Shown: positions 1 through 64,000 of the stretch, in pieces
How the letters are laid out: the number at the start of each line of letters is the position of its first letter
How positions within the stretch are numbered: position 1 is the stretch's first letter
Source of the DNA: Halomicrobium zhouii
GTDB taxonomy: Archaea > Halobacteriota > Halobacteria > Halobacteriales > Haloarculaceae
Direction of reading: 5' to 3'
Assembly (NCBI RefSeq): GCF_900114435.1
Contig: NZ_FOZK01000001.1
Coordinates: 496,001 to 560,000, forward strand
DNA: 64,000 nt
Program-made: the position numbers and the translations under genes
The notes under the pieces: model-generated
The model's input: only the letters and a program-made list of their open reading frames with translations
What the model was told of the DNA's origin: nothing
The model's database searches: none

Positions 1-313
1 GGACCTCCCGGAGGTCTCCCCTGGCGAGGACGCTCCAGGACGTCAACGCCTCGGGGTCGTCCGTGGGTTCGGCGTCGTGGACGACGTACGTCGCCGTGGT
101 CGTCGCGTCGGCGAACGACAGCTTCGTGCTCCCCGGATGGTCGCCCAGGTGGAAGTACAGCGACCCGTCCCGGTACTCGTGGACCAGCGGCACGGCGTAG
201 GCCTCGTCGCCGTCGGCCAGTGCGAGCACGCCGGTCGGCGTCTCGCGCAGGTACCGCTCTACCTCCTCGTCGTCGAGTCCGCGCGTGTACGCGAACTCGA
301 TGTCGGTGTCCAT
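1..313 (-). CDS. Pyridoxamine 5'-phosphate oxidase-family (FMN split-barrel) protein, C-terminus cut by window edge
   Basis: The first 104 codons of a minus-strand gene are visible; the rest lies left of the window. The N-terminal half reads like haloarchaeal PNPOx-like split-barrel proteins: a TPTGVLAL strand, then AYAVPLVHEYRDG and LYFHLGDHPGSTKL, the usual cofactor-binding hairpin region that packs against FMN. Such proteins are small cytosolic flavoproteins of mostly unknown substrate. The start is the ATG at 313. A TATA-like CTTAAG lies about 25 bases upstream, consistent with a leaderless transcript independent of the phosphohexomutase gene behind it. Exact function cannot be assigned. 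Confidence 0.75.
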   Translation of the reverse strand, partial: MDTDIEFAYTRGLDDEEVERYLRETPTGVLALADGDEAYAVPLVHEYRDGSLYFHLGDHPGSTKLSFADATTTATYVVHDAEPTDDPEALTSWSVLARGDLREV

Positions 314-343
314 ACCTGATCGACGGTGCGTCGCGCCTTAAGA

Positions 344-1756
344 TCAGACCAGCGGCTCCACGACGTCGCGCCCGGCGTCGAGCAGCTCGTCGACGCGCGC
401 TTCGCTCCCGGCCTCGGCGTACACCCGGAGCTTCGGCTCGGTGCCGGAGGGGCGGACCAGCACCCACGTCCCGTCGGCCAGCGTCATCTTGAACCCGTCC
501 ACCGTCGAGACGTCGGCGACGCCCTCGCCGGCCACCGACTCGGGGAGGTCGGCTTCGAGTTTCTGCAGGACGGTGGCCTTCCGGTCGTCCGGGCAGTCGA
601 CGCTGACGCGGCCCTGGTGAATCTCGCCGTGTTCGGAAAGCAGCGCGTCGACGCGGTCGTCCAGGGGCTCCTCGGCCGCGGCGGCCGCGGCCAGCAGCGC
701 GACGAGGACGCCGTCCTTGTTCCGGAGGTGGGCACTGACGCCGAAGCCACCGGACTCCTCGCCGCCCATCAGCGCGTCGTGCTCGCCCATCGCCGCGGCG
801 ACCCACTTGAACCCGACCGCCGTCTCGTGGACGGACTGGCCGTGGGCCTCCGCGACGCGGTCGACGATGCTGCTCGTGGAGACGGTGCGGACGACGTCGC
901 CGGATGCGCCGGATAACAGGTCGTCGTACACCGACGCGAAGAAGAGGTTCGGGTCGAGGAAGCCGCGCTCGGGCGTGACGATGGCGACCCGGTCGGAGTC
1001 GCCGTCGTTGATGACGCCCAGGTCGGCGTCGCCCGAGGTGACCGTCTCCGTGAGTTCTTCGGCTCGCTCGGCCACCGGTTCGGGCGCGCCGCCGCCGAAC
1101 TCGGGGTCCTGTTCGCAGCGGAGGCGCTCGACGTCGGCGCCGGCCCGTTCGAGCAACCGGTCGGTGACGCCGCGGCCGCTGCCGTGCATCGCGTCGTAGG
1201 CGACGCGGAGCCCCGAGAGGTCACGGCCGCCCGCCCGCAGGTCGTCGACGAACGCCAGCGCGTGGTCGAGGTACGGCCCGACGAGGTCCGTCTCCTCGAC
1301 GTCGCCCCACTCCTCGTCTGGCAGGCTCTCTGGCTCGGCGAGGTTCGCCACGACGTCGTCGGTGACGTCGGGGAGCGCCGGCGCCCCGTCGCCGGGGACG
1401 AACTTCACGCCGTTGTACTCCGGCGGGTTGTGGGAGGCGGTGATCATCAGCGCGCCGGCCAGGTCGCGGTCCCGCACCGTCCAGGCGACCACCGGCGTCG
1501 GCGCGTCGCGCTCGGGCAGGACCACGTCGAAGCCGTTGGCACACAGGACGCGGGCCAGTTCCTCGGCGAACCCGCGGGAGTGCTCGCGGGCGTCGTAGCC
1601 CACGGCGACCGGCGCCGTCTCTCCCTGGTCCCGCAGGTAGGTCGCGACCGCCTGGCCGACCATCCGCACGCGGTCGTCGGTGAACTCGTCCAGCGTCGCG
1701 CGCCAGCCGTCGGTGCCGAACGCGATGGCGTCGGCGCGCGCCTCGTCGTCGGTCAT
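344..1756 (-). CDS. Phosphoglucomutase/phosphomannomutase (alpha-D-phosphohexomutase)
   Basis: A cytosolic enzyme that interconverts hexose 1- and 6-phosphates, feeding nucleotide-sugar synthesis for surface glycans. The 470-residue protein has all four family signatures in order: FGTDGWRA near residue 13, the catalytic phosphoserine loop TASHNPPEYNG (Ser about 108), the Mg-binding loop DGDSDR about 251-256, the sugar-binding GGEESGG, and the C-terminal phosphate-binding RPSGTEPKLR. Length is normal for the family. The ATG at 1756 begins MTDDEARAD; longer readings extend upstream into the GIY-YIG gene in another frame and are not credible. Whether glucose or mannose phosphate is preferred cannot be read from sequence. 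It is a paralogue of GlmM at 5048. Confidence 0.93.
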   Translation of the reverse strand: MTDDEARADAIAFGTDGWRATLDEFTDDRVRMVGQAVATYLRDQGETAPVAVGYDAREHSRGFAEELARVLCANGFDVVLPERDAPTPVVAWTVRDRDLAGALMITASHNPPEYNGVKFVPGDGAPALPDVTDDVVANLAEPESLPDEEWGDVEETDLVGPYLDHALAFVDDLRAGGRDLSGLRVAYDAMHGSGRGVTDRLLERAGADVERLRCEQDPEFGGGAPEPVAERAEELTETVTSGDADLGVINDGDSDRVAIVTPERGFLDPNLFFASVYDDLLSGASGDVVRTVSTSSIVDRVAEAHGQSVHETAVGFKWVAAAMGEHDALMGGEESGGFGVSAHLRNKDGVLVALLAAAAAAEEPLDDRVDALLSEHGEIHQGRVSVDCPDDRKATVLQKLEADLPESVAGEGVADVSTVDGFKMTLADGTWVLVRPSGTEPKLRVYAEAGSEARVDELLDAGRDVVEPLV

Positions 1757-1821
1757 AGAGTACGATGCTCGCCGGGCGAGCAAAAAGGTCCGGTTCGGCG
1801 ACAGGTGCCCGTCGCGGCGGG

Positions 1822-2088
1822 CTAGGGGGCGTCGCCGTCGACGAGCGCTTCCTTCTCGGCACGGGAGAGCTGTTTGACCTCCCACTCCCTGCGCATGGCC
1901 GCGGACCGGGAGCCGAACGCCTCGACGTGGACGAGTTCGACGGGCGTCCGCCCGCGCGTGTACTTCGCGCCCTCGCCGCAGTCGTGTTCGTCGACCCGCC
2001 GCTCGACGTCGGTCGTGTAGCCGGTGTACAGCGACTCGTCGGCACACCGGAGGACGTAGACGAAGTGATCGTCACTCACGTCGCCCAC
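1822..2088 (-). CDS. GIY-YIG domain nuclease-like protein
   Basis: A stand-alone GIY-YIG domain of 88 residues. The N-terminus FVYVLRCADESLYTGYT holds the two tyrosine motifs (YVL and YTGYT), followed by the conserved arginine region DVERRVDEH and a YTRGRTPVELV strand. This matches the UPF0213/YhbQ type of single-domain protein thought to act on DNA, though no member of this group has a well-proven physiological role. The start is a GTG at 2088 or an in-frame GTG three codons later; no promoter decides between them. It lies 65 bases before the phosphohexomutase on the same strand and may be co-transcribed with it. Confidence 0.85.
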   Translation of the reverse strand: MGDVSDDHFVYVLRCADESLYTGYTTDVERRVDEHDCGEGAKYTRGRTPVELVHVEAFGSRSAAMRREWEVKQLSRAEKEALVDGDAP

Positions 2089-2142
2089 CGCCGGGTCCGG
2101 CCGAGCGCGTGTCGTGGTCTGTGGGCGATACGGCGACGCCGA

Positions 2143-2292
2143 TCAGGCTTCGAGCGCGCGTCGCTTGGCGACTTCCGCGATCCCCGCGTTCGCGGCGCAA
2201 CTCGGGCACGCGCGGACTTCGCCGTCGGCGTCGGCGAAGACGCGCGCGAACCGATCGGAGACGTGTTCGCCGCAGTGAGTGCAGTTGGACAT
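2143..2292 (-). CDS. Small zinc-ribbon protein (DUF7563-like)
   Basis: A 49-residue protein with two CxxC knuckles, CTHC near residue 4 and CPSC near residue 29, spaced to bind one zinc ion. A short helix (AEVAKRRALEA) follows. The HVSDRFARVFAD segment between the knuckles is also present in the 52-residue protein at 6673 (FVTADYARVFTP), so the two are paralogues. Such micro-proteins are very common in haloarchaea and their role is unknown, probably nucleic acid or protein binding. The ATG at 2292 (MSNCTHC) was chosen; a longer in-frame reading adds an unconserved leader. Confidence 0.8.
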   Translation of the reverse strand: MSNCTHCGEHVSDRFARVFADADGEVRACPSCAANAGIAEVAKRRALEA

Positions 2293-2363
2293 CGTGATAG
2301 CCGGCGGTGTCGCCGGCAGTTTGTCATACGTTCCCACGATAGAAGTACTCTCATACCCACTAG

Positions 2364-3143
2364 TCAGGTATCTCCGTCGTCCCGCCGTGCGTCGGCGACA
2401 CGCCGGGCGACGAGCCCGGCCTGCGTGCCCGCGGTGAATCCGGCGTCGACGTTGACCACCGTGAGTGCGGTACAGGACTGGAGCATCCCCGAAAGCGCGG
2501 CCTCACCCTCGCCGCCGTGGCCGTAGCCGGTCGAGACGGGGAGCCCGATAAGGGGGACGTCGACGAGGCCGGCGATGACCGTGGGAAGCGCCCCCTCGCG
2601 CCCCGCCGCGACGATCAGCACGTCCTGTTCGCGGAGTTCGTCGAGGCGGTCGATCGTCCGGGTGAGCGACGCGACGCCGACGTCGTCGACCCGGTACACC
2701 TCGGCGCCCATCTCCTCGGCGATCATCGCCGCCTCACCGGCGGGAACCGCGTCTGAGGTCCCCGCCGTCACGACGCCGACGCTGGCGTCGAGCCGCGTCG
2801 GTTCGTAGTCGGGACCGTGGGCGACCAGCCACCGGGACCGGTCGTCCCACCGGAGCGTGGCGTCGGGATGGGACTCCGCGAGTCGTTCGCGGATGGCCGC
2901 CGGATCGCCGTCTTCCAGCCGCGTCGCGATGGCTCGCCCAGTCGTCGTCAGCGCCGTCTGGACCAGCTCCGCCACCTCTTCGGACGTCTTTCCTTCGGAG
3001 AGAATCGCTTCGGGGACGCCGGCCCGCTCCTCGCGCGCCGCGTCGTATCGACCGGCCTCGCCCGTCGCGTAGCCGGCGAGCGCGGCTTCCGCTTCCGCGG
3101 GGGAGAGATCTCCCGCGGCGACTGCATCGAGTATGTCGCGCAT
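2364..3143 (-). CDS. larB: LarB, nickel pincer cofactor biosynthesis (NaAD carboxylase/hydrolase)
   Basis: LarB carboxylates the pyridinium ring of nicotinic acid adenine dinucleotide and hydrolyses the phosphoanhydride, the first step to the nickel-pincer nucleotide of lactate racemase. The 259-residue protein has the N-terminal helical region (MRDILDAVAAGDLSPAEAE) and a PurE-like fold from about residue 120: VGVVTAGTSDAVPAGEAA, EVYRVDDVGVASL, VLIVAAGREGALPTVIAGL and PLIGLPVSTGYG. This order is diagnostic of the family and separates it from purine PurE. No LarC or LarE lies in the window, so the cofactor pathway is either completed elsewhere or incomplete. The start is ATG 3143. Confidence 0.92.
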   Translation of the reverse strand: MRDILDAVAAGDLSPAEAEAALAGYATGEAGRYDAAREERAGVPEAILSEGKTSEEVAELVQTALTTTGRAIATRLEDGDPAAIRERLAESHPDATLRWDDRSRWLVAHGPDYEPTRLDASVGVVTAGTSDAVPAGEAAMIAEEMGAEVYRVDDVGVASLTRTIDRLDELREQDVLIVAAGREGALPTVIAGLVDVPLIGLPVSTGYGHGGEGEAALSGMLQSCTALTVVNVDAGFTAGTQAGLVARRVADARRDDGDT

Positions 3144-3184
3144 GGTGGTTGTACTGGTGGGGGTGGTCGTAAGGGTTGGGAGCT

Positions 3185-3349
3185 AGGCCGGGGCCGACCG
3201 AAGGGAGGGCCCGGCTAAATGCGAACGGGGAGCGAAGCGACCCGTGAGGTAGGCTGGTCGCTCGCAGAGCGACCAGCTACACAGCGAACGGCGACCAGCG
3301 GGAGCCGAGAGCTAGGCTGGCGCCGACCGCAGGGAGGGGCCAGCTATAC
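3185..3349. repeat. Array of three spaced 32-36-bp hairpin repeats
   Basis: Three copies start at 3185, 3251 and 3314, each opening with AGGCYGG and closing with CCRGCTA. The middle copy is a perfect 11-bp stem, 3253-3263 with 3267-3277, around a GCA loop. In the first copy both arms change together (CTGG to CCGG with CCAG to CCGG), so pairing is kept. The same family recurs at 18305-18545 in the opposite orientation. Base changes that keep pairing suggest selection on a folded RNA or DNA structure. Confidence 0.7.
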
Positions 3350-3661
3350 AGCGACCACCGGGAGCCGCGAGGGAGGCCGAGGCTGACCGGTTCGCTCGTG
3401 CCCCGAGGAAATCCAGTCTGGGGAAGCGCAGACGAAATTCGCCGGGGAAAGTACCGACGAAGGAACCGGCTACCTGGTCGCGCACCTCGAAAGTCAATCC
3501 GCGCGCGAGACACCGAGCGGCCGTTTCTCGCCCTGGCGGACCGTTCGGCGGGTGTTTTCGACCGGACTAACGTGACGAAACACCCTCCTTTATATAACTA
3601 AACAGTGCCAAAACCGCTCAAACCCCCGTGAGTACCGGCGAGGAGGCCGTGCTTCAGGAAA

Positions 3662-3669
3662 GTATATAA
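3662..3669 (+). promoter_or_regulatory. TATA box of the DUF1931 gene
   Basis: GTATATAAG centred about 28 bases before ATG 3695. At this spacing transcription would begin at or within a few bases of the start codon, giving a leaderless mRNA. Confidence 0.65.
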
Positions 3670-3694
3670 GGTGCCACTGGGAACACGGAGGTGT

Positions 3695-3862
3695 ATGGCA
3701 GACCTGATCGTCAAAGCCGCCGTGAAAGAAGCGCTCAACGACATGAACGTAGCCTCCGACTTCTACGACTCGCTCGACGAGGAAGTTGAGGAACTGCTCC
3801 AGGACGCCGCCCGGCGTGCCGACTCGAACGACCGCAAGACAGTCCAGCCCCGCGACCTGTAA
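3695..3862 (+). CDS. DUF1931 family histone-fold-like small protein
   Basis: A 55-residue acidic protein, MADLIVKAAVKEALND followed by a central helix with EEVEELLQDAARRA and a C-terminal TVQPRDL. This matches the short haloarchaeal DUF1931 proteins, which resemble a single half of the histone fold; the final PRDL corresponds to the start of a histone-like third helix. A role in chromatin or nucleic acid binding is inferred, not proven. The ATG at 3695 is fixed by a strong TATA box 28 bases upstream. A T-tract follows the stop, so the gene looks monocistronic. Confidence 0.85.
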   Translation: MADLIVKAAVKEALNDMNVASDFYDSLDEEVEELLQDAARRADSNDRKTVQPRDL

Positions 3863-3876
3863 GGCTGACTCCGCGG

Positions 3877-3889
3877 TTTTTCCGTTTCG
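3877..3889 (+). terminator. T-tract terminator after the DUF1931 gene
   Basis: TTTTTCCGTTTC begins 15 bases after the stop codon. Archaeal RNA polymerase terminates on T-rich non-template tracts, so this is a plausible site; no hairpin is evident. Confidence 0.4.
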
Positions 3890-3937
3890 TTACTTCGACC
3901 AGCGACGGCCTCGCGATGTCGTCCTGGCTCCCGACAC

Positions 3938-4630
3938 TCACTCGGAGCCCGAGAGCTGTCGGACGGTGACGCCGTCCTCGGTGCCCACGTGGAGTTCGTC
4001 CGCGAGATCGATGAAGAGGCCGTGTTCGACCACGCCCGGGAGCGCCGAGAGGTCGGTCGCGAGCTCGTCCGGTCGGTCGATTTCGCCGAACTCGCAGTCG
4101 AGCACGAGGTTGCCGTTGTCGGTGACGACGGGGCCGTCCTTGCGTTCGGCCCGGCGGAGGACGGGCTCGCCGCCTAGCTCGCGGACTGCCTCGGCGACTG
4201 TGGTGCGGGCGCTCGGCAACACCTCGACGGGGACGGGGTGGTCGAGGACGTCGGCCTCCTTCGTCGGGTCGGCGACGACGAGGAAGCGGTCGGCGGCCGC
4301 GTCCACGATCTTCTCGCGGGCGTGGGCGGCGCCGCCGCCCTTGACGAGCTGTCCGTCGGCGACCTGGTCGGCGCCGTCGATGGCCAGGTCGACCGACACC
4401 TCGTCCAGTTCGGCCAGCGGAATGGCCGCCTCGCGGGCCAGTTCGCGCGACTGGAAGGAGGTCGGGACGCCGGTGACGTCAAGCCCCCCATCGACCCGTC
4501 GACCGATGGCGCGGATGGCGTGGGCCGCGGTGCTCCCGGTTCCGAGACCGACGACCTGCCCGTCCGCGACGCGCTCGGCGGCGGACTCGCCCGCCCGCCG
4601 CTTGGCCGCCTCGGATCCGCCCTGTTTCAT
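3938..4630 (-). CDS. rpiA: Ribose-5-phosphate isomerase A
   Basis: Interconverts ribose 5-phosphate and ribulose 5-phosphate, supplying ribose for nucleotide synthesis. The 230-residue protein carries the phosphate-binding loop GLGTGSTA (about 29-36), the catalytic DGADQ near residue 85, KGGGAAHAREKI near 99 with the general-base Glu, and a C-terminal region with a GLFIDLADE strand. DGADQ replaces the commoner DGADE. Length and motif order are typical of archaeal RpiA. The start is ATG 4630, with an AT-rich TATA-like GATTTTCTA about 25 bases upstream. It is convergent with the DUF1931 gene and divergent from glmM. Confidence 0.95.
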   Translation of the reverse strand: MKQGGSEAAKRRAGESAAERVADGQVVGLGTGSTAAHAIRAIGRRVDGGLDVTGVPTSFQSRELAREAAIPLAELDEVSVDLAIDGADQVADGQLVKGGGAAHAREKIVDAAADRFLVVADPTKEADVLDHPVPVEVLPSARTTVAEAVRELGGEPVLRRAERKDGPVVTDNGNLVLDCEFGEIDRPDELATDLSALPGVVEHGLFIDLADELHVGTEDGVTVRQLSGSE

Positions 4631-5047
4631 GTATGTCCCCTCTGCGGGCGGGTAGAAAATCGCTACGGCTGGTCGTCACCGTCGGTCCGGTGTATCCTGT
4701 CCTGTGTAGTCCCGGTCCAGCGTGGTCCCGGTCCAGCCAGTCCTGAGCCGGGTCTACAGTCGGCGTAATCGAACGACGTGGCGGCCGGATTCGGTCGCCG
4801 GTCGGAGCCGGCGCCTCGTCCGGTGGTACTCGGGGCGTTACTTTGACCGGACGACGCCCCTCGATGGTCACGAGTACGATCGTTGCCTCGACGATGGCCC
4901 CAGCAGTTCACCCTCCCCGAGACGTTGCAGCGCCGGCCGTCGACGATCGCGCAGCCACCGCCCCACAGGTCTGATCCCGCTGATTCGGGCCGCCTTCGGC
5001 CGATTTAAACAGTGGATACTTTTCCCCCGGCCCCCTGACTGGGAACC
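4631..5047. other. Divergent intergenic region rpiA/glmM
   Basis: 417 bases with no credible gene. The left end holds the rpiA promoter. A TATA-like GATTTAAACA at about 5002-5011 precedes glmM, implying a 5' leader of roughly 15 bases. Nothing else stands out in between. Confidence 0.5.
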
Positions 5048-6355
5048 ATGTTCGGGACCAGCGGAATCAGGGGACCGGTCGGGGACGAGGTCACCGCGTC
5101 GCTCGCGCTCTCGGTCGGCCGGGCGGTCGGCGTCGACGCGGACAGGGTCGTCGTCGGCCGGGACCCGCGCGAGTCGGGCGAGTTCCTCGCAGACGCGCTC
5201 GCGGCCGGCCTGCGCGAGTCGGGCACTGACGTCGTCGACCTGGGGCTGGCGGCCACGCCGACGGTCGGCCGCGCGGTGGCCTGGGAGTCGGCCGACGTCG
5301 GTGTCTCGGTGACGGCCTCCCACAACCCCCCGCAGGACAACGGTATCAAGCTCTGGCAGCCCTCCGGCCAGGCGTTCGACGCCGACCTGCGAGAGCAGAT
5401 TTCGGGGCGCATACGCGAGGAGGCGGCCGAACTGGTCGCCTGGGACGCGGTCGGTGAGCGCCGGGCGGCCGACGCCAGCGAGCGCCACGTCGCCGCCCTG
5501 ACCGACGCCGTGGCCCTGGCCGACCCGCCCGCCGTCGTCGTGGACCTGGGTAACGGCGCCGGCGGGGTGACGGTCGAGGCGCTCACGCGCCTGGGCTGTG
5601 ACGTCGAGACGCTCAACGCCCAGCCCGACGGGTCTTTCCCCGGGCGCCCGAGCGAGCCCACCGCCGAGAACTGCCAGTCGCTGTCGACGCTCGTCGGCTA
5701 CACCGACGCGAGCCTGGGCATCGCCCACGACGGCGACGCCGACCGGCTCCGCGCCGCGAGCGCGGACGGCACCTACCTCTCTGGCGACGAACTACTGGCA
5801 ATCTTCGCGGCGGACGCCGCCGAGCCCGGGGACGCGGTCGCCGTCCCGGTCGACACCAGCCTCGCCGTCGCCGACTACCTCGCCGAGCGCGACGTCGACG
5901 TGACCTACACGCCTGTGGGGGACGTCTACGTCGCCGACGCCGCGAGCGAGCCGGGCGTCGCCTTCGGCGGCGAGCCCAGTGGTGCCTGGATCTGGCCCGA
6001 GGAGACGCTGTGTCCCGACGGCCCGCTCGCGGCCTGCAAGCTCGTCGCGCTCGACGCCGAGCGGTCGCTGGCCGACCGGGTCGCCGACGTGCCGGAGTAC
6101 CCCATTCGCCGGGACAGCGTCGAAGTCGACGACAAGACTGGCGTGATGGAGCGGGTCAGCGCCCGCGTCGCCGACGAGTTCGAGGACGTGTCGACGCTGG
6201 ACGGCGTCCGGGTCGACCTTGGCGACGCGTGGTTCCTCCTCCGGGCCAGCGGGACCCAGCCGCTCGTCCGAATCACGGCCGAGGCACGCGAGCGATCTCG
6301 GGCCGACGACGCCTTCGAACGGGCACGGTCGGTGCTCGACGCGAGCCGGGACTGA
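5048..6355 (+). CDS. glmM: Phosphoglucosamine mutase GlmM
   Basis: Converts glucosamine 6-phosphate to glucosamine 1-phosphate, leading to UDP-GlcNAc for N-glycans and exopolysaccharide. The 435-residue protein starts MFGTSGIRGPVGDEV. It has the catalytic serine loop TASHNPPQDNGIKL near residue 94, the metal loop DGDADR near 229, the sugar-specificity loop FGGEPSGAWIW near 305 and the phosphate loop RASGTQPLVR near 400. The short N-terminal FGTSGIRG form and EPSG loop fit archaeal GlmM rather than the PGM at 344. The stop codon overlaps the first base of an 82-bp palindromic element, so the mRNA would end in, or run into, a long hairpin. Confidence 0.9.
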   Translation: MFGTSGIRGPVGDEVTASLALSVGRAVGVDADRVVVGRDPRESGEFLADALAAGLRESGTDVVDLGLAATPTVGRAVAWESADVGVSVTASHNPPQDNGIKLWQPSGQAFDADLREQISGRIREEAAELVAWDAVGERRAADASERHVAALTDAVALADPPAVVVDLGNGAGGVTVEALTRLGCDVETLNAQPDGSFPGRPSEPTAENCQSLSTLVGYTDASLGIAHDGDADRLRAASADGTYLSGDELLAIFAADAAEPGDAVAVPVDTSLAVADYLAERDVDVTYTPVGDVYVADAASEPGVAFGGEPSGAWIWPEETLCPDGPLAACKLVALDAERSLADRVADVPEYPIRRDSVEVDDKTGVMERVSARVADEFEDVSTLDGVRVDLGDAWFLLRASGTQPLVRITAEARERSRADDAFERARSVLDASRD

Positions 6356-6436
6356 TAGTGGTGGTTGTCAGCCCGTGCCGGCGTTCGACGTGGACGGTAT
6401 CGGCGAACGCCGGTACAAAGTTACAACCACCACTAT
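6355..6436. repeat. 82-bp double-stem palindromic element, copy 1
   Basis: The ends are perfect inverted 14-mers, ATAGTGGTGGTTGT and its complement. A 6/6 internal loop follows, then a second 13-bp stem (positions 21-33 with 50-62 of the element, one G-U pair, containing CCGGCGTTCG) and a 16-base apical loop. The reverse complement of this copy closely matches the equally long element at 36811-36892. It begins on the stop codon of glmM. It could be a MITE-like mobile element, a small structured RNA or a transcription-end signal. Confidence 0.85.
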
Positions 6437-6672
6437 GACGGGTGGCTGCTGGCCGATCAGGCGCCACGGTTGACTGCTGGTCGATGACGCGTGAGGCTGC
6501 TGGCCAGCGAGGCGTGAGTGACAGCGGTGGGAGAAGTGCGCCGCGTCCGTCGACCGCCTCCCACGGTCGCGGGCGGGCGCGGCCCGGCGTTTCTCGTCCG
6601 AGACGGCCACCGACTGACCCCCTGCGGTGTCGGCGGCCGCACGGACCGAGGACGGCGGGCTGTAGTCGTGTG

Positions 6673-6831
6673 CTATCCGCGACGCGTGGACCGGGCTTCC
6701 CGGACGCTCGCCCCGTCTCGGATCTTGTCCTCACACTGCGGGCAGACCCGCGGCGCATCGACCCCGTTGGGCGTGAAGACCCGTGCGTAGTCAGCCGTTA
6801 CAAAATTGCCGCAGTTCTGGCATTCCGGCAT
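6673..6831 (-). CDS. Small zinc-ribbon protein (DUF7563-like), paralogue
   Basis: A 52-residue protein with CQNC (residues 4-7) and CPQC (30-33) knuckles, the FVTADYARVFTPNG middle and a basic C-terminus EARSTRRG. It resembles the 49-residue protein at 2143 in spacing and in the ARVF segment. Role unknown; nucleic acid binding through a single zinc ribbon is a guess. The ATG at 6831 (MPECQNC) was chosen over a longer in-frame leader. The AT-rich stretch at 6840-6865 (AAGGACAGCTATCCTCTTAATG) contains its likely promoter. Confidence 0.8.
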   Translation of the reverse strand: MPECQNCGNFVTADYARVFTPNGVDAPRVCPQCEDKIRDGASVREARSTRRG

Positions 6832-6973
6832 ACGTGAAACTGTAAGGACAGCTATCCTCTTAATGATTGGTGATGTGCCACGAGCTACCACGACGGCGCC
6901 GTCGTGCTGTTAGTCGGCTCTGGCGGCTCTCTGGGGCGATCTGGGCGCAGAATCGCTCCGGTCCGGGGACCGG

Positions 6974-7552
6974 TCAGAAGTCGGCGGTGGTCGTGTCGTC
7001 CTCGGCGAGTTCGACGACGCCGTCGAACAGGTCGCGGAACCGGTCGACCGTCGCCTCGTCGTGGACGCCCTTCGCCAGGTGGAACAGGCCGACGGCGTCG
7101 TGGGTCGCCAGCAGGTCCAGAATCTCTTCCACGGCCCGTTCGGCGCGGTCCTCGTCGGCGTAGTAGATGAGTTCCGTCAGCGAGTCGAAGCTGATCCGGA
7201 GTTTGCCGTCGTGACTCTCCAGGAACGTCTCGACTTCGTCCACGATGCCCTCCCAGTCGTCCGGCGAGGCGACGTAGCGGAGGTTCTCAGAGGCCCTGCG
7301 GGTGTAGCCCCGTTCGATGGAGATGGTGTCGAGGATGGTCGCCCGGTCCTCGTCGACCTCGTAGTACTCCAGTTTCTGCTCGACCTCGCGGGCGGAGGTC
7401 CGCGTCGAGACGGCCAGCAGGTTGTCGGTGTCCGTACTCAGAAAGTCCGTGTCGATGCGGTCGGTCTCGCCCGTACTCGGATGCAACAACAGGACGCCCG
7501 TGCCGCCCGGAATCGTCTCCGGCGCCCCGTCGATGGCGAGCGTGTACTCCAT
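6974..7552 (-). CDS. Haloarchaeal KaiC/RecA-fold-like protein without a P-loop
   Basis: 192 residues beginning MEYTLAIDGAPETIPGGTGVLLLHPSTGETDRIDTDFL. The strand VLLLHPSTGETDRI sits where KaiC/RadA-like proteins carry a Walker A motif, but GxxxxGKT is absent. Later strands (LLAVSTRT, LRISFDSLTELIYY, VGLFHLAKGVHDE) follow the pattern of the haloarchaeal DUF7504/DUF7090-type HTR-like proteins, which resemble degenerate KaiC domains. A regulatory or signalling role is inferred only from the fold. The start is ATG 7552. It stands apart from its neighbours by a short AT-rich gap. Confidence 0.65.
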   Translation of the reverse strand: MEYTLAIDGAPETIPGGTGVLLLHPSTGETDRIDTDFLSTDTDNLLAVSTRTSAREVEQKLEYYEVDEDRATILDTISIERGYTRRASENLRYVASPDDWEGIVDEVETFLESHDGKLRISFDSLTELIYYADEDRAERAVEEILDLLATHDAVGLFHLAKGVHDEATVDRFRDLFDGVVELAEDDTTTADF

Positions 7553-7622
7553 ACGGACAATACGGCGCGGGCAGGCGCTTTAACTCTGCGGGTAACGGGC
7601 CACTCCCAGAACGTTTCGCCCA

Positions 7623-8063
7623 TCAGAACACGCTGTCGGCCGTCGCGGCGCCGACGACGCTGAAGATAGCGCCGACGGCGATGGCCTTGAGCGTGGTGAG
7701 CAGGACCTCGGTGGTCGTGGGGTCGGTGAGGATCCCGGCCTCGACGAGGAACGTCTGGGGTGCGGTGAAGGCCAGTGCGAGGAAGGCGACGGAGCCGAAG
7801 GAGACGCCCATCAGGGAGACGAATCGCAGCGGGACGCCGGCGACCTCCGCCTCGGCGTCGGGGTCCCGGTCGTCGTCGGCCTCGTACAGCGCGCCGTAGC
7901 CGATGCCGAAGACGATGCCGACGACCGCGAGCGTGTGGGCCCAGGTCATGTTGGCCGCGAGCACCCACACCTCCTCGGTGACGACGAAGGGGCCGGCCAG
8001 CAGGAACCCGCCGACGATCTGCTGGGCCGTGTCGGCGAGTTTGAACCGCGGCGCGCGAGCCAT
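7623..8063 (-). CDS. DUF2391 family integral membrane protein
   Basis: 146 residues with about four transmembrane segments: QIVGGFLLAGPFVVTEEVWVL, THTLAVVGIVFGIGYGALY-like, FVSLMGVSFGSVAFLALAF and TLKAIAVGAIFSVVGAA. An acidic cytosolic loop (EADDDRDPDAEAEV) separates the second and third. The pattern fits the small DUF2391 (TIGR02587) membrane family, whose function is unknown. The start is ATG 8063. It lies 70 bases beyond the KaiC-like gene on the same strand and may share a transcript with it. Confidence 0.7.
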   Translation of the reverse strand: MARAPRFKLADTAQQIVGGFLLAGPFVVTEEVWVLAANMTWAHTLAVVGIVFGIGYGALYEADDDRDPDAEAEVAGVPLRFVSLMGVSFGSVAFLALAFTAPQTFLVEAGILTDPTTTEVLLTTLKAIAVGAIFSVVGAATADSVF

Positions 8064-8120
8064 GCCAGCTATTCCAGCATCAGGGGCCTAAACGGTGGCG
8101 TTCTCGGTGGTCCGGACGAC

Positions 8121-8549
8121 TCAGGCCGCACCTCGCAGTCGCGCCCAGCCGCCGCGGTAGACGAGGAGGTACGCCAGCGGGAGGGTCACGGCGAGCAGGC
8201 CGAGCGTATACAGCGGCGTCAGCAAGAAGTCGACTGGTGCGAGGAGCGCGCCACCGATGAACGCGCCGTATCCGGCGACGACAGTCGTCTCGACGGCTCG
8301 ATCACGCGCAGTCCGTGGGTATTCACGCTCGCCGAGTTTTCGCCACCGATTGTAGAGGTAGGAGAGGAGAACCAGGTCGACGATCACGACCCACACGCCC
8401 CACGACCGGGGATTCGAACTCCCCCGGGCGCTGGCGTCGCGGTACACCCAGTAGGCGACGAGGATCCGGAGGGCGATTATGAATGCTATGAACGCGTAGC
8501 CGGCGAGCATCCAGGGCCGGGCGTCGCTGAACGGTGGCTGGAGGGCCAT
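8121..8549 (-). CDS. Membrane protein, tandem paralogue of the next gene
   Basis: 142 residues with about four transmembrane segments. The YWVYRDASARGSSNPRSWG turn after the first segment closely matches YWVYLDAGDRGSDRPRLWA in the gene at 8631, and RTARDRAVETTVVAG matches its VTARKRLVETALIAG. The two are therefore a tandem duplication. This turn is typical of unnamed haloarchaeal membrane proteins; function unknown. The ATG at 8549 was chosen; the reading frame extends upstream through a stretch without membrane character. The C-terminus ends in a basic GGWARLRG. Confidence 0.7.
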   Translation of the reverse strand: MALQPPFSDARPWMLAGYAFIAFIIALRILVAYWVYRDASARGSSNPRSWGVWVVIVDLVLLSYLYNRWRKLGEREYPRTARDRAVETTVVAGYGAFIGGALLAPVDFLLTPLYTLGLLAVTLPLAYLLVYRGGWARLRGAA

Positions 8550-8630
8550 CACTGACGTCGTGTCAGCTAGTGTACGTAGTTCTTTCCGTCCAGTCGGGCT
8601 CGTTCGCACTGCTGGAACGGGATACGTGGC

Positions 8631-9077
8631 TCAGCCGACTGAACGGAGCCGTCCGAGCCCGCGACGGTACCAGAGGAGATACGCGGCGGGAAATGTGAGG
8701 ACGAGCGACGCGGGGATGGAAGTGAGCTGAACGAACGGGTCTGGTGGTGCGAAGAGGAACGTGAGGAACACTCCAGCACAGCCGGCGATCAGCGCCGTCT
8801 CGACCAGTCGCTTCCGAGCCGTTACTGGCTCCTGGCGCTCGCCGATCCGACCGGCGAGGACGAAATAGAGGCCACTCGCGGGGAGGACGACGAGCGTACA
8901 GAGCGCCCAGAGACGAGGCCTGTCGCTGCCCCGGTCACCCGCGTCAAGGTAGACCCAGTACACGAACAGCAGGGACAGACAGGCGAGGAGGCCGACACTG
9001 GCCGCGCCCATCACGACCACGACTGTCGGCGCCGACGTCCCAAACTGGCGGAGGGCAGTCGGCAGGGCCGATGACAT
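8631..9077 (-). CDS. Membrane protein, tandem paralogue of the previous gene
   Basis: 148 residues with about four membrane spans: VVVVMGAASVGLLACLSLLF, LWALCTLVVLPASGLYFVLA, an ALIAGCAGVFLTFLFA span and a C-terminal FPAAYLLWYRRGLGRLR. It is related to the gene at 8121 (shared WVY-D-A--RGS turn and a TARxRxVET loop). The start is set at ATG 9077, not the upstream ATG at 9113, because the TATA-like AAATATAT on this strand lies at about 9106-9113 and would initiate near 9080. It is divergent from the methyltransferase. No function can be given. Confidence 0.7.
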   Translation of the reverse strand: MSSALPTALRQFGTSAPTVVVVMGAASVGLLACLSLLFVYWVYLDAGDRGSDRPRLWALCTLVVLPASGLYFVLAGRIGERQEPVTARKRLVETALIAGCAGVFLTFLFAPPDPFVQLTSIPASLVLTFPAAYLLWYRRGLGRLRSVG

Positions 9078-9216
9078 GGCCGATGCCACGACGATAAGAA
9101 CCATATATTTCACCTCTCGCCGACACGTTCGCGAACGCTGTCCGTGGGTTGGAGTGATCCGGTTCGAACGGACCGGGACCGAACTGAATTTGCCGCTGGC
9201 GACGCTCGATCACAGT

Positions 9217-9897
9217 ATGAGCGCCGGCGACGCCTTCGACGAGTGGGCACGGCAGGGCAAGGACCAGGGGATGGAGGAGCGCCACTGGCACACGGCGAAA
9301 CACGTACTCTCGCAGATGCCCGTCGAGGAGGGCGACACCGTGCTGGACCTCGGCAGCGGGAGCGGCTACGCCGGGCGGGCGCTCCGCGAGACTCGCGGCG
9401 CGGGCCGGACGTACGGCATCGACGCCGCGGCCGAGATGGTGCACAACGCCCGCTCGTACACCGACGACCGCCACTCCGGGTTCCTGCGCGGCGACTTCGA
9501 ACACCTCCCCTTCGCCGACGACTCCGTCGACCACTGCTTTTCGATGGAGGCCTTCTACTACGCCGAGGACCCCCACGCCGTCCTCGGGGAACTGCTGCGG
9601 GTGCTCCGGCCCGGCGGGACGTTCTACTGCGCCGTCAACCGCTGGGAGGAGAACGTCTACTCCCACGAGTGGGAGGAGCTGGTTGGAGTGCCAATGGTGC
9701 TGTGGAGCGAGCGCGAGTACCGCGCGGCGTTCCGTGAGGCGGGCTTCCACGTCGCCGGCCAGGACCGCATCCCCGACGAGGAGACCGAAATCCCGCCCGA
9801 GACGGACTTTCCCACCGAGGACTGGGAGACCCGGGAGGCGATGGTCGAGCGCTACCGCGAGTACGGCACGCTGCTGACCGTCGGCGTCGCGCCCTGA
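9217..9897 (+). CDS. Class I SAM-dependent methyltransferase
   Basis: 226 residues with the Rossmann methyltransferase signatures: motif I VLDLGSGSGYAGRAL near residue 43, the acidic motif II YGIDAAAEMV, motif III-IV FEHLPFADDSVDHCFSMEAFYY and LLRVLRPGGTFYCAV. The layout is that of the UbiE/COQ5-like Methyltransf_11 group; the substrate is unknown. The start ATG at 9217 follows a GATCACAGT leader and gives the usual short N-terminal helix (SAGDAFDEWARQG). The last codons lie inside a 40-bp tandem duplication that continues past the stop. Confidence 0.85.
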   Translation: MSAGDAFDEWARQGKDQGMEERHWHTAKHVLSQMPVEEGDTVLDLGSGSGYAGRALRETRGAGRTYGIDAAAEMVHNARSYTDDRHSGFLRGDFEHLPFADDSVDHCFSMEAFYYAEDPHAVLGELLRVLRPGGTFYCAVNRWEENVYSHEWEELVGVPMVLWSEREYRAAFREAGFHVAGQDRIPDEETEIPPETDFPTEDWETREAMVERYREYGTLLTVGVAP

Positions 9898-9953
9898 CCG
9901 TGACCGTCGTATCCTGACCGTCGGCGTCGTTCCCTGACCGTGACCGTCGTGTC
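9874..9953. repeat. 40-bp tandem duplication across the methyltransferase stop codon
   Basis: Units 9874-9913 and 9914-9953 agree at 37 of 40 positions. Each starts CTGACCGTCGGCGTCG and ends CTGACCGTGACCGTCGT. The first unit contains the final LTVGVAP codons and the stop; the second is untranslated. This is a recent local duplication, or one kept for structure. Confidence 0.85.
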
Positions 9954-10039
9954 CTGGCTGTCACCCTCGGGAACCACTGGTCACGTCCGGCGATTCGGGC
10001 GCGGGGAAGGCTTTTACTCACAGGGACGAACCCGACTGT

Positions 10040-11038
10040 ATGCCAACCCGTCAGCAACTACTCGTCCTCCTCGCGGTCGTGACGGGTGTCCTGACGCTCG
10101 CGATCCTCTCGCGGGTGCTCTCGACCGTCTTCTTCGCCATCACGGTCGCGTACGTCCTCTACCCGCTCCGGGAGTTTCTCGTCGGCCGCGGCGTCAACCG
10201 GCGGGTCGCGGCGGCGCTCAGCACCCTGGTGGCCTTCGCCGCCGCGGCGGCGCTGGCTGCCCCGGTGATCTGGTCGCTCTACCGGCGCCGCGCCGAATTA
10301 CTCGCCTTCCTGCGGGCACTCCCCGACGCCATCGAGATCGGCCTGTTCGACACCGTCTACGTCGTGGACCTGGCCAGTGCCGTCGTCACGATCCGGCAGT
10401 TCGTCACCGCCATCGCCGTCGACGTGGCCGGCGAGACGCCCGAACTGGGCCTGAAGCTGTTCCTCTTCGCGCTGCTCGTCTACGCGCTCCTCCTCCGGCC
10501 GACGGCCACCCGGACCGTCGTCTACCGCACCGTCCCCGACAGCTACCACGACGTCGTCACACGTCTCCACGAGCGCATCCGCGACACCCTCTATGCCATC
10601 TACGTCCTCCAGGGTGCGACGGCGCTGGGCACCTTCCTCGTCGCCTTCGTCGTCTTCACGCTGCTGGGCTACGACTCCGCGTTCGCGCTGGCCGCCCTCG
10701 CCGGCATCCTCCAGTTCGTCCCCATCATCGGCCCGAGCGTGGTGATCCTCACCGTCGCCGCCACCGACGTGTTCGCGGGCGACGTCCCCGGCGCGATCGC
10801 GCTCACCGTCGTCGGCCTCGTCTTCGTCGGCTTCCTCCCCGACGCCGTCGTCCGCCCGCAGCTCGCGCCCTACACCGCTGGCATCCCGGGCAGCCTCTAC
10901 TTCGTCGGCTTCACCGGCGGCGTGCTGTCGGTCGGCCTGGTAGGCTTCATCGCCGGCCCGCTCGTCGTGGCGCTGTTCGTCGAGTCGATGGACCTGCTCG
11001 CCGCCGAGCGTGGACCCCGACAGAAAGCCGTGCAGTGA
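10040..11038 (+). CDS. AI-2E family transporter (PerM-like membrane protein)
   Basis: 332 residues, roughly eight transmembrane segments. It has the N-terminal pair LLVLLAVVTGVLTLAILSRVL and FFAITVAYVLYPL with GRGVNRRVAAAL, and the family's conserved C-terminal half: YALYVLQG-like IYVLQGATALGTF, YDSAFALAALAGILQFVPIIGPSVV and GFTGGVLSVGLVGFIAGPLVVAL. PerM/AI-2E exporters are poorly defined in archaea; small-molecule or ion efflux is possible. The start is ATG 10040 with a TTTTACT TATA-like element about 28 bases upstream. It is convergent with the rhodanese gene. Confidence 0.85.
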   Translation: MPTRQQLLVLLAVVTGVLTLAILSRVLSTVFFAITVAYVLYPLREFLVGRGVNRRVAAALSTLVAFAAAAALAAPVIWSLYRRRAELLAFLRALPDAIEIGLFDTVYVVDLASAVVTIRQFVTAIAVDVAGETPELGLKLFLFALLVYALLLRPTATRTVVYRTVPDSYHDVVTRLHERIRDTLYAIYVLQGATALGTFLVAFVVFTLLGYDSAFALAALAGILQFVPIIGPSVVILTVAATDVFAGDVPGAIALTVVGLVFVGFLPDAVVRPQLAPYTAGIPGSLYFVGFTGGVLSVGLVGFIAGPLVVALFVESMDLLAAERGPRQKAVQ

Positions 11039-11083
11039 GTCGCCCCTCGCCCGGAGCCACGTCGAACCGAATTTAGCAACTCC

Positions 11084-11899
11084 CTAAGAACCAGTTTCGA
11101 GCGGACGGTCCTGTTCCTCCCACTCGGTGAGGCTCCCCTCGTAGAAGGCCAGGTCCTCGAAGCCGAGGTGTCGGAGCACGACGTAGGTGTGGCTGATTCG
11201 CCGGGCGGTGTTGCAGTACAGCACGACCCGCCTGTTCGGTGTGATGCCCCGCTCTTCCAGCACCGCCAGGGCCTCATCTCTGGGCAGAATGCCGCGGCTC
11301 TCGTCGTCGACGAGGTCCTTCCAGTCGAGCAGGATCGCGCCCGGGACGTGGCCCTCCTCGTACTCCCAGTCCTCGCGCGTGTCGACGACGACCGTCTCCG
11401 GGTCGTCACCGGCGGCCGCGACCGCGTCGGCGTCGACCAGGACGGACTCGGCGGGCGGGTCGACGACGTAGTCGGTGGCTTCGACGCCGGGCGCGTCACT
11501 CGTCGTCTCGTGCTCGCGCTGCCAGGCCGAGAAGTCGCCGTCGAGCAAGTGGAGCTTCTCTGGGTCGTGGCCCAGAAGCTCCGCCGTCACGAGGAAGCGC
11601 GCGGCGAAGACACCGTGCATGTCGTCGTAGGCGACGATCTCGTCGTCGGTCGCGATGCCGTTTTCGCCGAGCAGGGCCTCGAAGTCCTCGGCGTCGGGCA
11701 GCATGCCGGTCGAACTGTCGTCGTTCGCTCCCCCGCTTCCCTCGGCAGCGTGTTCCTCGGCCCGGAACGAGTCGAATGGGATATTCACCGCGCCGGGGAG
11801 GTGGCCGATGCCGTCGTACTCCCAGGCGTCGCGGACGTCGACGACGCCGAGGTCGCCGAGGTGGTCCGCGACCCAGTCGGTCGAGACGATGTCGGTCAT
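11084..11899 (-). CDS. Two-domain sulfurtransferase (rhodanese)
   Basis: 271 residues with two rhodanese domains. The N-terminal, inactive-type domain runs from WVADHLGDLGVVDVRDAWEYD. The C-terminal, catalytic domain starts about residue 150 and has the active-site cysteine loop YCNTARRISHT near residue 232, the CxxxxR pattern that carries the persulfide. Enzymes of this type move sulfur from thiosulfate or mercaptopyruvate to acceptors in the cytosol. The start is set at ATG 11899 (MTDIVSTDWVAD), aligning with the start of the paralogue at 12180. The upstream in-frame extension looks unconserved. The two paralogues are divergent. Confidence 0.9.
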   Translation of the reverse strand: MTDIVSTDWVADHLGDLGVVDVRDAWEYDGIGHLPGAVNIPFDSFRAEEHAAEGSGGANDDSSTGMLPDAEDFEALLGENGIATDDEIVAYDDMHGVFAARFLVTAELLGHDPEKLHLLDGDFSAWQREHETTSDAPGVEATDYVVDPPAESVLVDADAVAAAGDDPETVVVDTREDWEYEEGHVPGAILLDWKDLVDDESRGILPRDEALAVLEERGITPNRRVVLYCNTARRISHTYVVLRHLGFEDLAFYEGSLTEWEEQDRPLETGS

Positions 11900-12179
11900 C
11901 GCCGGATCTTTCACTCCCGGGCGTTTGAACCTGTGTTTCTCGCCCCCTGGCTGCCCGCACTCGAAGATAGCGGAGATAGTTGCCACTGGTTCGTCACCGT
12001 TTAAGTGGACTTGCGGCCATCTCGGGTGAATGTGGCCGCCGGCAGTCCGGTGGAATGAGACCGTTTCGCACGGGTTCGCCGGCCAGTCGGGGCAGAATCT
12101 GCCGGGACAGGGGAGGAGGGGCAGGGAACGCCGTCAAGAGAGGTAGTTTAAGAGGTGGGGGTGTAGGACTGAATGGATT

Positions 12180-13040
12180 ATGAGTGAGTACGCCAACGAC
12201 GTTCTCGTCTCCGCCGACTGGGTCGCGGACCACCTCGACCAGTTCCAGGACGACGACTCCGACTATCGCCTCGTAGAGGTCGACGTGGACACTGAAGCCT
12301 ACGACGAGGCCCACGCGCCGGGCGCCATCGGCTTCAACTGGGAGACCCAGCTCCAGGACCAGACCACGCGAGACATCCTCTCGAAGGAGGACTTCGCCGA
12401 CCTGCTGGGCAGCCACGGTATCTCTGAGGACTCCACGGTCGTCCTGTACGGCGACAACTCCAACTGGTTCGCCGCCTACACCTACTGGCAGTTCAAGTAC
12501 TACGGTCACGACGACGTCCGACTCCTCGACGGCGGCCGCGAGTACTGGGTCGACAACGACTACCCGACGACGGACGAGGAGCCCGACTTCTCCGCCGTCG
12601 AGTACGAGGCCTCCGGCCCGCGCGAGTCCATCCGCGCCTACCGCGACGACGTCGAGAACGCCATCGAGAAGAACCTCCCCCTCGTCGACGTTCGCTCCCC
12701 CGAGGAGTTCTCCGGCGAAGTGCTCGCGCCCCCGGGACTGCAGGAGACGGCCCAGCGCGGCGGCCACGTCCCCGGCGCACAGAACATCTCCTGGGCGGCC
12801 GTCACCAACGACGACGGCACGTTCAAGGACTTCGACGAGCTGCAGGAGCTCTACGCCGACGAAGGCATCGACGGCGACGAGACGACCGTCGCCTACTGCC
12901 GCATCGGCGAGCGCTCCTCCGTCGCCTGGTTCGCCCTGCACGAGCTGCTGGGCTACGACGACGCCGTCAACTACGACGGTTCCTGGACGGAGTGGGGGAA
13001 CCTCGTCGGCGTCCCCATCGAGAAAGGCTCGGGCGACTGA
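12180..13040 (+). CDS. Two-domain sulfurtransferase (thiosulfate sulfurtransferase type)
   Basis: 286 residues and two rhodanese domains. The first opens with SADWVADHLDQFQDDDSDYRLVEVD, and the second with NLPLVDVRSPEEFSGE. The active-site loop is AYCRIGERSSVAWF near residue 240, CRIGER being the classical thiosulfate sulfurtransferase CxxxxR loop. It closely resembles haloarchaeal proteins annotated TssA/TssB. The start is ATG 12180; a TATA-like AGTTTAAGA about 30 bases upstream supports a leaderless mRNA. It is divergent from the paralogue at 11084, so the pair may differ in regulation. Confidence 0.92.
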   Translation: MSEYANDVLVSADWVADHLDQFQDDDSDYRLVEVDVDTEAYDEAHAPGAIGFNWETQLQDQTTRDILSKEDFADLLGSHGISEDSTVVLYGDNSNWFAAYTYWQFKYYGHDDVRLLDGGREYWVDNDYPTTDEEPDFSAVEYEASGPRESIRAYRDDVENAIEKNLPLVDVRSPEEFSGEVLAPPGLQETAQRGGHVPGAQNISWAAVTNDDGTFKDFDELQELYADEGIDGDETTVAYCRIGERSSVAWFALHELLGYDDAVNYDGSWTEWGNLVGVPIEKGSGD

Positions 13041-13289
13041 GCGAAGCGACGGAGCCCGAGTATCGGAACGGGGAGCGTCAGCGACCCGTGGAGAAGGGCG
13101 AGTAAACCGATTCGTCCAGGTCGGTTCCCTCGACCGATTCGATTTCTTCGGCACGACTCCCGAGCAGCGCTGACTCCGCTCTCCGGTCTCAGTAGCGTCA
13201 AAACAACGCCGGACGCGGCGTCAGAGTCGTCCTCCCGCGTATCGGGTCACTTAATGCCCGAAACGGAAATCCGTGGGTGAACGCCGATA

Positions 13290-14840
13290 ATGAGTCGAGG
13301 GCACGACGACACGGTTCCGGACGAGGAGCGCGACGCGCTCGTCACCATCGCACACGGTGCAGTCGTGACGTCTGGTGGCGTCTCCGCCCAGCGGGTGCTC
13401 ACTACGACGACCGAGTTCCTTCTCGCGCGCGGGCTCGGTCCCGTCGCCTACGGGGTGTACGCGCTCGCCTGGCGTATCGCACAGTTGCTGATTCAACTCG
13501 TCACGTTCGGCAGCGTCCCGGCGCTCCAGCGATACCTCCCTGCCGCCGAGGACGACCCCGAAACCCAGTCACGAACGACGGGGCTGGCCTACGCTACCAC
13601 ACTGGGATTCGGGGCGGCGATCGCGGCCGCCGTCTGGCTCCTGGCGCCGCGGATCGATGAGGCGACCGTCGAGTACCCGTCGTTTCCGACCGCGCTGGGG
13701 CTGTTCGGCGTCCTCGTCCTGCTCACCGGGCTCGTGATGATCTACGCTGCCACCTTTCGAGCAGTCGGCTCGGCCCGCGGCGAGGTTCTCTTCAACAAGC
13801 TCCTCCGGCCCGGCGTCCGACTGGTCGGCGCGGTCGTAGCGCTGGCGCTCGGCTACTCCGTCGTGGGCGTCGCCGGAGCCATCGTCGCCTGTACCGTGGC
13901 GCTCGTGGTCGTCGGGTTCCCCTGGACGGTCGGCGTAACGGGGATCCGACCCACCCTCCGCGTCGGTCGCGGCGACGTGCGCCGGTTCTACGAGTACGCG
14001 GCACCGGTGGCGATGAGCAGCCTCGGGAAGGTGTTCCAGAACCGCGTCGACGTCTTGCTCGTCGGCGCCCTGTTGACGGCGGTGGCCGCGGGGATCTACA
14101 ACGTCGTCCTGGTGCTGGTGTCGATAGCCTGGATCCCGCTGCTGTCGTTCAATCAGCTGTTGCCACCCGTCGCGTCCGACCTCTACGCCAGGGACGAGAT
14201 GGACACGCTCAACGCGGTCTACTCGTCGGCGACACGTCTCATCCTCACGACCGTGGTCCCGATTCTGGCCGTACTGGCTGTGTTCGGGCGAGAGCTCCTG
14301 GCGGTGTTCGGCCCGACGTACGTCGAGGGGTACGTCCCGCTCGTGGTCTACCTCGCCGGCGTGTTCGTCGGGAGTTCGGTCGGCGCGACCGGCTGGCTCC
14401 TGATGATGACCGACCATCAGTACGCCCGGATGGCGCTCGACTGGTTCCTCGCCGCGCTGAACGTCGTGCTCACGTACACCTTCGTCGTCGAGTTCGGGCT
14501 CGTCGGCGCCGCGCTCGGCACGTCGCTCGCGATCAGCGTCCAGAACGGACTGCAAGTGCTGCTGATCCGGCACTTCGAGGGGCTCTGGCCCTTCGACGCG
14601 ACGTTCCTCGACCCCCTCGCCGCCGGCGCGGTCGCGGTCGTCGCGATGGTCGCCGTTCGAACGGTGGTCGACGGCCTCCCGGCGGCGGGGCTCGGAACAC
14701 TGATCGGCCTCGTCGCCTACGCCGGTGCCCTCCACGCGCTGGGGATCGACCCGCGGGACCGGCTCGTCTTCGAGGAACTCGCGGCGCGCTATCGCACCGT
14801 CGTGGCCGACGCCGTCCGGGTTCGCGTCACGAACTCCTAG
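13290..14840 (+). CDS. Polysaccharide flippase (MATE/MVF superfamily, Wzx-like)
   Basis: 516 residues, 12-14 membrane segments. The N-terminus (AVVTSGGVSAQRVLTTTTEFLLARGLGPVAYG) has the helix and LGPxxYG turn typical of oligosaccharide flippases. Later segments include SLGKVFQNRVDVLLVGALL and the GASVGATGWLLMMT-like region. Such proteins move lipid-linked glycan units across the membrane for N-glycosylation or exopolysaccharide. It is not next to glycosyltransferases here, so its partner pathway is open. The stop codon shares the palindrome CTAG with the stop of the opposite gene. The start is ATG 13290. Confidence 0.88.
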   Translation: MSRGHDDTVPDEERDALVTIAHGAVVTSGGVSAQRVLTTTTEFLLARGLGPVAYGVYALAWRIAQLLIQLVTFGSVPALQRYLPAAEDDPETQSRTTGLAYATTLGFGAAIAAAVWLLAPRIDEATVEYPSFPTALGLFGVLVLLTGLVMIYAATFRAVGSARGEVLFNKLLRPGVRLVGAVVALALGYSVVGVAGAIVACTVALVVVGFPWTVGVTGIRPTLRVGRGDVRRFYEYAAPVAMSSLGKVFQNRVDVLLVGALLTAVAAGIYNVVLVLVSIAWIPLLSFNQLLPPVASDLYARDEMDTLNAVYSSATRLILTTVVPILAVLAVFGRELLAVFGPTYVEGYVPLVVYLAGVFVGSSVGATGWLLMMTDHQYARMALDWFLAALNVVLTYTFVVEFGLVGAALGTSLAISVQNGLQVLLIRHFEGLWPFDATFLDPLAAGAVAVVAMVAVRTVVDGLPAAGLGTLIGLVAYAGALHALGIDPRDRLVFEELAARYRTVVADAVRVRVTNS

Positions 14841-16057
14841 CCACCGACCACGTCCTCGTCCGTCGGCCCCTGGCCGTCGAACTCGTCGACGAACTCGTCC
14901 AGCCGGTCCGGGTCGTCGGCGCCGGGCAGACGCTGCTCCGCCGTCACACACTCGGCGTCGACGCCCAGATTCTCACACACCAGGTCGGCCGTCGCTTCGG
15001 CCATCTGGCGGTAGGTCGTCAGCTTCCCGCCGACGATGCTCGCCGCGTTCGCAACTCCGTCCCCGTCGTGGTCGAGCAGGAAAAAGCCCCGCGAGATGCC
15101 CCGTCCCTCGTTCTCGGCCTCGTCGGGCGCGTACAGCGGCCGGACGCCCCACCACTCGCGGACGACCGGTGCGTCGGCGACGGCGGGGACCATCGCGGCG
15201 CACTCCTCGACGGTCCGCTCGACCTCCCACTCGGCGCGTTCGTACTCGTCGGGGTCCTGGACGGGGACGCTGGTCGTCCCGAGGACCGCCTCCGTCTCGT
15301 GAGGGACGATTATGTCGCCGTCGTCGGGGTCCCGGCAGCGATTGAGCACCGGTCCGAGGTCGTCGTACTCGACCGAGACCATCACGCCGCGGGTGGGCTG
15401 CATCTCGACGTCGAGGCCCGCCATCGCCGCCACCTCGCCCGCCCACGCACCGGCTGCGTTGACGACGAACTGCGTTTCGACCACGTCGTCGACCGACTCA
15501 CCGATTCGCGCATCCGCCACGCGGCCGTCCGCCACGGTCAGGGATTCGAGCGGCGCGTGCGGGTGGATCGCCGCCCCGTTCTCGCGGGCGTCGGCAGCGT
15601 TGGCGGCCACCAGACGTGAGGGGTACACGACGCCGTCCGGGACTTCCATCACCCGCTCGACGTCGGTCGAGAGACCCGGGGCTTGCTTGCGGGCCGCGTC
15701 GAGGTCGACCGTCTCGACGGGGATGCCGACTTCCTCACACCCCCGTCGTTTCTCCTCGAAGTAGTCCGGGTCGTCCGCCGGCAACTGGACGAACAGGCCA
15801 CCCGTCTCGCGGACGCACTCGCCCGCGATGGCACGCAGAATCCGGTTCTCGTCGATGCACTCCTCGGCGCCGACGGGGTCGAACTCCGCGTAGCGCGCCC
15901 CGCTGTGCAAGAGTCCGTGTGAACGGCCGGAAGTCCCGCTGGCGAGGCCGCCGCGGTCGATCAGGACCACGTCGACGCCGCGCAGGGCCAGGTCGCGGGC
16001 GACGCCGGCACCGGTCGCACCACCGCCGACGACGAGGACGTCCGTTTCGATGGTCAT
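14837..16057 (-). CDS. GlpA-like FAD-dependent glycerol-3-phosphate dehydrogenase family protein, short form
   Basis: 406 residues. The N-terminal FAD site is VLVVGGGATGAGVARDLALRG; it continues ASGTSGRSHGLLHSGARY, a signature of GlpA/GlpD flavoproteins, and ends with IVGGKLTTYRQMAEATADL. It stops near residue 400, so the C-terminal iron-sulfur/BFD domain of typical GlpA (about 550 or more residues) is absent. No glpB or glpC is adjacent. It may oxidise glycerol 3-phosphate or a related 2-hydroxy compound with an unknown acceptor. The start is ATG 16057. Its stop overlaps that of the convergent flippase. Confidence 0.8.
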   Translation of the reverse strand: MTIETDVLVVGGGATGAGVARDLALRGVDVVLIDRGGLASGTSGRSHGLLHSGARYAEFDPVGAEECIDENRILRAIAGECVRETGGLFVQLPADDPDYFEEKRRGCEEVGIPVETVDLDAARKQAPGLSTDVERVMEVPDGVVYPSRLVAANAADARENGAAIHPHAPLESLTVADGRVADARIGESVDDVVETQFVVNAAGAWAGEVAAMAGLDVEMQPTRGVMVSVEYDDLGPVLNRCRDPDDGDIIVPHETEAVLGTTSVPVQDPDEYERAEWEVERTVEECAAMVPAVADAPVVREWWGVRPLYAPDEAENEGRGISRGFFLLDHDGDGVANAASIVGGKLTTYRQMAEATADLVCENLGVDAECVTAEQRLPGADDPDRLDEFVDEFDGQGPTDEDVVGG

Positions 16058-16105
16058 CACCGAAAATTCGGCCCGGAGCGGGATGTGTCTGGCGACGGTC
16101 GAGTG

Positions 16106-17146
16106 CTAGCGTTCGCTGTCCGGCACCACGACCACCTTCCCGAAGCCCTCGCGGTTCTCCAGCAGCTCGTGGGCCCTGGCCGCCTCGCTCATCGGGAGCG
16201 TCTCGCGGATGCGCGGCTCGAACGTGCCGTCCCACACCAGCTCCAGGACTTCCTCGGCCTGGCCGGGCGTCGCCATCGTCGATCCGATGACCGACAGCTG
16301 GTTCCAGAAGATCCGGTTGATGTCAGTCTCCGGCCGCCCGCCGGTCGTCGCGCCGCAGGTGACGAGCCGTCCGCCCTTGGCCAGGCTCCCGAGGGAATCC
16401 TGCCAGGTGTCCGCGCCGACGTGGTCGACGACCATGTCCACGCCGCGGCCGTCGGTCAGGTCGCGGACCTCGCTGGCGAAATCTTCCTCGCTGTAGTCGA
16501 TGGTGTGGTCGGCGCCCAGTTCCTCGGCGTAGGAGAGCTTCTGGTCGCTGCTGGCCGTGGCGAACACCTCCGCGCCGGCGTGGGCGGCGATCTGGACGGC
16601 AGCGTGGCCGACGCCCCCCGAGGCACCGAGCACGAGCACCTTCTCGCCGGCCTTGAGGTCGCCGCGGTCACGGAGCATCCGCCAGGCGGTCTGGAAGACG
16701 AGGGGTGCCGCCGCCGCGGTCTCCCAGTCGACGCCGTCGGGCACGGGCGCGAGGTTGTCCTCCGGGACGGCGGCGAGTTCGCTATGGACGCCTGGGACGT
16801 GCTCGCCGATGATGTGGAAGTCGGGCGCGAGCGTCGGGTCGCCCTTGCGGCTGAACTCGTCGTCCCCGCCGCTCACCCCCGCCAGCACGGCGACGTGGTC
16901 CCCGGGTTCGAACCGGGTGACGTCCTCGCCGACTTCCTGGACGACGCCCGCCGCGTCGCTCCCGGGGACGTGTGGCATCTCCAGGTCGACCCCGGGCAAC
17001 CCGCGCCGCGTCCAGACGTCGAGGTGGTTCAGTGCGCCCGCCTTCACGTCCACCAGGACGTCCTCGCGACCGACCTCGGGGTCGGGGAACTCGCCGTACT
17101 CGATGACGTCGACGTCGCCGTGCTCCGTGAACTGGACGGCTTGCAT
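16106..17146 (-). CDS. MDR-superfamily oxidoreductase, quinone-oxidoreductase type
   Basis: 346 residues. An N-terminal GroES-like domain (VDVKAGALNHLDVWTRRG) is followed by a Rossmann domain with KVLVLGASGGVGHAAVQIAA near residue 165. The catalytic zinc ligands of true alcohol dehydrogenases are missing: ALNHLD replaces the Cys motif and PGSDAAG replaces GHE. It is therefore a zinc-independent NADPH:quinone or enoyl reductase-type enzyme. The ATG at 17146 (MQAVQFTEHG) gives the conserved N-terminus; the longer frame adds nothing conserved. It lies just upstream of the GlpA-like gene on the same strand, 48 bases apart. Confidence 0.85.
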   Translation of the reverse strand: MQAVQFTEHGDVDVIEYGEFPDPEVGREDVLVDVKAGALNHLDVWTRRGLPGVDLEMPHVPGSDAAGVVQEVGEDVTRFEPGDHVAVLAGVSGGDDEFSRKGDPTLAPDFHIIGEHVPGVHSELAAVPEDNLAPVPDGVDWETAAAAPLVFQTAWRMLRDRGDLKAGEKVLVLGASGGVGHAAVQIAAHAGAEVFATASSDQKLSYAEELGADHTIDYSEEDFASEVRDLTDGRGVDMVVDHVGADTWQDSLGSLAKGGRLVTCGATTGGRPETDINRIFWNQLSVIGSTMATPGQAEEVLELVWDGTFEPRIRETLPMSEAARAHELLENREGFGKVVVVPDSER

Positions 17147-17253
17147 GCTAGCGAGTCTCAACCGCGACCGCAATAAAGGTCCACTCGGGAATTCGTCCCC
17201 GCAGATTCAGACGGGCGGGGCGACCGTCGCTGCTCGCGGTCCGCGTCGGCCCC

Positions 17254-18225
17254 TCAGATTCCGACGACGGGCTGGGGTTCGTACGGCTCTTCGAGGTACT
17301 CGACGTCCGAGTCGGACAGGTCGATCTCCAGGGCTTCGACGGCGTCCTCGAGGTGCTCCATGCTCGTCGTGCCGACGATCGGCGCGTCGACGTACTCGTT
17401 CTGGAACTGCCAGGCCAGCGCGATCTGGGCCATCGTGACGCCCTCGTCTTCGGCCACCTCCTGGATGCGCTCGTTGATCTCCCGCCCGCCGCCGCGCTCG
17501 TACTCGGAGGTGGGGTTGTGGAAGTTGTCCGGATCGCCGCGCTCGGTCTCGGCCAGTTCCTCGAATGGGCGAGTCAGGAATCCCTGACCCAGCGGGCCCC
17601 ACGGGATGACCCCGATATCGTTCCGGTCACACAGCGGCAGCATGTCGCGTTCCTCCTCGCGGTAGGCGAGGTGGTAGTGGTTCTGCATCGTCTCGTAGCT
17701 CACCAGCCCCTCGCGCTCGCTCGTCCGCAGGCGCTCGGCGAGGTGGTGGGCGTACATCGACGAGGTGCCGGCGTGGCGAATCTTCCCGCGCCGGACGGCG
17801 TCGTCCAGCGCCCGCAGCGTCGTCTCCGGCGGCGTGTTCGGATCGACGCGGTGGGTCTGGTAGAGGTCGACGGTGTCCAGCCCGAGCCGGTCCAGCGAGT
17901 CGTCCAGTTCCTGCTCGATGGTCTTCCGCGAGAGCCCCGAGGCGTTGGGCGTGTCTTCGCCGACGGGGAACCGTACCTTCGTCGCGACGACCTGCTCGTC
18001 GCGGTCGTACTCCGCCAGCGCGTTTCCGAGGATCACCTCCGAGCGACCGTCGGAGTAGGCGTTGGCCGTGTCGAAGAAGTTGACCCCCAGGTCGATGGCC
18101 CGGTCGATGATCTCCCGTCCCTCCTCCTCGTCGAGCATCCATGGCTCCTCGTCCCCGAAGCTCATGCATCCCAGACAGATCTGCGAGACTTCCATCCCGG
18201 TCGAGCCGAGTGTGGTGTACTCCAT
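17254..18225 (-). CDS. Aldo/keto reductase
   Basis: 323 residues forming a TIM-barrel NADPH-dependent carbonyl reductase. The catalytic tetrad is visible: Asp and Tyr in FFDTANAYSDGRSE, Lys in VVATKVRFPV and His in YQTHRVDPNTPPE. The N-terminus is the usual MEYTTLGSTGMEVSQICLGCMSFG, and the NADP site follows near IGVIPWGPLGQGFL. Substrate unknown; it belongs to the large AKR11/AKR13-like group common in haloarchaea. The start is ATG 18225. It shares strand with the quinone-type reductase but is 107 bases away. Confidence 0.92.
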   Translation of the reverse strand: MEYTTLGSTGMEVSQICLGCMSFGDEEPWMLDEEEGREIIDRAIDLGVNFFDTANAYSDGRSEVILGNALAEYDRDEQVVATKVRFPVGEDTPNASGLSRKTIEQELDDSLDRLGLDTVDLYQTHRVDPNTPPETTLRALDDAVRRGKIRHAGTSSMYAHHLAERLRTSEREGLVSYETMQNHYHLAYREEERDMLPLCDRNDIGVIPWGPLGQGFLTRPFEELAETERGDPDNFHNPTSEYERGGGREINERIQEVAEDEGVTMAQIALAWQFQNEYVDAPIVGTTSMEHLEDAVEALEIDLSDSDVEYLEEPYEPQPVVGI

Positions 18226-18585
18226 ACGTCCTGACTAAACGGCCAGTCCAAAAAGGATGGGCCCTGCTGTCAGCCTGCTGTCCGGTACTTTCGACCGTTA
18301 TCCGTCACCGTTCGCCGTATAGCTGGGCCCTCGCTGTGCTCGGCCCCAGCCTGCTCGCGGCTGCCGCCGCTCGCATTTTCGACGGCCCCTCCTCACGGCT
18401 CCCGTTCGGTCGCCGTTCGGATTGCCGGAGGTCTTCGCTTCGCTCAGACCTCCCTACTCCCTACGGTCGGGCCCGTCCTGCTCACGGCTCGCTTCGCTCA
18501 CCGTTCGCTGTATAGCTGGGCCCTCGCTGTGCTCGGCCCCAGCCTATCCGATGCTTTCTAACGCCCGCCCCCCGTTCACGCAGGT
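18226..18585. repeat. Intergenic region with a 48-bp direct repeat of the hairpin family
   Basis: Between the divergent aldo/keto reductase and rubrerythrin genes. The copies 18305-18352 and 18498-18545 differ at one position. Each contains the core TATAGCTGGGCC...GGCCCCAGCCT, an inverted version of the hairpins at 3185-3349 (31 of 36 bases equal to copy 3314-3349). A separate hairpin, GGAGGTCT to AGACCTCC, lies at about 18429-18453. No gene is credible here. Confidence 0.75.
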
Positions 18586-19179
18586 ATGAACCCATCCGAA
18601 TTCACCGAGTCGGTCCGCGACGCCAACGAGACGGCGCTCTCGCGGCTCGGCTCCTCGAAATCGCTGTACGCACTGACGGAGGGTGAGATGGAGGAGGACG
18701 TCGTCCTCGCGCGCGCGGCCGACCTGACGTACTACGCGGCCGAGACGTTCGACGACTGGGCCGACGACCACGGCGCCTTCGCCGCCGCAGCCGATGCCGA
18801 GCGCGAGCACTACGACACCATCGTCGGCAAGCTCGACGACCACGAGCCAGGCGACGCCTCGGTCATCTACGACACCCTCGCCGACCTGGACGGCACCGCC
18901 GCCCGCCTCGGCGGACTCGTCGGCTGGGCCGTCGTCGTCGGCGAGACCACCGGCCAGCTCACCGGCTACTTCACCGGCCAGGCCGACCCCAAAACCTCGC
19001 AGGTGTTCCGGACCATCCGCGGCGAAATCGAGGACGTGCGGGACGAAGCGCTCGACGCGCTCGCCGACGACGACTGGGACGCCGCCCGCGAGGCCGCCGA
19101 CGCGGTCGTGCAGGACGCCTACGACGAGTACTTCGAGACGCTCGAGGACCTGGGCGTCAACCCCAAACCGGTTTGTTGA
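18586..19179 (+). CDS. Haloarchaeal rubrerythrin-like ferritin-superfamily protein
   Basis: 197 residues, nearly all helical. Helices such as NETALSRLGSSKSLYALTEGEMEEDVVL, DLTYYAAETFDDWADDH and DAEREHYDTIVGKLDD carry scattered Glu and Glu-xx-His-like groups expected of a di-iron four-helix bundle. Haloarchaeal relatives are annotated as rubrerythrin family. No rubredoxin-type CxxC is present, so electron transfer would need a partner. A role in peroxide or iron stress is inferred. The start is ATG 18586, next to AGGT. The terminal residue is a lone Cys. Confidence 0.75.
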   Translation: MNPSEFTESVRDANETALSRLGSSKSLYALTEGEMEEDVVLARAADLTYYAAETFDDWADDHGAFAAAADAEREHYDTIVGKLDDHEPGDASVIYDTLADLDGTAARLGGLVGWAVVVGETTGQLTGYFTGQADPKTSQVFRTIRGEIEDVRDEALDALADDDWDAAREAADAVVQDAYDEYFETLEDLGVNPKPVC

Positions 19180-19220
19180 GCGTCCCGTTCGGACCGGATC
19201 ACCATCTATTCTCGGACGAC

Positions 19221-19403
19221 TCAGCTACCCGCGGATTCTCTCACTGGACGCTCGTCGAGCGAATTGCGGATGTCGATCAGCACGTCGAGAATCCGGAGCA
19301 ACAGCAGGGCGACGATTCCCAGCAACAGGCTCTGGCTCATCACTGCCACGGCGATGACGACGACGACTGCGACGAGGTCGCGCAACTGACGCAGGGCTTC
19401 CAT
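19221..19403 (-). CDS. Small single- or two-span membrane protein
   Basis: 60 residues, MEALRQLRDLV followed by a continuous hydrophobic stretch (VVVVIAVAVMSQSLLLGIVALLLL) that could form one long or two short membrane spans, then an ILDVLIDIRNSLDERP tail. The clear membrane character and its fit in the gap between two convergent neighbours argue that it is real. No family is recognised. The start is ATG 19403. Confidence 0.55.
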   Translation of the reverse strand: MEALRQLRDLVAVVVVIAVAVMSQSLLLGIVALLLLRILDVLIDIRNSLDERPVRESAGS

Positions 19404-19495
19404 GCCTATCGTTCGTCGAGAGCGACCTTTAATTCCCGTCGGTTCGTGACGCTAGTGAGTAATCTTCATACGCCGGCCACGTCCAGTTTCGAGGT

Positions 19496-20386
19496 ATGGA
19501 TTCGGAGTTACGTGAGACTGTGCGCGACGACGAGGCGCTGGCCGCGGCGCTCTCGACCGTGCTCGACCACGCGGAAGCCACGGACGGCACCGTCACGTGG
19601 CCCGGCGTCACCGACGACGTCCCGGCCGAGCAGTGGGGCCGCCTGCTCGAAACTGGGTTGCTCGTGGACGCGGGCGAGTGTTTCGTCGTCGACGACCCGA
19701 CCACGGCGCGCGAGGTGGTCGACGACGTCGAGCCCGACCCCGATGCCGTCGGTGCCGGAGCCGACGAGCCCGGTGACACGTCCTGGTCGCTCCAGGACAA
19801 GGTCGCGGGCGTCGGTGCGCTCGCGCTGATGGCGAGCTACCAGATCCCGAGCGCCCGCGGCGCCGTCGGGAGTACGATGCACCAGTTCCTCGGCCCCGTC
19901 GAGGCGGCGCTACCATTCGCTCTCACCGTCGCCCTGCTGGCCGTCGTCGTCGGTGGGGCCTCCGGCGTCCTCAATCGGCGTCTCCGCGACACCGAACGGG
20001 CCGACCGCGTCAAGGCGCGGATGGGGACTATCCGGGACCGGCTCTCCGACGCCCGCGACCGGGGCGACGAGGCGGCCGTCGAGCGGCTCGAGGCCGAGCA
20101 GCGCGAACTGATGAGCGACCAGTTGCTTCTGTTCAAAGACATGCTGCGGCCGATGGCATACACCGTCCTCCTGACGGCGCCGGTGTTCCTCTGGCTCACC
20201 TGGCTCGCCGTCGCGCCCGCGGCAGCGATCACGCCGACGGCGACGGTGTTCCCCTTCGTCGGCCGCATCGTCTGGACCGCGCGCCTGCTCGGGCCGATCC
20301 AGGTGTGGACCGTCTGGTACTTCGTCTGCTCGCTCGTCGGGGGCACCGCGGTACGACGTGCCATCGGCCGCGTGACGGCCGCGTAG
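19496..20386 (+). CDS. DUF106/EMC3-TMCO1 family membrane protein (Oxa1 superfamily)
   Basis: 296 residues. An N-terminal cytosolic domain of about 100 residues precedes three or more membrane segments: SLQDKVAGVGALALMASYQ, LPFALTVALLAVVVGGASGVLN, MAYTVLLTAPVFLWLTWLAVAP and a C-terminal span. Between spans 2 and 3 is the charged coiled-coil ADRVKARMGTIRDRLSDARD...AEQRELMSDQ, the hallmark of the DUF106/EMC3/TMCO1 group, the archaeal members of the YidC/Oxa1 insertase superfamily. A role in membrane-protein insertion is inferred. The N-terminal extension is longer than in simple DUF106 proteins. The start is ATG 19496, preceded by GAGGT. Confidence 0.85.
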   Translation: MDSELRETVRDDEALAAALSTVLDHAEATDGTVTWPGVTDDVPAEQWGRLLETGLLVDAGECFVVDDPTTAREVVDDVEPDPDAVGAGADEPGDTSWSLQDKVAGVGALALMASYQIPSARGAVGSTMHQFLGPVEAALPFALTVALLAVVVGGASGVLNRRLRDTERADRVKARMGTIRDRLSDARDRGDEAAVERLEAEQRELMSDQLLLFKDMLRPMAYTVLLTAPVFLWLTWLAVAPAAAITPTATVFPFVGRIVWTARLLGPIQVWTVWYFVCSLVGGTAVRRAIGRVTAA

Positions 20387-20425
20387 AATCGGTTCGCTGT
20401 CGTTCTTTGGCGTTCTCCGCTGTCC

Positions 20426-20788
20426 CTACCGCTGGTTCGTCTGTTGTCCTCCGGGTGGCCGCTGGTGTGGCTGGTTCTGTAACTGTTGGATCGGTGGCGT
20501 CGAGGGTTGTCCCGTCGGCGACTGGCCCGTCGGCGGCTGCTGATCCGGGTTCGGGGGGTGTCGGCCGGGCTGGCCATGCGAGGCTCCGGGCGGCGGGATC
20601 TCTGGCTGGACGCTTTCGGGGAGGATGTACCACAGCCGGTCGTGTGGCACGTATCCCGTCTGCTCGGGTTCGTTGTCGTACCGTTCCTTCTCCTGGGCGA
20701 GGTTCTGGCCGTAGAGGGCGACGCCGTACTCCGTGAGCTCGAACCCCTTGCAGGTGAACGTCGTCCCGTCGGTGCAGATGACTTGCAT
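20426..20788 (-). CDS. Hypothetical haloarchaeal protein with Pro/Gln-rich tail
   Basis: 120 residues. The first 60 are an ordered-looking small domain (MQVICTDGTTFTCKGFEL, YGVALYGQNLAQEKERYD, GYVPHDRLWYILPE). The second half is low complexity, rich in Pro, Gln and Gly (HGQPGRHPPNPDQQPP, GQPSTPPIQQLQNQP), unlike the acidic sequence usual in halophiles. No family or function recognised. The start is ATG 20788. It ends 40 bases from the convergent DUF106 gene. Confidence 0.7.
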   Translation of the reverse strand: MQVICTDGTTFTCKGFELTEYGVALYGQNLAQEKERYDNEPEQTGYVPHDRLWYILPESVQPEIPPPGASHGQPGRHPPNPDQQPPTGQSPTGQPSTPPIQQLQNQPHQRPPGGQQTNQR

Positions 20789-21201
20789 TGGCGACTATCG
20801 TATCATTCGAGTGGATAGTGTAAAAGGGCTGTCTCGTCGGAGGACGTGAACGTCCGGACAGTCACGACGTCACATCGAGAGGGCACACCTTCACCCCGGA
20901 CTTCGTCAAAATCGACGAGCAGTGCCCTATACGACGGTTCTACGTGCGTATCCGGTCGAATACCTGTCGGTAGTCACCGACAAGCGCTCAATTTCGGATT
21001 GTATAGTAGCCAGCTGGAACGCAGTCGCAGTCATTTGATATGGCGATATACAATTTATACACGATCTTTCGTTTCTATCTGGGGTGGGCCGAAAGAACGC
21101 TTCTTCCCGTCGATTTATGGCGATTTGCAGGCGGAGCTGGCCGAATTCTCGCTCACTCCGAGAACGCATTTCTCAAGTTCGTCGAGCCCTACTTGATCCC
21201 A
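20789..21201. other. Intergenic region before uvrB
   Basis: 413 bases, AT-richer than its surroundings, with no credible gene. Segments such as ATTTGATATGGCGATATACAATTT (21033-21056) resemble, loosely, the 17-bp palindrome found in the islands at 24-26 and 36-38 kb. The region probably carries the uvrB promoter and perhaps DNA-damage control, but no clear operator was identified. Confidence 0.45.
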
Positions 21202-23259
21202 ATGAGTAACTCCGGCAGCCCGCTGTCCGTCGACCGTCCCGACGTCGACCGCCCGTTCCGGGTCGACGCGCCGTTCGACCCGGCGGGCGACCAGCCCGAC
21301 GCCATCGAGCAACTGGCGAACGGTTACAGGCAGGGTATGGACAAGCAGACGCTCCTCGGCGTGACCGGGTCGGGCAAGACCAACACCGTCTCGTGGGTGA
21401 TCGAGGAGATCCAGCAACCGACCCTCGTTATCGCCCACAACAAGACGCTGGCGGCCCAGCTCTACGAGGAGTTCCGGAGCCTCTTCCCGGACAACGCCGT
21501 CGAGTACTTCGTCTCCTACTACGACTACTACCAGCCCGAGGCCTACGTCGAACAGACGGACACCTACATCGACAAGGACGCATCGATCAACGACGAGATC
21601 GACCGACTGCGCCACAGCGCGACCCGTTCGCTGCTCACTCGTGACGACGTCATCGTCATCGCCAGCGTCTCGGCCATCTACGGGCTGGGTGACCCGCGTA
21701 ACTACGTCGACATGAGTCTCAGGCTGGAACAGGGCGAGGCGATCGACCGCGACGAACTCCTGAAACGGCTCGTGGATCTGAACTACGAGCGCAACGACGT
21801 CGACTTCACCCAGGGTACCTTCCGCGTGCGCGGGGACACCGTCGAGATCTACCCGATGTACGGTCGTTTCGCGATCCGGGTGGAGTTCTGGGGCGACGAG
21901 ATCGACCGCATGCTCAAGGTCGACCCCATGCAGGGTGACGTCAAGAGCACGGAACCCGCCGTCCTCGTCCACCCGGCGGAGCACTACTCCATTCCAGAGA
22001 ACACCCTCCAGCAGGCCATCCGAGAGATCGAGAAACTGAAAGAGGAACGCGTGGCTTACTTCGAACGCCAGGGTGACCTGGTCGCCGCCCAGCGGATCGA
22101 GGAGCGCACCACCTTCGACCTGGAGATGATGAAGGAGACGGGCTACTGTTCGGGGATCGAGAACTACTCCGTCCACCTCTCGGACCGCGATTCCGGCGAC
22201 GCGCCGTACACGCTGATGGATTACTTCCCCGACGACTTCCTCACCGTCGTCGACGAGTCTCACCAGACGATCCCCCAGATCAAGGGCCAGTACGCGGGGG
22301 ACAAATCACGCAAGGACAGCCTCGTCGAGAACGGCTTCCGCCTCCCGACTGCCTACGACAACCGACCGCTCACCTTCGAGGAGTTCCAGGAGAAGGCCAG
22401 CCAGACGCTGTTCGTCTCCGCGACGCCCGCCGACTACGAGCGCGAAGAGAGCGACCAGATCGTCGAGCAGATCGTCCGTCCTACCCACCTCGTGGACCCG
22501 AAAGTCGAAGTCGCCGAGGCCACCGGCCAGGTCGACGACCTGATGGACCGGATCGATTCGATGCCCGACGACGAACGGGTCCTCGTCACCACGCTCACCA
22601 AACGTATGGCCGAGGACCTCACCGAGTTCCTCGAGGAGTCGGGCGTCGACGTCGCCTACATGCACGACGAGACCGACACCCTCGAACGCCACGAACTCAT
22701 CCGCTCGCTCCGCCTGGGCGAGATCCAGGTCCTCGTCGGGATCAACCTCCTCCGCGAGGGGCTCGACATTCCCGAGGTCTCCCTGGTGGCCATCCTCGAC
22801 GCCGACCAGGAGGGATTCCTCCGCAGCGAGACCACCCTCGTACAGACGATGGGGCGGGCCGCCCGGAACGTCAACGGGAAAGTGGTACTCTACGCCGACG
22901 AGCGCTCCAGCGCCATGGAGGCCGCCATCGACGAGACCCAGCGCCGCCGCCGAATCCAGCAGGAGTACAACGAGGAACACGGCTACGAGGCGACGACTAT
23001 CGAGAAGGAGATCGGCGAGACCTCCTTACCCGGCTCCAAGACCGACACCTCCGACGTGGCCGGGGCCGGTGCCAGCGACGCCGACGAGGCGGCCCGGCAG
23101 ATCGAGCAGTTAGAGGAACGTATGCAGGAGGCCGCCGGCAACCTGGAGTTCGAACTCGCCGCTGACATCCGCGACCGTATCCGGGAGCTCCGCCAGGAGT
23201 ACGACCTCCACGGCGGTGACGACGAAGAGGGCGTTCCCGCGCCAACCGACGAGTTCTGA
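21202..23259 (+). CDS. uvrB: Excinuclease ABC subunit B
   Basis: The damage-verifying helicase-like subunit of nucleotide excision repair, working with UvrA and UvrC. The 685-residue protein has Walker A GVTGSGKT near residue 52, the beta-hairpin [17 protein letters not shown] that is inserted between DNA strands, the DEAD-like [12 protein letters not shown], motif [20 protein letters not shown] and [14 protein letters not shown], and a C-terminal UVR motif ([25 protein letters not shown]). UvrABC was acquired by haloarchaea from bacteria. ATG 21202 ([22 protein letters not shown]) matches the usual haloarchaeal N-terminus; an in-frame upstream ATG at 21040 adds 54 unlikely residues. Confidence 0.95.
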
Positions 23260-23849
23260 GCTGATCTCGCTTCGAGAGCGGGTTTTCCGTGTTTTGACTG
23301 CCGACAGCAGCTGCGCAGTCAGATTCCAGCCAAAGTAGGAGGTCCGTAGCATACATTTTGATATCGCGAATATCAGTTTATCGTTGTCGAGGGGCCGAAT
23401 TTCCCTATTCTCGAGTATGTGCCGCTTCTGTGACCTGTGTCTAAAATATTCTCTGGAGAAAGCGAGAATTTTAGCTGGGTAGTCGAGCAAATCCCTCACT
23501 GTCGGGCTGCACCGATGTCCGTCTCTCGCCCGCGCCGTCGACGACGCTACCCGAGAATCGCGGTGAGTACGGACGTGAATTGATCACTGAGAGTATTGCC
23601 TGGTAGTGATCGCGTCTGTCGTATCGCTTGAATGGAGCGCGCATACGCAGCTCACATCGAGAGCGGTGCGAGAACGGAATTGGCGCCTCAGTACAGAACC
23701 CAGTTCCTCTCTTACGGGAAAGAGACCAGTACGAATTCCATCTGAACAATCTCTGGCTTGACTAGTATGGCGATTTGCGACGGTCTTTTCACAGTCAGAA
23801 ATCGCTCACTGGACACTATGCCGTATTAGCGGTGATGTTATTAGTCCAG
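23260..23849. other. Gene-poor AT-richer stretch after uvrB
   Basis: About 590 bases without a credible gene. A T-run pair (GGGTTTTCCGTGTTTTGACT, 23279-23298) may end the uvrB transcript. Low-GC sequence follows, with a palindrome-like TTTTGATATCGCGAATAT at about 23356-23373. The right end holds a CCGTATTAGC TATA-like element before the HTH gene. Confidence 0.45.
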
Positions 23850-24200
23850 ATGGCATCTCAGTCCTGTTATCCAGACAAAGCGCCACAAGTGAGCCGGCTA
23901 CTAGACGTACTGGGCCACAATCTTCGCCGCGAAATCATTCACTTCTTCGAGAATTACACCGAATCACAGACGGTGTTCGTCGATGAACTTGTCTCGCATC
24001 TTCTGGGTCGGATCCCCGAGACGAGTGCGGATAAGCTTCAAATGAAACTCGTCCACACCCACCTCCCGAAGTTGGCTCGCACAGGCTGGATTGACCACGA
24101 CCGTAGAACCGACGAAGTCCGGTACTATGGTCATGACCACGCCGAGACCTGGTTAGGAGACCTTCGTGCCGTCTTCTCAGACAGAACTCACACGACGTAA
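23850..24200 (+). CDS. DUF7344-type winged-helix regulator
   Basis: 116 residues from ATG 23850. The core PQVSRLLDVLGHNLRREIIHFFENYTE ... FVDELVSHLL ... MKLVHTHLPKLARTGWIDHDRRTDEVRYYGHD follows the ArsR-like winged-helix order: recognition helix LPKLARTGWI, wing DEVRYY. Haloarchaea carry many DUF7344 proteins of unknown target. A CGTATTA element 22-28 bases upstream supports the chosen start; earlier in-frame starts exist at 23775 and 23835. It is the only credible gene in a 2.8-kb island, so it may regulate something associated with that island. Confidence 0.8.
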   Translation: MASQSCYPDKAPQVSRLLDVLGHNLRREIIHFFENYTESQTVFVDELVSHLLGRIPETSADKLQMKLVHTHLPKLARTGWIDHDRRTDEVRYYGHDHAETWLGDLRAVFSDRTHTT

Positions 24201-24527
24201 GATCTACCCGATAGATCCACGTCTCTTCTTGGCAGTTGATTCAGCGTCGAATCTCGATACCGAACAGACTCGCTGTGCTGACTACGTGCTCTGTCGTGAC
24301 CGGGCGTCTCGGTCTTCGAACCCGGGACGATACCGTCTCGTCCACTCCTCGATCTGCTTCCTTGGCGGAAAGGGCTACCATGGGCGCACACAGTCTCTCC
24401 AAGTACGACGTTCGGCCGATGTTCCCGACGTCCGCGCTCGAATCGAACGGTTAGGCGTGCTCTCTGTTCCGTATTCGTCTAAATCGCTCCTCTCGGGCCT
24501 GACTGCTAATCTCCGTCTACATACCAC

Positions 24528-24544
24528 ATTTCGCTATACAAAAT
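24528..24544. repeat. Imperfect copy of the 17-bp palindrome
   Basis: ATTTCGCTATACAAAAT, one base different from the exact copy at 25896. It lies in non-coding sequence. Confidence 0.6.
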
Positions 24545-25312
24545 ACCTATCCGGCAGTTTTCGAGACACACGAGATCGACGAGTTCTGTGCGTCTGGGTA
24601 CTGTTCTCACTCAGAGCGGCCAATGCCGGCGGATTCGGCAGTCGCAGGCGGAACTGCCTCCAGCGAGTAGTTCTCCCACTTCGAACTGGTTTCGCAGGTC
24701 GACCAGGACAGGACTACTCTGCCGCTGTCCACTCTGAACTCGGACGTGCCGCCCGGTGGGAGACTGCACGTCTTTCGGCAATTCCGCTCGAATCCGAGTC
24801 TCTGTCAGCACAGATCTGTGCCGGTGCGCTGTTTTGTGGGGGCACTCCGTCGATCGGTTTGTTGCCAATCCTGTGTGGGGAACTCCCCGCGGGACGAACG
24901 GGTGGTTCACGCGCACGCCAACCGGGGGCGTGGGGCCCGAAGACGATGTTCCAGCCGACTGCTAGACACTATCTAGCGTGATGGACGATCTCAGCAAGAA
25001 GGATGCGCGGTCTGTGTCTCGCAACTGCGACCCCGCCACGACGAGCGATTCGGTCTCGGCGATACCGAACCGCGTCGCTGGCAGGTGCGACGCTAAAACT
25101 ATCCGCGAGGCTGTCCTCGACCAGCGATTCTGTGACTCGTGGGATTTCTCGGCGTTCGATTCCTTTCGCGGGTTCGATTTCACTACGCGACAGTTCGATT
25201 TCCCGGGCTGGCGCCGTGAGGATCGGCGCTTTTGCCCCCTCTGGCAGCTCGAACCAGGGACTGACCGGCTTCTGTCTCCCGGTCGCGAGTCTGATCGACG
25301 GCGTGTGATCGG

Positions 25313-25329
25313 ATTTCGTATAGCGAAAT
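25313..25329. repeat. 17-bp palindrome ATTTCGTATAGCGAAAT
   Basis: Near-perfect dyad (ATTTCG / CGAAAT arms around TATAG). Its exact reverse complement is at 25896-25912, 583 bases away. A dimeric regulator site or recombinase core is possible. Confidence 0.7.
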
Positions 25330-25818
25330 GGGATTGACTGGCCTGGACGGGTTCGATTCTGTCTCCATCTCGAAAACCGGCCGTTGGTGGTTGCCGATGG
25401 AAAATTCGGAGTTACCGAGTGGAGCAAGCCCGCTTCCCTGACCGAACCGACTCCAGCTGGGTGGACAGATGTGGGGTGATAGCACAGGGTCCACGGAGTG
25501 GGGGTGCGACGACGAATAGCTGGGCGCACCCGACTACTGTGGTCGCACGCTCACGAAACCCGCAGGTACACTGTTTCGATGTCTCCTCCAGGGTTCGTCG
25601 TTCGCGATCGCCCCTGGAGGAGAACGCTCGACCCTCGGTACGGACCAGTTTGCTCGGTGCATCGTCGCCCGCCCTATAATCGCACGTGACGAACTCCGGA
25701 TGGCGGGCGAATGGAGACGCGAAAACAGATGCCCGGCGGCTGGGCGTCAGGCGTGACGCCGTACTCCCGTATTCGCCAAAACGGGAGCGTCGCTCCGCGG
25801 ATCTTCGCTCTCGTTCCG

Positions 25819-25855
25819 GGAATCGGACGATTTGGCCGCTGAACCGTCCGATTCC
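25819..25855. repeat. 11-bp perfect inverted repeat
   Basis: GGAATCGGACG at 25819-25829 and its complement CGTCCGATTCC at 25845-25855 around a 15-base loop. It could fold as an RNA hairpin. Confidence 0.7.
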
Positions 25856-25895
25856 TGTCGATCCGCTGTGCCCCGATCAGACGCCAGTATATTCT

Positions 25896-25912
25896 ATTTC
25901 GCTATACGAAAT
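25896..25912. repeat. 17-bp palindrome, inverted copy
   Basis: ATTTCGCTATACGAAAT, the exact reverse complement of 25313-25329. It is preceded by TATATTCT. Confidence 0.7.
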
Positions 25913-26020
25913 TGCGGTGGCGAACGATCGTCGAGACACAGATCGAACCACGATGCGTGGGTAGCTGTTCTCGGCTGAAATGGGCGAGGAAGTGGGCTGA
26001 AGCACCTGCCAGCGTCCGGT

Positions 26021-26039
26021 TTTGGCAAGCCTAAAATAC
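26021..26039 (+). promoter_or_regulatory. Promoter of the GT2 gene with a partial DtxR-like iron box
   Basis: TTTGGCAAGCCTAAAATAC lies 22-40 bases before ATG 26061. CCTAAAATA is a good TATA element for a leaderless start. The same bases agree with the IdeR/DtxR consensus TTAGGTTAGSCTAACCTAA at 13 of 19 positions. Because a TATA box gives part of this match, the regulatory reading is weaker than for the boxes at 34036 and 36310. Confidence 0.4.
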
Positions 26040-26060
26040 CTCTGTTCCGAACGCCCGGTA

Positions 26061-26759
26061 ATGAGCGAAACCGACGGACAGTACGGTCTCGACGACGTCA
26101 GCGTGGTGATGGGTGCATACAACGAGCGCGAAGCTATCGGGCCGGTGCTCGAGGAGATCGACGACGCGACCGACGGCGCGGCCGAGGTCGTCGTCGTCGA
26201 CAGCTCGACCGACGGAACGGCCGAGGTGGCCCGGGACCACGGTGCGACGGTCGTCGAACAGCCGCCACAGGGCTACGGCGTCGCCGTGCGCGAGGCGCTG
26301 CTGTCGGCGACAAACCCGGTCCGGGTGACGACGGATTGCGACGGCACGTACCCGCTGGAGCGGATTCCCGACTTCCTCGGGCTGATCAACGACGGCTACG
26401 ACGTCGTCAGCGGCGACCGGCTCTACCACGGCGCGCGGACGATGCCGACGCTCAACCGGTACGGCAACCACGCCTTCGCGGCGCTGGCCAGCGGCCTGAT
26501 GGCCGAGCGCGTCCACGACGTGACGACGGGGATGCGGGCCTACCGGGGCGAGCTGATCGAAAACATTCAGTGGACCGAGAACACCGGCCTCTCCGCCGAA
26601 CTGCTGCTTCGACCGGTGATGCGAGGCTATCGAGTCAGGGAGGAGCCCATCGAGTACGACGAGCGACTCGGCGAGACGAAGCTGGATCCGTTCAGTGGTG
26701 GTGCGGAGATCGCCAAGTCAATCGTGAAAGTGTGTCTGGAAGAGCGCGACCTGCTGTGA
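26061..26759 (+). CDS. Family 2 glycosyltransferase (dolichyl-phosphate sugar synthase-like)
   Basis: 232 residues, a single GT-A domain without a membrane anchor. It shows VSVVMGAYNEREAIGPVLEEI, the VVVVDSSTDGTAEVARDHG strand, the acidic sugar-nucleotide loop TTDCDGTYPLERIPDFL (DxD-like DCD) and a C-terminal DVTTGMRAYRGELIE with a WTENTGLSAELLLRP segment. This resembles dolichol-phosphate glucose/mannose synthases. The start is ATG 26061 with a TATA box about 25 bases upstream. It is convergent with the iron-transport/GT39 operon; a possible iron box in its promoter may link the two. Confidence 0.88.
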   Translation: MSETDGQYGLDDVSVVMGAYNEREAIGPVLEEIDDATDGAAEVVVVDSSTDGTAEVARDHGATVVEQPPQGYGVAVREALLSATNPVRVTTDCDGTYPLERIPDFLGLINDGYDVVSGDRLYHGARTMPTLNRYGNHAFAALASGLMAERVHDVTTGMRAYRGELIENIQWTENTGLSAELLLRPVMRGYRVREEPIEYDERLGETKLDPFSGGAEIAKSIVKVCLEERDLL

Positions 26760-26787
26760 CGGGCTGAGACGACCGACCTTTCTCTTC

Positions 26788-28878
26788 TCAGTTGCTCCCG
26801 GCGCGGACCGTCGTCTCGATGCTCTCGGCAGCCACGCCGTCGACGCCCACCGGCGTACACCGGGTGGGCACCTGGCAGCGTTCGCTCGTCGGCGAGAGCG
26901 CCCGGATCTGTCCGTCGTCGGCGGCGATGGGGAACTCGATCCGGTACGTGAAGCCGGACGCGCCGCCCGTCGCGACGAATACTTCGAGCGTCACTTCGTC
27001 CCGTCGTTCGACGGCGGCGGTCGCGTTCGCCGTCGACGGCACGCTCGGGCCCGAGAGGGTCGCCCGGTCCCCGTCGACGGTGACGGTCAGGTCCAGCGTC
27101 TCCTCCGTCCCGTTCGCGACGACGTAGGTCGAGCCCGTGTCCGTCGAGAGCCGGAGCGTGACTCCGTCGGCCCCTGCCGGAAGTGTCGTCGTCGCGTCCA
27201 CCTGGACCGTCTCGCCCGCGACGCGGTCGACCGGCTGGAGTCCGGCGTCGACGCGCTGGCCGTCGGTGGGCGACCACGACCCGGCGTAGACGTAGCGGTA
27301 CAGCTCCCGGTCCGGGTAGGCAGCCGCGACGGGGAGTTCGTCGCCGTCGAGGGCGTACACCGTCGCGCCGTCGAAGGAGGGGTCGTTCCGGAGCCCCTGG
27401 ATGGGATGATTGAGCCACGGGCCGTAGGGTTCGGGGAGGAAGACGACGGCGTTCCCGGGCGCGCCGTCGTCGAACGGTTCGTAGGCGGCCTCGAGTTCCT
27501 GCCCGGCGTCGTAGTTACGTTCGAGTGGCCCGTCGGCGGTGTCGACGGCGACGGCGCCGAACGCCGTGGCGCTCACCAGCACGGCGGCCGCGGCCACGCG
27601 CCGGGCGCCAGCGGCCGAGAGCCGGCCCTCGAGGGCCGTCCGCAATCGGTCTGCGCCGAAGACCCCCGCGTAGGCCGCGAAGATGGCGGTCGGGACCACC
27701 AGGTCGAAGTGGTAGTACGGGCCCAGAAAGTGGATCAGCCCGTCGCGCTGCACCGAGAGGTCCCCGAGGACGTTGAAGTTCCCCCAGAAGGCGAGGTTGC
27801 CGAGCGGAATCGAGAGGAAGAGACCGGCGAGAAGCGCCCGCTGGGTCGCCGAGGGCGAGCCACGCTTCGCGAGCGCGACCGCCACGCCGGCGGCAGCGAG
27901 TACGGTTCCCAGAGGCCCGGCGACGACCCAGTCGGTGAACAGCCGGCGGAGGACGAGGCCGTTGGACCGCGTGGCGAGTTCGAGGTCGTAGTCGGCCTCG
28001 TGGCCGAGGATCTCCCGGTGGCCGAAGCCGACGCCGTCGTGGGGCGCGAACGCCTGGTAGGGGAAGACGAGCGGGTCGCCGGTGACGACCCAGTTGTACC
28101 CCAGCGCGACGAGGACGCCGGCGGTGCCCAGGCTCGCGGTCACCACCCGTCGTTCGAGGAGCGCGCGGTTTCCGTCACCGTCGGCCCCGAACGCGGTTCT
28201 CCAGGCGCCCGACCGGACGAGCGTCCAGCAGGCGTGGGCGACGAACGGGGCGGCGAACAGCACGGCGGTGTACGGCCTGGCGAAGAAGGCGAGGGCGACG
28301 GCGGCGCCGGCCACCACCGCGGCCCGGAGGCTGCCCCGTCGCTCCGCCCGGAGGTAGGCCAGCGCGAACGCGAGGTTCAGCGCCGTCGTCAGCGCGTAGG
28401 GGAGGTAGACTCCCGATTGCACGAGGAAGAGCGGCGAGGCGAGCACCAGCCCGCCGGCGAGCAGCCCCGTCCGCCCGTCGAATAGCTCGCGCCCGAGGGC
28501 GGCCGTGAGGCCGACGACGGCCGCGGCGACGCCGGCGAGGGCTACGGTGAACCCGCCCAGGAGCTTCCCGAGGGCGAAGACGGCCGCCGGGACGGGCGAG
28601 TACTTCGGGTAGAGCCGGTCGCCGTCTTCGACGAAGAACCAGGGACGGAAGGCGTCCTCGACGGGCGGCCGGAGAAAGAGCTCGCCCGCCAGTAGCATCT
28701 GGGCCTGCTGGAGGTACACCCCCTCGTCGTGGTTGATCGAGTGGTGCGGAAAGACGCGTGTGGCGACGAGGACGGCGACGAGGGCCGCGACCGCGGCCAG
28801 AAGGAGCGTCGCGACGCGGTAGCGGTCCACCTCTGGGACGTCCCAGTCGAATCTCCTCCCGTGATCCCACTCTCTCAT
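26788..28878 (-). CDS. GT39-like polytopic membrane glycosyltransferase
   Basis: 696 residues. About ten membrane spans occupy residues 20-430, followed by an extracellular beta-rich C-terminal domain of some 230 residues (WLNHPIQGLRNDPSF, LRLSTDTGSTYVVANG). The first outside loop holds HSINHDEGVYLQQAQ, the Asp-Glu pair expected in GT-C enzymes that use lipid-linked sugars. It is the last gene of the operon and overlaps the ATPase gene by ATGA at 28875-28878. It probably glycosylates a lipid or secreted protein; the acceptor is unknown. The link to the iron importer is unusual. Confidence 0.8.
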   Translation of the reverse strand: MREWDHGRRFDWDVPEVDRYRVATLLLAAVAALVAVLVATRVFPHHSINHDEGVYLQQAQMLLAGELFLRPPVEDAFRPWFFVEDGDRLYPKYSPVPAAVFALGKLLGGFTVALAGVAAAVVGLTAALGRELFDGRTGLLAGGLVLASPLFLVQSGVYLPYALTTALNLAFALAYLRAERRGSLRAAVVAGAAVALAFFARPYTAVLFAAPFVAHACWTLVRSGAWRTAFGADGDGNRALLERRVVTASLGTAGVLVALGYNWVVTGDPLVFPYQAFAPHDGVGFGHREILGHEADYDLELATRSNGLVLRRLFTDWVVAGPLGTVLAAAGVAVALAKRGSPSATQRALLAGLFLSIPLGNLAFWGNFNVLGDLSVQRDGLIHFLGPYYHFDLVVPTAIFAAYAGVFGADRLRTALEGRLSAAGARRVAAAAVLVSATAFGAVAVDTADGPLERNYDAGQELEAAYEPFDDGAPGNAVVFLPEPYGPWLNHPIQGLRNDPSFDGATVYALDGDELPVAAAYPDRELYRYVYAGSWSPTDGQRVDAGLQPVDRVAGETVQVDATTTLPAGADGVTLRLSTDTGSTYVVANGTEETLDLTVTVDGDRATLSGPSVPSTANATAAVERRDEVTLEVFVATGGASGFTYRIEFPIAADDGQIRALSPTSERCQVPTRCTPVGVDGVAAESIETTVRAGSN

Positions 28879-30026
28879 CGCTCGGCGGGGTACCAGGCCA
28901 GGGTGTGGTCGGCGACGAGGGTGACGCCGACCGGTTCGCCGACGTCGAAGTCCTCGGCGTGGTTGTGCAGGCAGCGGACGACGTTGCCGTCGGCGAGTTC
29001 CACGTGGTAGACGAAGGAGGGACCGGTGTACTGGCGACGGACGACGTTGCCGTCCGCTTCGGACTCGTTGGCCGGCGTCGCCCGCAGGTCGTCCGGGCGG
29101 ACGAGGACATCGACGTCGGCGCCGGTGTACTCCTCGGTGAGCCCTTCGAGCAGATCCCGGTCGTACGAGCCGATGATCGTCTCGACGGAGTCATCGCCGA
29201 CCGCCGCGGGGAGGAAACTCGCCTGGCCGAGGAAGCTGGCGACGAAGCGCGATTCGGGGTGTTCGAACACCTCGGCGGGGCTGCCGACCTGTTCGACGTG
29301 GCCGTCGTGCATGACGGCGACGCGGTCGGAGATAGAGAGCGCTTCTTCCTGGTCGTGGGTGACGGAGACGGCGGTGACGCCAGCCTCGTCGAGGATCCGG
29401 CGCACCTCTTCGCGCATGGCGACCCGGAGGCGGACGTCGAGGTTGGAGAAGGGCTCGTCCAGCAGCAGAACGTCGGGTTCGGGGGCGAGCGAGCGGGCGA
29501 GTGCGACCCGCTGGCGCTGGCCGCCCGAGAGGTCCCCGGGCGTCCGGTCGCCGTACTCGCCCAGGCCCACGAGGTCGAGCAGTTCCGTCACTCGTTCCTC
29601 GGCGGCCTCGCTGTCGGGGTCCTCGAGTCCGAACGCGACGTTCTCGGCGACGGTCAGGTGTGGGAAGAGCGCGAACTCCTGGAACACCATGCCGACGTCG
29701 CGCTCCTCGGGCGGGACGGTAGCCCCGTCGCCGGCCACCGTCTCGTCGGCGACGGTGACAGTCCCCTCGCTGGGGTCTTCGAGGCCGGCGATCATCCGGA
29801 GCGTCGTCGTCTTGCCACAGCCGGAGGGGCCGAGCAGAGTGAGCAACTCACCGTCGCGGACCGTCAGATCCAGTTCGGAAACCGCGGTTTCGGGGCCGTA
29901 TCGCTTGCCGACCCCGTCGAGTTCGAGGACCGGGTCGCCCGGGTCCCCGTCCGCGTCCGTACCGGTGGCTGGTGCCGCCTCGAAGCGCTCGGCCGCCGGG
30001 TCGTCGATTCGAACGTCGTTATGCAT
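28875..30026 (-). CDS. Fe(III)-type ABC transporter ATPase
   Basis: 383 residues. Walker A GPSGCGKTT near residue 67, Q-loop VFQEFALFPHL, signature LSGGQRQRVALAR near 165, Walker B VLLLDEPFSNLD and switch His in VTHDQEEAL. A TOBE-like C-terminal domain follows (VDVLVRPDDLRA). The layout is that of FbpC/PotA-type importers. The start is ATG 30026, overlapping the permease stop by 8 bases; a GTG two codons earlier is less likely. It drives import through the fused permease at 30019. Confidence 0.9.
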   Translation of the reverse strand: MHNDVRIDDPAAERFEAAPATGTDADGDPGDPVLELDGVGKRYGPETAVSELDLTVRDGELLTLLGPSGCGKTTTLRMIAGLEDPSEGTVTVADETVAGDGATVPPEERDVGMVFQEFALFPHLTVAENVAFGLEDPDSEAAEERVTELLDLVGLGEYGDRTPGDLSGGQRQRVALARSLAPEPDVLLLDEPFSNLDVRLRVAMREEVRRILDEAGVTAVSVTHDQEEALSISDRVAVMHDGHVEQVGSPAEVFEHPESRFVASFLGQASFLPAAVGDDSVETIIGSYDRDLLEGLTEEYTGADVDVLVRPDDLRATPANESEADGNVVRRQYTGPSFVYHVELADGNVVRCLHNHAEDFDVGEPVGVTLVADHTLAWYPAER

Positions 30027-31650
30027 CGTCACCTCGCTGGCGTAACAGCGGTATCATCGAGAGGCCGGAGACGACGACCAGCACGAGCGCCGGCAGCGCC
30101 GCCCGGCCGTAGTAGCCCGCCTCCTGTACTCGCCAGATGTAGGTTACTAGGGTCGTAAAGCCTGTCGGATGCAGGATGAGGGTCGTGTCGAGTTCCTTCA
30201 TCGTCGTCAGGAACACGAGCGCGGCCCCGGCGAGCAGCCCCGGCGCGATGAGCGGCAGCGTCACCCGGCGGAACGCTCGCCTGGGCGGGGCGCCGAGGAC
30301 GCGAGCCGCCCCGATCAGTTCCGGGTCGACGCCGAGCACCGACGAGCGCGTCGACCCGACCGCCTGCGGGAGGAAGCGGACGACGTAGGCGAACACGAGC
30401 AGCGGGAGCGTCTGGTACACCGCGGGCGCGTAGTGGATGCCGAAGAACACCAGCGCCAGGCCGAGGACGACGCCGGGCATCGCGTAGCCCAGGTACGTCG
30501 CCCGCTCGGCGGCCCGGGCGAGCCACGTATTCGACCGGCCGGCGTAGTACGCCACCGGCAGCGCGAACAGGACCGTCGCCAGGGCCGCCAGCGCCGCCAC
30601 GTAGACGGAGTTCAACGCGAACTCGGGCTGGAAGGCGAGCCCACCGCCGGCGTAGCCCGGGCCGGAGCGGACGAGCCACATCGCGAGCACGCCGACCGGG
30701 AGCACGAGCGTGAACGTCGCCACGAGCGCGGGGAGCGCCGCCGCGACCCAGCGATAGCGTCCCAGGGGGACGACCGCGTTCGCCGACGCCGGCGAGCCGT
30801 AGCCCGACCCGCCGTCGCCGCCGACGCGGGACTCCAGGGCGAGGATCACCGCCGTCACGGCGAGCAATTCCAGCGAGAACAGGGTCGCGTTCGCCCGCCC
30901 GATGCCGAAGCTGTTCAGTTCGACGTAGATGACGCGGGTGAACACGTCGAAGCGCATGATTGCGGGCGTCCCGAAGTCAGAGAGCGTGTACAGCGCAACC
31001 AGCAGCGCACCGGCGGTGACGCCGGGCGCTATTTGCGGGAGGATCACCCGGCGGAAGGCGGCCCGGTAGCCGTGGTTGAGGGTGCGGGCGGCCTCGAGCT
31101 GGCTCTCGTCGAAGGAGAGCAGCGACGCGCGCGTCGTGAGGAAGACGTAGGGGTAGACGAACAGCGTCAGCACCAGCGCCGTCCCGCCGAGGCCGTACAC
31201 CGTCGGGACCGGAATACCCAGCGGCGCGAGCAGGTCGGCGAGCGCGCCGTTCGGGCCGAACGCTGAGACGTAGGCGAAGGCGCCGATGTAGCTCGGGACG
31301 ACGAGCGGCAGCGCGACGACGACGGTCCAGAACCGGCGGAAGGGGAGGTCTGTCTGGACCGTCAGCACCGCGAGCGGGACGCCAAGTGCGACAGACGCGG
31401 CCGTGACGACGGCGACGAGACCCAGGCTGTTGACGAGGACGTCAGTCGCCGTCGGCGAGGTCAGCAGGGAGAGCGCTTCGGCCGGTTCGATGGTCGAGGC
31501 CCGCAACAGGAGCCAGAGGAGCGGGGTGAGGACGGCCGCGGCGACGCCGCCCGCGAGCAGGACGAGCGCGACGCTCGGGCCGTCGTCGTCGCGCGCGATT
31601 CCACGGAGGCGGTCGCGTGTCGTCCCCGCCCGGTCGCTCCCGGCGCCCAT
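30019..31650 (-). CDS. Fe(III)-type ABC transporter permease, fused two-domain
   Basis: 543 residues with about 12 membrane spans, two BPD_transp_1 domains in one chain as in FbpB. Both halves keep the EAA loop that docks the ATPase: LEAARTLNHGYRAAFRRV near residue 185 and GAARVLGAPPRRAFRRV near 440. The start ATG at 31650 shares one base (TGATG) with the stop of the binding-protein gene, and the stop overlaps the ATPase gene, indicating translational coupling. Substrate specificity for iron is inferred from family and from the iron boxes upstream. Confidence 0.9.
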   Translation of the reverse strand: MGAGSDRAGTTRDRLRGIARDDDGPSVALVLLAGGVAAAVLTPLLWLLLRASTIEPAEALSLLTSPTATDVLVNSLGLVAVVTAASVALGVPLAVLTVQTDLPFRRFWTVVVALPLVVPSYIGAFAYVSAFGPNGALADLLAPLGIPVPTVYGLGGTALVLTLFVYPYVFLTTRASLLSFDESQLEAARTLNHGYRAAFRRVILPQIAPGVTAGALLVALYTLSDFGTPAIMRFDVFTRVIYVELNSFGIGRANATLFSLELLAVTAVILALESRVGGDGGSGYGSPASANAVVPLGRYRWVAAALPALVATFTLVLPVGVLAMWLVRSGPGYAGGGLAFQPEFALNSVYVAALAALATVLFALPVAYYAGRSNTWLARAAERATYLGYAMPGVVLGLALVFFGIHYAPAVYQTLPLLVFAYVVRFLPQAVGSTRSSVLGVDPELIGAARVLGAPPRRAFRRVTLPLIAPGLLAGAALVFLTTMKELDTTLILHPTGFTTLVTYIWRVQEAGYYGRAALPALVLVVVSGLSMIPLLRQRGDDA

Positions 31651-32843
31651 CAGAGGACGCCCACCTCCCGCATCAGTTCGAGCGTCGGCTGGAGGTCCGA
31701 GAGCTCCGAGAGGTCGATCGAGGGCGGGTTCAGCTCGTCGATGGAGGGGAGGCCGCCGACCGGCGGGATGCCCTCGACCATCGGGTAGGCGTAGGTCCGG
31801 GTAGCGAAGAACTCCTGGGCCTCCGCCGAGAGCAGGTGGCGCAGGAAGTTGTTCGCCAGGTCTGTGTTCTCGCTCGCGCCGAGGACGGCCGCGCCGGCGA
31901 CGTTGATCAGCGCGCCCGCGTCACCACTCGTGAACGCCAGGTCGAGGGGCGCGTCGGGACGGGAGGCCTGCACGCGGAGCGCGTAGTAGTGGTTCGCGAA
32001 GCCGGCGTTCAACTCACCGTCCGCGACGGCGTTCGACACTAGGAACTCGTTGTTGTACTCGGTGACGCCTGCGTCGACCATGTCCTGGAGCCACTGTCGG
32101 GTGGCGTCTTCGCCCTCGATGAGGCGCATCGCGGTGACGAACGCCTGGAAGGCGCCGTAGGTCGGGGCCCACCCCATCGCGCTGGCCATCCCCTCGGTCT
32201 CCGGGAAGTCCATGACGGTGTCCGGCACGTCGTCGGCCGAGAGCTCGTTCGTGTTGTACGGTACCGCTCGGGCGCGTCCGGCGGTCCCGACCCACGCGTC
32301 GTCGGGGTGGAACTCTTCGGGGACCGGGTCGACGACTTCCGAGGGCAGCGAGGCGGTGAGTCCCTCGTTGGCCACCGCGGAGAGCGACCCGGCGTCGACG
32401 GACCAGAACACGTCGGCGGGCGTCGCGTCGCCTTCGCTGATGATCGTGTTCGCGGCGTCTGCGGTCCCCGACTCGCGGGGATTGACGGTGAAATCGGGGT
32501 AAATCTCCTGGAAGCGCGCGAGCAGGTCGCGGTAGAGCCCGCCCTCGCCGCCGCCCAGGTAGATCGTCAGTTCGCCCGACAGATCGGGGAGGTCGGCGAT
32601 GCGGGTACCCTGCAGTTCCTCGCGGTCCTCGGCGAGCGGGCCCGACCCACGGAACTCGCCGAAGCCCGCCTCGCTGGCGCTGGTCTCGTTGCCCGAACCG
32701 TTGCCGTTGCCGGCCGACCCGTCCTCGCCCAGCAAGCCGGTACAGCCGGCCAGCCCGCCGATACCGGCGGCTCCGAGGCCGGCGAGGAATCGGCGACGGC
32801 CTCGCAGACGTTCCCGCGTCGAATCCTGGTCTCGCTCAGTCAT
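31650..32843 (-). CDS. Fe(III)-type ABC transporter substrate-binding lipoprotein
   Basis: 397 residues. The N-terminus has a Tat signal (GRRRFLAGLGAAG) ending in a lipobox LAGC near residue 34, so the protein is exported folded and lipid-anchored outside the cell. The mature domain (GELTIYLGGGEGGLYRDLL, TPADVFWSVDAGSLSAV, AVPYNTNELSADDVP) is an FbpA/thiamine-type class II binding fold. Tyrosines such as those in ANHYYALR could coordinate Fe(III), as known for FbpA. The start is ATG 32843, overlapping the RGP gene stop by 8 bases; an upstream in-frame start would displace the signal. Confidence 0.88.
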   Translation of the reverse strand: MTERDQDSTRERLRGRRRFLAGLGAAGIGGLAGCTGLLGEDGSAGNGNGSGNETSASEAGFGEFRGSGPLAEDREELQGTRIADLPDLSGELTIYLGGGEGGLYRDLLARFQEIYPDFTVNPRESGTADAANTIISEGDATPADVFWSVDAGSLSAVANEGLTASLPSEVVDPVPEEFHPDDAWVGTAGRARAVPYNTNELSADDVPDTVMDFPETEGMASAMGWAPTYGAFQAFVTAMRLIEGEDATRQWLQDMVDAGVTEYNNEFLVSNAVADGELNAGFANHYYALRVQASRPDAPLDLAFTSGDAGALINVAGAAVLGASENTDLANNFLRHLLSAEAQEFFATRTYAYPMVEGIPPVGGLPSIDELNPPSIDLSELSDLQPTLELMREVGVL

Positions 32844-34020
32844 CGGCGACCACCTCCGGGGCCTCGGCACCGGCGTCGACCGGCATCCCGGTCGGGTCGA
32901 TGGCCGCGAGACAGTCGAGCCAGTCGCGCATGTACTCGCCGCAGTGGTTGAGGAAGGCGCCGTTGTTCCACTCGTCGAACTCTCCCTCGGCGAGGGCGTC
33001 GGCCATGTCCGCGAAGGCCTCGGCGAAGGAATCGGCGTCGGCGGCGGCGTCGTCGAGCACCTCCCAGACGTGCTCGTTCAGTTCGAGGCCCGCCACTTCG
33101 TTGGCCAGGTCGTCGAACGTCGAGCGGGGCGCCTTGTCGTGGTGACAGAGCGGGCCGCCGTTGTAGATTTGCCTGTCGAGCACGTCGCAGGCCCGCTTGA
33201 GCGTGAGGCCGGACCAGATGTCGTCGAAGCGACCGACGTCCCAGCGGTTGTCGTCCATGGGGAACTGGTAGAACGCGGGGACGACCTCCCGGCGGAAGGC
33301 CAGGTTCATCGAGCAGACGGTGAGATACTGGCCCTCGGCTGCGACGAAATCCCGGTCGAAGTCCTCGACCGCGGTCCGGGTCTGGGCCTGGCCTTCCAGG
33401 TCGCCGTCCATCAGGATGCGGACGGCGTCGAGGTCGGGGACGTTCGTCCACAGGCCCTGGGAGGCGACGACGGAGTCGACTTCCGACCTGCTCGTCTCGA
33501 CGCTCTCGTCCATCGCTGCGTAGGGGTACCCGCGCGGGTACAGGTCGTGCTCGCTCTGGTAGAGGACGTTGACCCAGGACTCGTCGGACCCGACGGTCTC
33601 GACGGGGCCCTCGTGGTCGAGGTTCGCCATGTGGGTGCCGAAGAAGTCCTGGTCGGCGTGGGGTCGGGTGTCGTCGTCGATGAAGACGCCGTACTCGAAG
33701 CGCTCGTGGGCCCAGAGGTACAGCAGGCCGAAGGAAGTCTGGGCGTGGCTCGCCTCGGGGATCAGGTGGCTGTACTCCTCGATGCCCTGCGCGCGGAACC
33801 ACTCCTCGCGGGCGCTCCCGTCGAACACCGTGCCGTCGACGTCCTCCTCGACGAGCATCCGCTCCATCTCGTCGGTGTCACAGAAGTCCTCGGTGACGAG
33901 GACGACGAACAGCCGATCGGTGTCGAACCCGTGCTCGCGCGCGTTAGCGACGTACTCTCGCATGCACTCGTACTCTCGAATCGTCGGGACGACGACGCAG
34001 ACGTCCTGTTTCTCAGTCAT
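32836..34020 (-). CDS. Reversibly glycosylated polypeptide (RGP)/UDP-arabinopyranose mutase-family protein
   Basis: 394 residues, no signal or membrane segment, so cytosolic. The GT-A-like domain has VCVVVPTIREYECMREYV, the acidic triad FIDDDTRP (Asp 115-117), YPRGYPY near 161, and the block CSMNLAFRREVVPAF ... GRFDDIWSGLTLKRACDVL ... CHHDKAP. The MNLAF and GR[YF]DD[MI]W groups are the strongest marks of plant RGP/UDP-Ara mutases. Haloarchaeal relatives are often labelled alpha-1,4-glucan-protein synthase. It may bind or isomerise a nucleotide sugar. It is first in a five-gene operon with the iron ABC importer and GT39. Confidence 0.85.
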   Translation of the reverse strand: MTEKQDVCVVVPTIREYECMREYVANAREHGFDTDRLFVVLVTEDFCDTDEMERMLVEEDVDGTVFDGSAREEWFRAQGIEEYSHLIPEASHAQTSFGLLYLWAHERFEYGVFIDDDTRPHADQDFFGTHMANLDHEGPVETVGSDESWVNVLYQSEHDLYPRGYPYAAMDESVETSRSEVDSVVASQGLWTNVPDLDAVRILMDGDLEGQAQTRTAVEDFDRDFVAAEGQYLTVCSMNLAFRREVVPAFYQFPMDDNRWDVGRFDDIWSGLTLKRACDVLDRQIYNGGPLCHHDKAPRSTFDDLANEVAGLELNEHVWEVLDDAAADADSFAEAFADMADALAEGEFDEWNNGAFLNHCGEYMRDWLDCLAAIDPTGMPVDAGAEAPEVVADD

Positions 34021-34035
34021 TAGGTACTCCCTCGT

Positions 34036-34076
34036 TTAGGCTCCCCTAAAGTGTGACGATCTTTCGGCCAGCCTAA
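34036..34076. promoter_or_regulatory. Two tandem DtxR/IdeR-like iron boxes before the RGP-FbpABC operon
   Basis: TTTAGGCTCCCCTAAA at 34035-34050; on the gene strand this is TTAGGGGAGCCTAA. A second site, TTCGGCCAGCCTAA, lies at 34063-34076. Both fit the TTAGG..AGCCTAA pattern, and centres are 27 bases apart. The first covers positions 16-29 upstream of ATG 34020, where the TATA box of a leaderless mRNA would lie, so binding would block transcription. A repressor of the DtxR family is inferred; none is in the window. Confidence 0.6.
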
Positions 34077-34090
34077 ACACTGTGAACGGC

Positions 34091-35758
34091 TCACAACCTG
34101 TCCCTCAGGTGGTCCGCGGCTTTCAGGGAGAGCGCTGCGATCGTCAGCGTCGGGTTCATCGCGCCGCCGGTGACGAAGACGGAGCTGCCGGCGACGGTGA
34201 GGTTCGCCAGGTCGTGGGTGCACAGTTGCGGATCCACGACGCTCTCGGACGGGTCGGTCCCCATCCGGGTGGTCCCCATGTGGTGGAATGCTGGCCCCGT
34301 GTCCTCGGGGCCGACGGTCCACGTTATCTCCGCGCCCAGTTCCTCGAGGACGGAGCGCTGTATCTCGTTGGCCCGCCGAATAGTTCTCCGCGTGTCCTCG
34401 TCGAGGCGCCAGACGACGTCCGGCACGGGGTTGCCGTGGTCGTCGGTCCGCGAGCGGTCGAGTCTCACCCGGTTCTCCTTCCGGGGCAACTGCTCGACCA
34501 GCGCCCCCATCGCGACGTGGTTGCCGTACGCCGACCGGATCTCGTTCAACAGGTCGTCGCCGAAGTTGTCGGACCCCATCGCCACGTCGGCGGGCGCCGG
34601 CCCCGCGTAGTTCAGGAACTCCAGCTTGATCGCCGTCCGGGAGTCGTCCGGTCGGTCGTAGAACTGGTGGCTCTCGGTCGTGTTGAAGCCGACGTGTTTC
34701 TGGCGCGTTCGCTGGTCGAGCGTCCCGCCGACGCCGGCGAACAGGTGGTCCATGAAGTACCGCCCGACCAGTCCCGAGGAGTTCGCGAGCCCGTCTGGAT
34801 ACTGTTCGGACTCCGAGAGCAACAGCAAGCGAGGCGTCTCGACGCCACCGGCAGCGAGGACGAACTCGCGGGCCTCCTGGCGGTGTTCCTCGCCGTCCGG
34901 CCTCGCGTACACGGCCGTCGTCACCCGCTCGCCCGAGTCGTCGTGTTCGAGGCGCTGGACCGGAACACGGTCCAGGACCCGGGCGCCGTTCGCCACCGCG
35001 ACGTCGACGTGGCGCGTCGCGTCGTACTTCGCCCCCGACGGACACACCGGCTTGCAGGTCCCGTAGCCGACGCAGGCGCCGGCCTCGTCGGTCGCCTCCG
35101 AGTTGCGCGCGTTCGGCACCGAGTGGGTGGTGATGCCCAGCGACTCGCAGGCCTCGGCGAAGAGCGAGTCGCTGTAGGACGGCGGAAACGCCGGCAGTGG
35201 GTGGGGCTCCTCGCGGGGCGGCGAGAAGGGGTTGTCCGAGGCGCCCGCGACCGAGAACGCCTCCTCGGCGGCCGCGTAGTACGGCCGCAGGTCGTCGTAG
35301 GATATCGGCCAGTCCGCCCCCAGGCCCACCGCGCTGTCGAGTTCGAAGTCCTGTTCGTGGAGCCGCATCACCATCCCCTGCCAGTGGAGCGTGCTCCCGC
35401 CGATTCCCTTGACGCGGGTCGCGTTCAGCGGATAGTGGCGGTCGCCCGACGAGGTGTAGGCGTCCCGCTCGCCGCCCATCCCCCACAGCGGCTCGCGGTT
35501 CCCCGGCCGGAGGTGATTCTCCATCTCGTCCTCTCGGTCGGCCGGGTCGAATCTTGGCCCGGCGTCGAGGACGACGACGTCGTGGCCCGCGGCGGATAGC
35601 TCCGCCGCGATCAGCGCGCCGGACGGCCCAGCGCCGACGATACAGACGTCCACCCGATCCGAGGGCGTCCGGTCGAACTCGGTTCGACCGGGCTCGGATG
35701 ACGACCTGCGGGAGTCAGCCGGCGTCCGGTCCACGTCGGCTCCGCCCTGGCTACTCAT
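34091..35758 (-). CDS. GMC-family oxidoreductase (gluconate 2-dehydrogenase large-subunit type)
   Basis: 555 residues. FAD-binding VDVCIVGAGPSGALIAAELSAAG near residue 37, the GMC motif KGIGGSTLHWQGM near 118, a cysteine-bearing GACVGYGTCKPVCPSG around 225, and the C-terminal FHHMGTTRMG ... NPTLTIAALSLKAAD. Length and composition fit FAD sugar dehydrogenases that work with a small twin-arginine subunit. No signal peptide is present, so export would need the partner gene at 35751, with which it overlaps by 8 bases. Substrate unknown; sugars or aldonates are likely. Confidence 0.85.
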   Translation of the reverse strand: MSSQGGADVDRTPADSRRSSSEPGRTEFDRTPSDRVDVCIVGAGPSGALIAAELSAAGHDVVVLDAGPRFDPADREDEMENHLRPGNREPLWGMGGERDAYTSSGDRHYPLNATRVKGIGGSTLHWQGMVMRLHEQDFELDSAVGLGADWPISYDDLRPYYAAAEEAFSVAGASDNPFSPPREEPHPLPAFPPSYSDSLFAEACESLGITTHSVPNARNSEATDEAGACVGYGTCKPVCPSGAKYDATRHVDVAVANGARVLDRVPVQRLEHDDSGERVTTAVYARPDGEEHRQEAREFVLAAGGVETPRLLLLSESEQYPDGLANSSGLVGRYFMDHLFAGVGGTLDQRTRQKHVGFNTTESHQFYDRPDDSRTAIKLEFLNYAGPAPADVAMGSDNFGDDLLNEIRSAYGNHVAMGALVEQLPRKENRVRLDRSRTDDHGNPVPDVVWRLDEDTRRTIRRANEIQRSVLEELGAEITWTVGPEDTGPAFHHMGTTRMGTDPSESVVDPQLCTHDLANLTVAGSSVFVTGGAMNPTLTIAALSLKAADHLRDRL

Positions 35759-36296
35759 GTGGTCCCTCCTGGTAGGACGTCGTCCCACCGGGATGGCCCG
35801 GGGGATTCTCCAGGCCTACTAGCCCTGCGCCGGTGGGCGACGCGTAGAAGGCGTACAGTAGTTCGTTTACGAGGTAGTACCGGATCCGCTCGCTCGCGAC
35901 ACCCCCGGGGTCGGGGTCCGCGGCGTCCACGCCCATCTGGTCCAGCACGTCCGCACGGGTGGACGGGGCGAGGTCGGTGTAGGAGTCGTCGTGCCACTCC
36001 GCGACGTAGTCGTCAAGCCGTGCCACCGTCTCGCCGACGCCGCGGGCGTAGGACGCGTCGTCCCGGACTCGTGCGACGGAGTACTCGCGAACGAACGAGC
36101 CGATCTCCGTTACGCCGGAGGGATAGACGACCTCGGCCAGGGCGACGAGCGTCTCGACGTCGTGGTCCGTGACCGGGTCGTCGTCGGTCGGGCTCTCACC
36201 GACCGCCCCGCCCTCGAGCAGATCCGAGCAGCCGCTGACGGAACCGACGCCGGCCGCGGAGAGCGCTCCGAGCACGTCTCGACGCGTCAGTTCCAT
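35751..36296 (-). CDS. Gluconate 2-dehydrogenase subunit 3-like Tat lipoprotein
   Basis: 181 residues. N-terminal Tat signal LTRRDVLGALSAAGVGSVSGC with lipobox VSGC, so the mature protein is lipid-anchored outside. The rest (VETLVALAEVVYPSGV, YVAEWHDDSYTDLAPSTRADVLDQMG, IRYYLVNELLYAFYASPTG) matches the gluconate-2-dehydrogenase subunit 3 family, which carries the GMC subunit across the membrane in bacteria. The C-terminal GHPGGTTSYQEGP is also typical. It is the first gene of the pair. A near-perfect iron box lies 14 bases before its ATG (36296). Confidence 0.85.
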   Translation of the reverse strand: MELTRRDVLGALSAAGVGSVSGCSDLLEGGAVGESPTDDDPVTDHDVETLVALAEVVYPSGVTEIGSFVREYSVARVRDDASYARGVGETVARLDDYVAEWHDDSYTDLAPSTRADVLDQMGVDAADPDPGGVASERIRYYLVNELLYAFYASPTGAGLVGLENPPGHPGGTTSYQEGPHE

Positions 36297-36309
36297 GGAT
36301 TACCGGCGA

Positions 36310-36328
36310 TTAGGTCAGCCTAAACAAA
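36310..36328. promoter_or_regulatory. DtxR/IdeR-like iron box before the gluconate-dehydrogenase pair
   Basis: TTAGGTCAGCCTAAACAAA matches the mycobacterial IdeR/DtxR consensus TTAGGTTAGSCTAACCTAA at 16 of 19 positions. It lies 14-32 bases before the ATG at 36296 and overlaps the expected TATA region (TTTGTTTAGG on the gene strand). Iron-dependent repression of the sugar oxidase is inferred. Confidence 0.65.
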
Positions 36329-36484
36329 ACGGTTGTGCTTGTGTGCCGACGGCGCCGGTGGTTCACTAGCCGGGCGACTGGTGCTGGATTTATTTATAAG
36401 GGAAATTCGATATCGGGGGATCTGGGCGCTATATCGAACGATCTCGACGGTCAAACCGATCTGAGTATTCGAGCACCGACCCAC

Positions 36485-36501
36485 ATTCTATATAGCGAAA
36501 T
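36485..36501. repeat. Degenerate copy of the 17-bp palindrome
   Basis: ATTCTATATAGCGAAAT: the right 11 bases are identical to the copy at 25313 and the left arm differs at three positions. Confidence 0.45.
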
Positions 36502-36810
36502 GCAATTTACCGCTCTGTTCGCTCGAAATGTGGAATACACAGAATCTCCCCCAGAGAAGGGTTCTATTGGGAATTCGCGGCAGTTCTGGTCACTTCCAGG
36601 TTGGCTCTAAATACGCCGAGACTCTGCTTCGTCGAACGCTCGACGTCGCGTCGGACGGGCTCGGTCGCTTCGAAGCTCTGAATTGGTACCGAGGAGCAAG
36701 GCGTCGCCGTCCTGAGTCCTGGCCCGCTAACAGGTGGGCTGGTAGCGAATCACGCCCAGGGCGTCCGGGGTGCGGTTCCCGTCCGCGACGTGGGTCACCG
36801 GGCCTGTCTC

Positions 36811-36892
36811 ATAGTGGTGGTTGTAACTTTGTACCGGCGTTCGACGGCATCTGCCGCGTCGAACGCCCGCCCGGGCTTAAAACCACCACTAT
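36811..36892. repeat. 82-bp double-stem palindromic element, copy 2
   Basis: Same length and the same ATAGTGGTGGTT...AACCACCACTAT ends as the copy at 6355-6436, but in opposite orientation: the first 33 bases here match the reverse complement of copy 1 almost without change (through ACTTTGTACCGGCGTTCG). The inner stem GGCGTTCG/CGAACGCC is kept and extended by ACG/CGT. It lies in gene-poor sequence here, so the element is not simply a gene terminator. Confidence 0.85.
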
Positions 36893-37688
36893 CAGTCCAG
36901 AACTGGGGTACGGGCTCGACGCCGATCTCTCCGCGTCGACGATGGGGGTGGTCCTGATTGCGTGCACGCGTGAACGAGAGCGACGAGAGCTCGTGCTCGT
37001 GCCAGTCGATTCCGCCGTCCGAGGGCACCGCAGGGCCGGATTCAACCCTTTAGCCGTTCTCGTTTGTCTGGCAGTCTCGAATTCTCGAGGTCTCGGTCCG
37101 TCGGTTGCCGGAAACCGCTGTCTCTCGAATGTTCGCAGGCCCCAGCTCTAACCGGTCGAATCGGCGGCCCAGTTCTCTCCAGTTGTGCGGAAGCCCAGTC
37201 GAATCTCCTCTGTGGCTTCTAAACCTCCGGAAAGTGTTTCTCGATTCGGTCTATCTCCGTCCCGCGTTCTGCGGTCACGATTTTCTGGTACACCGGGCAG
37301 ATCGCTACGCGATTTCTCTGGGGAGATCGATGTTGTTTGCCCGGAAGTCTATGTGGCGTGTCATATGCTAACATTTTTTAGATTTTAACTGAACGGCACC
37401 TGCACGGCGCCTGGAGGGCGCCGTTCGGGCCACGAACCCCTGCTTCGAGAAGGGATCTGTGGGCTCGGAAACCGCTAGCCGGGGCGGACGAAAGCAATCC
37501 GGGTGCGTGTAGTCGGCGCCGGACGGCACCCCAAACTGCAGACGGCGTATCGTCGGGGTGTGATAGGAGCGGCCCGTCCTCTGCCTGAATTCTGGACGTG
37601 CGCTTCTGTTCGTAGTTCGAGACACGATTCGTCCCTGCGATCCGTCTTCGTCGCCCGATCTGTGTCCGTTTTCGGGCCGCGATCTTCG

Positions 37689-37705
37689 ATTTCGTATCGC
37701 GAAAT
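37689..37705. repeat. Copy of the 17-bp palindrome, one mismatch
   Basis: ATTTCGTATCGCGAAAT, one base different from 25313-25329. The arms ATTTCG and CGAAAT are intact. Confidence 0.65.
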
Positions 37706-38649
37706 GAGATATACCGCGATTCGTCGTGCCGGCTACCTTCTTCGATAATTTGTCGGTAGAGTGCCTCTCGTGCCGAATTCTGGCGGTTGGGGTTGGTGAG
37801 TTATTGCATACCATGGGGCGGCGCATCGTTCGTCGATCGATTCCTGCACCGTCTCTCGTAGTCCAGATTCGGATTTCGAGTCGAGAGTCAGCGCGACGGC
37901 GTGGCGTCGAACTGCGAGTCTCTGGTTCCGGTTCCTCCTCGTTGCACCGCTGTGTTCCCGTCTCGAACCTGGGGTTCAGACGCTTTCCAGCGCTTCTTAG
38001 AGTGGTGCGTCTCGTTCGAGGCTGGATCGGTCCCTGGTTCGTCTATGGCGTTCGTTCGGAAACCTGACCGAGCTTTCACGTTTCGTGTGGGTTGGAGTCG
38101 TGGATCTGTGGAGTAGAATCCGACCGTCGACGTCGTGCACGATCTTCCCCAAGTGGACGGTGCCCTGTTTCGGGGAGCTCACTGGTGTACCTGCCGAGCC
38201 CTTCTCTCGACGGATCCCGCTCGATAACAGTTGTCGCCAGGGCCGATTATAATTCCAAAAATTCAAAGGTAGTTTTAGTCCCATAGCTTAGAAATTTTTA
38301 CCGAGGGGGCTTCTGGGGCCGAAATTATCCGATTCCGTCGAATAGCGGTGACATCAGGCAATAAACTTCATATTGCTATATAGAAATTGGTTGGGTTGGT
38401 TCTACTCGGTTCCAATGCGATAGCTAGAACTGGGCAAGTGTGTTTGAATGACTGATATTGCGAGATGGTATGACCTATCGGATGGGGTTTGGACAGGTAT
38501 GTTTCCGATCGGCTGGTGATGAGTGGGTATTCTTAAGATTTCTCGGGTCTGATGCGGTCGGTACCTCTCTTCCCCGGTCAATACAGATCAATCACTTAGC
38601 GATCGGTGGCTTCCAGGATTGTCGCTGTTAGCACGACGTCAAAGAACTC

Positions 38650-39141
38650 GAAAGCCCTCGGCGCGCTCGGCTCGTGCGAACCCGCTGTGCGCGCTCGTTC
38701 CTCGCGTGCTTACGGGTTCGGACTTCGCCGACCGCACCTCGCCCTTTCAGTCCTCCAGGCTCAGCATCGCTCGCGCCACGGAGGCGCTCGCGATTGACTC
38801 CCCACCCCTCCCCGGTCGCGCCTTGCTCACGGCTGGCGCCGTTCGCGGTGAGGTGGCGCTGACGCGCCACCTCGCGGCGCGACACGCTTCCTGACCGCTA
38901 CGCAACTGCCCGGCCGGGAGCGGCGTTCATGCCGCGACCAGGGGGAGGGCAGGGCTGGGGTGCTGTGCGGGCCTGGAGGATTGAAAGGGCGAGGCGGGCT
39001 CCGGGAACCCGGGCGCAGTAAGCACCGCAGCGGAGTCGTTCGAAAGGCGCTTCGCGCCTTTCGTGATGACGAGAGAGCGAAGCTCTCTCGAACCACGAGG
39101 AGCGCAGCAAGCCCCGGGACCGGAGCGCGCCGAGGGCTTTC
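38650..39141. repeat. About 490-bp inverted-repeat element with nested hairpins
   Basis: The outer ends GAAAGCCCTCGGCGCGCTC (38650-38668) and their exact complement (39123-39141) face each other. An inner pair, CCTCGCCCTTTCAGTCCTCC... at 38737-38760 and its complement at 38971-38994, matches 23 of 24 bases. The centre has further hairpins: GAGGTGGCG/CGCCACCTC near 38854-38873, AAAGGCGCTTCGCGCCTTT near 39041-39060 and GAGAGAGC/GCTCTCTC near 39070-39090. No transposase frame is present. It may be a non-autonomous mobile element or a structural repeat. Confidence 0.75.
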
Positions 39142-39437
39142 TGGGTGTTGGCGGTTTCCTTTCTTCCAGCACCAGACCCACAGAACCACCCACTCAACTC
39201 ACACACGTGCTCAACAGCTGGTCAGATAGCGACCGATTCGAACGAGACTGGTACCGCTGGCCGCCGTGGTACCCGTGCAGATGCTGCCGGGTACTGGGCG
39301 GGTTCGATCGATGGGCGGGTTCGATCGATTGGACGGGGGTCGAGAAGAGACCTCGAATTCGGACCATCGTCGTGGAATGCCGACGGTCCGGAAGTGTTTG
39401 CAAAACTGGTCGCCCTGATCGAGCTGTACCCGAAAGC

Positions 39438-40337
39438 TCAGCCGCTTTCGTCGACGACGAGTTCGAGCTGGTCGCCGTCCTTCAGGACGTACCGCTCGGG
39501 GTCGACAGACTCGCCGTTGACCCGGAACGTGGTCTGGTCCGCGTCGTAGGTCGTCTCGTTGACGGTTATCGAGCCGTTCGTCACGTCGAATTCGTCGAAC
39601 GAGGAGATGGCGTAGCGCACCGTCAGGTTGGTCGAGTGGGCGTGCCATCGGCTGCCGTCTTCGTCCCCGTGGAAGTGGAAGTAGTCGTCGTTCATCACGT
39701 AGCGTTCCTTCGAGAAGTTCACTTCCTCACCCTCGATGCTCGCTTCGAGCGTGCCGTGGGCGTGCGGGTGGCTCGAACTGTACTCCCGGCCCGGGACGGA
39801 GACGTTCGCGGTGTGGACCAGGACGTGGACCTCGTCGCCGTCTTCGAGCTGGTACTCGCTGGGGTCCTTGACGACGGTGCCGTCGACGCGGTAGGCCACC
39901 GTCGTCCCGTTCGTCGACTCGTTGTACGTCTCGCCGTCGTAGGCCAGCGACTCGGCCGTGGCCTCGACACCGAGCCCGCCCAGTGCGGCCGCGAGGGTCG
40001 TCGAGTCGTTCTCGACGTGCCACCGGTGGGTCTCGGTGTCGTTCATCCAGACGCCGTCAGCCCGGTTCGACGTCCACGGGTCGACGTGCGTGTCACTTCC
40101 GTCGAGGAGGAGGAGCATTCGACCGGTAATCGCCGACCCGGTCTCGTTCGTCGCGGACGCGTCGTCCGCATCGCCGGCTTCCGTGGCTGCAGTCGTCGTG
40201 ACCGTCGATTCGGTCGTCTCAGTCGGATCGTTCGTGGACGCGTCGCTGGACTGGAACGGCCCGGAGCAGCCGGCCATCACCACCAGTATCGCGACGACGA
40301 CCGCGATCCCGTACCTTCGATGAGCGTGTGATCCCAT
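39438..40337 (-). CDS. Histidine-rich surface lipoprotein, two beta-grasp-like repeats
   Basis: 299 residues. Signal peptide with lipobox VVMAGCSG (Cys about 24), then a 50-residue Thr/Asp/Glu-rich linker. Two domains of about 100 residues follow. Each ends in a related pair of strands: VDGTVVKDPSEYQLEDGDEVHVLV and VNGESVDPERYVLKDGDQLELVV, suggesting a duplicated beta-grasp (DUF4430-like) fold. Between them lie SSSHPHAHG and YFHFHGDEDGSRWHAHSTN, likely metal-binding histidines. It is paralogous to the gene at 45396. The start is ATG 40337, with a TTAATAAG TATA-like element about 35 bases upstream. Function unknown; metal binding or storage is inferred. Confidence 0.75.
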   Translation of the reverse strand: MGSHAHRRYGIAVVVAILVVMAGCSGPFQSSDASTNDPTETTESTVTTTAATEAGDADDASATNETGSAITGRMLLLLDGSDTHVDPWTSNRADGVWMNDTETHRWHVENDSTTLAAALGGLGVEATAESLAYDGETYNESTNGTTVAYRVDGTVVKDPSEYQLEDGDEVHVLVHTANVSVPGREYSSSHPHAHGTLEASIEGEEVNFSKERYVMNDDYFHFHGDEDGSRWHAHSTNLTVRYAISSFDEFDVTNGSITVNETTYDADQTTFRVNGESVDPERYVLKDGDQLELVVDESG

Positions 40338-40669
40338 ACGTGGCCCACTCGGGCCGGAGCGGTCCTTATTAACGGGGTGGTAATTACGGCGGATCGACAC
40401 GTCGCAGCGGAACAGCGGGCCAGTCGCAGTTCGGTTCCCTCTCGTGACTATCCCGCCCGTCCGATCCCCTTATCGACCGGATAAGTCCCGGTCCGACTCG
40501 CAGGTGTCGCAGGCCGTGACCGGTACGGATCGCGTTCGGGGTGGCTGGAACCGTCACCCAATACTGCAGGGACCGTGGCCCGCGGCGAGTGGGTGTCACC
40601 GCTATCCGGTCCGACGTGCGCTCCGGCTACCAGTCGTATAGTTAACTTGTCCGTGGACGGCCGGCCACC
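40338..40669. other. Divergent promoter region, lipoprotein/MoxR
   Basis: 332 bases with no gene. A TATA-like GTTAATAAG (about 40366-40374) serves the lipoprotein gene on the minus strand. GTATAGTTAAC (about 40637-40647) serves moxR, some 25-30 bases before its ATG. Nothing else was identified. Confidence 0.5.
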
Positions 40670-41638
40670 ATGGACGTCACCACGGCGGGTTCACTGGGGG
40701 AAGAGGTACTCGAGGAGGTTTCGACCGCGGTCGTCGCCGACGAGGACGTGCTCAGGACCATCCTGACCGCAGTCGTCGCCCGGGGGCACGTGTTGCTGGA
40801 GGACGTACCGGGGACGGGGAAGACGCTGACCGCGCGGAGCTTCGCGACGGCGCTGGGACTCTCGTTCAACCGGATCCAGTTTACCCCTGACCTGCTCCCG
40901 ACCGACGTGACAGGGACGTACGTGTTCGACGAGCGCGAACGGGAGTTCGAGTTCAACAGCGGGCCGGTGTTCGCCAACGTCGTCCTGGCCGACGAGATCA
41001 ATCGCGCCTCGCCGAAGACCCAGGCCGCCCTGCTGGAGGCGATGGAGGAGGGCCAGGTCACCGTCGACGGCACGACTCACGACCTCCCGGAACCGTTCGT
41101 CGTCATCGCGACCCAGAACCCGGTCGAGCAGGGCGAGGGGACCTTCCCGCTGCCGGAGGCACAGAAAGACCGATTCCTCGTGAAGACCGGCCTGGGCTAC
41201 CCGGACGAGGCGGGCGAGCGGTCGCTCCTGGACCGGCGCGAGGCGCGCGACCAGCCGACGCCGTCCGCGGGTCGGGTGTTGAGCAGGGACGACGTCCTCC
41301 TGCTCCAGCGGGTGCCCGAGCGCCTCCGCGTCGCCGACGACGTCAAGGCGTACCTCGTCGACCTCGTCCGGGCGACGCGCGAGGACCCGCGGGTGTCGGT
41401 CGGCGTCTCGCCCCGGGGGTGTCAGCGGCTGTTCGAGGTGTGTCGTGCCAGGGCCGCCCTCGACGGGCGCGAGTACGCGACGCCCGACGACGTGAAAGCC
41501 GTCGCGCCGGCCGTCGTCACCCACCGGCTGGTGCTGACGCCCGACGCGACCGTGGAGGACACGACGCGGTCCGACGTCGTCGCCGACCTCCTGAAGCAGG
41601 TGACGGTTCCACGGCCCACGCCCGAGGGACAGCGGTAG
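40670..41638 (+). CDS. MoxR-family AAA+ ATPase
   Basis: 322 residues. Walker A EDVPGTGKTLTARS near residue 47, Walker B VVLADEINRASPKTQAALLEAMEE near 104, sensor-1 FVVIATQNPVEQGEGTFPLPEAQKDRF and the arginine-finger region follow, with a C-terminal AAA lid helix bundle (VSPRGCQRLFEVCRARAALDGREYATPDDV). MoxR ATPases act as chaperones with DUF58 and VWA proteins. In haloarchaea the gene usually shares an operon with DUF58; here it is convergent with that operon. The start is ATG 40670 with a TATA box near 40637. Confidence 0.92.
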   Translation: MDVTTAGSLGEEVLEEVSTAVVADEDVLRTILTAVVARGHVLLEDVPGTGKTLTARSFATALGLSFNRIQFTPDLLPTDVTGTYVFDEREREFEFNSGPVFANVVLADEINRASPKTQAALLEAMEEGQVTVDGTTHDLPEPFVVIATQNPVEQGEGTFPLPEAQKDRFLVKTGLGYPDEAGERSLLDRREARDQPTPSAGRVLSRDDVLLLQRVPERLRVADDVKAYLVDLVRATREDPRVSVGVSPRGCQRLFEVCRARAALDGREYATPDDVKAVAPAVVTHRLVLTPDATVEDTTRSDVVADLLKQVTVPRPTPEGQR

Positions 41639-41677
41639 GGTAAAACGCACACCCGGTCACGTACGGCGAGCGCACGG

Positions 41678-42367
41678 TCACGGACGGAGCGCGACGACGA
41701 GCAGGAGCAGGGCGACCGCCGTCGCGGTGAAGCCCGCGAACGACGGCGTTCCGGTCGCGACGGTGCGGGTGGCGTAGACGCCGCCGACGGCGGCGACGGC
41801 GACCAGCCCAGTCGCCCCGACGTGGACGAGTTCCAGCCGCCAGGTCGTCGCCGACCGGCCCAGCTGTTCGCCCAGGCCGATGGCCTGCTCGCCGGCGTCC
41901 CAGGCCACGACGCTGGCCGCCGTCGCACCGAGGAGGACGGCCGGAGCGGCCGAGCGGAAGAAGCCGGCCAGCAGGACGGTGAGGAACACCGATCCCACGC
42001 CGAGTTTGACGAGGGTTCGCGACCCACTGCCGCGGACGGGGACGAGCGCCGCCGCGAGCACCGGCACGCCGAGCATGGCGGGGAGGGACTGTATCGCCGC
42101 GCTCGGCCCCGGTGCCCGGCCGAGGAAGGCGACGACGCCGACGAGGCAGCCCACGAATCCGAGGCCGGCCAGCACGAGACTCCACCGTTTCCGTCCCCGA
42201 CGCCACAAAGTGAAACCGGCCGCGATACCGGCCAGTCCGGCCAGTTCTATCGCCATCCCGGTCCGGACCGCACCGCTGCCGAGCACCAGCGCGACACCAC
42301 TGGCGACGAGCACGGCGAGGGTCCCGCTCGATGTCGCCGGCCGCCGTCGAACGGGCTGAGCGCTCAC
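41678..42367 (-). CDS. DUF7519 family membrane protein
   Basis: 229 residues, six or seven hydrophobic segments (TLAVLVASGVALVLGSGAV, MAIELAGLAGIAAGFTLW, WSLVLAGLGFVGCLVGVVAFL, FLTVLLAGFF and others). It is the last gene of the DUF4129-DUF7269-DUF58 operon and starts with GTG at 42367, overlapping the DUF58 stop by the four bases GTGA. Function unknown; by context part of a membrane complex with MoxR and DUF58. Confidence 0.75.
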   Translation of the reverse strand: MSAQPVRRRPATSSGTLAVLVASGVALVLGSGAVRTGMAIELAGLAGIAAGFTLWRRGRKRWSLVLAGLGFVGCLVGVVAFLGRAPGPSAAIQSLPAMLGVPVLAAALVPVRGSGSRTLVKLGVGSVFLTVLLAGFFRSAAPAVLLGATAASVVAWDAGEQAIGLGEQLGRSATTWRLELVHVGATGLVAVAAVGGVYATRTVATGTPSFAGFTATAVALLLLVVALRP

Positions 42368-43620
42368 TGCTGGGCCCCCATGGCGTCGGTGACCGCGACC
42401 GACAGCGGCCGGTCGGGGTCCCAGTCGACGACGCGAACGCCGGCACGGCGGAGCGTTCGGTGGCGGTGGTCGCGTTCGATACGGGCCAGCGTCCGCCCGC
42501 CGCCGTCGGCGTCGGTGACGTCCGGCGACAGAACGCTGACGGGCGTCTCCTCCGCTTCGAACCGGCGAACGGTCTCGACGACGTCGTCGTCAAGCAGCGG
42601 TGAGAGGACGAGCAACTGGTCGCCGTTCTCGAGCCGGGCCTGGAGGGCCTTCGCCTGGTCCGCCACGGGCGGTGCGTCGTCGGGCGGCCGGGCCCCGAAG
42701 GTGGCGTGGTCGGCCAGCCGTTGCTGGACGCGGAGCGCGTGGTTGCGGCCGGTTCCCGGCTCGAGCCAGCAGGGCTCCCGGCCGAAGGCCGCGAGACCGA
42801 CGTGGTTCCGGTTGTCGACGATGGCTCTGGCGAGTTGGCCGGCGGCGGCGACGGCGTACGAGACGGCGTGGGGATCTCCCTCGGGCGCCCGGTAGGCGAC
42901 CGGCCGGGCGTCGACGACGAGGATAACGCGGGTCGCCTGCTCCTTCCTGAACTCGATGGTCGTCAGGTCGCCCGTGCTCGCGTAGCGGTTCCAGTCGACC
43001 CGGCTGAGCGCGTCGCCACGCCGGTACTCGCGGGTCTGGTGGAACTCGGTGCCGGCGCCGCTGTCGTCGGCGAGGACGCGGCCGACGGCTTCGAGCGTCC
43101 GACCACGTAACGGCGCCGCCGGGACGTCGGTCGTACAGTCGACCGTGGTCCCGTCGTCGGCGCCGATCTCTACTTCCCAGGACCCGCCGACGTCGCGCGC
43201 GACGACGGTCGCCGGCTCGAAACGGTGCCGACCACGCCGTGCCGCGACGGTGTAGCTGAGTGTGGTCGACTCACCCGGCCGCAACACCGTCCCGTGGCGC
43301 GGCGCCCCCTCGACCACCGCGAGCGCGGGCGGGACGCCGTCCACGATTCGCAGGTCGAACAGCGTCCGGTCGCCGACGTTCGTGACGGTCGTGCGCACGT
43401 CTACCTGATCACCGTGGCTCGGGCTTGCCTCGTCGAGGCGCCGGTCGAGTTCGACCGCCGGCGACGGTGGCGACGTGACGCGCGCGTACGCGACGAAGAC
43501 GACGCCGACGACGGCGCTCGACAGGAGTGCGGGCCGCTTTGCGACCAGAGCGAGTCCACCCGCGACGAGCGTGACCGCGAGCACGCCGCGCCACCGGCGG
43601 GTCGGTGAGGGGTCAGTCAT
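42364..43620 (-). CDS. DUF58 domain protein
   Basis: 418 residues. Two N-terminal membrane spans (GVLAVTLVAGGLALVAKRPALLSSAVVGVVFVAY), then a beta-sandwich region (VRTTVTNVGDRTLFDLRIVDG) and the DUF58 core: GTEFHQTREYRRGDALSRVDWNRYASTGDLTTIEFRKEQA near residue 190. A VWA-like fold follows, with VILVVDARP. DUF58 proteins are the usual partner of MoxR ATPases, likely presenting a metal-ion-dependent adhesion-type domain. Start ATG 43620 overlaps the preceding gene stop (ATGA). Confidence 0.9.
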   Translation of the reverse strand: MTDPSPTRRWRGVLAVTLVAGGLALVAKRPALLSSAVVGVVFVAYARVTSPPSPAVELDRRLDEASPSHGDQVDVRTTVTNVGDRTLFDLRIVDGVPPALAVVEGAPRHGTVLRPGESTTLSYTVAARRGRHRFEPATVVARDVGGSWEVEIGADDGTTVDCTTDVPAAPLRGRTLEAVGRVLADDSGAGTEFHQTREYRRGDALSRVDWNRYASTGDLTTIEFRKEQATRVILVVDARPVAYRAPEGDPHAVSYAVAAAGQLARAIVDNRNHVGLAAFGREPCWLEPGTGRNHALRVQQRLADHATFGARPPDDAPPVADQAKALQARLENGDQLLVLSPLLDDDVVETVRRFEAEETPVSVLSPDVTDADGGGRTLARIERDHRHRTLRRAGVRVVDWDPDRPLSVAVTDAMGAQQ

Positions 43621-44270
43621 CGATCGGTCTCCTCGCCCGCTCCGTCGTCCACGTCTTCCCCGCCGACGCCGGCGACGTCGGCGATGGCCGAGACGGTCCG
43701 CTCTGCGCGATAGTGCGTCGGCGTCTGGCGGCCCACTAGCAGTTCGAACCACTCCTCCTCATTCGTCGCGTCCGTCTGCTCGGCGAGATACGCCGCCGCC
43801 ACGCCGTCGGCCGTCCAGGTTCCCTCGGCGACACGCCGGGCGGCCGTCTCCCGGTCGCAGTCGTCGGTGACTGCCACCGCCTCGACAGCGGTCCGGCGGA
43901 GCCGCTCCTGGACTGCCGCCCGGTGGTCGCGACCCGCACCCGGGAGTAGACACCGCCAGTCGGCCGCCATCTCGTCGAACGACTCGCCGGGGGCGGGGAC
44001 TGCGACGGCCCGCTCGGGGTCGGGCGTCGCCGCCTGGGTCGCCGCCTCGCGGCTGGTGACGAACGCGGCGACGCCGACGACGAACGCCACCAGGCCGATG
44101 ACCGCGACCAGCAGGTACTCGCTACCGAACAGCGTCAGGAGCGCGTTCACCGTTCCGCGGACGGGACCGTCGGCGACGACGGCCACGGCGAGGACGAGCA
44201 ACCCGGCGAGTCCCAGCAGGACCCGGCCGACGGGCGCGACGCGGTTTTCGGGCGAGGGAGCGGCCGTCAC
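43617..44270 (-). CDS. DUF7269 family protein
   Basis: 217 residues. Two membrane spans near the N-terminus (VGRVLLGLAGLLVLAVAVVAD and YLLVAVIGLVAFVVGVAAFV) and a soluble helical C-terminal domain (AAVQERLRRTAVEAVAV, RVAEGTWTADGVAAAYL). Start GTG 44270 makes a 4-base GTGA overlap with the upstream gene, preferred over an ATG at 44315 that would overlap by 49 bases. It sits in the standard place between DUF4129 and DUF58 genes. Function unknown. Confidence 0.72.
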   Translation of the reverse strand: MTAAPSPENRVAPVGRVLLGLAGLLVLAVAVVADGPVRGTVNALLTLFGSEYLLVAVIGLVAFVVGVAAFVTSREAATQAATPDPERAVAVPAPGESFDEMAADWRCLLPGAGRDHRAAVQERLRRTAVEAVAVTDDCDRETAARRVAEGTWTADGVAAAYLAEQTDATNEEEWFELLVGRQTPTHYRAERTVSAIADVAGVGGEDVDDGAGEETDR

Positions 44271-45148
44271 TGTCGCTCTCCTCCGTCCGTCGTCGGCACC
44301 GACCGTTGCAGGCACTCGCGGGCCCGCTCGACGCGGTCGCTCGTCGTGACGGCGCTGCCGTAGCGGACCCGCTGGAACAGGTCGGTGAGTTCCTCGACGG
44401 CGTCGCGGTCGAACCCGTCAGCTTCGAGCCGGTCCGCACACTCGCTCGGCGTCATGCCGGGGTCGATGGCGACGTCACCACGCTCGGCCATCTCGACCCA
44501 GACTCGTTCGATCTCGTTCGCCGGCGGCTCGAACGTCGGTCCGTCCGTCGACCCGGCGGTACCGAATCGCTCCCCGCCGCCATGGTCGCCGACCACCCGG
44601 CCGAGGAGTCGCTCCCGGTAACGGACCGCGAGCCACCCGAGGGTACCCACCGCGCCGACGACGCCGAGGCCCAGCACGCCGGACAGCAGGTCCCGTGCCG
44701 TCGCCAGCCAGTCGCGTTGCTCGTCCTGGGTCGTCAGTCCAGTTCCCTCACCGGACTGGCTCGATCCACTGTCGCTGTCGCTGGCGTCGGCCGACTGGGC
44801 CGCCGATCGGTCCGCCGCCTGGTCCGTCGCCGTCCGCGTGCTACTGGCGTCACTACTCGCGTCGCCATCCTGTTCTCCCGTGTCCGAATTCTGGCTCTCC
44901 GCGGCGGCAGGCGCGCCCTCCCCGTTCTGGTCGCTGCTCGACGACTCTCCCTCCGCTCCGCTGCCGGACTGGTACGCGTCTTTCAGTTCGCCGGTGTCGT
45001 CGTCGGAGAGCGGGAGTTCGTCCGCGCCGACGTCGAACTCGTCTTCCGGGCTCCCGGAGACGGTGGCGTCGAGCGACGAGGAGAGCGTCACCAGCGCGAA
45101 ACAACAGCAGGCCGCACAGAGAACGACGACCACTCGCTCGCGGTTCAT
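44267..45148 (-). CDS. DUF4129 domain membrane protein
   Basis: 293 residues. N-terminal signal or anchor (VVVVLCAACCCFALVTLSSSL), a long Ser/Asp/Gly/Gln-rich extracellular linker of about 130 residues, one transmembrane span (LLSGVLGLGVVGAVGTLGWLAVRY) and a C-terminal cytosolic DUF4129 helix domain (WVEMAERGDVAIDPGMTPSECADRLEADGFD). DUF4129 is typically found in MoxR/DUF58 or transglutaminase-like gene clusters. The start is ATG 45148. It is the first gene of the four-gene operon. Its exact role is unknown. Confidence 0.8.
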   Translation of the reverse strand: MNRERVVVVLCAACCCFALVTLSSSLDATVSGSPEDEFDVGADELPLSDDDTGELKDAYQSGSGAEGESSSSDQNGEGAPAAAESQNSDTGEQDGDASSDASSTRTATDQAADRSAAQSADASDSDSGSSQSGEGTGLTTQDEQRDWLATARDLLSGVLGLGVVGAVGTLGWLAVRYRERLLGRVVGDHGGGERFGTAGSTDGPTFEPPANEIERVWVEMAERGDVAIDPGMTPSECADRLEADGFDRDAVEELTDLFQRVRYGSAVTTSDRVERARECLQRSVPTTDGGERQ

Positions 45149-45395
45149 CGCTCCATCTCGGCCGGTCCTCGTCGGCCCGCATCGATCCCTGTTCGGTCCG
45201 TCGATACTGTCGCCCCACGGCCCCACCACCCCTCTTCCGTCGATTCGGTGGGCCCGCCCCCCTCGGAGTCCGAACGGCGTCCGTCGGTCATCTAACCGAC
45301 AGATTGGCCGCCGATACCGTACTTATGCGGGGGGTAAGCGGGGCATACCCGATGGATAGTAATCCCCGATGGTCGCGTGGGTGTGAGCGAACACT

Positions 45396-46409
45396 ATGCA
45401 GACGACTTCGACGCGCACCGTCGTGACGCTCGTCTTCGCAGGCGCCCTGGTCCTCATGGCCGGGTGTTCCGGGATCGGTCTCGGTGACGGCGACGTCGGT
45501 GCATCATCGACCGAGGGAACGGCCGAGAACGTCACGGACGACCGAACCGAGGCGACGGCCACCGAGAGCGAATCGACCTCGGACGACGGGCATAGCCACG
45601 ACGGCCACAGCCACGACGGCCACAGCCACGGCGGTGACGACGCCGGGAACGAGACCGGCGACGACGCGGACGCCGACTCAGCGCCTGCCAACGCGTCGCT
45701 GGCAGAACTGGACGGGAAGATGACTATCGCGGTCGACGGCTCCGAACTCGACCTCCAGGACCGGGACCGAGACGGTGACGCGTTCGGCGTCGCCGAGTCC
45801 GACGAGCACACCTGGACCGCCAACGACTCCGATATGACGCTCGCGGCAGCCCTGTCGGGTCTCGACGTGAACGCAACCGAGTCCACACTCGCGGTCGACG
45901 GCGAGCGCTACACCGAGTCGACCGAGGGGACGACGGTGAGTTACCGCGTCGACGGCGAGTCGGTCGACCCCGAGGCGTACGTCCTCGAAGACGCCGACAT
46001 GGTCTGGATAACCGTCACCACGGCGGAGACGAACGTGTCTGGCCCGGGAACCTACATCAAGGCCGCCCAGCAACACGCACACGGCGAGATGCGCTTCGTC
46101 GTCGAAGGCGAGGAACTCGACTTCTCGAAGGAGAAGTACCAGGCGGGCCACCGGCACTTCCACTACGAGCACGGGGACGGTGAGATCTGGCACGCCCACT
46201 CCACGTCGATCACACTTTCGTACGCGCTCTCGACGCTCGAGGGGATCCACGCGGCGGACGGCGTCGTCGAGTACAACGGAACGACGTACGACCCCGCGGA
46301 CGACGACACGACGGTCGAGGTCACCGTCAACGACGAACCGGTCGATATGGACGAGTACGTGATGAAGGACGGCGACTCGGTTCGCATCGTCGTCGAATCG
46401 ACGGGGTGA
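45396..46409 (+). CDS. Histidine-rich surface lipoprotein, paralogue with (HSHDG) repeat
   Basis: 337 residues. Lipobox VLMAGCSG (Cys about 24). A disordered Thr/Glu/Asp segment ends in HSHDGHSHDGHSHGG, a likely Zn/Cu/Ni-binding tract. It is followed by the same two domains as the gene at 39438: DFSKEKYQAGHRHFHYEHGDGEIWHAHSTS here, FSKERYVMNDDYFHFHGDEDGSRWHAHSTN there. The two repeats end EAYVLEDADMVWITV and DEYVMKDGDSVRIVV. The paralogues bracket the MoxR/DUF58 region. Function unknown. The start is ATG 45396. Confidence 0.75.
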   Translation: MQTTSTRTVVTLVFAGALVLMAGCSGIGLGDGDVGASSTEGTAENVTDDRTEATATESESTSDDGHSHDGHSHDGHSHGGDDAGNETGDDADADSAPANASLAELDGKMTIAVDGSELDLQDRDRDGDAFGVAESDEHTWTANDSDMTLAAALSGLDVNATESTLAVDGERYTESTEGTTVSYRVDGESVDPEAYVLEDADMVWITVTTAETNVSGPGTYIKAAQQHAHGEMRFVVEGEELDFSKEKYQAGHRHFHYEHGDGEIWHAHSTSITLSYALSTLEGIHAADGVVEYNGTTYDPADDDTTVEVTVNDEPVDMDEYVMKDGDSVRIVVESTG

Positions 46410-46471
46410 TCCGGGGTCGGTGACGATGCGTCCTGGCGCCGAAAGCGGCCACATCGGTCGGGCTATCGAGG

Positions 46472-48163
46472 ATGCTTGACCGCGACGAAGCCCCCAGACG
46501 ACGTGCGAGCGGCGTCCGAGCCGCGAGCGAGGCGCTCTCCGCCGCAGCCTCGCCGCAGGCAGTCGCGGACGTGCTCGTCGAGGTAGTGACTGCCATCCGG
46601 GGAATCGACGGCGCCGCAGCGTTCCTGGTGGACGGGACGGCGGGCAGTCTCCGGGAGACGGCCAGCACGTTCGACCGGGACGACCGGTCACTGGCCGACG
46701 GGATCGGGACTATCGCCCGGGACGCCTACCTGGATGGCGACCCGGTCGTCTGTACCGAACTGAACACCGATAGCGGGACGGCCGCCAGCGCGACCATCGA
46801 ACCGCTCGGCGGCTACGGCACCCTCGTCTCCGTCACCGGTGGGGCCACCGTCGATGGTGAATCCAGGACGCTTCTCACGTCGCTCGCGGCGGTCGCCACG
46901 CACCGACTCGAACGGATCGAATGCGAGCGTGGGCTTCGCCGGTGTACGCGAGACCGCCAGCGCGATAGTGCCCGCCTCGCCCGGTTCGACGACGTGACCG
47001 ACGTGGTGTTCGGGCTCGAACGTGCAGTGACCGCCGCGACGTGCCGGGCGGACATCGAACGAGCAGTCTGTGAACGGCTCGCGGCGAGCGAGGGCGTCGC
47101 CTTCGCGTGGATCGGTCACGTCGGTCCGGACGACGAACGGGTCGTCCCGGCAGCGACCGCCGGCCGCGAGCGGGGCTACCTCGATGCGGTCGACCGCACG
47201 CTCACGTCGTCGAACTCCGAGCCCGCAGTCGTCGCGGCCCGCGACCGCGAGGCAACGACCGTCGGTACCGTCGCCAGCGGACGCCGGTCGGCGTCGTGGC
47301 GGCGCGAAGCGCTCGCCCGGGACGTGCAGTCGGCCCAGGCGGTTCCGCTCACCGTCGACGACCGGTTCGCCGGGGTCCTCGCGGTGTACTCGGCAGACGA
47401 CAGCGCCGGGACCGACCTGTGGCGGCGGACGCTGGACCACGTCGCAGCGGTCGTCACCCACGCCGTCGGGTCCCTCGACCGCAAGCGGGCGTTGCTCTCC
47501 GACGCGGTCGTCGAACTGGAGTTACAGCTGGTCGGCGGTGACGACGTCTTCGGACGGATCGCACGGGCGGCGGAGACCGACCTCCGACTCGACGGGGTGA
47601 CCACGAGCAACGGCCAGCTCGTTCTGTTTCTGACGACCGCCAGCGGTGGCGACGGTTCGGTCGAGTCCACGCTCGCCGGCGACCCGGCGGTCGCTTCGGT
47701 GAAACCGGTGCGCCGGGACGACGCCGACTGCCTCGAGGTGCTCTTGCGCGAGGAGTGGCTCCTGTCGCACTTCGTCGAGGCCGGCGCGGTTCCCCAGTCG
47801 GTGGAGGCAACTGCGGACGGGACGCGTGTCGTCCTGACACTTCCGACCGACGCGGACGTCGAGGGGTTCGTCGACTCGCTCGAACGGCGGTACGACCAGG
47901 TAGGCCTCCGGTCGCGACGCGAGCGGACCCGGCCGGTCGCCCGTGAGCAGCACGTCTGGGCGAAACTCGAGGAGTCCCTCACCGACCGGCAACTGGAGAC
48001 GCTCCGGACGGCGTATCTGAGCGGCTACTTCGAGTGGCCCCGTGAGAGCACGGGCGAGGAAGTCGCCCAGTTGCTGGACATCTCGCAACCGACGTTCAGT
48101 CGCCACCTCCGGACCGCCGAGCGCAAGCTGCTGTCGCTGCTATTCGTCGTCGAACAGTCATGA
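46472..48163 (+). CDS. GAF/HTH_10 bacterio-opsin activator-like regulator
   Basis: 563 residues. Two GAF-like domains (about 10-145, with TLVSVTGGATVDGESRTLL, and about 175-320, with AQAVPLTVDDRFAGVLAVYSADD), an N-terminal bacterio-opsin-activator (BAT) segment from about 330 (VVELELQLVGGDDVFGRIA), and a C-terminal HTH_10 from about 500: LTDRQLETLRTAYLSGYFEWPRESTGEEVAQLLDISQPTFSRHLRTAERKLL. This is the family layout of Bat and many haloarchaeal regulators. The signal is unknown. The start is ATG 46472. Confidence 0.88.
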   Translation: MLDRDEAPRRRASGVRAASEALSAAASPQAVADVLVEVVTAIRGIDGAAAFLVDGTAGSLRETASTFDRDDRSLADGIGTIARDAYLDGDPVVCTELNTDSGTAASATIEPLGGYGTLVSVTGGATVDGESRTLLTSLAAVATHRLERIECERGLRRCTRDRQRDSARLARFDDVTDVVFGLERAVTAATCRADIERAVCERLAASEGVAFAWIGHVGPDDERVVPAATAGRERGYLDAVDRTLTSSNSEPAVVAARDREATTVGTVASGRRSASWRREALARDVQSAQAVPLTVDDRFAGVLAVYSADDSAGTDLWRRTLDHVAAVVTHAVGSLDRKRALLSDAVVELELQLVGGDDVFGRIARAAETDLRLDGVTTSNGQLVLFLTTASGGDGSVESTLAGDPAVASVKPVRRDDADCLEVLLREEWLLSHFVEAGAVPQSVEATADGTRVVLTLPTDADVEGFVDSLERRYDQVGLRSRRERTRPVAREQHVWAKLEESLTDRQLETLRTAYLSGYFEWPRESTGEEVAQLLDISQPTFSRHLRTAERKLLSLLFVVEQS

Positions 48164-48251
48164 AGGCTCGATCGTTTCGGAAGCTAGCATGCTAGCGTAA
48201 CCGATCGCTTCTGGTACGAACAGTGTAGCGAGAAAATCCATTAGAGGGAAT

Positions 48252-48271
48252 CCACATGTGGGCCCATGTGG
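48252..48271 (+). promoter_or_regulatory. Inverted repeat over the start of the HTH_10 gene
   Basis: CCACATG (48252-48258) and CATGTGG (48265-48271) flank TGGGCC. The start codon 48266-48268 is inside the right arm. In a leaderless transcript this spans the initiation site and could be an autoregulatory operator. Confidence 0.45.
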
Positions 48272-49048
48272 AACTCTGCCGGCGATCCGATGGATTCCGA
48301 CGCCAGGGCAGACGACGCCGATCGGCGTGACGAGCCATCCGACTCGGAGGTGGTCCTGTGTTCGCTCGGGAGTGCCCGGGACGACGACCCGGTCGTCGCC
48401 AAACTTGCCGTCTCACACCGCGACGTCGTGCTGGGCGAGGCCATCCGTGCTGCGCCGTCGGTCACAGTCGAACCGAACTACCGGACGACCGACGGCGGCG
48501 CCGCCGTCCTCGTGTTTACTGCCGCAGGCGAATCTATCGTCGAGTTCGACGCGGCGCTGTCGACGGACCACACCGTCCGCGACCCGCAACTCCTGGCGAG
48601 AACCGACGACGCCTGCACGTACCGCGTTCGGTTTAGCTCCGAGGCGTTGCAGTTCTCACCGGTGTTCGCCGATCTCGGGGCGCTCCTGTACGACGTCCGG
48701 ACGGCGGGTCGAAGCTGGTCGTTTCACGTCCGCTTTCCGTCGCACGAGGCCTTCGCGTCCTTTCGGAACTTCTGTTCGAGTCACGAAGTGACGCTTCGGC
48801 TCTTCAAACTCTCTGCGGACGAACAGCACACGCGTGGTGACGACCTCGGGTTGACCGCGAGCCAGTGGGACACGCTCTCGACCGCCCACGAGATGGGCTA
48901 CTTCGAGGTGCCACGCGGCGCGACACAGGAGGAACTCGCCAGGCAGCTGGACATCTCGCCGTCGGCCGTCTCCCAGCGCATCCGTCGCGCGACGAACCAG
49001 TTGCTCGCCGAGACGCTGGCGTCCTCCAGGTTCCGGACTCGGTTTTGA
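48266..49048 (+). CDS. HTH_10 (BAT-type) transcriptional regulator
   Basis: 260 residues. A BAT-like N-terminal half (SIVEFDAALSTDHTVRDPQLLARTDDACTYRVRFSSEALQF, then SWSFHVRFPSHEAFASFRNFC) and a C-terminal HTH_10: LTASQWDTLSTAHEMGYFEVPRGATQEELARQLDISPSAVSQRIRRATNQLL. Compared with the neighbour at 46472, GAF sensors are absent. Start ATG 48266 is within an inverted repeat; ATG 48290 (MDSDARAD) is an alternative. The two regulators are adjacent and on one strand but separately promoted. Confidence 0.82.
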   Translation: MWNSAGDPMDSDARADDADRRDEPSDSEVVLCSLGSARDDDPVVAKLAVSHRDVVLGEAIRAAPSVTVEPNYRTTDGGAAVLVFTAAGESIVEFDAALSTDHTVRDPQLLARTDDACTYRVRFSSEALQFSPVFADLGALLYDVRTAGRSWSFHVRFPSHEAFASFRNFCSSHEVTLRLFKLSADEQHTRGDDLGLTASQWDTLSTAHEMGYFEVPRGATQEELARQLDISPSAVSQRIRRATNQLLAETLASSRFRTRF

Positions 49049-49349
49049 CTACCGACCGAACTGTGAGTGGCCGGGCTCGAACGACGAGCGAAGCGAGTCT
49101 TTCGGCGTCCAGTCGAAGCTGGTGAGACTGGGGTCGGAAGATAAAGGCAGCGAGTTTACCGGCAGGACTTTATTGTGTTGGGTATCGTGAAAATATAAAG
49201 ATAATCCCGGGCAGTAGGCACTCCAGTTCACGTCAGTTTTCCACGATTAATCGGTAACTAATCGATCCCTACCTGGCTTAATGACCTCTTAAACACTGGA
49301 GTGGGACAGGCCAAGGGTATTGCGAGAAAGTACACAAGAGTCACATGCC
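49049..49349. other. Intergenic region before the first beta-helix gene
   Basis: About 300 bases, AT-rich at 49140-49270 (GTGTTGGGTATCGTGAAAATATAAAG). A TATA-like CTCTTAAAC near 49286-49294 lies about 28 bases before a TTG codon at 49320 and about 58 before the GTG at 49350. No gene seen. Confidence 0.45.
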
Positions 49350-50957
49350 GTGACGAAGGAAGACAACCGGAGTTCGGAAACTCGCGAGACGGACGCACCG
49401 ACCGATCACAGTACTACGACATTTTCCCGCCGGAGCTATCTTCGGGGACTGGGCGCAGCCGGGCTGGCTGGTGGCCTCGTTCAGCGCGGCGGGTTGGTTG
49501 GTGCGGCTGCGGCCGCAGACCCGAGCCAGTACGCCGACCGATTCGAGACCGTCGTCGACGTCGTCGACGCAGGCGCGGACAACTCCGGCCAGGAACCGGT
49601 GTCGTCCGTGCTGCAGGAACACCTGGACGACGACACGCTGCTGGCGTTCCCCCCTGGTCGATACTACATGGACGAGCAGGTCCGTTTCACGGACTTCGAC
49701 AACGTCGGACTGGTCGGGGACGACGCGACGCTCGTGCCGGCGAACTTCCACGACTTCGACGGGCCGCAGTATCGGCTCTTCCGCCTCGGGACCCACTACA
49801 GTCCCGGGACGGACCTGCTGGTGGTGGGATTCACCGTCGACCAGACCGCGCCGGACACCGGAATCCGCGTCGTCGATGCGGTGGTCGACGACGGCCTGCA
49901 CGTCGAGGACGTCTACGTCGACGGACGTCACGACAGCGGTACCTTCGGGCCAGGCCGGTTCAACGTACTCGACGCTGGAGGGGACGGTCTCGTCAGACGG
50001 TTCAGGGCTCCCGACGGTGGCCAGTGGGAGAGCGAGACGCCCAACGCCGGTAACATCTGGCGCGGGCCGACCGGTATCCTCGCGAACATGACCGCGGGCA
50101 CGCTCCGGTTCGAGGACTGCGAACTCGGTGGCTTCCCGGACAACGGTCTCTACGCGTCCGGCGGGTCCGGCCGGATCATCGTCGACGGTGGTCACTACCG
50201 GAACAGCAACGCGCCGAACATCCGGGTCGGCGGGGCGAAGGCCGTCGTTCGAGGCGTCACGGTGACGGTCGACGAGACGCCCGCCGTCGGGTTCGACGAC
50301 CAGCGCGGTATCCGGCTGCAGAACGCCGCCGACGCGGAAATTCTGCAGACGACGGTCGACGTCCGGGTCGACCAGGGGGTCACCGCCATCCACGTTCCCG
50401 GTTCGGCCGGGACGGTCTGGATCGAAGACGTGGACGTGACCGTCGATTCGTCGGTCGGCAACACGGCGATCTCGGTCTCCCCCGACGCGGGGAAGACGAC
50501 GGTGTACAGCTCGACTATTGACATGAGCGCACCCGGTGGGTACGGCATCGTCTTCGAGGGGCCCGATGCGTCGGCCTCTGCCCACGTCGAGAGTGTGGAC
50601 ATCGTCGGTGACGTGGGGGACGAGGGCGCCCGCGCAGCGATCCGGAACACGCGCGACGACGTCGATTTCAGGGCCGTCTCCATCGACCAGCCCGGGGGCC
50701 AGAAGCGCTACGGCCTGGTCAACCTCGGGGACGACTGCCTCGTGTACAAGTCGAACGTCCGGACCGCGAACTACCCACTGCTCGAGGCCGGCACCGGGAC
50801 CCACGTCGAGGACAACTACGCCAACTCCTACGGCGACCGCGAGGCCATCGCGCTCCACGACGACAGCGAAGACGTCTACCTGAAGAACAATCGCCTCCGG
50901 GGCGGTATCAGGGACGCCGGCTCTGCCGGGCTGAAGCTGGTCGGCAACGAGTTCTAG
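49350..50957 (+). CDS. Tat-exported right-handed beta-helix protein, copy 1
   Basis: 535 residues from GTG 49350. No ATG is available; TTG 49320 would add ten residues. Tat signal SRRSYLRGLGAAGLAGG near residue 27. After TVVDVVDAGADNSGQ the protein has short repeated strands typical of a pectin-lyase-like right-handed parallel beta-helix: LRFEDCELGGFPDNGLYASGG, VWIEDVDVTVDSSVGNTAIS, LVYKSNVRTANYP. The block DTLLAFPPGRYYMDEQVRFTDFDNVGL is nearly identical in the gene at 60282. Likely a secreted glycan-binding or -cleaving protein; catalytic residues are not recognised. It is upstream of the polysaccharide region. Confidence 0.8.
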   Translation: MTKEDNRSSETRETDAPTDHSTTTFSRRSYLRGLGAAGLAGGLVQRGGLVGAAAAADPSQYADRFETVVDVVDAGADNSGQEPVSSVLQEHLDDDTLLAFPPGRYYMDEQVRFTDFDNVGLVGDDATLVPANFHDFDGPQYRLFRLGTHYSPGTDLLVVGFTVDQTAPDTGIRVVDAVVDDGLHVEDVYVDGRHDSGTFGPGRFNVLDAGGDGLVRRFRAPDGGQWESETPNAGNIWRGPTGILANMTAGTLRFEDCELGGFPDNGLYASGGSGRIIVDGGHYRNSNAPNIRVGGAKAVVRGVTVTVDETPAVGFDDQRGIRLQNAADAEILQTTVDVRVDQGVTAIHVPGSAGTVWIEDVDVTVDSSVGNTAISVSPDAGKTTVYSSTIDMSAPGGYGIVFEGPDASASAHVESVDIVGDVGDEGARAAIRNTRDDVDFRAVSIDQPGGQKRYGLVNLGDDCLVYKSNVRTANYPLLEAGTGTHVEDNYANSYGDREAIALHDDSEDVYLKNNRLRGGIRDAGSAGLKLVGNEF

Positions 50958-50999
50958 ACTGGTTTTTCCTCACAGTAGCGTCGGACCCGTACCACGACG

Positions 51000-51926
51000 C
51001 TAGACGATCGACGGCTTGCTCGCTGGTTCGTCGTTTCTGACTCGCCGAGCGACGTCCCCCATCGTTTCGACGGTCACGTCTGTCTCTCGACGGGCGCGGT
51101 CGACGGTCGCGAGCACCCGTTTCATCCGTTCCCGGTCGTGTTCGTCGACGACGTTGTGGGGGTGGAGCCAGAGGTGGAGGACACCGTCCGTTTCCCGGAG
51201 CGCTTCGATCCCCAGGCGGACGGCATCCACGATGGGGTCGTCGTGGACCCCCTCGATGATTCTTCGTACGAGGCCTTCGAAGCAGAATAGATACAGCGAA
51301 GCGGGGACGTTCACGAGCCCGTACTCGTCGACGGCCGGTCTCACGATCGGGGGAGAGTTCCGGGTTCTGAGGCCGTTCCAGAGCTTCTCGACGGGCCCCC
51401 GATCGGCAGGTGCCGAGCCCCGATAGCAGGCGAATCCATGTTCCGCGAGTAACTCGCGGTACCCGACCTCGTTCACCGGAAAAACGAACGATCGTGGTTC
51501 GGTACCGTACGGTGCGAGCGTCTCGGCAGCGGCCGCACACTCCGACTCGGCCAGGTCCCGGTTCATGCGTTCGTGGGCGAAGTGGACGTGGCTGAAGCCG
51601 TGACTCGCCAGTTCGTGGTCGGCGTCGGCGTCTGCGACCTGGTCGACCAGTCCGTTGGCGAACCACGCGTCGTCCCTCGGAATGCCGGCGGGGGCGTCGA
51701 CGCAACACTGCGATCCGGCCGGATGGTTGGTGTGACCGCCCGCACAGTCTTCGAGAAACAGGTGCCCGACGACCGCCCACGTCGCGGGAATCTCGTACTC
51801 GTCGAAGAGTCCGAGGAGGTCGGTCCACGCGGACCGAGCGTCACGGATTCGCGCGGCGGGAAGCGGCCGCTCGTGGTGGAACCCCCACCCGAGCTCGGCG
51901 TCGAGAGAGATAACGACTGATCCCAT
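51000..51926 (-). CDS. Polysaccharide deacetylase (NodB-type, CE4) family protein
   Basis: 308 residues. The first motif is VVISLDAELGWGFHHERPLP, with the catalytic Asp in LDAE rather than the usual DDG. The second is ELASHGFSHVHFAHERMN, the metal-binding HxxxH pair. A later SFVFPVNEVGYRELLAEHGF and HLWLHPHNVV complete the fold. CE4 enzymes remove N-acetyl groups from glycans; a role in polysaccharide modification fits the surrounding genes. There is no signal peptide, so it may act inside the cell or on a lipid-linked precursor. Start ATG 51926. Confidence 0.85.
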   Translation of the reverse strand: MGSVVISLDAELGWGFHHERPLPAARIRDARSAWTDLLGLFDEYEIPATWAVVGHLFLEDCAGGHTNHPAGSQCCVDAPAGIPRDDAWFANGLVDQVADADADHELASHGFSHVHFAHERMNRDLAESECAAAAETLAPYGTEPRSFVFPVNEVGYRELLAEHGFACYRGSAPADRGPVEKLWNGLRTRNSPPIVRPAVDEYGLVNVPASLYLFCFEGLVRRIIEGVHDDPIVDAVRLGIEALRETDGVLHLWLHPHNVVDEHDRERMKRVLATVDRARRETDVTVETMGDVARRVRNDEPASKPSIV

Positions 51927-52397
51927 TACCGGATCCGACCACGCCGCCGGCCAAGGTTATGGATGTGATAAAACGCCGTAGTGCGGGACTCTCATCCGTG
52001 ATGGCCCCACCGCGTTTCGGCGAAACGGTTGACGGAGCCGACGCAGACGTATGCGGCTCTGCCACGAGGCCGTCCAACCCGGTTCACGTCACGCGAATCA
52101 CGTCTCTATCGCCGAATCTGGCCCGATCGGGCGCGGTATCTGAGCGCATGCCGGGGTTTTTTCGACCGCCTACTCAGTCGCTCCTGGCGGCAGGCATCCC
52201 CGTCACCGGGGCCCGAACGCCAGCGTGCGCTCGGATAGCTGGTGTATAATAATCCCAGTGAGGGCCGACTATCTATTCAAACTGTCCGCCCACGATCCAT
52301 ATTCGACGGGGTCCGCCTCTCCGCGACGCACTGCAGGGACAGACGCGTTCCCTGTCTTCTGATGCGGTGAGCCGGAAACGGGCAGCTGCTATATCAT
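51927..52397. other. Divergent intergenic region deacetylase/flippase
   Basis: 471 bases with no credible gene. The right end has AT-rich elements (GGTGTATAATAATCCC at about 52241-52256 and CTATATCATATG at 52390-52400) that may hold the flippase promoter. The TATA-like CTATATC is only about 8 bases before ATG 52398, too close for a leaderless promoter, so the more distant TATAATAATC may serve. Confidence 0.45.
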
Positions 52398-54830
52398 ATG
52401 TCACGGAATATTGTCAGCGGCGTCCTCTCGGTCGTCTCGGCGAAAGTGGTCACGCTGGTCATCGGTCTCGTGGCTTCGCCGCTCCTGTATCGGATGCTCG
52501 GACCAGCAAAGTTCGGGGAGTACGCGACGGTCCTCTCGACACACGCGCTGCTCATGATCTTCGTCAGCTCGGGCATCACGCGTGGCGTCCAGAAGTACGT
52601 CGCCGAGGACCGCTATTTACCCGACTGGGAAGCACACGTCGTGGGGTTCTACTTTCGTCTCGCAGTCGCACTCGCTACCGCCGGAGCGCTCGTGTACTTC
52701 CTGGCCGTTCGGTTCGGGGTGATCGCGTGGCTGTACGACCCGACGTTCGAGACGTACTTCCTGATCATGATCGCTGCGGTCGTGAGTTCGCAGACCTGGT
52801 CGTTCGCCCGGCGGGGACTGATGGGTCTCGGTCTCGAGCGCCACTCCGAGCCGTTGATGATCGTCAAATGGGTGGGTTTCGGCGTTCTCGCGCTTGGATT
52901 CGTCTCGCTCGGATACGGCGTCGTTGGCGCACTGGCCGGGCAGATGCTCGGGACGCTGATCGCCGCAATTGGTGGGATACTTCTGGTCGTCCGACAGGTC
53001 GGCGTCCGTGCACTCGTACGCAACCCCCACCCGGGTTTCCCGCGCGAGAAGATATTCACCTACAACACGAGCGCCATCGGCCTGTCGTTCCTGATGCTGT
53101 CGCTGTACCACGTCGACGTCATCATGCTCCAGAACCTGCGCGGGGGCGACATGGTCGGCCACTACAAGGCGGCGCTCAAACTCGCCGAGTTCCTGTGGTT
53201 CGTCCCGGCGACGATCCAGGCGGTGTACATCCACTCGACCTCCGAGATGTGGTCGAAGGGGCAGTTAGACCGGGTGGCGAACATCGCCTCGAAGACGACC
53301 CGGTACACGCTCCTGTTGACGTGTCTCATGTGTCTCGGGCTGGCGTCACTCGCCGAGATCGTGGTTCCGATATACTGGGGCCAGGATTCGGCGCCGGTGG
53401 TCACGCCACTGCTGTTCTTGCTCCCCGGCGCCCTCGGCTTCGCGGCGGTCCGGCCGACGCTCGCCATCGAGGAGGGCCACGGCAACCTGCGATACTCGCT
53501 GTACGCGACGGGGGCTGCGGCGGGGATCAACTTCGTCCTCAACGCGATACTGATCCCCGTCGCCGGAATGCGTGGCGCGGCCGTCGCGACGAGCGTCGGC
53601 TACGGGTCGATGTTCATCTTCCACGTCTGGAGCGCTCGCAAGCTCGGTTTCAACCCGCTGAGTGATTCGCGACTCGCCCGCATCGCCGTGACGGCAGGGC
53701 TGTCGGCGGTCCCCATCTTGCTGCTCCCGACGGTCCTGTCCAGCTGGGTCGCCATCGCTGTCGTTCCGCCCGTCGGCCTCGCGATCTTCCTCGCACTCTC
53801 CTTCGTGACGGGGGCACTCGACGTCGAGGAGTGCTGGGACCTCCTCTCGGCGTTCCCTGGGCCGGTTCCTGGACTCGTCGCCCGCGCCCGCGACCCCGAC
53901 CGGCCGGCGCTGATGAGCAAACGCGCCGTCGTCAACGGCCAGCGCTGGCTCGCCGTCCTCGGTATCCTGCTGTTCGCGGCCGGGACCGGGTTCGCGCTCG
54001 CCACGGCGGTGCTGGACGGCGGCGGCAACGAGTCGTCGGCGATCAACGGCACCGAGACCCCGATACCGTCCGACGCGACGGCCGGTCCGACGACAGCCTC
54101 GGACAGCGAGACCACTGCGTCGTCGTCGGACGGGACGGGAACGGTCGACCGGGGTCAGCGCGAGAGCGATAGCGTCACACCGATCGACATCAGGACCGAC
54201 GCGGACGACGGAGACGACGACACCGGCGGATCCGGCGGTGGATCCGGCTCCTCCGGCGGGTCCGACTCTTCGGACGACTCCGATGGGTCGGGCGGGTCCG
54301 GTTCCTCGGGTGGGTCCGACGGTTCCGACGACCCCGACGACTCCGACGACACGGAAACCGAGACGGACACCGACACGGAGACGGAGAACGAGACGGACAC
54401 CCCGACCGAGACCGAGACGGACACCGACACGGAGACGGACACCGACACGGAGACGGATACCGACACGGAGACGGAGAACGAGACGGCGACTGAGACGGAG
54501 ACCGAGACGGCCACCGACACGGAGACGGACACGGAGATCGAGACGGACACCCCGACAGAGACCGAGACGGCCACCGACACGGAGACGGCCACGGAAACCG
54601 AGACCGACACTGACACCGAGACGGAGAGCGACACGGAGACGGCGTCGGATACCGAGACCGATACGCCGGAGGACACGACCACCGACACTGGAACGGACGG
54701 GACTGGGACTGACGATACCGAAACAGACGGGTCGGCGACAGACACGACGTCCGGCGACGAGACCGAATCGACGGACGACTCGGGATCGGGCGGGATCCTC
54801 TCACTGGTACGGTTCCCGACGAGTTTCTAA
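52398..54830 (+). CDS. Polysaccharide flippase with a long acidic Ser/Gly/Thr/Glu/Asp tail
   Basis: 810 residues. Residues 1-490 form a 14-span oligosaccharide flippase: VVSAKVVTLVIGLVASPLLYRMLGPAKFGEYATVL with the LGPxxFGEY turn, then MLSLYHVDVIMLQNLRGGDMVG and FAAVRPTLAIEEGHGNL. A further span (WLAVLGILLFAAGTGFALATA, about 515-540) is followed by some 265 residues of low complexity. First is a Ser/Asp/Gly stretch (SGSSGGSDSSDDSDG), then about 110 residues of alternating Thr with Glu or Asp. The DNA is a minisatellite. Such a tail on a flippase is unusual and could be an extracellular O-glycosylated or cell-wall-like brush. Start ATG 52398. Confidence 0.82.
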   Translation: MSRNIVSGVLSVVSAKVVTLVIGLVASPLLYRMLGPAKFGEYATVLSTHALLMIFVSSGITRGVQKYVAEDRYLPDWEAHVVGFYFRLAVALATAGALVYFLAVRFGVIAWLYDPTFETYFLIMIAAVVSSQTWSFARRGLMGLGLERHSEPLMIVKWVGFGVLALGFVSLGYGVVGALAGQMLGTLIAAIGGILLVVRQVGVRALVRNPHPGFPREKIFTYNTSAIGLSFLMLSLYHVDVIMLQNLRGGDMVGHYKAALKLAEFLWFVPATIQAVYIHSTSEMWSKGQLDRVANIASKTTRYTLLLTCLMCLGLASLAEIVVPIYWGQDSAPVVTPLLFLLPGALGFAAVRPTLAIEEGHGNLRYSLYATGAAAGINFVLNAILIPVAGMRGAAVATSVGYGSMFIFHVWSARKLGFNPLSDSRLARIAVTAGLSAVPILLLPTVLSSWVAIAVVPPVGLAIFLALSFVTGALDVEECWDLLSAFPGPVPGLVARARDPDRPALMSKRAVVNGQRWLAVLGILLFAAGTGFALATAVLDGGGNESSAINGTETPIPSDATAGPTTASDSETTASSSDGTGTVDRGQRESDSVTPIDIRTDADDGDDDTGGSGGGSGSSGGSDSSDDSDGSGGSGSSGGSDGSDDPDDSDDTETETDTDTETENETDTPTETETDTDTETDTDTETDTDTETENETATETETETATDTETDTEIETDTPTETETATDTETATETETDTDTETESDTETASDTETDTPEDTTTDTGTDGTGTDDTETDGSATDTTSGDETESTDDSGSGGILSLVRFPTSF
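54349..54672. repeat. Tandem hexamer-like coding repeat (GACACGGAGACG type)
   Basis: Over 300 bases of near-tandem (GAC/GAG)ACG units, such as GACACGGAGACGGACACC, encode (TE/TD)n in the flippase tail. Unit sequence drifts but period 6 is clear. Slippage makes its length likely to vary between strains. Confidence 0.85.
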
Positions 54831-54923
54831 CCGGGACGCGCCCGCAGCCGCCGGCCCAGGCCCGCCGACACCTGGCCGTTTACCCGGTGACTAGTAATTC
54901 AGGAGCGGGGTATCTCGTGTACT

Positions 54924-55904
54924 ATGACTACCGTCAGCGTCGTCATTCCGACGTACAACCGGGCCGACGTGTTGCCACGGGCGGTCGGGAGCGTCCTCGA
55001 CCAGACCGTCGCGGACCTGGAACTGCTCGTCGTCGACGACGGGTCGACCGACGGGACGGTCGCCCTCCTCGAAGCGTACGACGACGAGCGACTGCGCGTC
55101 GTCGAACACGAGACGAACCAGGGGGCCAACGCGGCGCGAAACACGGGCATCCAGGAGGCCGAGGGCGAGTACGTCGCCTTCCTCGACTCCGACGACGAGT
55201 GGCGCCCCCGAAAGCTGGAGCGCCAGCTCGACCGCGTCCGGGACGGCGAGTACGTCGCCGCGTACTGCGACGCCGACCGCTCGCACTCTGGCGTGGGCGG
55301 TCGCGTCATCGGGGCGGTGGCGTCGCTGCTGGCCAGGGCCGACGGCGACGTCCTCATGGAGGGCGGGAAGGAACTGGCCGGTGAGATCCTCGCAGACAAC
55401 CTCCACTCCGGGGCGGGGTCGACACTGCTCGTCGAGACCGGGGTCGCCCGCCGTATCGGGGGCTTCGACGAGGAACTCGACCGGTTCCAGGACCCGGAGT
55501 TCCTGTTGCGCGTCATCCAGGAGGGGGAACTGGCCTACGTCGACGAACCGCTGGTGGTTCGCTACGAGACGGCGACGCCCGACGCGGAGACGATACGCCG
55601 GGCGGACGAGGAGTACCTGGCCAAGCACGACGAGCTCGTCAGGGAGGCCGAGTCCCAGGGTTACCGCGTCCGGCAGGCTCACGAACTCCTGCTCGGGATG
55701 CGCTTCCTCGAGGAGGGGAAGTTCGCGCCAGCCGTCGCCCACCTCCTGCGAGCCGACGTCCCGGCGCGCCACTGGCCGGGACTCGCCTGGGCCGGCGTCT
55801 CCGGGTTCCGACATCGCGCCTCCACCCCGGCGACCGTCGTGGTCGGACTCGTGGCGGTCGCCGTTCTGTACGGCGTGGTCACGGCGGTCAGATCCCTGGA
55901 GTGA
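54924..55904 (+). CDS. Family 2 glycosyltransferase with a C-terminal membrane span
   Basis: 326 residues. N-terminal GT-A domain: VSVVIPTYNRADVLPRAVGSVLDQT, ELLVVDDGSTDGTVALL, NQGANAARNTGIQEAEGEYVAFLDSDDEWRPRKLERQL (DSDD is the metal/sugar site). A helical middle (ELLLGMRFLEEGKFAPAVAHLLRA) and a C-terminal span (TVVVGLVAVAVLYGVVTAV) anchor it. A GT2 for surface polysaccharide; donor and acceptor unknown. Start ATG 54924 with a GTGACTAGTAATTC TATA-like element about 28 bases upstream. Confidence 0.9.
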   Translation: MTTVSVVIPTYNRADVLPRAVGSVLDQTVADLELLVVDDGSTDGTVALLEAYDDERLRVVEHETNQGANAARNTGIQEAEGEYVAFLDSDDEWRPRKLERQLDRVRDGEYVAAYCDADRSHSGVGGRVIGAVASLLARADGDVLMEGGKELAGEILADNLHSGAGSTLLVETGVARRIGGFDEELDRFQDPEFLLRVIQEGELAYVDEPLVVRYETATPDAETIRRADEEYLAKHDELVREAESQGYRVRQAHELLLGMRFLEEGKFAPAVAHLLRADVPARHWPGLAWAGVSGFRHRASTPATVVVGLVAVAVLYGVVTAVRSLE

Positions 55905-55965
55905 GCGGGGACGAGCGGGCTTATCCAACAGATAATAACGGTCGTGTGGTCCAGAGCTTTGGGCG

Positions 55966-56997
55966 ATGACCCGAAGGTTCGGCTGGTTTCTCGATCTGGC
56001 GTTCGTCGTACTCTGGACCTGTTTCACCGTCACACTCGTCTCACAGGGCGCGACTGGCTGGGTACGCGCGGCGGCGATCGTCCCGTTCGTGACGCTGTTT
56101 CCCGGCTACACGCTCCTCGCCACCCTGTTCCCGCGGGGAGGGACTCACCGGACGTATCCCTTCGACCGGAACGAGAGCGGGCTCGAGAATCCGATGCCCA
56201 CGAAGTCCGGCGTCGACGGGGCCGAGCGATTCGCGTTCTCGGTCCTCCTGAGCGTCGTCGTCGTGGCGGTGGTCGCGTTGATCGCGAACTTCACTCCCTG
56301 GGGCGTCAGCGTCGTCCCGATCCTGTTCGGCGTCGCCGGCTGGACGCTGCTGTGGACGCTAGGGGCGCTGGTCCGCCGGGTTCGGCTCGACCCAGCGGAG
56401 CGATACGTCCCCCGACCGCTTGGACTCGTCTCCGCACTCCGGTTCTCCGGTGGCCCGTCCGCGTCGTGGGGGAACGAGTCCCGTTCGACGATGTTCGACG
56501 TCGCGCTCGGCCTCTCGATTCTGGTGTTCGCGACGAGCCTCGGCTACGCCGCGGTGAATCCGCCACAGGAGACCAAGGCGGCGGGATTCACCGAATTCTA
56601 CGTCGAGACCGAGAACATCTCCGGTGACGTGGAGTCGACGTACCCCTCGCAGTTCGCGCCCGGACAGACCCGGACGTTGCCCGTCGGTATCGAGAACCAC
56701 GAGCAGCGGTCCGTCGACTACCACTTGGTCGTCCTCGAACAGCGGGTGGACGGCGCCGGCGAGAACGCGTCGGTACGCTCCGAGGCGGAACTCGACCGGC
56801 GAACGGTGTCGCTCGACCACGGCGAGCGGACGGTCCTCCCGCTGTCGGTCTCACCGACCGGGACCGGGACCGACCGCCGCCTCGTCGTCCTGCTGTACGA
56901 GGACAGTCCGCCAGCGGATCCCGCTATCGATTCGGCCTACCGGTCCCTCAGGCTCCCGATCGACGTCACGACCGACGCCGACGCCGGGGGTGCCTGA
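55966..56997 (+). CDS. DUF1616 family membrane protein
   Basis: 343 residues. Four membrane spans in the first 200 residues (FLDLAFVVLWTCFTVTLVSQG, AAAIVPFVTLFPGYTLLATLFP, FSVLLSVVVVAVVALIANF, VVPILFGVAGWTLLWTLGALV) and one near 185. The C-terminal outside domain is a beta-sandwich (EFYVETENISGDVESTYPSQFAPGQTRTLPVGIENHEQRSVDYHLVVLEQ), as in DUF1616. The family often accompanies surface-polysaccharide genes in haloarchaea; function unknown. Start ATG 55966. The next gene follows after five bases. Confidence 0.85.
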   Translation: MTRRFGWFLDLAFVVLWTCFTVTLVSQGATGWVRAAAIVPFVTLFPGYTLLATLFPRGGTHRTYPFDRNESGLENPMPTKSGVDGAERFAFSVLLSVVVVAVVALIANFTPWGVSVVPILFGVAGWTLLWTLGALVRRVRLDPAERYVPRPLGLVSALRFSGGPSASWGNESRSTMFDVALGLSILVFATSLGYAAVNPPQETKAAGFTEFYVETENISGDVESTYPSQFAPGQTRTLPVGIENHEQRSVDYHLVVLEQRVDGAGENASVRSEAELDRRTVSLDHGERTVLPLSVSPTGTGTDRRLVVLLYEDSPPADPAIDSAYRSLRLPIDVTTDADAGGA

Positions 56998-57002
56998 ATC
57001 GG

Positions 57003-57572
57003 ATGTGGCCCTGGGAACACCTCGCCGTCGGCTACCTCCTCTACTCGGCGCTCACGCGATACTGGTCCGGTGACCCGCCGACGACGGCGGCGTTCGTCGC
57101 CGTCGCGTTCGGGACGCAGTTCCCCGACCTGGTCGACAAACCGCTCGGGTGGCTGCTGGACCTTTTCCAGGGCGGCGTCTCGGTCGCCCACTCGGTGTTC
57201 ACCGCCGTCGCGCTCTCGGCCGTCGTCGTCGCCCTCACTCGTCGGGTCGGACGGCCGAAACTCGGCGCGGCGTTCGTCGTCGGCTACCTCTCCCACCTCC
57301 CCGCCGACGCGGTGTACGGGGCGGTGTTCGACGGCCAGATCAAACTCCGCCCGTTCTTCTGGCCGCTCGTCGAGGCGGCCCCCTCCGCGAGCAGCGGCTT
57401 CCTCGACAACGTCGCGTACTACGCGCTGCGGTTCCTGTTCTTCCTCACGACGGACCGCGGGCTGGCGTTCCTGTCGCTGGAACTCCTGTTGCTGTCGTTC
57501 ACTGCCTGGATCTGGTTCCGGGACGGCTGTCCGGGCGTGCCGTCCAGGGGTGCCGTGACGGACCTCCGGTGA
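57003..57572 (+). CDS. YdjM/DUF457-family metal-dependent hydrolase-like membrane protein
   Basis: 189 residues starting MWPWEHLAVGYLLYSAL with His 6, then FVAVAFGTQFPDLVDKPLGWLLDLF, AHSVFTAVALSAVVVAL and FVVGYLSHLPADAVYG. The H, FPDLVD and SH(LP)xD groups are the DUF457/YdjM pattern, with four membrane segments. Family members are called inner-membrane metal-dependent hydrolases; substrate unknown. It lies 5 bases after DUF1616, so they are co-transcribed. Confidence 0.85.
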   Translation: MWPWEHLAVGYLLYSALTRYWSGDPPTTAAFVAVAFGTQFPDLVDKPLGWLLDLFQGGVSVAHSVFTAVALSAVVVALTRRVGRPKLGAAFVVGYLSHLPADAVYGAVFDGQIKLRPFFWPLVEAAPSASSGFLDNVAYYALRFLFFLTTDRGLAFLSLELLLLSFTAWIWFRDGCPGVPSRGAVTDLR

Positions 57573-57584
57573 ACACCCGGGCCG

Positions 57585-59567
57585 TCACGTCGTCGCCGCT
57601 GGCGGTTGCGTGCACATACGGACTTCGTCGTTGGTGTAGACGACGGCCATCTCCGGGCGACAGACCGCGGATTCGTTGACGTCACGACTCACGCCGAACC
57701 CCTGGCTGCTCTCGAAGAACGTCGTGTCTCTCGCTTGCTCCTGCCGGTAGACGACCATCTCGTGGTCGACCGGGTCGGTCCCGTTGATCCCGGCAGTCCG
57801 GGACGGATACGCCCCGTTCCGATTCAACACCGTCTGGTAGGGGTGGTCGGTGTAGAGCAACTGTTCCGGGAGGATGTTCGCGCTGTCCGGCGATCCGGTG
57901 ATCCGCCCGATGGTGTCGACGGCGGCCAGTTCCTGCTGATTGTAGGCGAGCTGTGCTCCCTGTCCCTCGAAAACCGGGTTGTCGACCGTCCCGTTCGCCG
58001 ACACCATCATCACCGTCGGAAACGCGGCCGCGAAGAGAAGCAGGACGACGACGACGATGCGTCGATTGAGAGACAGTTCGAGGTGGCGGAGGCCGATGAC
58101 GGTCAGCAGGACGAGCGGGAGGTAGAGGAACGCGAACCAGCGCTGGGGGATGAAGCTCCGGATGCCGAACATGGGGAGTCCGAGGACGAACACGAGCATG
58201 ATAGCCGCGCTGAACAGCAGCGTGAACGTCGACTGCCGGGCCCGCGTTCGGTTGACGACGTAGAGACAGCCGAGGAAGGTCCCGAACAGGAGCAGCAGGA
58301 AGCCGAGCGTGTCGATGTACGGAACGAGGACGTCGATCAGCGTCGGGTCGGCGCCCTCGGGGGCTGCGCCGTCCGCGGAGCTCGGCCCAGCGAGGTTCAA
58401 CACGCCCGCGCTCGAGATCAGCGTCTGCCGGAGGTAACTCAGGAGCGTCAGGAGGAACGTCTCTCCCTTGTAGGGAGTCATCGACCAGAGGAACGTGCTG
58501 AAGCCGAGGTCGAACGCGATGAGGCCGGCGATGTTGACCGGCTGGTTGATGCGGAACACGTCCGGGTCGAGGATGGAGGGCCGGAACACGTCCAGTCCCA
58601 TGAAGAGATACGCGAGGAACGCGCCGCCGAGCATCACGAGCGTGATGAACGAGGACACCTGGTGGGTGAGGATGATGGCGACGCTGAGGACGAACATGAA
58701 CGACAGTGCGACTCTGTCCTGCCCCGTCCGCATCGTCCGGACGAGCCAGTAGCAGAGCCCGAGAAACAGCACCAGCCCCATGCTCGTGGGGATGAGGTGG
58801 ATCCCCCACTCGATGACGTAATCGCCCACCGAGTACAGCATCGCGGCGAAGGCGGCCCAGCGCTCGTCGACGAGCAGGTTCGCCGACGCGAAGACCAGGA
58901 GCACGGAGACCGGCATCACGACTCCGAGTGACAGGTAGAGGCCGAGGCGAAGCGAGACGTCTCCGAGTAGCGCCGTCGCGACGACGAGCAGGTGGTACAG
59001 CGGTGAGGTGTAGTGTTTGTTGTCGCTGATCGCTTCCAGGGATTCCGCGGCGAAGACGTCTCCTGCCAGCCCGGTGATGTGCGTCCAGATGTCGATACCG
59101 ATCAGTCCCGGTGTCGTGTACAGCGCCGCGAACCTGACTACGGCCGCCAGTGCGACGATCTGTACAAGCACGCGCGTCCTGTTGAACCCCTCGGAGCGAA
59201 CGAACGCTATCTGCAGGAAGATCAGCGTCCCGGTCAGTCCGGCGACGACCAGGAACCGGGGCGAACGCTGGCCGTCCTGGACCGCGAGCGCGACCAGAAC
59301 GGCGAGGCACAGAAACACCAGTGACGGGAGCGCTCGCCTGAACCCCTTCGAGAGGGTCGGTAACTCCTGGATACGGGGGGACGATCGATACGTCGCCAGC
59401 AGGTAGATGATGCACGAACTGCCGAGGACGATCGGTATCGTCCGGATGTATATCTGCGAGGCGAAGAAGCGAAGCGGGAACAGGGCGAGTGCGATCAGGA
59501 GTCCGACGGCCGCGGCGACGATGTCGAATCGCGCCGTCGCGACCCGGTGACGGAGCGCGCTACTCAT
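57585..59567 (-). CDS. GT-C-like polytopic membrane protein
   Basis: 660 residues with 13 or more membrane spans across residues 15-535 and an outside C-terminal domain of about 120 residues (DTIGRITGSPDSANILPEQLLYTDHPYQTVLNRNG). The first long outside loop contains TTPGLIGIDIWTHITGLAGDVF, with an Asp expected in a GT-C active site, and KHYTSPLYHLLVVATALL. It is probably a lipid-linked-sugar glycosyltransferase or an oligosaccharide transferase-like protein. Convergent with the DUF457 gene. Start ATG 59567. Confidence 0.75.
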   Translation of the reverse strand: MSSALRHRVATARFDIVAAAVGLLIALALFPLRFFASQIYIRTIPIVLGSSCIIYLLATYRSSPRIQELPTLSKGFRRALPSLVFLCLAVLVALAVQDGQRSPRFLVVAGLTGTLIFLQIAFVRSEGFNRTRVLVQIVALAAVVRFAALYTTPGLIGIDIWTHITGLAGDVFAAESLEAISDNKHYTSPLYHLLVVATALLGDVSLRLGLYLSLGVVMPVSVLLVFASANLLVDERWAAFAAMLYSVGDYVIEWGIHLIPTSMGLVLFLGLCYWLVRTMRTGQDRVALSFMFVLSVAIILTHQVSSFITLVMLGGAFLAYLFMGLDVFRPSILDPDVFRINQPVNIAGLIAFDLGFSTFLWSMTPYKGETFLLTLLSYLRQTLISSAGVLNLAGPSSADGAAPEGADPTLIDVLVPYIDTLGFLLLLFGTFLGCLYVVNRTRARQSTFTLLFSAAIMLVFVLGLPMFGIRSFIPQRWFAFLYLPLVLLTVIGLRHLELSLNRRIVVVVLLLFAAAFPTVMMVSANGTVDNPVFEGQGAQLAYNQQELAAVDTIGRITGSPDSANILPEQLLYTDHPYQTVLNRNGAYPSRTAGINGTDPVDHEMVVYRQEQARDTTFFESSQGFGVSRDVNESAVCRPEMAVVYTNDEVRMCTQPPAATT

Positions 59568-60281
59568 CGGTGCCCCTCCAGCGGCCGCGTCTTGCCAGTC
59601 GGTGCGCTGGCCCCTGAACCGACCGCAGCTGGGTTGGCCCGTCGATGCGAGTCGTCGGTCGCAGATGATCCTTGTTCACGTGGAAGTCTCCTCCGTGTTC
59701 GCCATCGGGCGTACGTCCTCAGACGAGAGAGACGACAGATCGTCGAGGCAGCTGGGCCCGTTAGTGCACCACGCCGGGACGACCGTGACAGTCGTTGTGT
59801 CGTCTTCGCCATGGGCGCGGCTGTGGATACCGGATTCACGCTCTGCGCTTCCCTTACTACACAGCTGCTAACCACCCGTTCGGGCCGGCGACGGGGCCGC
59901 TCTCCGGCGGTCGATTGCGGGTTTATGACATTGCTAAACTCGCTCCGATTCCGCTCACTGAACGAATACGGACCACTCGTGTACGTTCCTCGGACGCCGC
60001 GCAGCTTCGACCCTCGTCGGCGAGTTCGACGAACATACTGACTTCTGATTGACCCCGCGTCTCGTGTACGCACTGGTGTGTCGGATGGATCGACAGTCAC
60101 GGAACGGGTTTCGAAGCGGCTGGAATCACGGACCGTCGCCGATTCGCTCTCACGCAGACGACCAGTCCCGCCGGACTGGCGGCCTCTGGCCGGCCCGATA
60201 GCCGGCCTTTCCAGAACTTAATATCGAAATATATCCGACTACGGCCCGTATAGTATATGCCCCAGGGGGTTAGCTTCAACT
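59568..60281. other. Divergent intergenic region before beta-helix copy 2
   Basis: 714 bases with no credible gene. TTAATATCGAAATATATCC at about 60219-60237 and CGTATAGTATATGCC at about 60247-60261 are AT-rich. The latter is about 28 bases before ATG 60282 and is the probable TATA region. A hairpin GGCCGGCC-like pair (CTGGCCGGCCCGATAGCCGGCC) lies near 60187-60208. Confidence 0.45.
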
Positions 60282-61811
60282 ATGGCAAAGCAGGAGGCAA
60301 CACGGGGGATTCGCAGACGGAAGTATCTAACGTCGCTCGCAGGTGGGGTGACCGCCACGGCAGCGGCGTCGATGGCGACGACGGGGACCGCCGCAGCCGA
60401 CGTCAGCACCGACCACTACGGATCCGTCGTCGACGTGGTCGACGCCGGAGCGGACAACGAGGGCAACGAGTCCATCACGCCAGTCATCAGGGACGTCATC
60501 GAGGACGACACGCTGCTCCAGTTCCCGCCGGGCCGGTACTACATGGACGAACAGGTCCGCTTCACCGACTTCGACAACCTGGGGCTCCGGGGGAACGACG
60601 CCACGCTGGTGCCGGCGAACTGGTACGACTTCGAGGGGCCCCAGTACCGCCTCTTCCGCCTCGGTACGCACTACGCCCCCGGGAAGAACCTCCGCATCGG
60701 ACACTTCACCGTCGACCAGACGGCCGAGGACACCGGTATCCGCGCGTTCGAGACGTACGCCTCGGACACCCTGGAAGTCCGCAATATCAACGTCGTCGGG
60801 CGACACGACAGCGGGACGTGGGGGCCCGGACTGTTCGTCGTCACGGACCCCGACGGCGACGGGCTCGTCAAGGATTTCCGCGCACACGATGGCGGGACAC
60901 TCGTCGAGAACTCGCCCGGCGACGGGTACGTCGGCCCGAACGGCATCCTCTGTAACCAGGGCCACGCGGGAACGATACGGTTCGTGGACTGCGAACTCGG
61001 CGCGTTTCCGGACAACGGGCTCTACGCGTCGGGTGGAACGGGTCGCGTCATCGTCGAAGGCGGCCGCTACTACAACAGCGGAACCGCGTCGATCCGTATC
61101 GGTGCCAGACGGGGTGACGTCAGGAACGCGACGGTCTTCGTCGACGATCAGCCCTGGGACATCAACCAGGAGGGGATCCGGCTGGAGTACGGCGACTGGC
61201 ACATCGTGGACGGCGTCACTATCGAGATGGACCAGCCCCACGGCGAAGCGATCCACATCCAGAACGACGTCGACGGGACGACCATCAAGAACTCGTCGAT
61301 ACGAATGGAGACGCCGGCGTACCTCGGTGTCGAGATCAATCCCAGTGCCGGACCGACCTACATCGTCAACACCGAGTTCGAGATGAACGACAGCAACTGT
61401 GCCATCTTGGCCGAAGGCGACGACGCCGGCGAAATAGGTGTCGAGGACGTCTCTATCACCGGCGACGCTGAGGGTAATCTGATGCGCCACGCGATACGGT
61501 GTGAACGCAACAACGCGTCGTTTCGCGCGGTCACGATCGACCAGACGGCCGGCGAGCAACGCCGCGGCATCGCGTTGCTCGGCCAGGATAGCCTGGTGTA
61601 CAACTGTGACATCCAGACCTCTGGTCGCGGCATAACCGTCAAAGGTGACGAAGTCTGGATCCAGGACTGTTACTCCAACTCCACGCGTGACGTGAACTCG
61701 ATCCGACTGTACGACACGGCCAACGACGTCCGGCTCAAGAACAATACGTTCCCGGACGGCGTCAGCGACTGGGGGGCGACGAACGTCGTCGAGACGGGTA
61801 CCGAGTACTGA
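60282..61811 (+). CDS. Tat-exported right-handed beta-helix protein, copy 2
   Basis: 509 residues. Tat signal IRRRKYLTSLAGGVTATAAASM near residue 10, then VVDVVDAGADNEGNESITPVI and DTLLQFPPGRYYMDEQVRFTDFDNLGLRGNDATLVPANW. The beta-helix rungs IRFVDCELGAFPDNGLYASGGTGRVIVEGG, VWIQDCYSNSTRDVNSIRLYDTANDVRLKNNTF match copy 1 at 49350 over nearly the entire length. The two bracket the polysaccharide region. Likely secreted, acting on the same or related glycan; no catalytic residues recognised. Start ATG 60282. Confidence 0.82.
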   Translation: MAKQEATRGIRRRKYLTSLAGGVTATAAASMATTGTAAADVSTDHYGSVVDVVDAGADNEGNESITPVIRDVIEDDTLLQFPPGRYYMDEQVRFTDFDNLGLRGNDATLVPANWYDFEGPQYRLFRLGTHYAPGKNLRIGHFTVDQTAEDTGIRAFETYASDTLEVRNINVVGRHDSGTWGPGLFVVTDPDGDGLVKDFRAHDGGTLVENSPGDGYVGPNGILCNQGHAGTIRFVDCELGAFPDNGLYASGGTGRVIVEGGRYYNSGTASIRIGARRGDVRNATVFVDDQPWDINQEGIRLEYGDWHIVDGVTIEMDQPHGEAIHIQNDVDGTTIKNSSIRMETPAYLGVEINPSAGPTYIVNTEFEMNDSNCAILAEGDDAGEIGVEDVSITGDAEGNLMRHAIRCERNNASFRAVTIDQTAGEQRRGIALLGQDSLVYNCDIQTSGRGITVKGDEVWIQDCYSNSTRDVNSIRLYDTANDVRLKNNTFPDGVSDWGATNVVETGTEY

Positions 61812-61835
61812 GAACGGCTCCCCGCCGACGCACCG

Positions 61836-62798
61836 CTACCGCGTGACCGATCGTGGCGACGGCAGCGCGGCGCGTTCCCCTCGTTCGTCGAGCACTCGCT
61901 CGTAGACACCGAGCAACTGCTCGCCCATGGCGTCGAGGCCGAGTCCGTCGAGCACCGCACGGCCGTTCGAGCGCGCGTCGCTCGCGAGTACGTCGTCGAG
62001 GGAGGAAGTGAGCGTCGCGTCCGAGTCGGCGACGAACGAGTTGTCGACGTCGGTGAGCGTTCGCTCGACGAACCCCACGCCCGTCGAGACGACGGGGACG
62101 TTACAGGCCGCCGCCTCCTTGACCACCATCGGCCCGCTCTCGCGTTGCGAGGTGACGAGCAGGGCGTCGCTCGCGTTCATGTAGTATGGCATCTCTTCGT
62201 AGTCGACGCCGCTGACCTGCTTCAACTCCGCGTCCGCGGTGCACCCTTCTACGATCCGCCTCGCCCGTGGGTAGTCTTTCTCCGGGCGCGTCGACTCGTA
62301 GGGGAAGAGGACGTAGGTTCCGTCGGGGTCCCACCCGACGCGCTCACGGGCTTCGTCCCTGGGAATCGGTCGGAACATCTCCGCGTCGATGCCGAACGGG
62401 ACGACGGCGTTGTTGACGGACAGCTCGGCGGCCATCGCGTCGCTGGGGACCACGACCCCGTCGGCGCGGCGAGCACCGAACCGACTGAGTGCCGTGAGCC
62501 ACCGGCGGTCGCTCATCAGGTCGGTCCCCCAGAGCGTGCACACGACGGGACGCGTCGGTTGCGCGAGCGCGAACGGGAGTGTCAGTCCGTAGTTGGCGTG
62601 GACGACGTCGTATCCGTCGAGCGAGTGGCCGAGGACCGTGGGCGCGTACTGCAGGTAGTCGCCGACACTTCGTGGCGAGTCCGGGCGATGGCTGCCGGGA
62701 ATGGCCAGCGTCGTGCAGTCGACTCCCTGTCGTTCGAGCGCAGTCACCTGGTTCTCGAAGAACGATCGCGGCGTCGTCGTCAGCTGTAGCACCTTCAT
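61836..62798 (-). CDS. Family 4 glycosyltransferase
   Basis: 320 residues, GT-B fold. N-terminal MKVLQLTTTPRSFFENQVTALERQG, the middle VHANYGLTLPFALAQPTRPVVCTLWGTDLM and the C-terminal donor domain with VVPFGIDAEMFRPIPRDEAR, YVLFPYESTRPEKDYPRA, and the ExxxxE motif in SQRESGPMVVKEAAACNVPVVST. Start ATG 62798 forms ATGA with the stop of the DUF354 gene. With the partial GT2 gene it belongs to an operon building a surface polysaccharide. Confidence 0.88.
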   Translation of the reverse strand: MKVLQLTTTPRSFFENQVTALERQGVDCTTLAIPGSHRPDSPRSVGDYLQYAPTVLGHSLDGYDVVHANYGLTLPFALAQPTRPVVCTLWGTDLMSDRRWLTALSRFGARRADGVVVPSDAMAAELSVNNAVVPFGIDAEMFRPIPRDEARERVGWDPDGTYVLFPYESTRPEKDYPRARRIVEGCTADAELKQVSGVDYEEMPYYMNASDALLVTSQRESGPMVVKEAAACNVPVVSTGVGFVERTLTDVDNSFVADSDATLTSSLDDVLASDARSNGRAVLDGLGLDAMGEQLLGVYERVLDERGERAALPSPRSVTR

Positions 62799-63835
62799 GG
62801 TTCGACTGGTGCCGCCGTACCGACCTGGTCCAGAACGACGTCCGTCACGTCGCACTTGTCGGCGAGCAGGCGCTCGCGCCGGCGCTGCCACGGCTCGCTC
62901 TCTTCGCCTTCCTGCAGAATCGCCGTGGCCCGATTGACCGCACGGACGTGTCGGCCGTCGTCGGTGAACGCGTGGACGAGTCCGTACTCCGCTTCGAGTT
63001 CGGTGAGGTAGCCGAGTGGGAGCGAGTTCACGTAGATGGCCGGCGTCCCGAGGACGGCGCATTCGGCCGCGGTCGTCGCGCCCTCGCCGACGTAGAGGTC
63101 GGCGGCGGCGAGCAGGTCGTGGAGGCGTTCGGGCTGGACCGATAGCTCGTAGTCCGTCAGGTCGTCGTCGAGGTCGCCCTCGGCGGTGATGCGGACCGTC
63201 GCCCCGGCGGCCTCCAGTCGCTCGACGACGGACCGGTGGTCGTCGAAGCCGCCCTCGCCGACGTCGTGGGACGCTCCCCAGTCGCCCAGGCGAAGGACGA
63301 CGAGCTGGTCCTCGGGCGCGACGCCGACGGCCTCGCGCACGTCGGGGTCCGGCGTGAACCGGTCCGGGTGGAGGTAGGCGAGTTCGTGGTAGCCCGGATA
63401 GCGGTGGTGGTTGTCGCCCAGGTCCGCCTCGAAGCACTCGGGTGTGCAGATGACGTCCGCGAACGGAAAGGAGAGGTTCCGGATGATCGAGGCGTGCTCG
63501 GTGTCGTAGAAGACGACGCTCCGCGCGCCGACGAGCGAGGCGACGTGGGAGACGGCGACGCCACCGACTGCCGTCATCACGTCCGGCTGAATCTCGCGTG
63601 CGCGACCGAGTAGCCGGGCCTCGTAGACGAACTGGGCCCGTGCCAGCGAGACGATCGAATCGGACTCGCCGGCCAGTAGTTCGTAGTCGATGTCACAGCG
63701 TTCGAGCAGTGCGGTCGACATGGCGTTCTCGCGGGCGAAGACGAACACGTCGTGGCCCTCGTCCTCGAGTGCCGCGATGGCGTGTTTGAAAAAGTGGACG
63801 TGGCCCGCGTGCTGTATCGTGACGACGACTCTCAT
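62795..63835 (-). CDS. DUF354 (GT-B-like, UDP-GlcNAc 2-epimerase fold) protein
   Basis: 346 residues. MRVVVTIQHAGHVHFFKHAIAALEDEGHDVFVFAREN, then DVMTAVGGVAVSHVASLVGARSVVFYDTEHA, HELAYLHPDRFTPDPDV, and ADLYVGEGATTAAECAVLGTPAIYV in the C-terminal half. DUF354 proteins resemble WecB and MurG and are thought to be glycosyltransferases or epimerases. Start ATG 63835 overlaps the stop of the upstream GT2 gene by ATGA. Confidence 0.88.
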   Translation of the reverse strand: MRVVVTIQHAGHVHFFKHAIAALEDEGHDVFVFARENAMSTALLERCDIDYELLAGESDSIVSLARAQFVYEARLLGRAREIQPDVMTAVGGVAVSHVASLVGARSVVFYDTEHASIIRNLSFPFADVICTPECFEADLGDNHHRYPGYHELAYLHPDRFTPDPDVREAVGVAPEDQLVVLRLGDWGASHDVGEGGFDDHRSVVERLEAAGATVRITAEGDLDDDLTDYELSVQPERLHDLLAAADLYVGEGATTAAECAVLGTPAIYVNSLPLGYLTELEAEYGLVHAFTDDGRHVRAVNRATAILQEGEESEPWQRRRERLLADKCDVTDVVLDQVGTAAPVEP

Positions 63836-64000
63836 CCGTATTCGCCCTCCGTCGAGTCACCGCCGCGTCGCACGTACGTCTCTCGCAGGCGCCAGAGGTA
63901 CATCCGGAGCAGCGACAGCGACGTGTACCGAACGTACTGCCAGAAGTCGATAGTACTCTCCTCGTCCCCGTACCGGGCGGGCATCCTGACGTCGGCGACG
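63832..64000 (-). CDS. Family 2 glycosyltransferase, C-terminal fragment cut by window edge
   Basis: Only the last 55 codons are visible. The reading VRMPARYGDEESTIDFWQYVRY followed by a basic tail with ETYVRRGGD is typical of the C-terminus of dolichol-phosphate-type family 2 glycosyltransferases, where PARYGDE recurs. The stop overlaps the ATG of DUF354, so it is the upstream gene of the same operon. The start lies to the right of the window. Confidence 0.7.
   Translation of the reverse strand, partial: VADVRMPARYGDEESTIDFWQYVRYTSLSLLRMYLWRLRETYVRRGGDSTEGEYG

Follow-up and report, generated by a model that had tools for sequence, protein, structure and literature searches.

A short MITE-like inverted-repeat element of haloarchaea found preferentially at gene stop codons

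We describe here a short palindromic element that is likely to be a MITE-like transposon, with insertion or survival favoured at stop codons far beyond other harmless sites. About three quarters of the copies in two sister species lie exactly at an in-frame TGA stop, whereas the class of transposase, direct targeting of stops and the value of a tandem stop are inferred. The stretch of DNA that was analysed, hereafter the window, comprises 64,000 nucleotides (bases 496001–560000 of contig C1 in a genome of 4.25 Mb and six contigs) and carries two full copies with the features listed below.

5048–6355, plus strand: host gene, encoding a full-length phosphoglucomutase/phosphomannomutase-type (PGM/PMM) protein of 435 aa and ending exactly at the insertion of copy 1
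6353–6355, plus strand: left target-site duplication of copy 1, TGA, the stop codon of the PGM/PMM gene (the sister genome G063 has a single stop triplet, TAA, there)
6356–6435, plus strand: copy 1 of the element, 80 bp, with terminal inverted repeats TAGTGGTGGTTGTCA / TTACAACCACCACTA; the site is empty in G063
6356–6370, plus strand: outer stem, left arm, pairing with 6421–6435
6376–6390, plus strand: inner stem, left arm, pairing with about 6401–6415
6401–6415, plus strand: inner stem, right arm, pairing with 6376–6390
6421–6435, plus strand: outer stem, right arm, pairing with 6356–6370
6436–6438, plus strand: right target-site duplication of copy 1, TGA
36809–36811, plus strand: left target-site duplication of copy 2, TCA
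36812–36891, minus strand: copy 2 of the element, 80 bp, in the orientation opposite to copy 1; there is no recognisable gene stop at the insertion, and the site is empty in G063
36892–36894, plus strand: right target-site duplication of copy 2, TCA

The initial annotation, made from sequence alone, had described an 82-bp double-stem palindrome present twice in opposite orientation about 30 kb apart. The palindrome itself held, since window positions 6355–6436 form an inverted repeat with two 36-nt arms that are 81% complementary, and its fold lies 5.2–5.4 SD below dinucleotide shuffles on either strand, none of 200 shuffles being equally stable. The length held only in part: one base of each 3-bp flanking repeat had been included, and the true extent of copy 1 is 6356–6435 (80 bp). 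The second copy, inverted relative to the first and ~30 kb away, was confirmed at 36812–36891, but 'present twice' proved to be an undercount genome-wide, as 81 BLAST matches to copy 1 in the 4.25 Mb resolved into 38 loci spread over all six contigs, of which 32 have both ends. The stems had been described correctly to within a base or two, as judged by an alignment of 40 80-mers that places the outer stem at columns 1–15/66–80 and the inner stem at about 21–35/46–60. Both window copies have 15-bp inverted ends (TAGTGGTGGTTGTAA) with 3-bp direct repeats outside them (TGA for copy 1 and TCA for copy 2), and the 12-base end occurs six times in the window with at most one mismatch, against 0.09 expected. 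A chance inverted repeat is ruled out by the shuffles, the end counts and the copy number in the genome.

Across the 40 aligned copies the 15-bp ends are paired in 85–100% of cases in every column, and changes in one outer arm are usually mirrored on the opposite arm, for instance the replacement of G-C by C-G at column 8 in seven copies. The unpaired segment between the two stems is conserved and asymmetric, with GCCC on one side and AAAG on the other. Outside the element, matches to the loop motif GARCRSAGYGAG are in excess across the window (21 against 9 expected, with none of 100 shuffles reaching as many), for example at 18330–18534 and 29832, and form a cluster at 18.3–18.5 kb.

The sister species HArc-gm2 (G063) contains at least 55 copies; these were gathered by a pattern including the TSA flanks, a choice that skews the triplet but leaves the reading frame unbiased. 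Element length varies from 42 to 415 bp with a mode of 80 bp, and no gene lies inside the element. Longer forms measure 137, 165, 194, 251, 308 and 365 bp, the added length being made up of hairpin units, 26 and 31 bp in alternation, whose stems vary, and growth occurs mostly in 57-bp modules. Long copies with such arrays of small hairpins are found outside the window (L105:1112-1476, L104:1121-1428, L142, L012, L033 and others), and their units have stems that are variable but self-complementary and loops that are similar (GAACGGAGTGAG-like). Moreover, a subfamily of 106–118 bp has the same ends and a different core.

The TAGTGGTGG version was found only in its own genome and in HArc-gm2 among 146 genomes of the family, and a scan of 392 genomes of the order yielded just isolated single matches elsewhere. 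The related pattern TSATACTGGTGGYTGTA with flanking TSA, one mismatch being allowed, was present in 64 of the 146 family genomes at 1 to about 160 ends per strand, single matches in some genomes possibly being chance or relics. Related ends across the family read TA[C/G]TGGTGG[C/T]TGTA, and carriers of related elements are Haloarcula rara, H. marina, H. sp. CBA1115 and Halomicrobium plasmids. Copies in genome G022 have a mean divergence of 4.2%. Element ends in the incomplete genome G106 (genus g13; loci L219–L254 and L272–L288) number 167 on one strand and 144 on the opposite one, a very large burst with a smaller share at stop codons and some TAA duplications. No paired element ends were seen in viral contigs, where single-end matches are presumed to be chance. 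Repeats matched by an exact end-pair scan in Kallipyga (L071, L073, L077, L087, L093, L095) and Lancefieldella (L086, L097) were judged to be an unrelated family, because they are iteron-like, with several TAGTGGTGGTTT-like units and no target duplication.

Identical 3-bp flanks border 66 of the 83 two-ended copies of the own genome and HArc-gm2, every one TGA or TCA, and they are direct (TGA/TGA or TCA/TCA) rather than in the inverted combination expected of triplets within a palindrome. In G022, where copies were gathered by end sequence alone, all 32 of 32 have identical flanks (TCA in 16, TGA in 14 and TTA in 2), indicating that the duplication is TNA; overall, identical flanks are only ever TGA, TCA, TTA or TAA. 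Filled/empty polymorphism exists between the two sister species, as seven loci that carry the element in one have an empty, uninterrupted site in the other, where the junction shows just one triplet. The copy 1 site reads GGGAC-TAA-CGG in HArc-gm2 versus GGGAC-TGA-[80 bp]-TGA-CGG in the own genome, and the copy 2 site is likewise empty in G063. The empty sites seen in relatives are proof of insertion with duplication of a 3-bp TNA, from which we infer a MITE-like non-autonomous DNA transposon. The two readings offered initially were a non-coding mobile element and a structured RNA family; the former held, given the many copies, the direct 3-bp duplications and the empty sites. Further copies in this genome and its relatives, as well as target-site duplications, had been proposed as checks, and both were found.

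Three arrangements of element sequence were seen in addition. Copy 2 lies in a gene-poor stretch (window 36300–39400), and the matching stretch of the sister genome has a different element insertion ~100 bp away (G063:C12:434336-434427). In two genomes of genus g3, the stop codon of one gene, probably ribB (DHBP synthase), bears a degraded relic with a single element end (L164:1503; L173, minus strand, around 1514); its presence at the same stop in both indicates that it was inherited and not newly inserted. Two lone element ends enclose a second signal-peptidase-like gene at L051:1079-2025 (C1:151578-152524). One end is at the TGA stop of the first signal-peptidase-like copy and the other at the stop of an orc1/cdc6-like gene, and this arrangement could reflect an element-mediated gene duplication.

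The location of the copies on stop codons had been missed by the initial annotation. Copy 1 begins directly 3' of the TGA of the PGM/PMM gene, whose product contains all four PGM_PMM domains, domain IV ending at residue 425. A simple ORF criterion puts 29 of the 38 own-genome copies, and 42 of the 55 in HArc-gm2, exactly at an in-frame TGA stop, and a codon-usage gene finder placed 68 of the 93 copies of the two sister species at gene stops. Where the duplication has decayed on one side, the copy serving as the stop codon is usually the intact one. Orientation of the element relative to the gene is unbiased (30:26, P = 0.69), though the interior is asymmetric. At the right junction of copy 1 (6434–6438), the element end and the duplication together read TATGA, which creates an ATG overlapping TGA; such a junction would also restore the downstream start in an ATGA stop-start overlap.

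It is also evident that the association is not confined to the two sister species. In G022, 22 of 32 copies are at stops, among them a TAA stop with a TTA duplication, and in G106 the number is 7 of 24. Deposited annotations place the start of one element immediately 3' of the stop annotated for a CPBP protease gene in Haloarcula sp. CBA1115. Of six elements detected across 150 kb of plasmid sequence from Halomicrobium sp. LC1Hm, at least two start immediately 3' of annotated stops (one TGA, one TAA), this being a lower bound because the plasmid annotation is incomplete. Five insertions are near misses, 16–41 nt from a stop, and three of these are beside genes ending in TAG. TAG stops are unusable by an enzyme that duplicates TNA, but the number of near misses is too small to press the point.

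To compare stop codons with other sites, a background of about 230 kb was used (the window and sampled loci, not the whole genome), with genes called by our own script unless annotation was available. Of all TGA/TCA sites, 3.6% are gene stops; among stop and intergenic sites together the share is 11–14%, whether sites are counted equally or weighted by a target motif that was learned from non-stop insertions. Per site, 52 of 145 TGA stops were occupied versus 4 of 406 other 3' non-coding TGA/TCA sites (ratio 36, P = 8e-26), and none of the 62 TGA/TCA sites within 30 nt after a stop carried an insertion. The preferred target pentamer is CTGAG; with this context held fixed, the ratio of stops to other 3' non-coding sites was still 13 (P = 2e-6). 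The motif-weighted and CTGAG-restricted controls rule out the target motif as a full explanation of the stop preference, and since stops are favoured ~36-fold per site (13-fold with CTGAG fixed), avoidance of gene damage is not the explanation either. A test conditioned on each convergent gene gap gave a modest excess (34 observed versus 24.9 expected, P = 8e-5), a weak result because many of the used gaps are so short that stops are nearly the sole sites. These results demonstrate a stop-codon excess in these genomes that is large despite the limited background and our own gene calls. A weaker form of the bias is present in two other genera and includes TAA stops: with sampled loci as background, the ratio was 7 in G022 (P = 7e-7) and, weaker, 5 in G106 (P = 0.002).

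We propose that a transposase supplied in trans, as yet unidentified, would act on the two 15-bp inverted ends. This enzyme would most likely be of the DDE type with a 3-bp TNA duplication, an inference drawn from the symmetry of the ends and the short, fixed duplication. Insertion would take place into a short palindromic target, roughly GAC-TNA-GTC, and would duplicate the TNA. If the TNA is an in-frame TGA or TAA stop, insertion would be seamless, with one of the duplicated triplets still serving as the gene's own stop. As both element ends begin with TAG, a second in-frame stop (TGA-TAG or TAA-TAG) would arise at once in either orientation. A seamless duplication and a backup stop would make the stop codon an ideal site, yet alone they do not explain its preference over other harmless sites.

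Whether stops are targeted directly or insertions there are selectively retained remains unresolved; there is either steering to gene ends or faster loss elsewhere. The G022 copies, just 4.2% divergent and still mostly at stops, favour steering, whereas G106, rich in copies but less biased, points to selection, as on a recent burst. On balance we lean slightly towards integration machinery directed to gene ends or stop codons over a pattern produced by selection after random insertion alone. A bolder reading is that integration is guided to in-frame stops or gene ends, for example by coupling to transcription or translation termination, and that a whole haloarchaeal clan uses stops as safe harbours with a backup TAG at both ends; this we regard as plausible but would not quite favour.

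Among the rival readings, survivorship without any targeting remains possible. Under this reading the element inserts at any TNA, preferably CTNAG, after which copies that fall in genes or promoters are purged and those at stops remain. It fits that duplicating TNA at TGA or TAA necessarily does no harm, that the CTGAG motif is relatively common at gene ends, and that G106, with its very high copy number, has a smaller share at stops. However, other 3' non-coding sites should be as harmless, yet they are used 36 times less often per site (13 times with CTGAG fixed), and 0 of 62 TGA/TCA sites within 30 nt past a stop are used. Moreover, G022 copies diverge by only ~4% on average but are at stops in 22 of 32 cases.

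It is unlikely that the element is instead a domesticated 3'-UTR element whose hairpin acts as a terminator, mRNA stabiliser or insulator and is retained by selection. The high stability of the hairpin, the mirroring of changes between its arms, its location directly 3' of coding regions, at least one copy common to orthologous genes of two species (L025/L116) and the decayed relic common to two genomes of another genus would agree with such a role. Against it, there is no orientation bias (30:26) despite the asymmetric interior, the sister loci tested are empty, mirrored changes are expected of transposon ends too, there is no Rfam family, and a role of this kind gives no reason for exact contact with the stop codon. 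A structured RNA as the main reading failed likewise, as Rfam gave no match near threshold and the unbiased orientation relative to genes (P = 0.69) argues against it. We consider it very unlikely that the element belongs to the REP/RAYT, IS200/IS605-type single-strand or haloarchaeal PATE/SMR classes and is mobilised by an HUH enzyme. A short palindrome in many copies without an ORF would suit this, and the SMRs of Haloquadratum are 80–110 bp long with inverted ends and unknown mobilisation (PMC3119063), but those classes lack a target duplication, whereas TNA is regularly duplicated here, and the target of SMR-A is the palindromes of IS605-type elements, not stop codons (PMC3119063).

An autonomous element with the ends of the MITE-like transposon was not found in G000, G063, G022 or the sampled part of G106, and none of the DDE_Tnp_1 loci of three genomes has element ends. 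As this search for a parent transposon is incomplete, the element is named MITE-like and not a MITE of a named IS. Several candidates were rejected: end pairs of 1052 bp and 810 bp in G106 contain no recognisable transposase and have mismatched flanks, a 2.4-kb insert in G000 at the site orthologous to L117 holds ordinary genes and no transposon, and the lone ends in L164/L173 are shared relics.

Mobile elements survive best when they do no harm to the host, and known safe harbours are tRNA genes, terminators, REP palindromes and the end of glmS. If our reading is true, the stop codon itself serves as a harbour, dozens of times per genome and with termination restored in both orientations, which would be a new solution. 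Should targeting be true, the question is how an integration enzyme could recognise a site defined by reading frame; should selection be responsible instead, there must be an unexpected difference in fitness between having the hairpin at the stop codon and having it a few bases downstream. A practical consequence is caution in annotating haloarchaeal 3'-UTRs and terminators.

To our knowledge, no transposon with stop-codon specificity has been described. No stop-codon-targeting mobile element was found in the open-access full text searched, and 'stop codon' is absent from the text of a review of prokaryotic MITEs (PMC10969869); most subscription papers and ISfinder were not covered, and a prior description is possible. 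Four of five MITE criteria are met, namely a length below about 600 bp with no coding capacity, terminal inverted repeats, target-site duplication, and multiple, mobile copies. The element thus shares with prokaryotic MITEs (PMC10969869) its shortness, lack of an ORF, terminal inverted repeats, target-site duplication, high copy number and related families with differing cores; it differs in that no parent transposon with the same ends was found and in its strong in-frame stop preference. The IS1031 group of the IS5 family and the eukaryotic PIF/Harbinger elements make a 3-bp TNA or TWA duplication, and the 3-bp TNA duplication in a short target is common to them and this element. No transposase of the IS5/IS1031 group could be linked to it, however, as judged from the DDE_Tnp_1 loci of three genomes, and its ends begin with TA[C/G]TGG, unlike the G-rich ends of that group. 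REP/BIME sequences with RAYT transposases are dispersed palindromes often located just after genes, and in this they resemble the element, but REPs do not duplicate their target and differ in the structure of their ends, and the target duplication seen here argues against membership. The SMR-A/B elements of Haloquadratum walsbyi (PMC3119063) are similar in being haloarchaeal, 80–110 bp long, with inverted ends unrelated to known transposons, enigmatic mobilisation and a striking target preference. The SMR criterion of no target-site duplication is not met, the 3-bp duplication being regular; SMRs lack such a duplication and SMR-A is found at IS605-type palindromes (PMC3119063), whereas the present element duplicates TNA and sits at gene stops.

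Follow-up and report, generated by a model that had tools for sequence, protein, structure and literature searches.

The flippase gene and its surroundings

In the 64,000-nucleotide stretch of Halomicrobium zhouii DNA analysed here (the window), a single ORF of 810 codons (52398-54830, + strand), which starts with ATG and has no internal stops, joins a MOP/Wzx-type flippase to a Thr/Asp/Glu/Ser/Gly tail of ca. 270 residues. The flippase part was matched by the Pfam families PF01943 (Polysacc_synt; residues 6-263, 67.5 bits against a cut-off of 28.2) and PF13440 (residues 30-330, 32.2 bits against a cut-off of 23). A hydrophobic stretch of ca. 23 residues separates the 14-span core from the tail, which from about residue 539 to residue 810 consists, in this order, of a Ser/Gly/Asp-rich part, a Thr-(Glu/Asp) tract and a hydrophobic end (GGILSLVRFPTSF). 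The initial annotation had described a 14-span flippase continuing into an acidic low-complexity tail; its coordinates and the fused tail held, but the 15th helix between the two had been overlooked, as had the hydrophobic C-terminal patch, the N-glycosylation sequons and the existence of stand-alone versions. The features of the gene and its neighbours are as follows.

49320-50957, + strand: beta-helix protein A, with a twin-arginine-like start by eye (PF13229, E 4.9e-4, below the cut-off)
51000-51926, - strand: polysaccharide deacetylase-like protein (PF01522, 23.3 bits, cut-off 23.1)
52398-53810, + strand: 14-span MOP/Wzx-like flippase core, residues 1-471 (PF01943, AlphaFold2 model, Foldseek matches to WzxE and MurJ)
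53811-53942, + strand: cytoplasmic linker following span 14, residues 472-515 (Lys/Arg-rich side, mean Lys+Arg 3.6)
53943-54011, + strand: 15th transmembrane helix (helix 15), residues ca. 516-538, with the signature QxxLxVxGxLLFxxGxGxA (hydropathy over 53 sequences, alignment A3, low-confidence AlphaFold2 helix 506-541)
54012-54827, + strand: predicted extracytoplasmic stalk, residues 539-810 (composition, homologues)
54027-54479, + strand: stretch in which all four tail sequons (NxS/T) lie, their Asn being encoded at 54027, 54045, 54387 and 54477 (sequence contexts)
54347-54665, + strand: Thr-(Glu/Asp) tract, a 12/18-base repeat array (TRF)
54774-54827, + strand: C-terminal hydrophobic patch DDSGSGGILSLVRFPTSF (ILVFMWY enrichment of the last 25 residues in 34 of 36 tails)
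54924-55904, + strand: GT2 glycosyltransferase (PF00535, 134.8 bits)
55966-56997, + strand: DUF1616 protein (PF07760, 252.7 bits)
57003-57572, + strand: YdjM-type membrane protein (PF04307, 50.7 bits)
57585-59567, - strand: large membrane protein (61% match in L156 to a DUF2206-annotated gene of Haloarcula sp. JP-L23; no Pfam match itself)
60282-61811, + strand: beta-helix protein B (PF13229, 31.5 bits, cut-off 25.9)

Many of the same neighbours were found in Halomicrobium urmianum, Haloarcula sp. JP-L23, Haloferax mediterranei and Hfx. gibbonsii, whose loci add nucleotide-sugar dehydrogenases and further glycosyltransferases. Judged from its gene content, the window locus is an exopolysaccharide-type gene set. 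The beta-helix proteins A and B are related and flank the cluster on either side. Elsewhere in the window (45396-46409), a protein that looks lipoprotein-like by eye carries a His-rich DGHSH repeat.

The fusion is also present in a congener (genome G006), in which the protein has 798 aa and a core that is 99% identical. Over the first 540 codons, the two genes show 25 synonymous and 6 non-synonymous differences. Their tails, aligned over 255 codons, show 35 synonymous and 32 non-synonymous changes and 18 gap columns with the frame kept, and have exactly the same last 25 residues. By this comparison, the sequence of the tail drifts fast while its make-up holds. A sequencing or assembly error joining two genes, the reservation that had been attached to the initial annotation, is for all practical purposes ruled out by the congener, the kept frame and the recurrence of the fused form in 37 of the 80 homologues fetched, including some on named complete plasmids. 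The plasmid records NZ_CP119800, NZ_CP085303, NZ_CP085333 and NZ_CP085338 (matches H3-H6) show no annotated feature at the tailed flippase; in H5, the ORF (L074) is open although the record shows none.

Core fold and predicted topology

Residues 1-566 were modelled with AlphaFold2 from 53 sequences (pLDDT 84.7, pTM 0.82); the core helices of the model read as 14 spans, and helix 506-541 was of low confidence. Foldseek with the core as the query retrieved WzxE (E 6.6e-10) and MurJ (TMq 0.68), and a sequence search for solved relatives gave none at E 0.01. A 14-helix core with the WzxE/MurJ fold, the mark of a polysaccharide flippase of the MOP superfamily, was found with both AlphaFold2 and Foldseek. 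On this evidence, the protein belongs to the MOP-family (Wzx-like) flippases and has an ordinary core; it is predicted to transport lipid-linked glycans, and its neighbours fit such a role. The fold shared with WzxE and MurJ is that of the core, over which alone the solved chains were compared; the 15th helix and the predicted exported stalk are additions here.

Helix 15 showed a mean Kyte-Doolittle hydropathy of 1.92 over the 53 sequences. In the same sequences, the mean number of Lys and Arg residues was 18.8 in the loops on the N-terminal side against 2.2 on the opposite side, with helix borders set by hand for the count. Since both ends of the core are placed inside by charge and helix 15 follows, the tail is predicted to be outside, and we regard this location of the stalk as very probable. 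The position beside the glycan exit that the initial annotation had raised as a possibility is thus supported by helix 15 and the positive-inside count, which also supply the topology prediction it had proposed.

In mycobacterial MviN, the C-terminal end is an extracellular domain. MviN (Rv3910/MSMEG_6929), summarised in its source as flipping lipid II and as having C-terminal additions besides 15 predicted helices (PMC11898655), is the nearest known idea and has 15 helices like the window protein, the likeness being one of description. MviN possesses a cytoplasmic pseudokinase domain that is bound by FhaA, whereas the window protein has a short linker and a predicted outer low-complexity stalk.

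Fused tails and stand-alone stalk genes in haloarchaea

With the core plus helix 15 as the query, 178 of the 392 searched genomes of the order had a family member at 1e-60 or better. Eighty loci picked for long frames were fetched and their protein ends were read individually; classes were assigned by script (helix threshold 2.0) with one correction by hand, in which L095 was relabelled core. Helix 15 followed by a long tail was present in 37 of the 80 haloarchaeal homologues (16 genus codes, 7 family codes), a fraction that is not a prevalence because the loci were selected for long frames. Helix 15 with nothing or few residues behind it was found in 17 (bare flippases), a long Lys/Arg-rich tail without helix 15 in six, and neither in 20 (core-only). 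The remark in the initial annotation that no other flippase with such a tail was known has thus been overtaken by these 37, which came from the look at related genomes that it had recommended. No flippase with such a tail was found in the literature searched, which covered titles and the starts of abstracts, most subscription journals lying outside the coverage. Long frames at L095, L097 and L112 were rejected as tails, being core-only once the start was placed. None of 20 further loci chosen for shorter frames had a tail. Among 246 genomes of the phylum, the 18 in which a match at 1e-25 or better was found all fell inside the window's own order.

On a tree of the core (residues 1-485, quick method), the tailed state needed at least nine changes, seven of which were forced by starred branches, indicating that it was gained or lost several times. 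The 17 homologues with helix 15 but no fused stalk and the 20 with neither imply that flipping does not need a fused stalk. In Halorussus limi and Halorientalis, the tailed flippase follows a sugar-1-phosphate nucleotidylyltransferase gene. Homologues of the beta-helix proteins at 150 bits or more were found in 24 of the 37 tailed, 16 of the 17 bare, none of the 20 core-only and none of the six other loci, that is, in 40 of the 54 loci with helix 15 against none of the 26 without, 13 tailed loci having none; this co-occurrence follows one clade in part.

The tails were of the Thr-Glu/Asp, Thr-Ser-Pro or Thr-Pro type or were rich in repeated Asn sequons. As far as the sequences tell, conservation does not extend to the acidity, as other tails are rich in Thr, Ser and Pro with few acidic residues. 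The Lys+Arg fraction was 0.000-0.041 in the long tails behind helix 15 against 0.104-0.179 in the six without it, which are expected to remain cytoplasmic and in which none of the 24 Asn residues lies in a sequon. One protein (L106), in which helix 15 is followed by a sequon-rich tail free of Lys and Arg, sits inside the clade of the six Lys/Arg-tailed and two tail-less proteins; since the make-up switches with helix 15 even in this case, it follows the predicted side of the membrane. By eye, the six long tails without helix 15 (L093, L096, L098, L099, L101 and L104) end in a heptad-like stretch that is conserved, and binding of a cytoplasmic partner is possible for these Lys/Arg-rich tails.

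Sequons were counted in 35 of the 37 tails, leaving out L103, which is cut by a contig end, and L067, a near-copy of the window. NxS/T occurred 162 times against a mean of 93.4 in 1000 shufflings (sd 7.4, maximum 121); its reversed form was counted 80 times. The forward motif prevailed in 24 tails, the reversed motif in seven, and the two were equal in four (sign test, p 0.003; such p values are rough because the tails are related); 17 of the 35 tails have two sequons or fewer. When distinct contexts were counted once, 76 were forward-only and 19 reverse-only. All four Asn residues of the window tail sit in NxS/T, and the genome encodes a homologue of the oligosaccharyltransferase AglB (875.8 bits).

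Haloarchaeal S-layer glycoproteins have, like the window stalk, a Thr-rich stretch beside a membrane span. These stretches are O-glycosylated in Hbt. salinarum and Hfx. volcanii according to one summary (PMC2913515) and are called disordered in another (PMC8559796). The C-terminal span of the S-layer glycoproteins is PGF-CTERM and is cut, whereas the window span precedes the stalk and gave no PGF-CTERM match. A glycoprotein that is mucin-like in function would have a long Thr/Ser-rich extracytoplasmic stretch and dense O-glycans; here, the Thr/Ser-rich composition is present, and the extracytoplasmic side is predicted from charge; the Pfam Mucin family PF01456 did not match the window protein and matched one of 39 tailed proteins (E 5.6e-4). 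The helix-15-dependent make-up and the sequon enrichment argue for a glycosylation-prone tail, as had been suggested earlier, and it is likely that the stalk is glycosylated, by AglB at NxS/T and at Thr as in the S-layer glycoproteins. An assignment to the staphylococcal Ser-Asp repeat adhesins ClfA/ClfB was rejected, the tail scoring 29.4 bits (ClfA) against a cut-off of 1150 (NCBIfam); ClfA and ClfB likewise have a low-complexity outer stalk, and the likeness to the window tail is one of composition only.

Strong Thr-(Glu/Asp) tracts were also present in five other ORFs of the window genome, among eight stretches fetched. By eye, the tract ORFs of L146, L148 and L150 have Sec-like signals and the two in L149 have twin-arginine-like ones; some of the long tracts in L146, L148, L149 and L150 link folded parts.

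The last 25 residues contained 20.3% ILVFMWY against 2.9% in the remaining tail when 36 of the 37 tails were compared (L103 alone was left out). The end was richer in these residues than the rest in 34 of the 36, and 26 of the 36 had at least four of them. In L072 and L108, the hydrophobic end is seemingly long enough for another helix, as it is in L079, where a short charged end follows.

Stalks are also encoded apart from the flippase. At L130, the stop of a core-only flippase gene overlaps the ATG of a small gene behind it, whose product combines a helix with a stretch rich in Ser, Thr and Pro and with a hydrophobic end. At L140 and L180, the flippase stops soon past a helix-15-like stretch, and a product with QRxLALLGILFLFVG, Thr-rich sequence and a similar hydrophobic end is encoded by a gene of its own. 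With the exception of L140, no stand-alone stalk was seen within the 13-kb stretch near 15 of the 17 bare flippases; flags near the bare flippases of L115 and L144 came from a false frame and were not counted.

When 146 genomes of the order were searched with a helix-15 profile built from alignment A3 (21 rows, two of them from these stand-alone genes), there were 34 matches at 1e-4 or better, 16 to helix 15 of flippases and 18 to non-flippase proteins. Three of the 18 sit in a fragmented assembly (G109) and could not be placed. Among the 15 placeable ones, 13 lay within 50 kb of a family flippase on the same contig, those of G110:C1 and G145 being the exceptions, against a rough expectation of about one in ten, estimated from at most three family members per 3-4 Mb. 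Two of the 13 are on replicons of only 63 and 240 kb, so small that their nearness carries little weight. In alignment A3, the helix-15 signature is common to the fused and stand-alone forms.

The ORFs of 13 of the 18 non-flippase matches were read, one of them being L229; G026:C2, G109:C78, G109:C238, G110:C4 and G081:C2 were left out. In five genomes (family code f14), the stand-alone gene lies on the flippase strand, 116 bp or 1.4-1.8 kb downstream. In L217-L219, the genes of the core flippase and of the stand-alone stalk are separated by a reverse-strand ORF that by eye resembles CapA. In f7 genomes with bare flippases, the stand-alone protein has a span resembling helix 15 and an acidic stretch with beta-type repeats behind it (L202, L207, L208, L209, L212 and L213), the repeats matching CarboxypepD_reg in both proteins scanned, and its gene is 20-70 kb from the flippase (about 195 kb in G092). 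The small gene at the profile match in Halorussus vallis and H. halophilus adjoins a sugar-1-phosphate nucleotidylyltransferase gene. Pfam and NCBIfam gave nothing over the cut-off for five scanned stand-alone proteins without repeats. The filters for Thr/Ser-rich and stand-alone ORFs also flagged ORFs that looked out-of-frame or lipoprotein-like, and those were not counted.

Possible roles of the stalk

The architecture, its haloarchaeal spread, the separate genes near flippases and the dependence of tail make-up on helix 15 are matters of observation. The explanation we prefer, to which we give a probability of roughly 0.6, is that the window gene encodes a Wzx-like flippase of an exopolysaccharide locus together with a modular accessory, which would comprise helix 15, a long disordered stalk prone to N- and O-glycosylation, and a hydrophobic end. 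The stalk module would be extracytoplasmic and probably glycosylated, and it probably works with the flippases of haloarchaeal polysaccharide loci.

The flippase core would deliver lipid-linked repeat units to the outer face, and helix 15 would carry the C-terminus across the membrane and hold the glycosylated stalk at the exit. The stalk might then be a charged, sugar-coated spacer between the membrane and the S-layer, which would keep the exit open and the S-layer off; it might also retain the growing chain or enzymes of the outer face, or guide the chain outwards, and the hydrophobic end would give a second contact. By a rough estimate, an extended chain of 270 residues is long relative to the gap between the membrane and the S-layer. 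That the stalk acts as such a spacer at the glycan exit, keeping it open and holding enzymes or chain, is a guess with the odds somewhat against it. A bolder idea seems distinctly doubtful, namely that a haloarchaeal membrane-anchored glycoprotein stalk with the signature helix, a sugar-acceptor part and a hydrophobic end, fused to Wzx-like flippases or encoded in their vicinity, acts as their partner on the outer face and guides exopolysaccharide out of the membrane and across the S-layer. In Gram-negative bacteria, this task falls to co-polymerase and outer-membrane channel proteins.

The main rivals of this mechanism are generic decoration and a glycan acceptor. According to the former, the stalk is hydrophilic surface decoration of haloarchaeal membrane proteins in general, a filler without any special tie to flipping. 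The Thr-(Glu/Asp) tracts in five other secreted-looking ORFs of the window genome, the fast drift of the tails and the many family members without one would all suit a filler, but a helix-15 signature common to the fused and stand-alone forms, stand-alone forms near family flippases in 13 of 15 placeable cases and the retention of the hydrophobic end patch would not, and we consider decoration unlikely. According to the latter, the flipped units are put on the flippase's own stalk, which would serve as a primer or store of surface polymer; the dense Thr and sequons at the exit and the AglB homologue in the genome are compatible with this. Nothing, however, indicates protein-linked exopolysaccharide in these organisms, and the bare flippases have no acceptor, which makes such a function quite improbable.

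It is very unlikely that the tail is cytoplasmic, either as an acidic disordered aid to solubility at high salt or as a neutral repeat expansion. The charge rule places it outside, six homologues without helix 15 carry Lys/Arg-rich, sequon-free tails, other tails are not acidic, and sequons are in excess; these points are set against an acidic tail, repetitive DNA and a share of one half of non-synonymous changes among the tail codon differences from the congener. Hardly credible is a sorting or anchoring signal of the PGF-CTERM type cut by archaeosortase, with the stalk released or lipid-linked, for although ArtA is encoded (336 bits) and a hydrophobic stretch with Arg ends the tails of L072, L079 and L108, the basic cluster is absent from the end of the window protein and none of the 39 tailed proteins matched the PGF-CTERM family at E up to 0.1 (Pfam, NCBIfam), so that they were rejected as archaeosortase A substrates.

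For the preferred explanation, a flippase with a modular accessory stalk, neither the exported stalk nor the separable signature helix nor the split and fused forms were found in the literature searched. To our knowledge, there is no answer as to how polymers cross the archaeal S-layer. The biosynthesis of archaeal exopolysaccharides is summarised as little known (PMC9943897). A glycan flippase of haloarchaea, Agl15 of Haloferax volcanii, is presented in a source whose summary calls the archaeal O-glycosylation pathway elusive (PMC8241124); Agl15 serves N-glycosylation, and it is likened to the window flippase by description, not by sequence. A tailed homologue (E6P09_RS17120) was found in Haloferax mediterranei, an organism in which genes can be deleted and of which a strain lacking exopolysaccharide is available, as reported in outline (PMC6759562), so that the role of the stalk is directly testable there.

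The module, fused to or encoded near the flippase depending on the lineage, is a candidate outer-face partner of the flippase. The stalk is also a candidate substrate of archaeal O-glycosylation. Whether fused or nearby, it points to a functional component of archaeal polysaccharide export that has so far gone undescribed.
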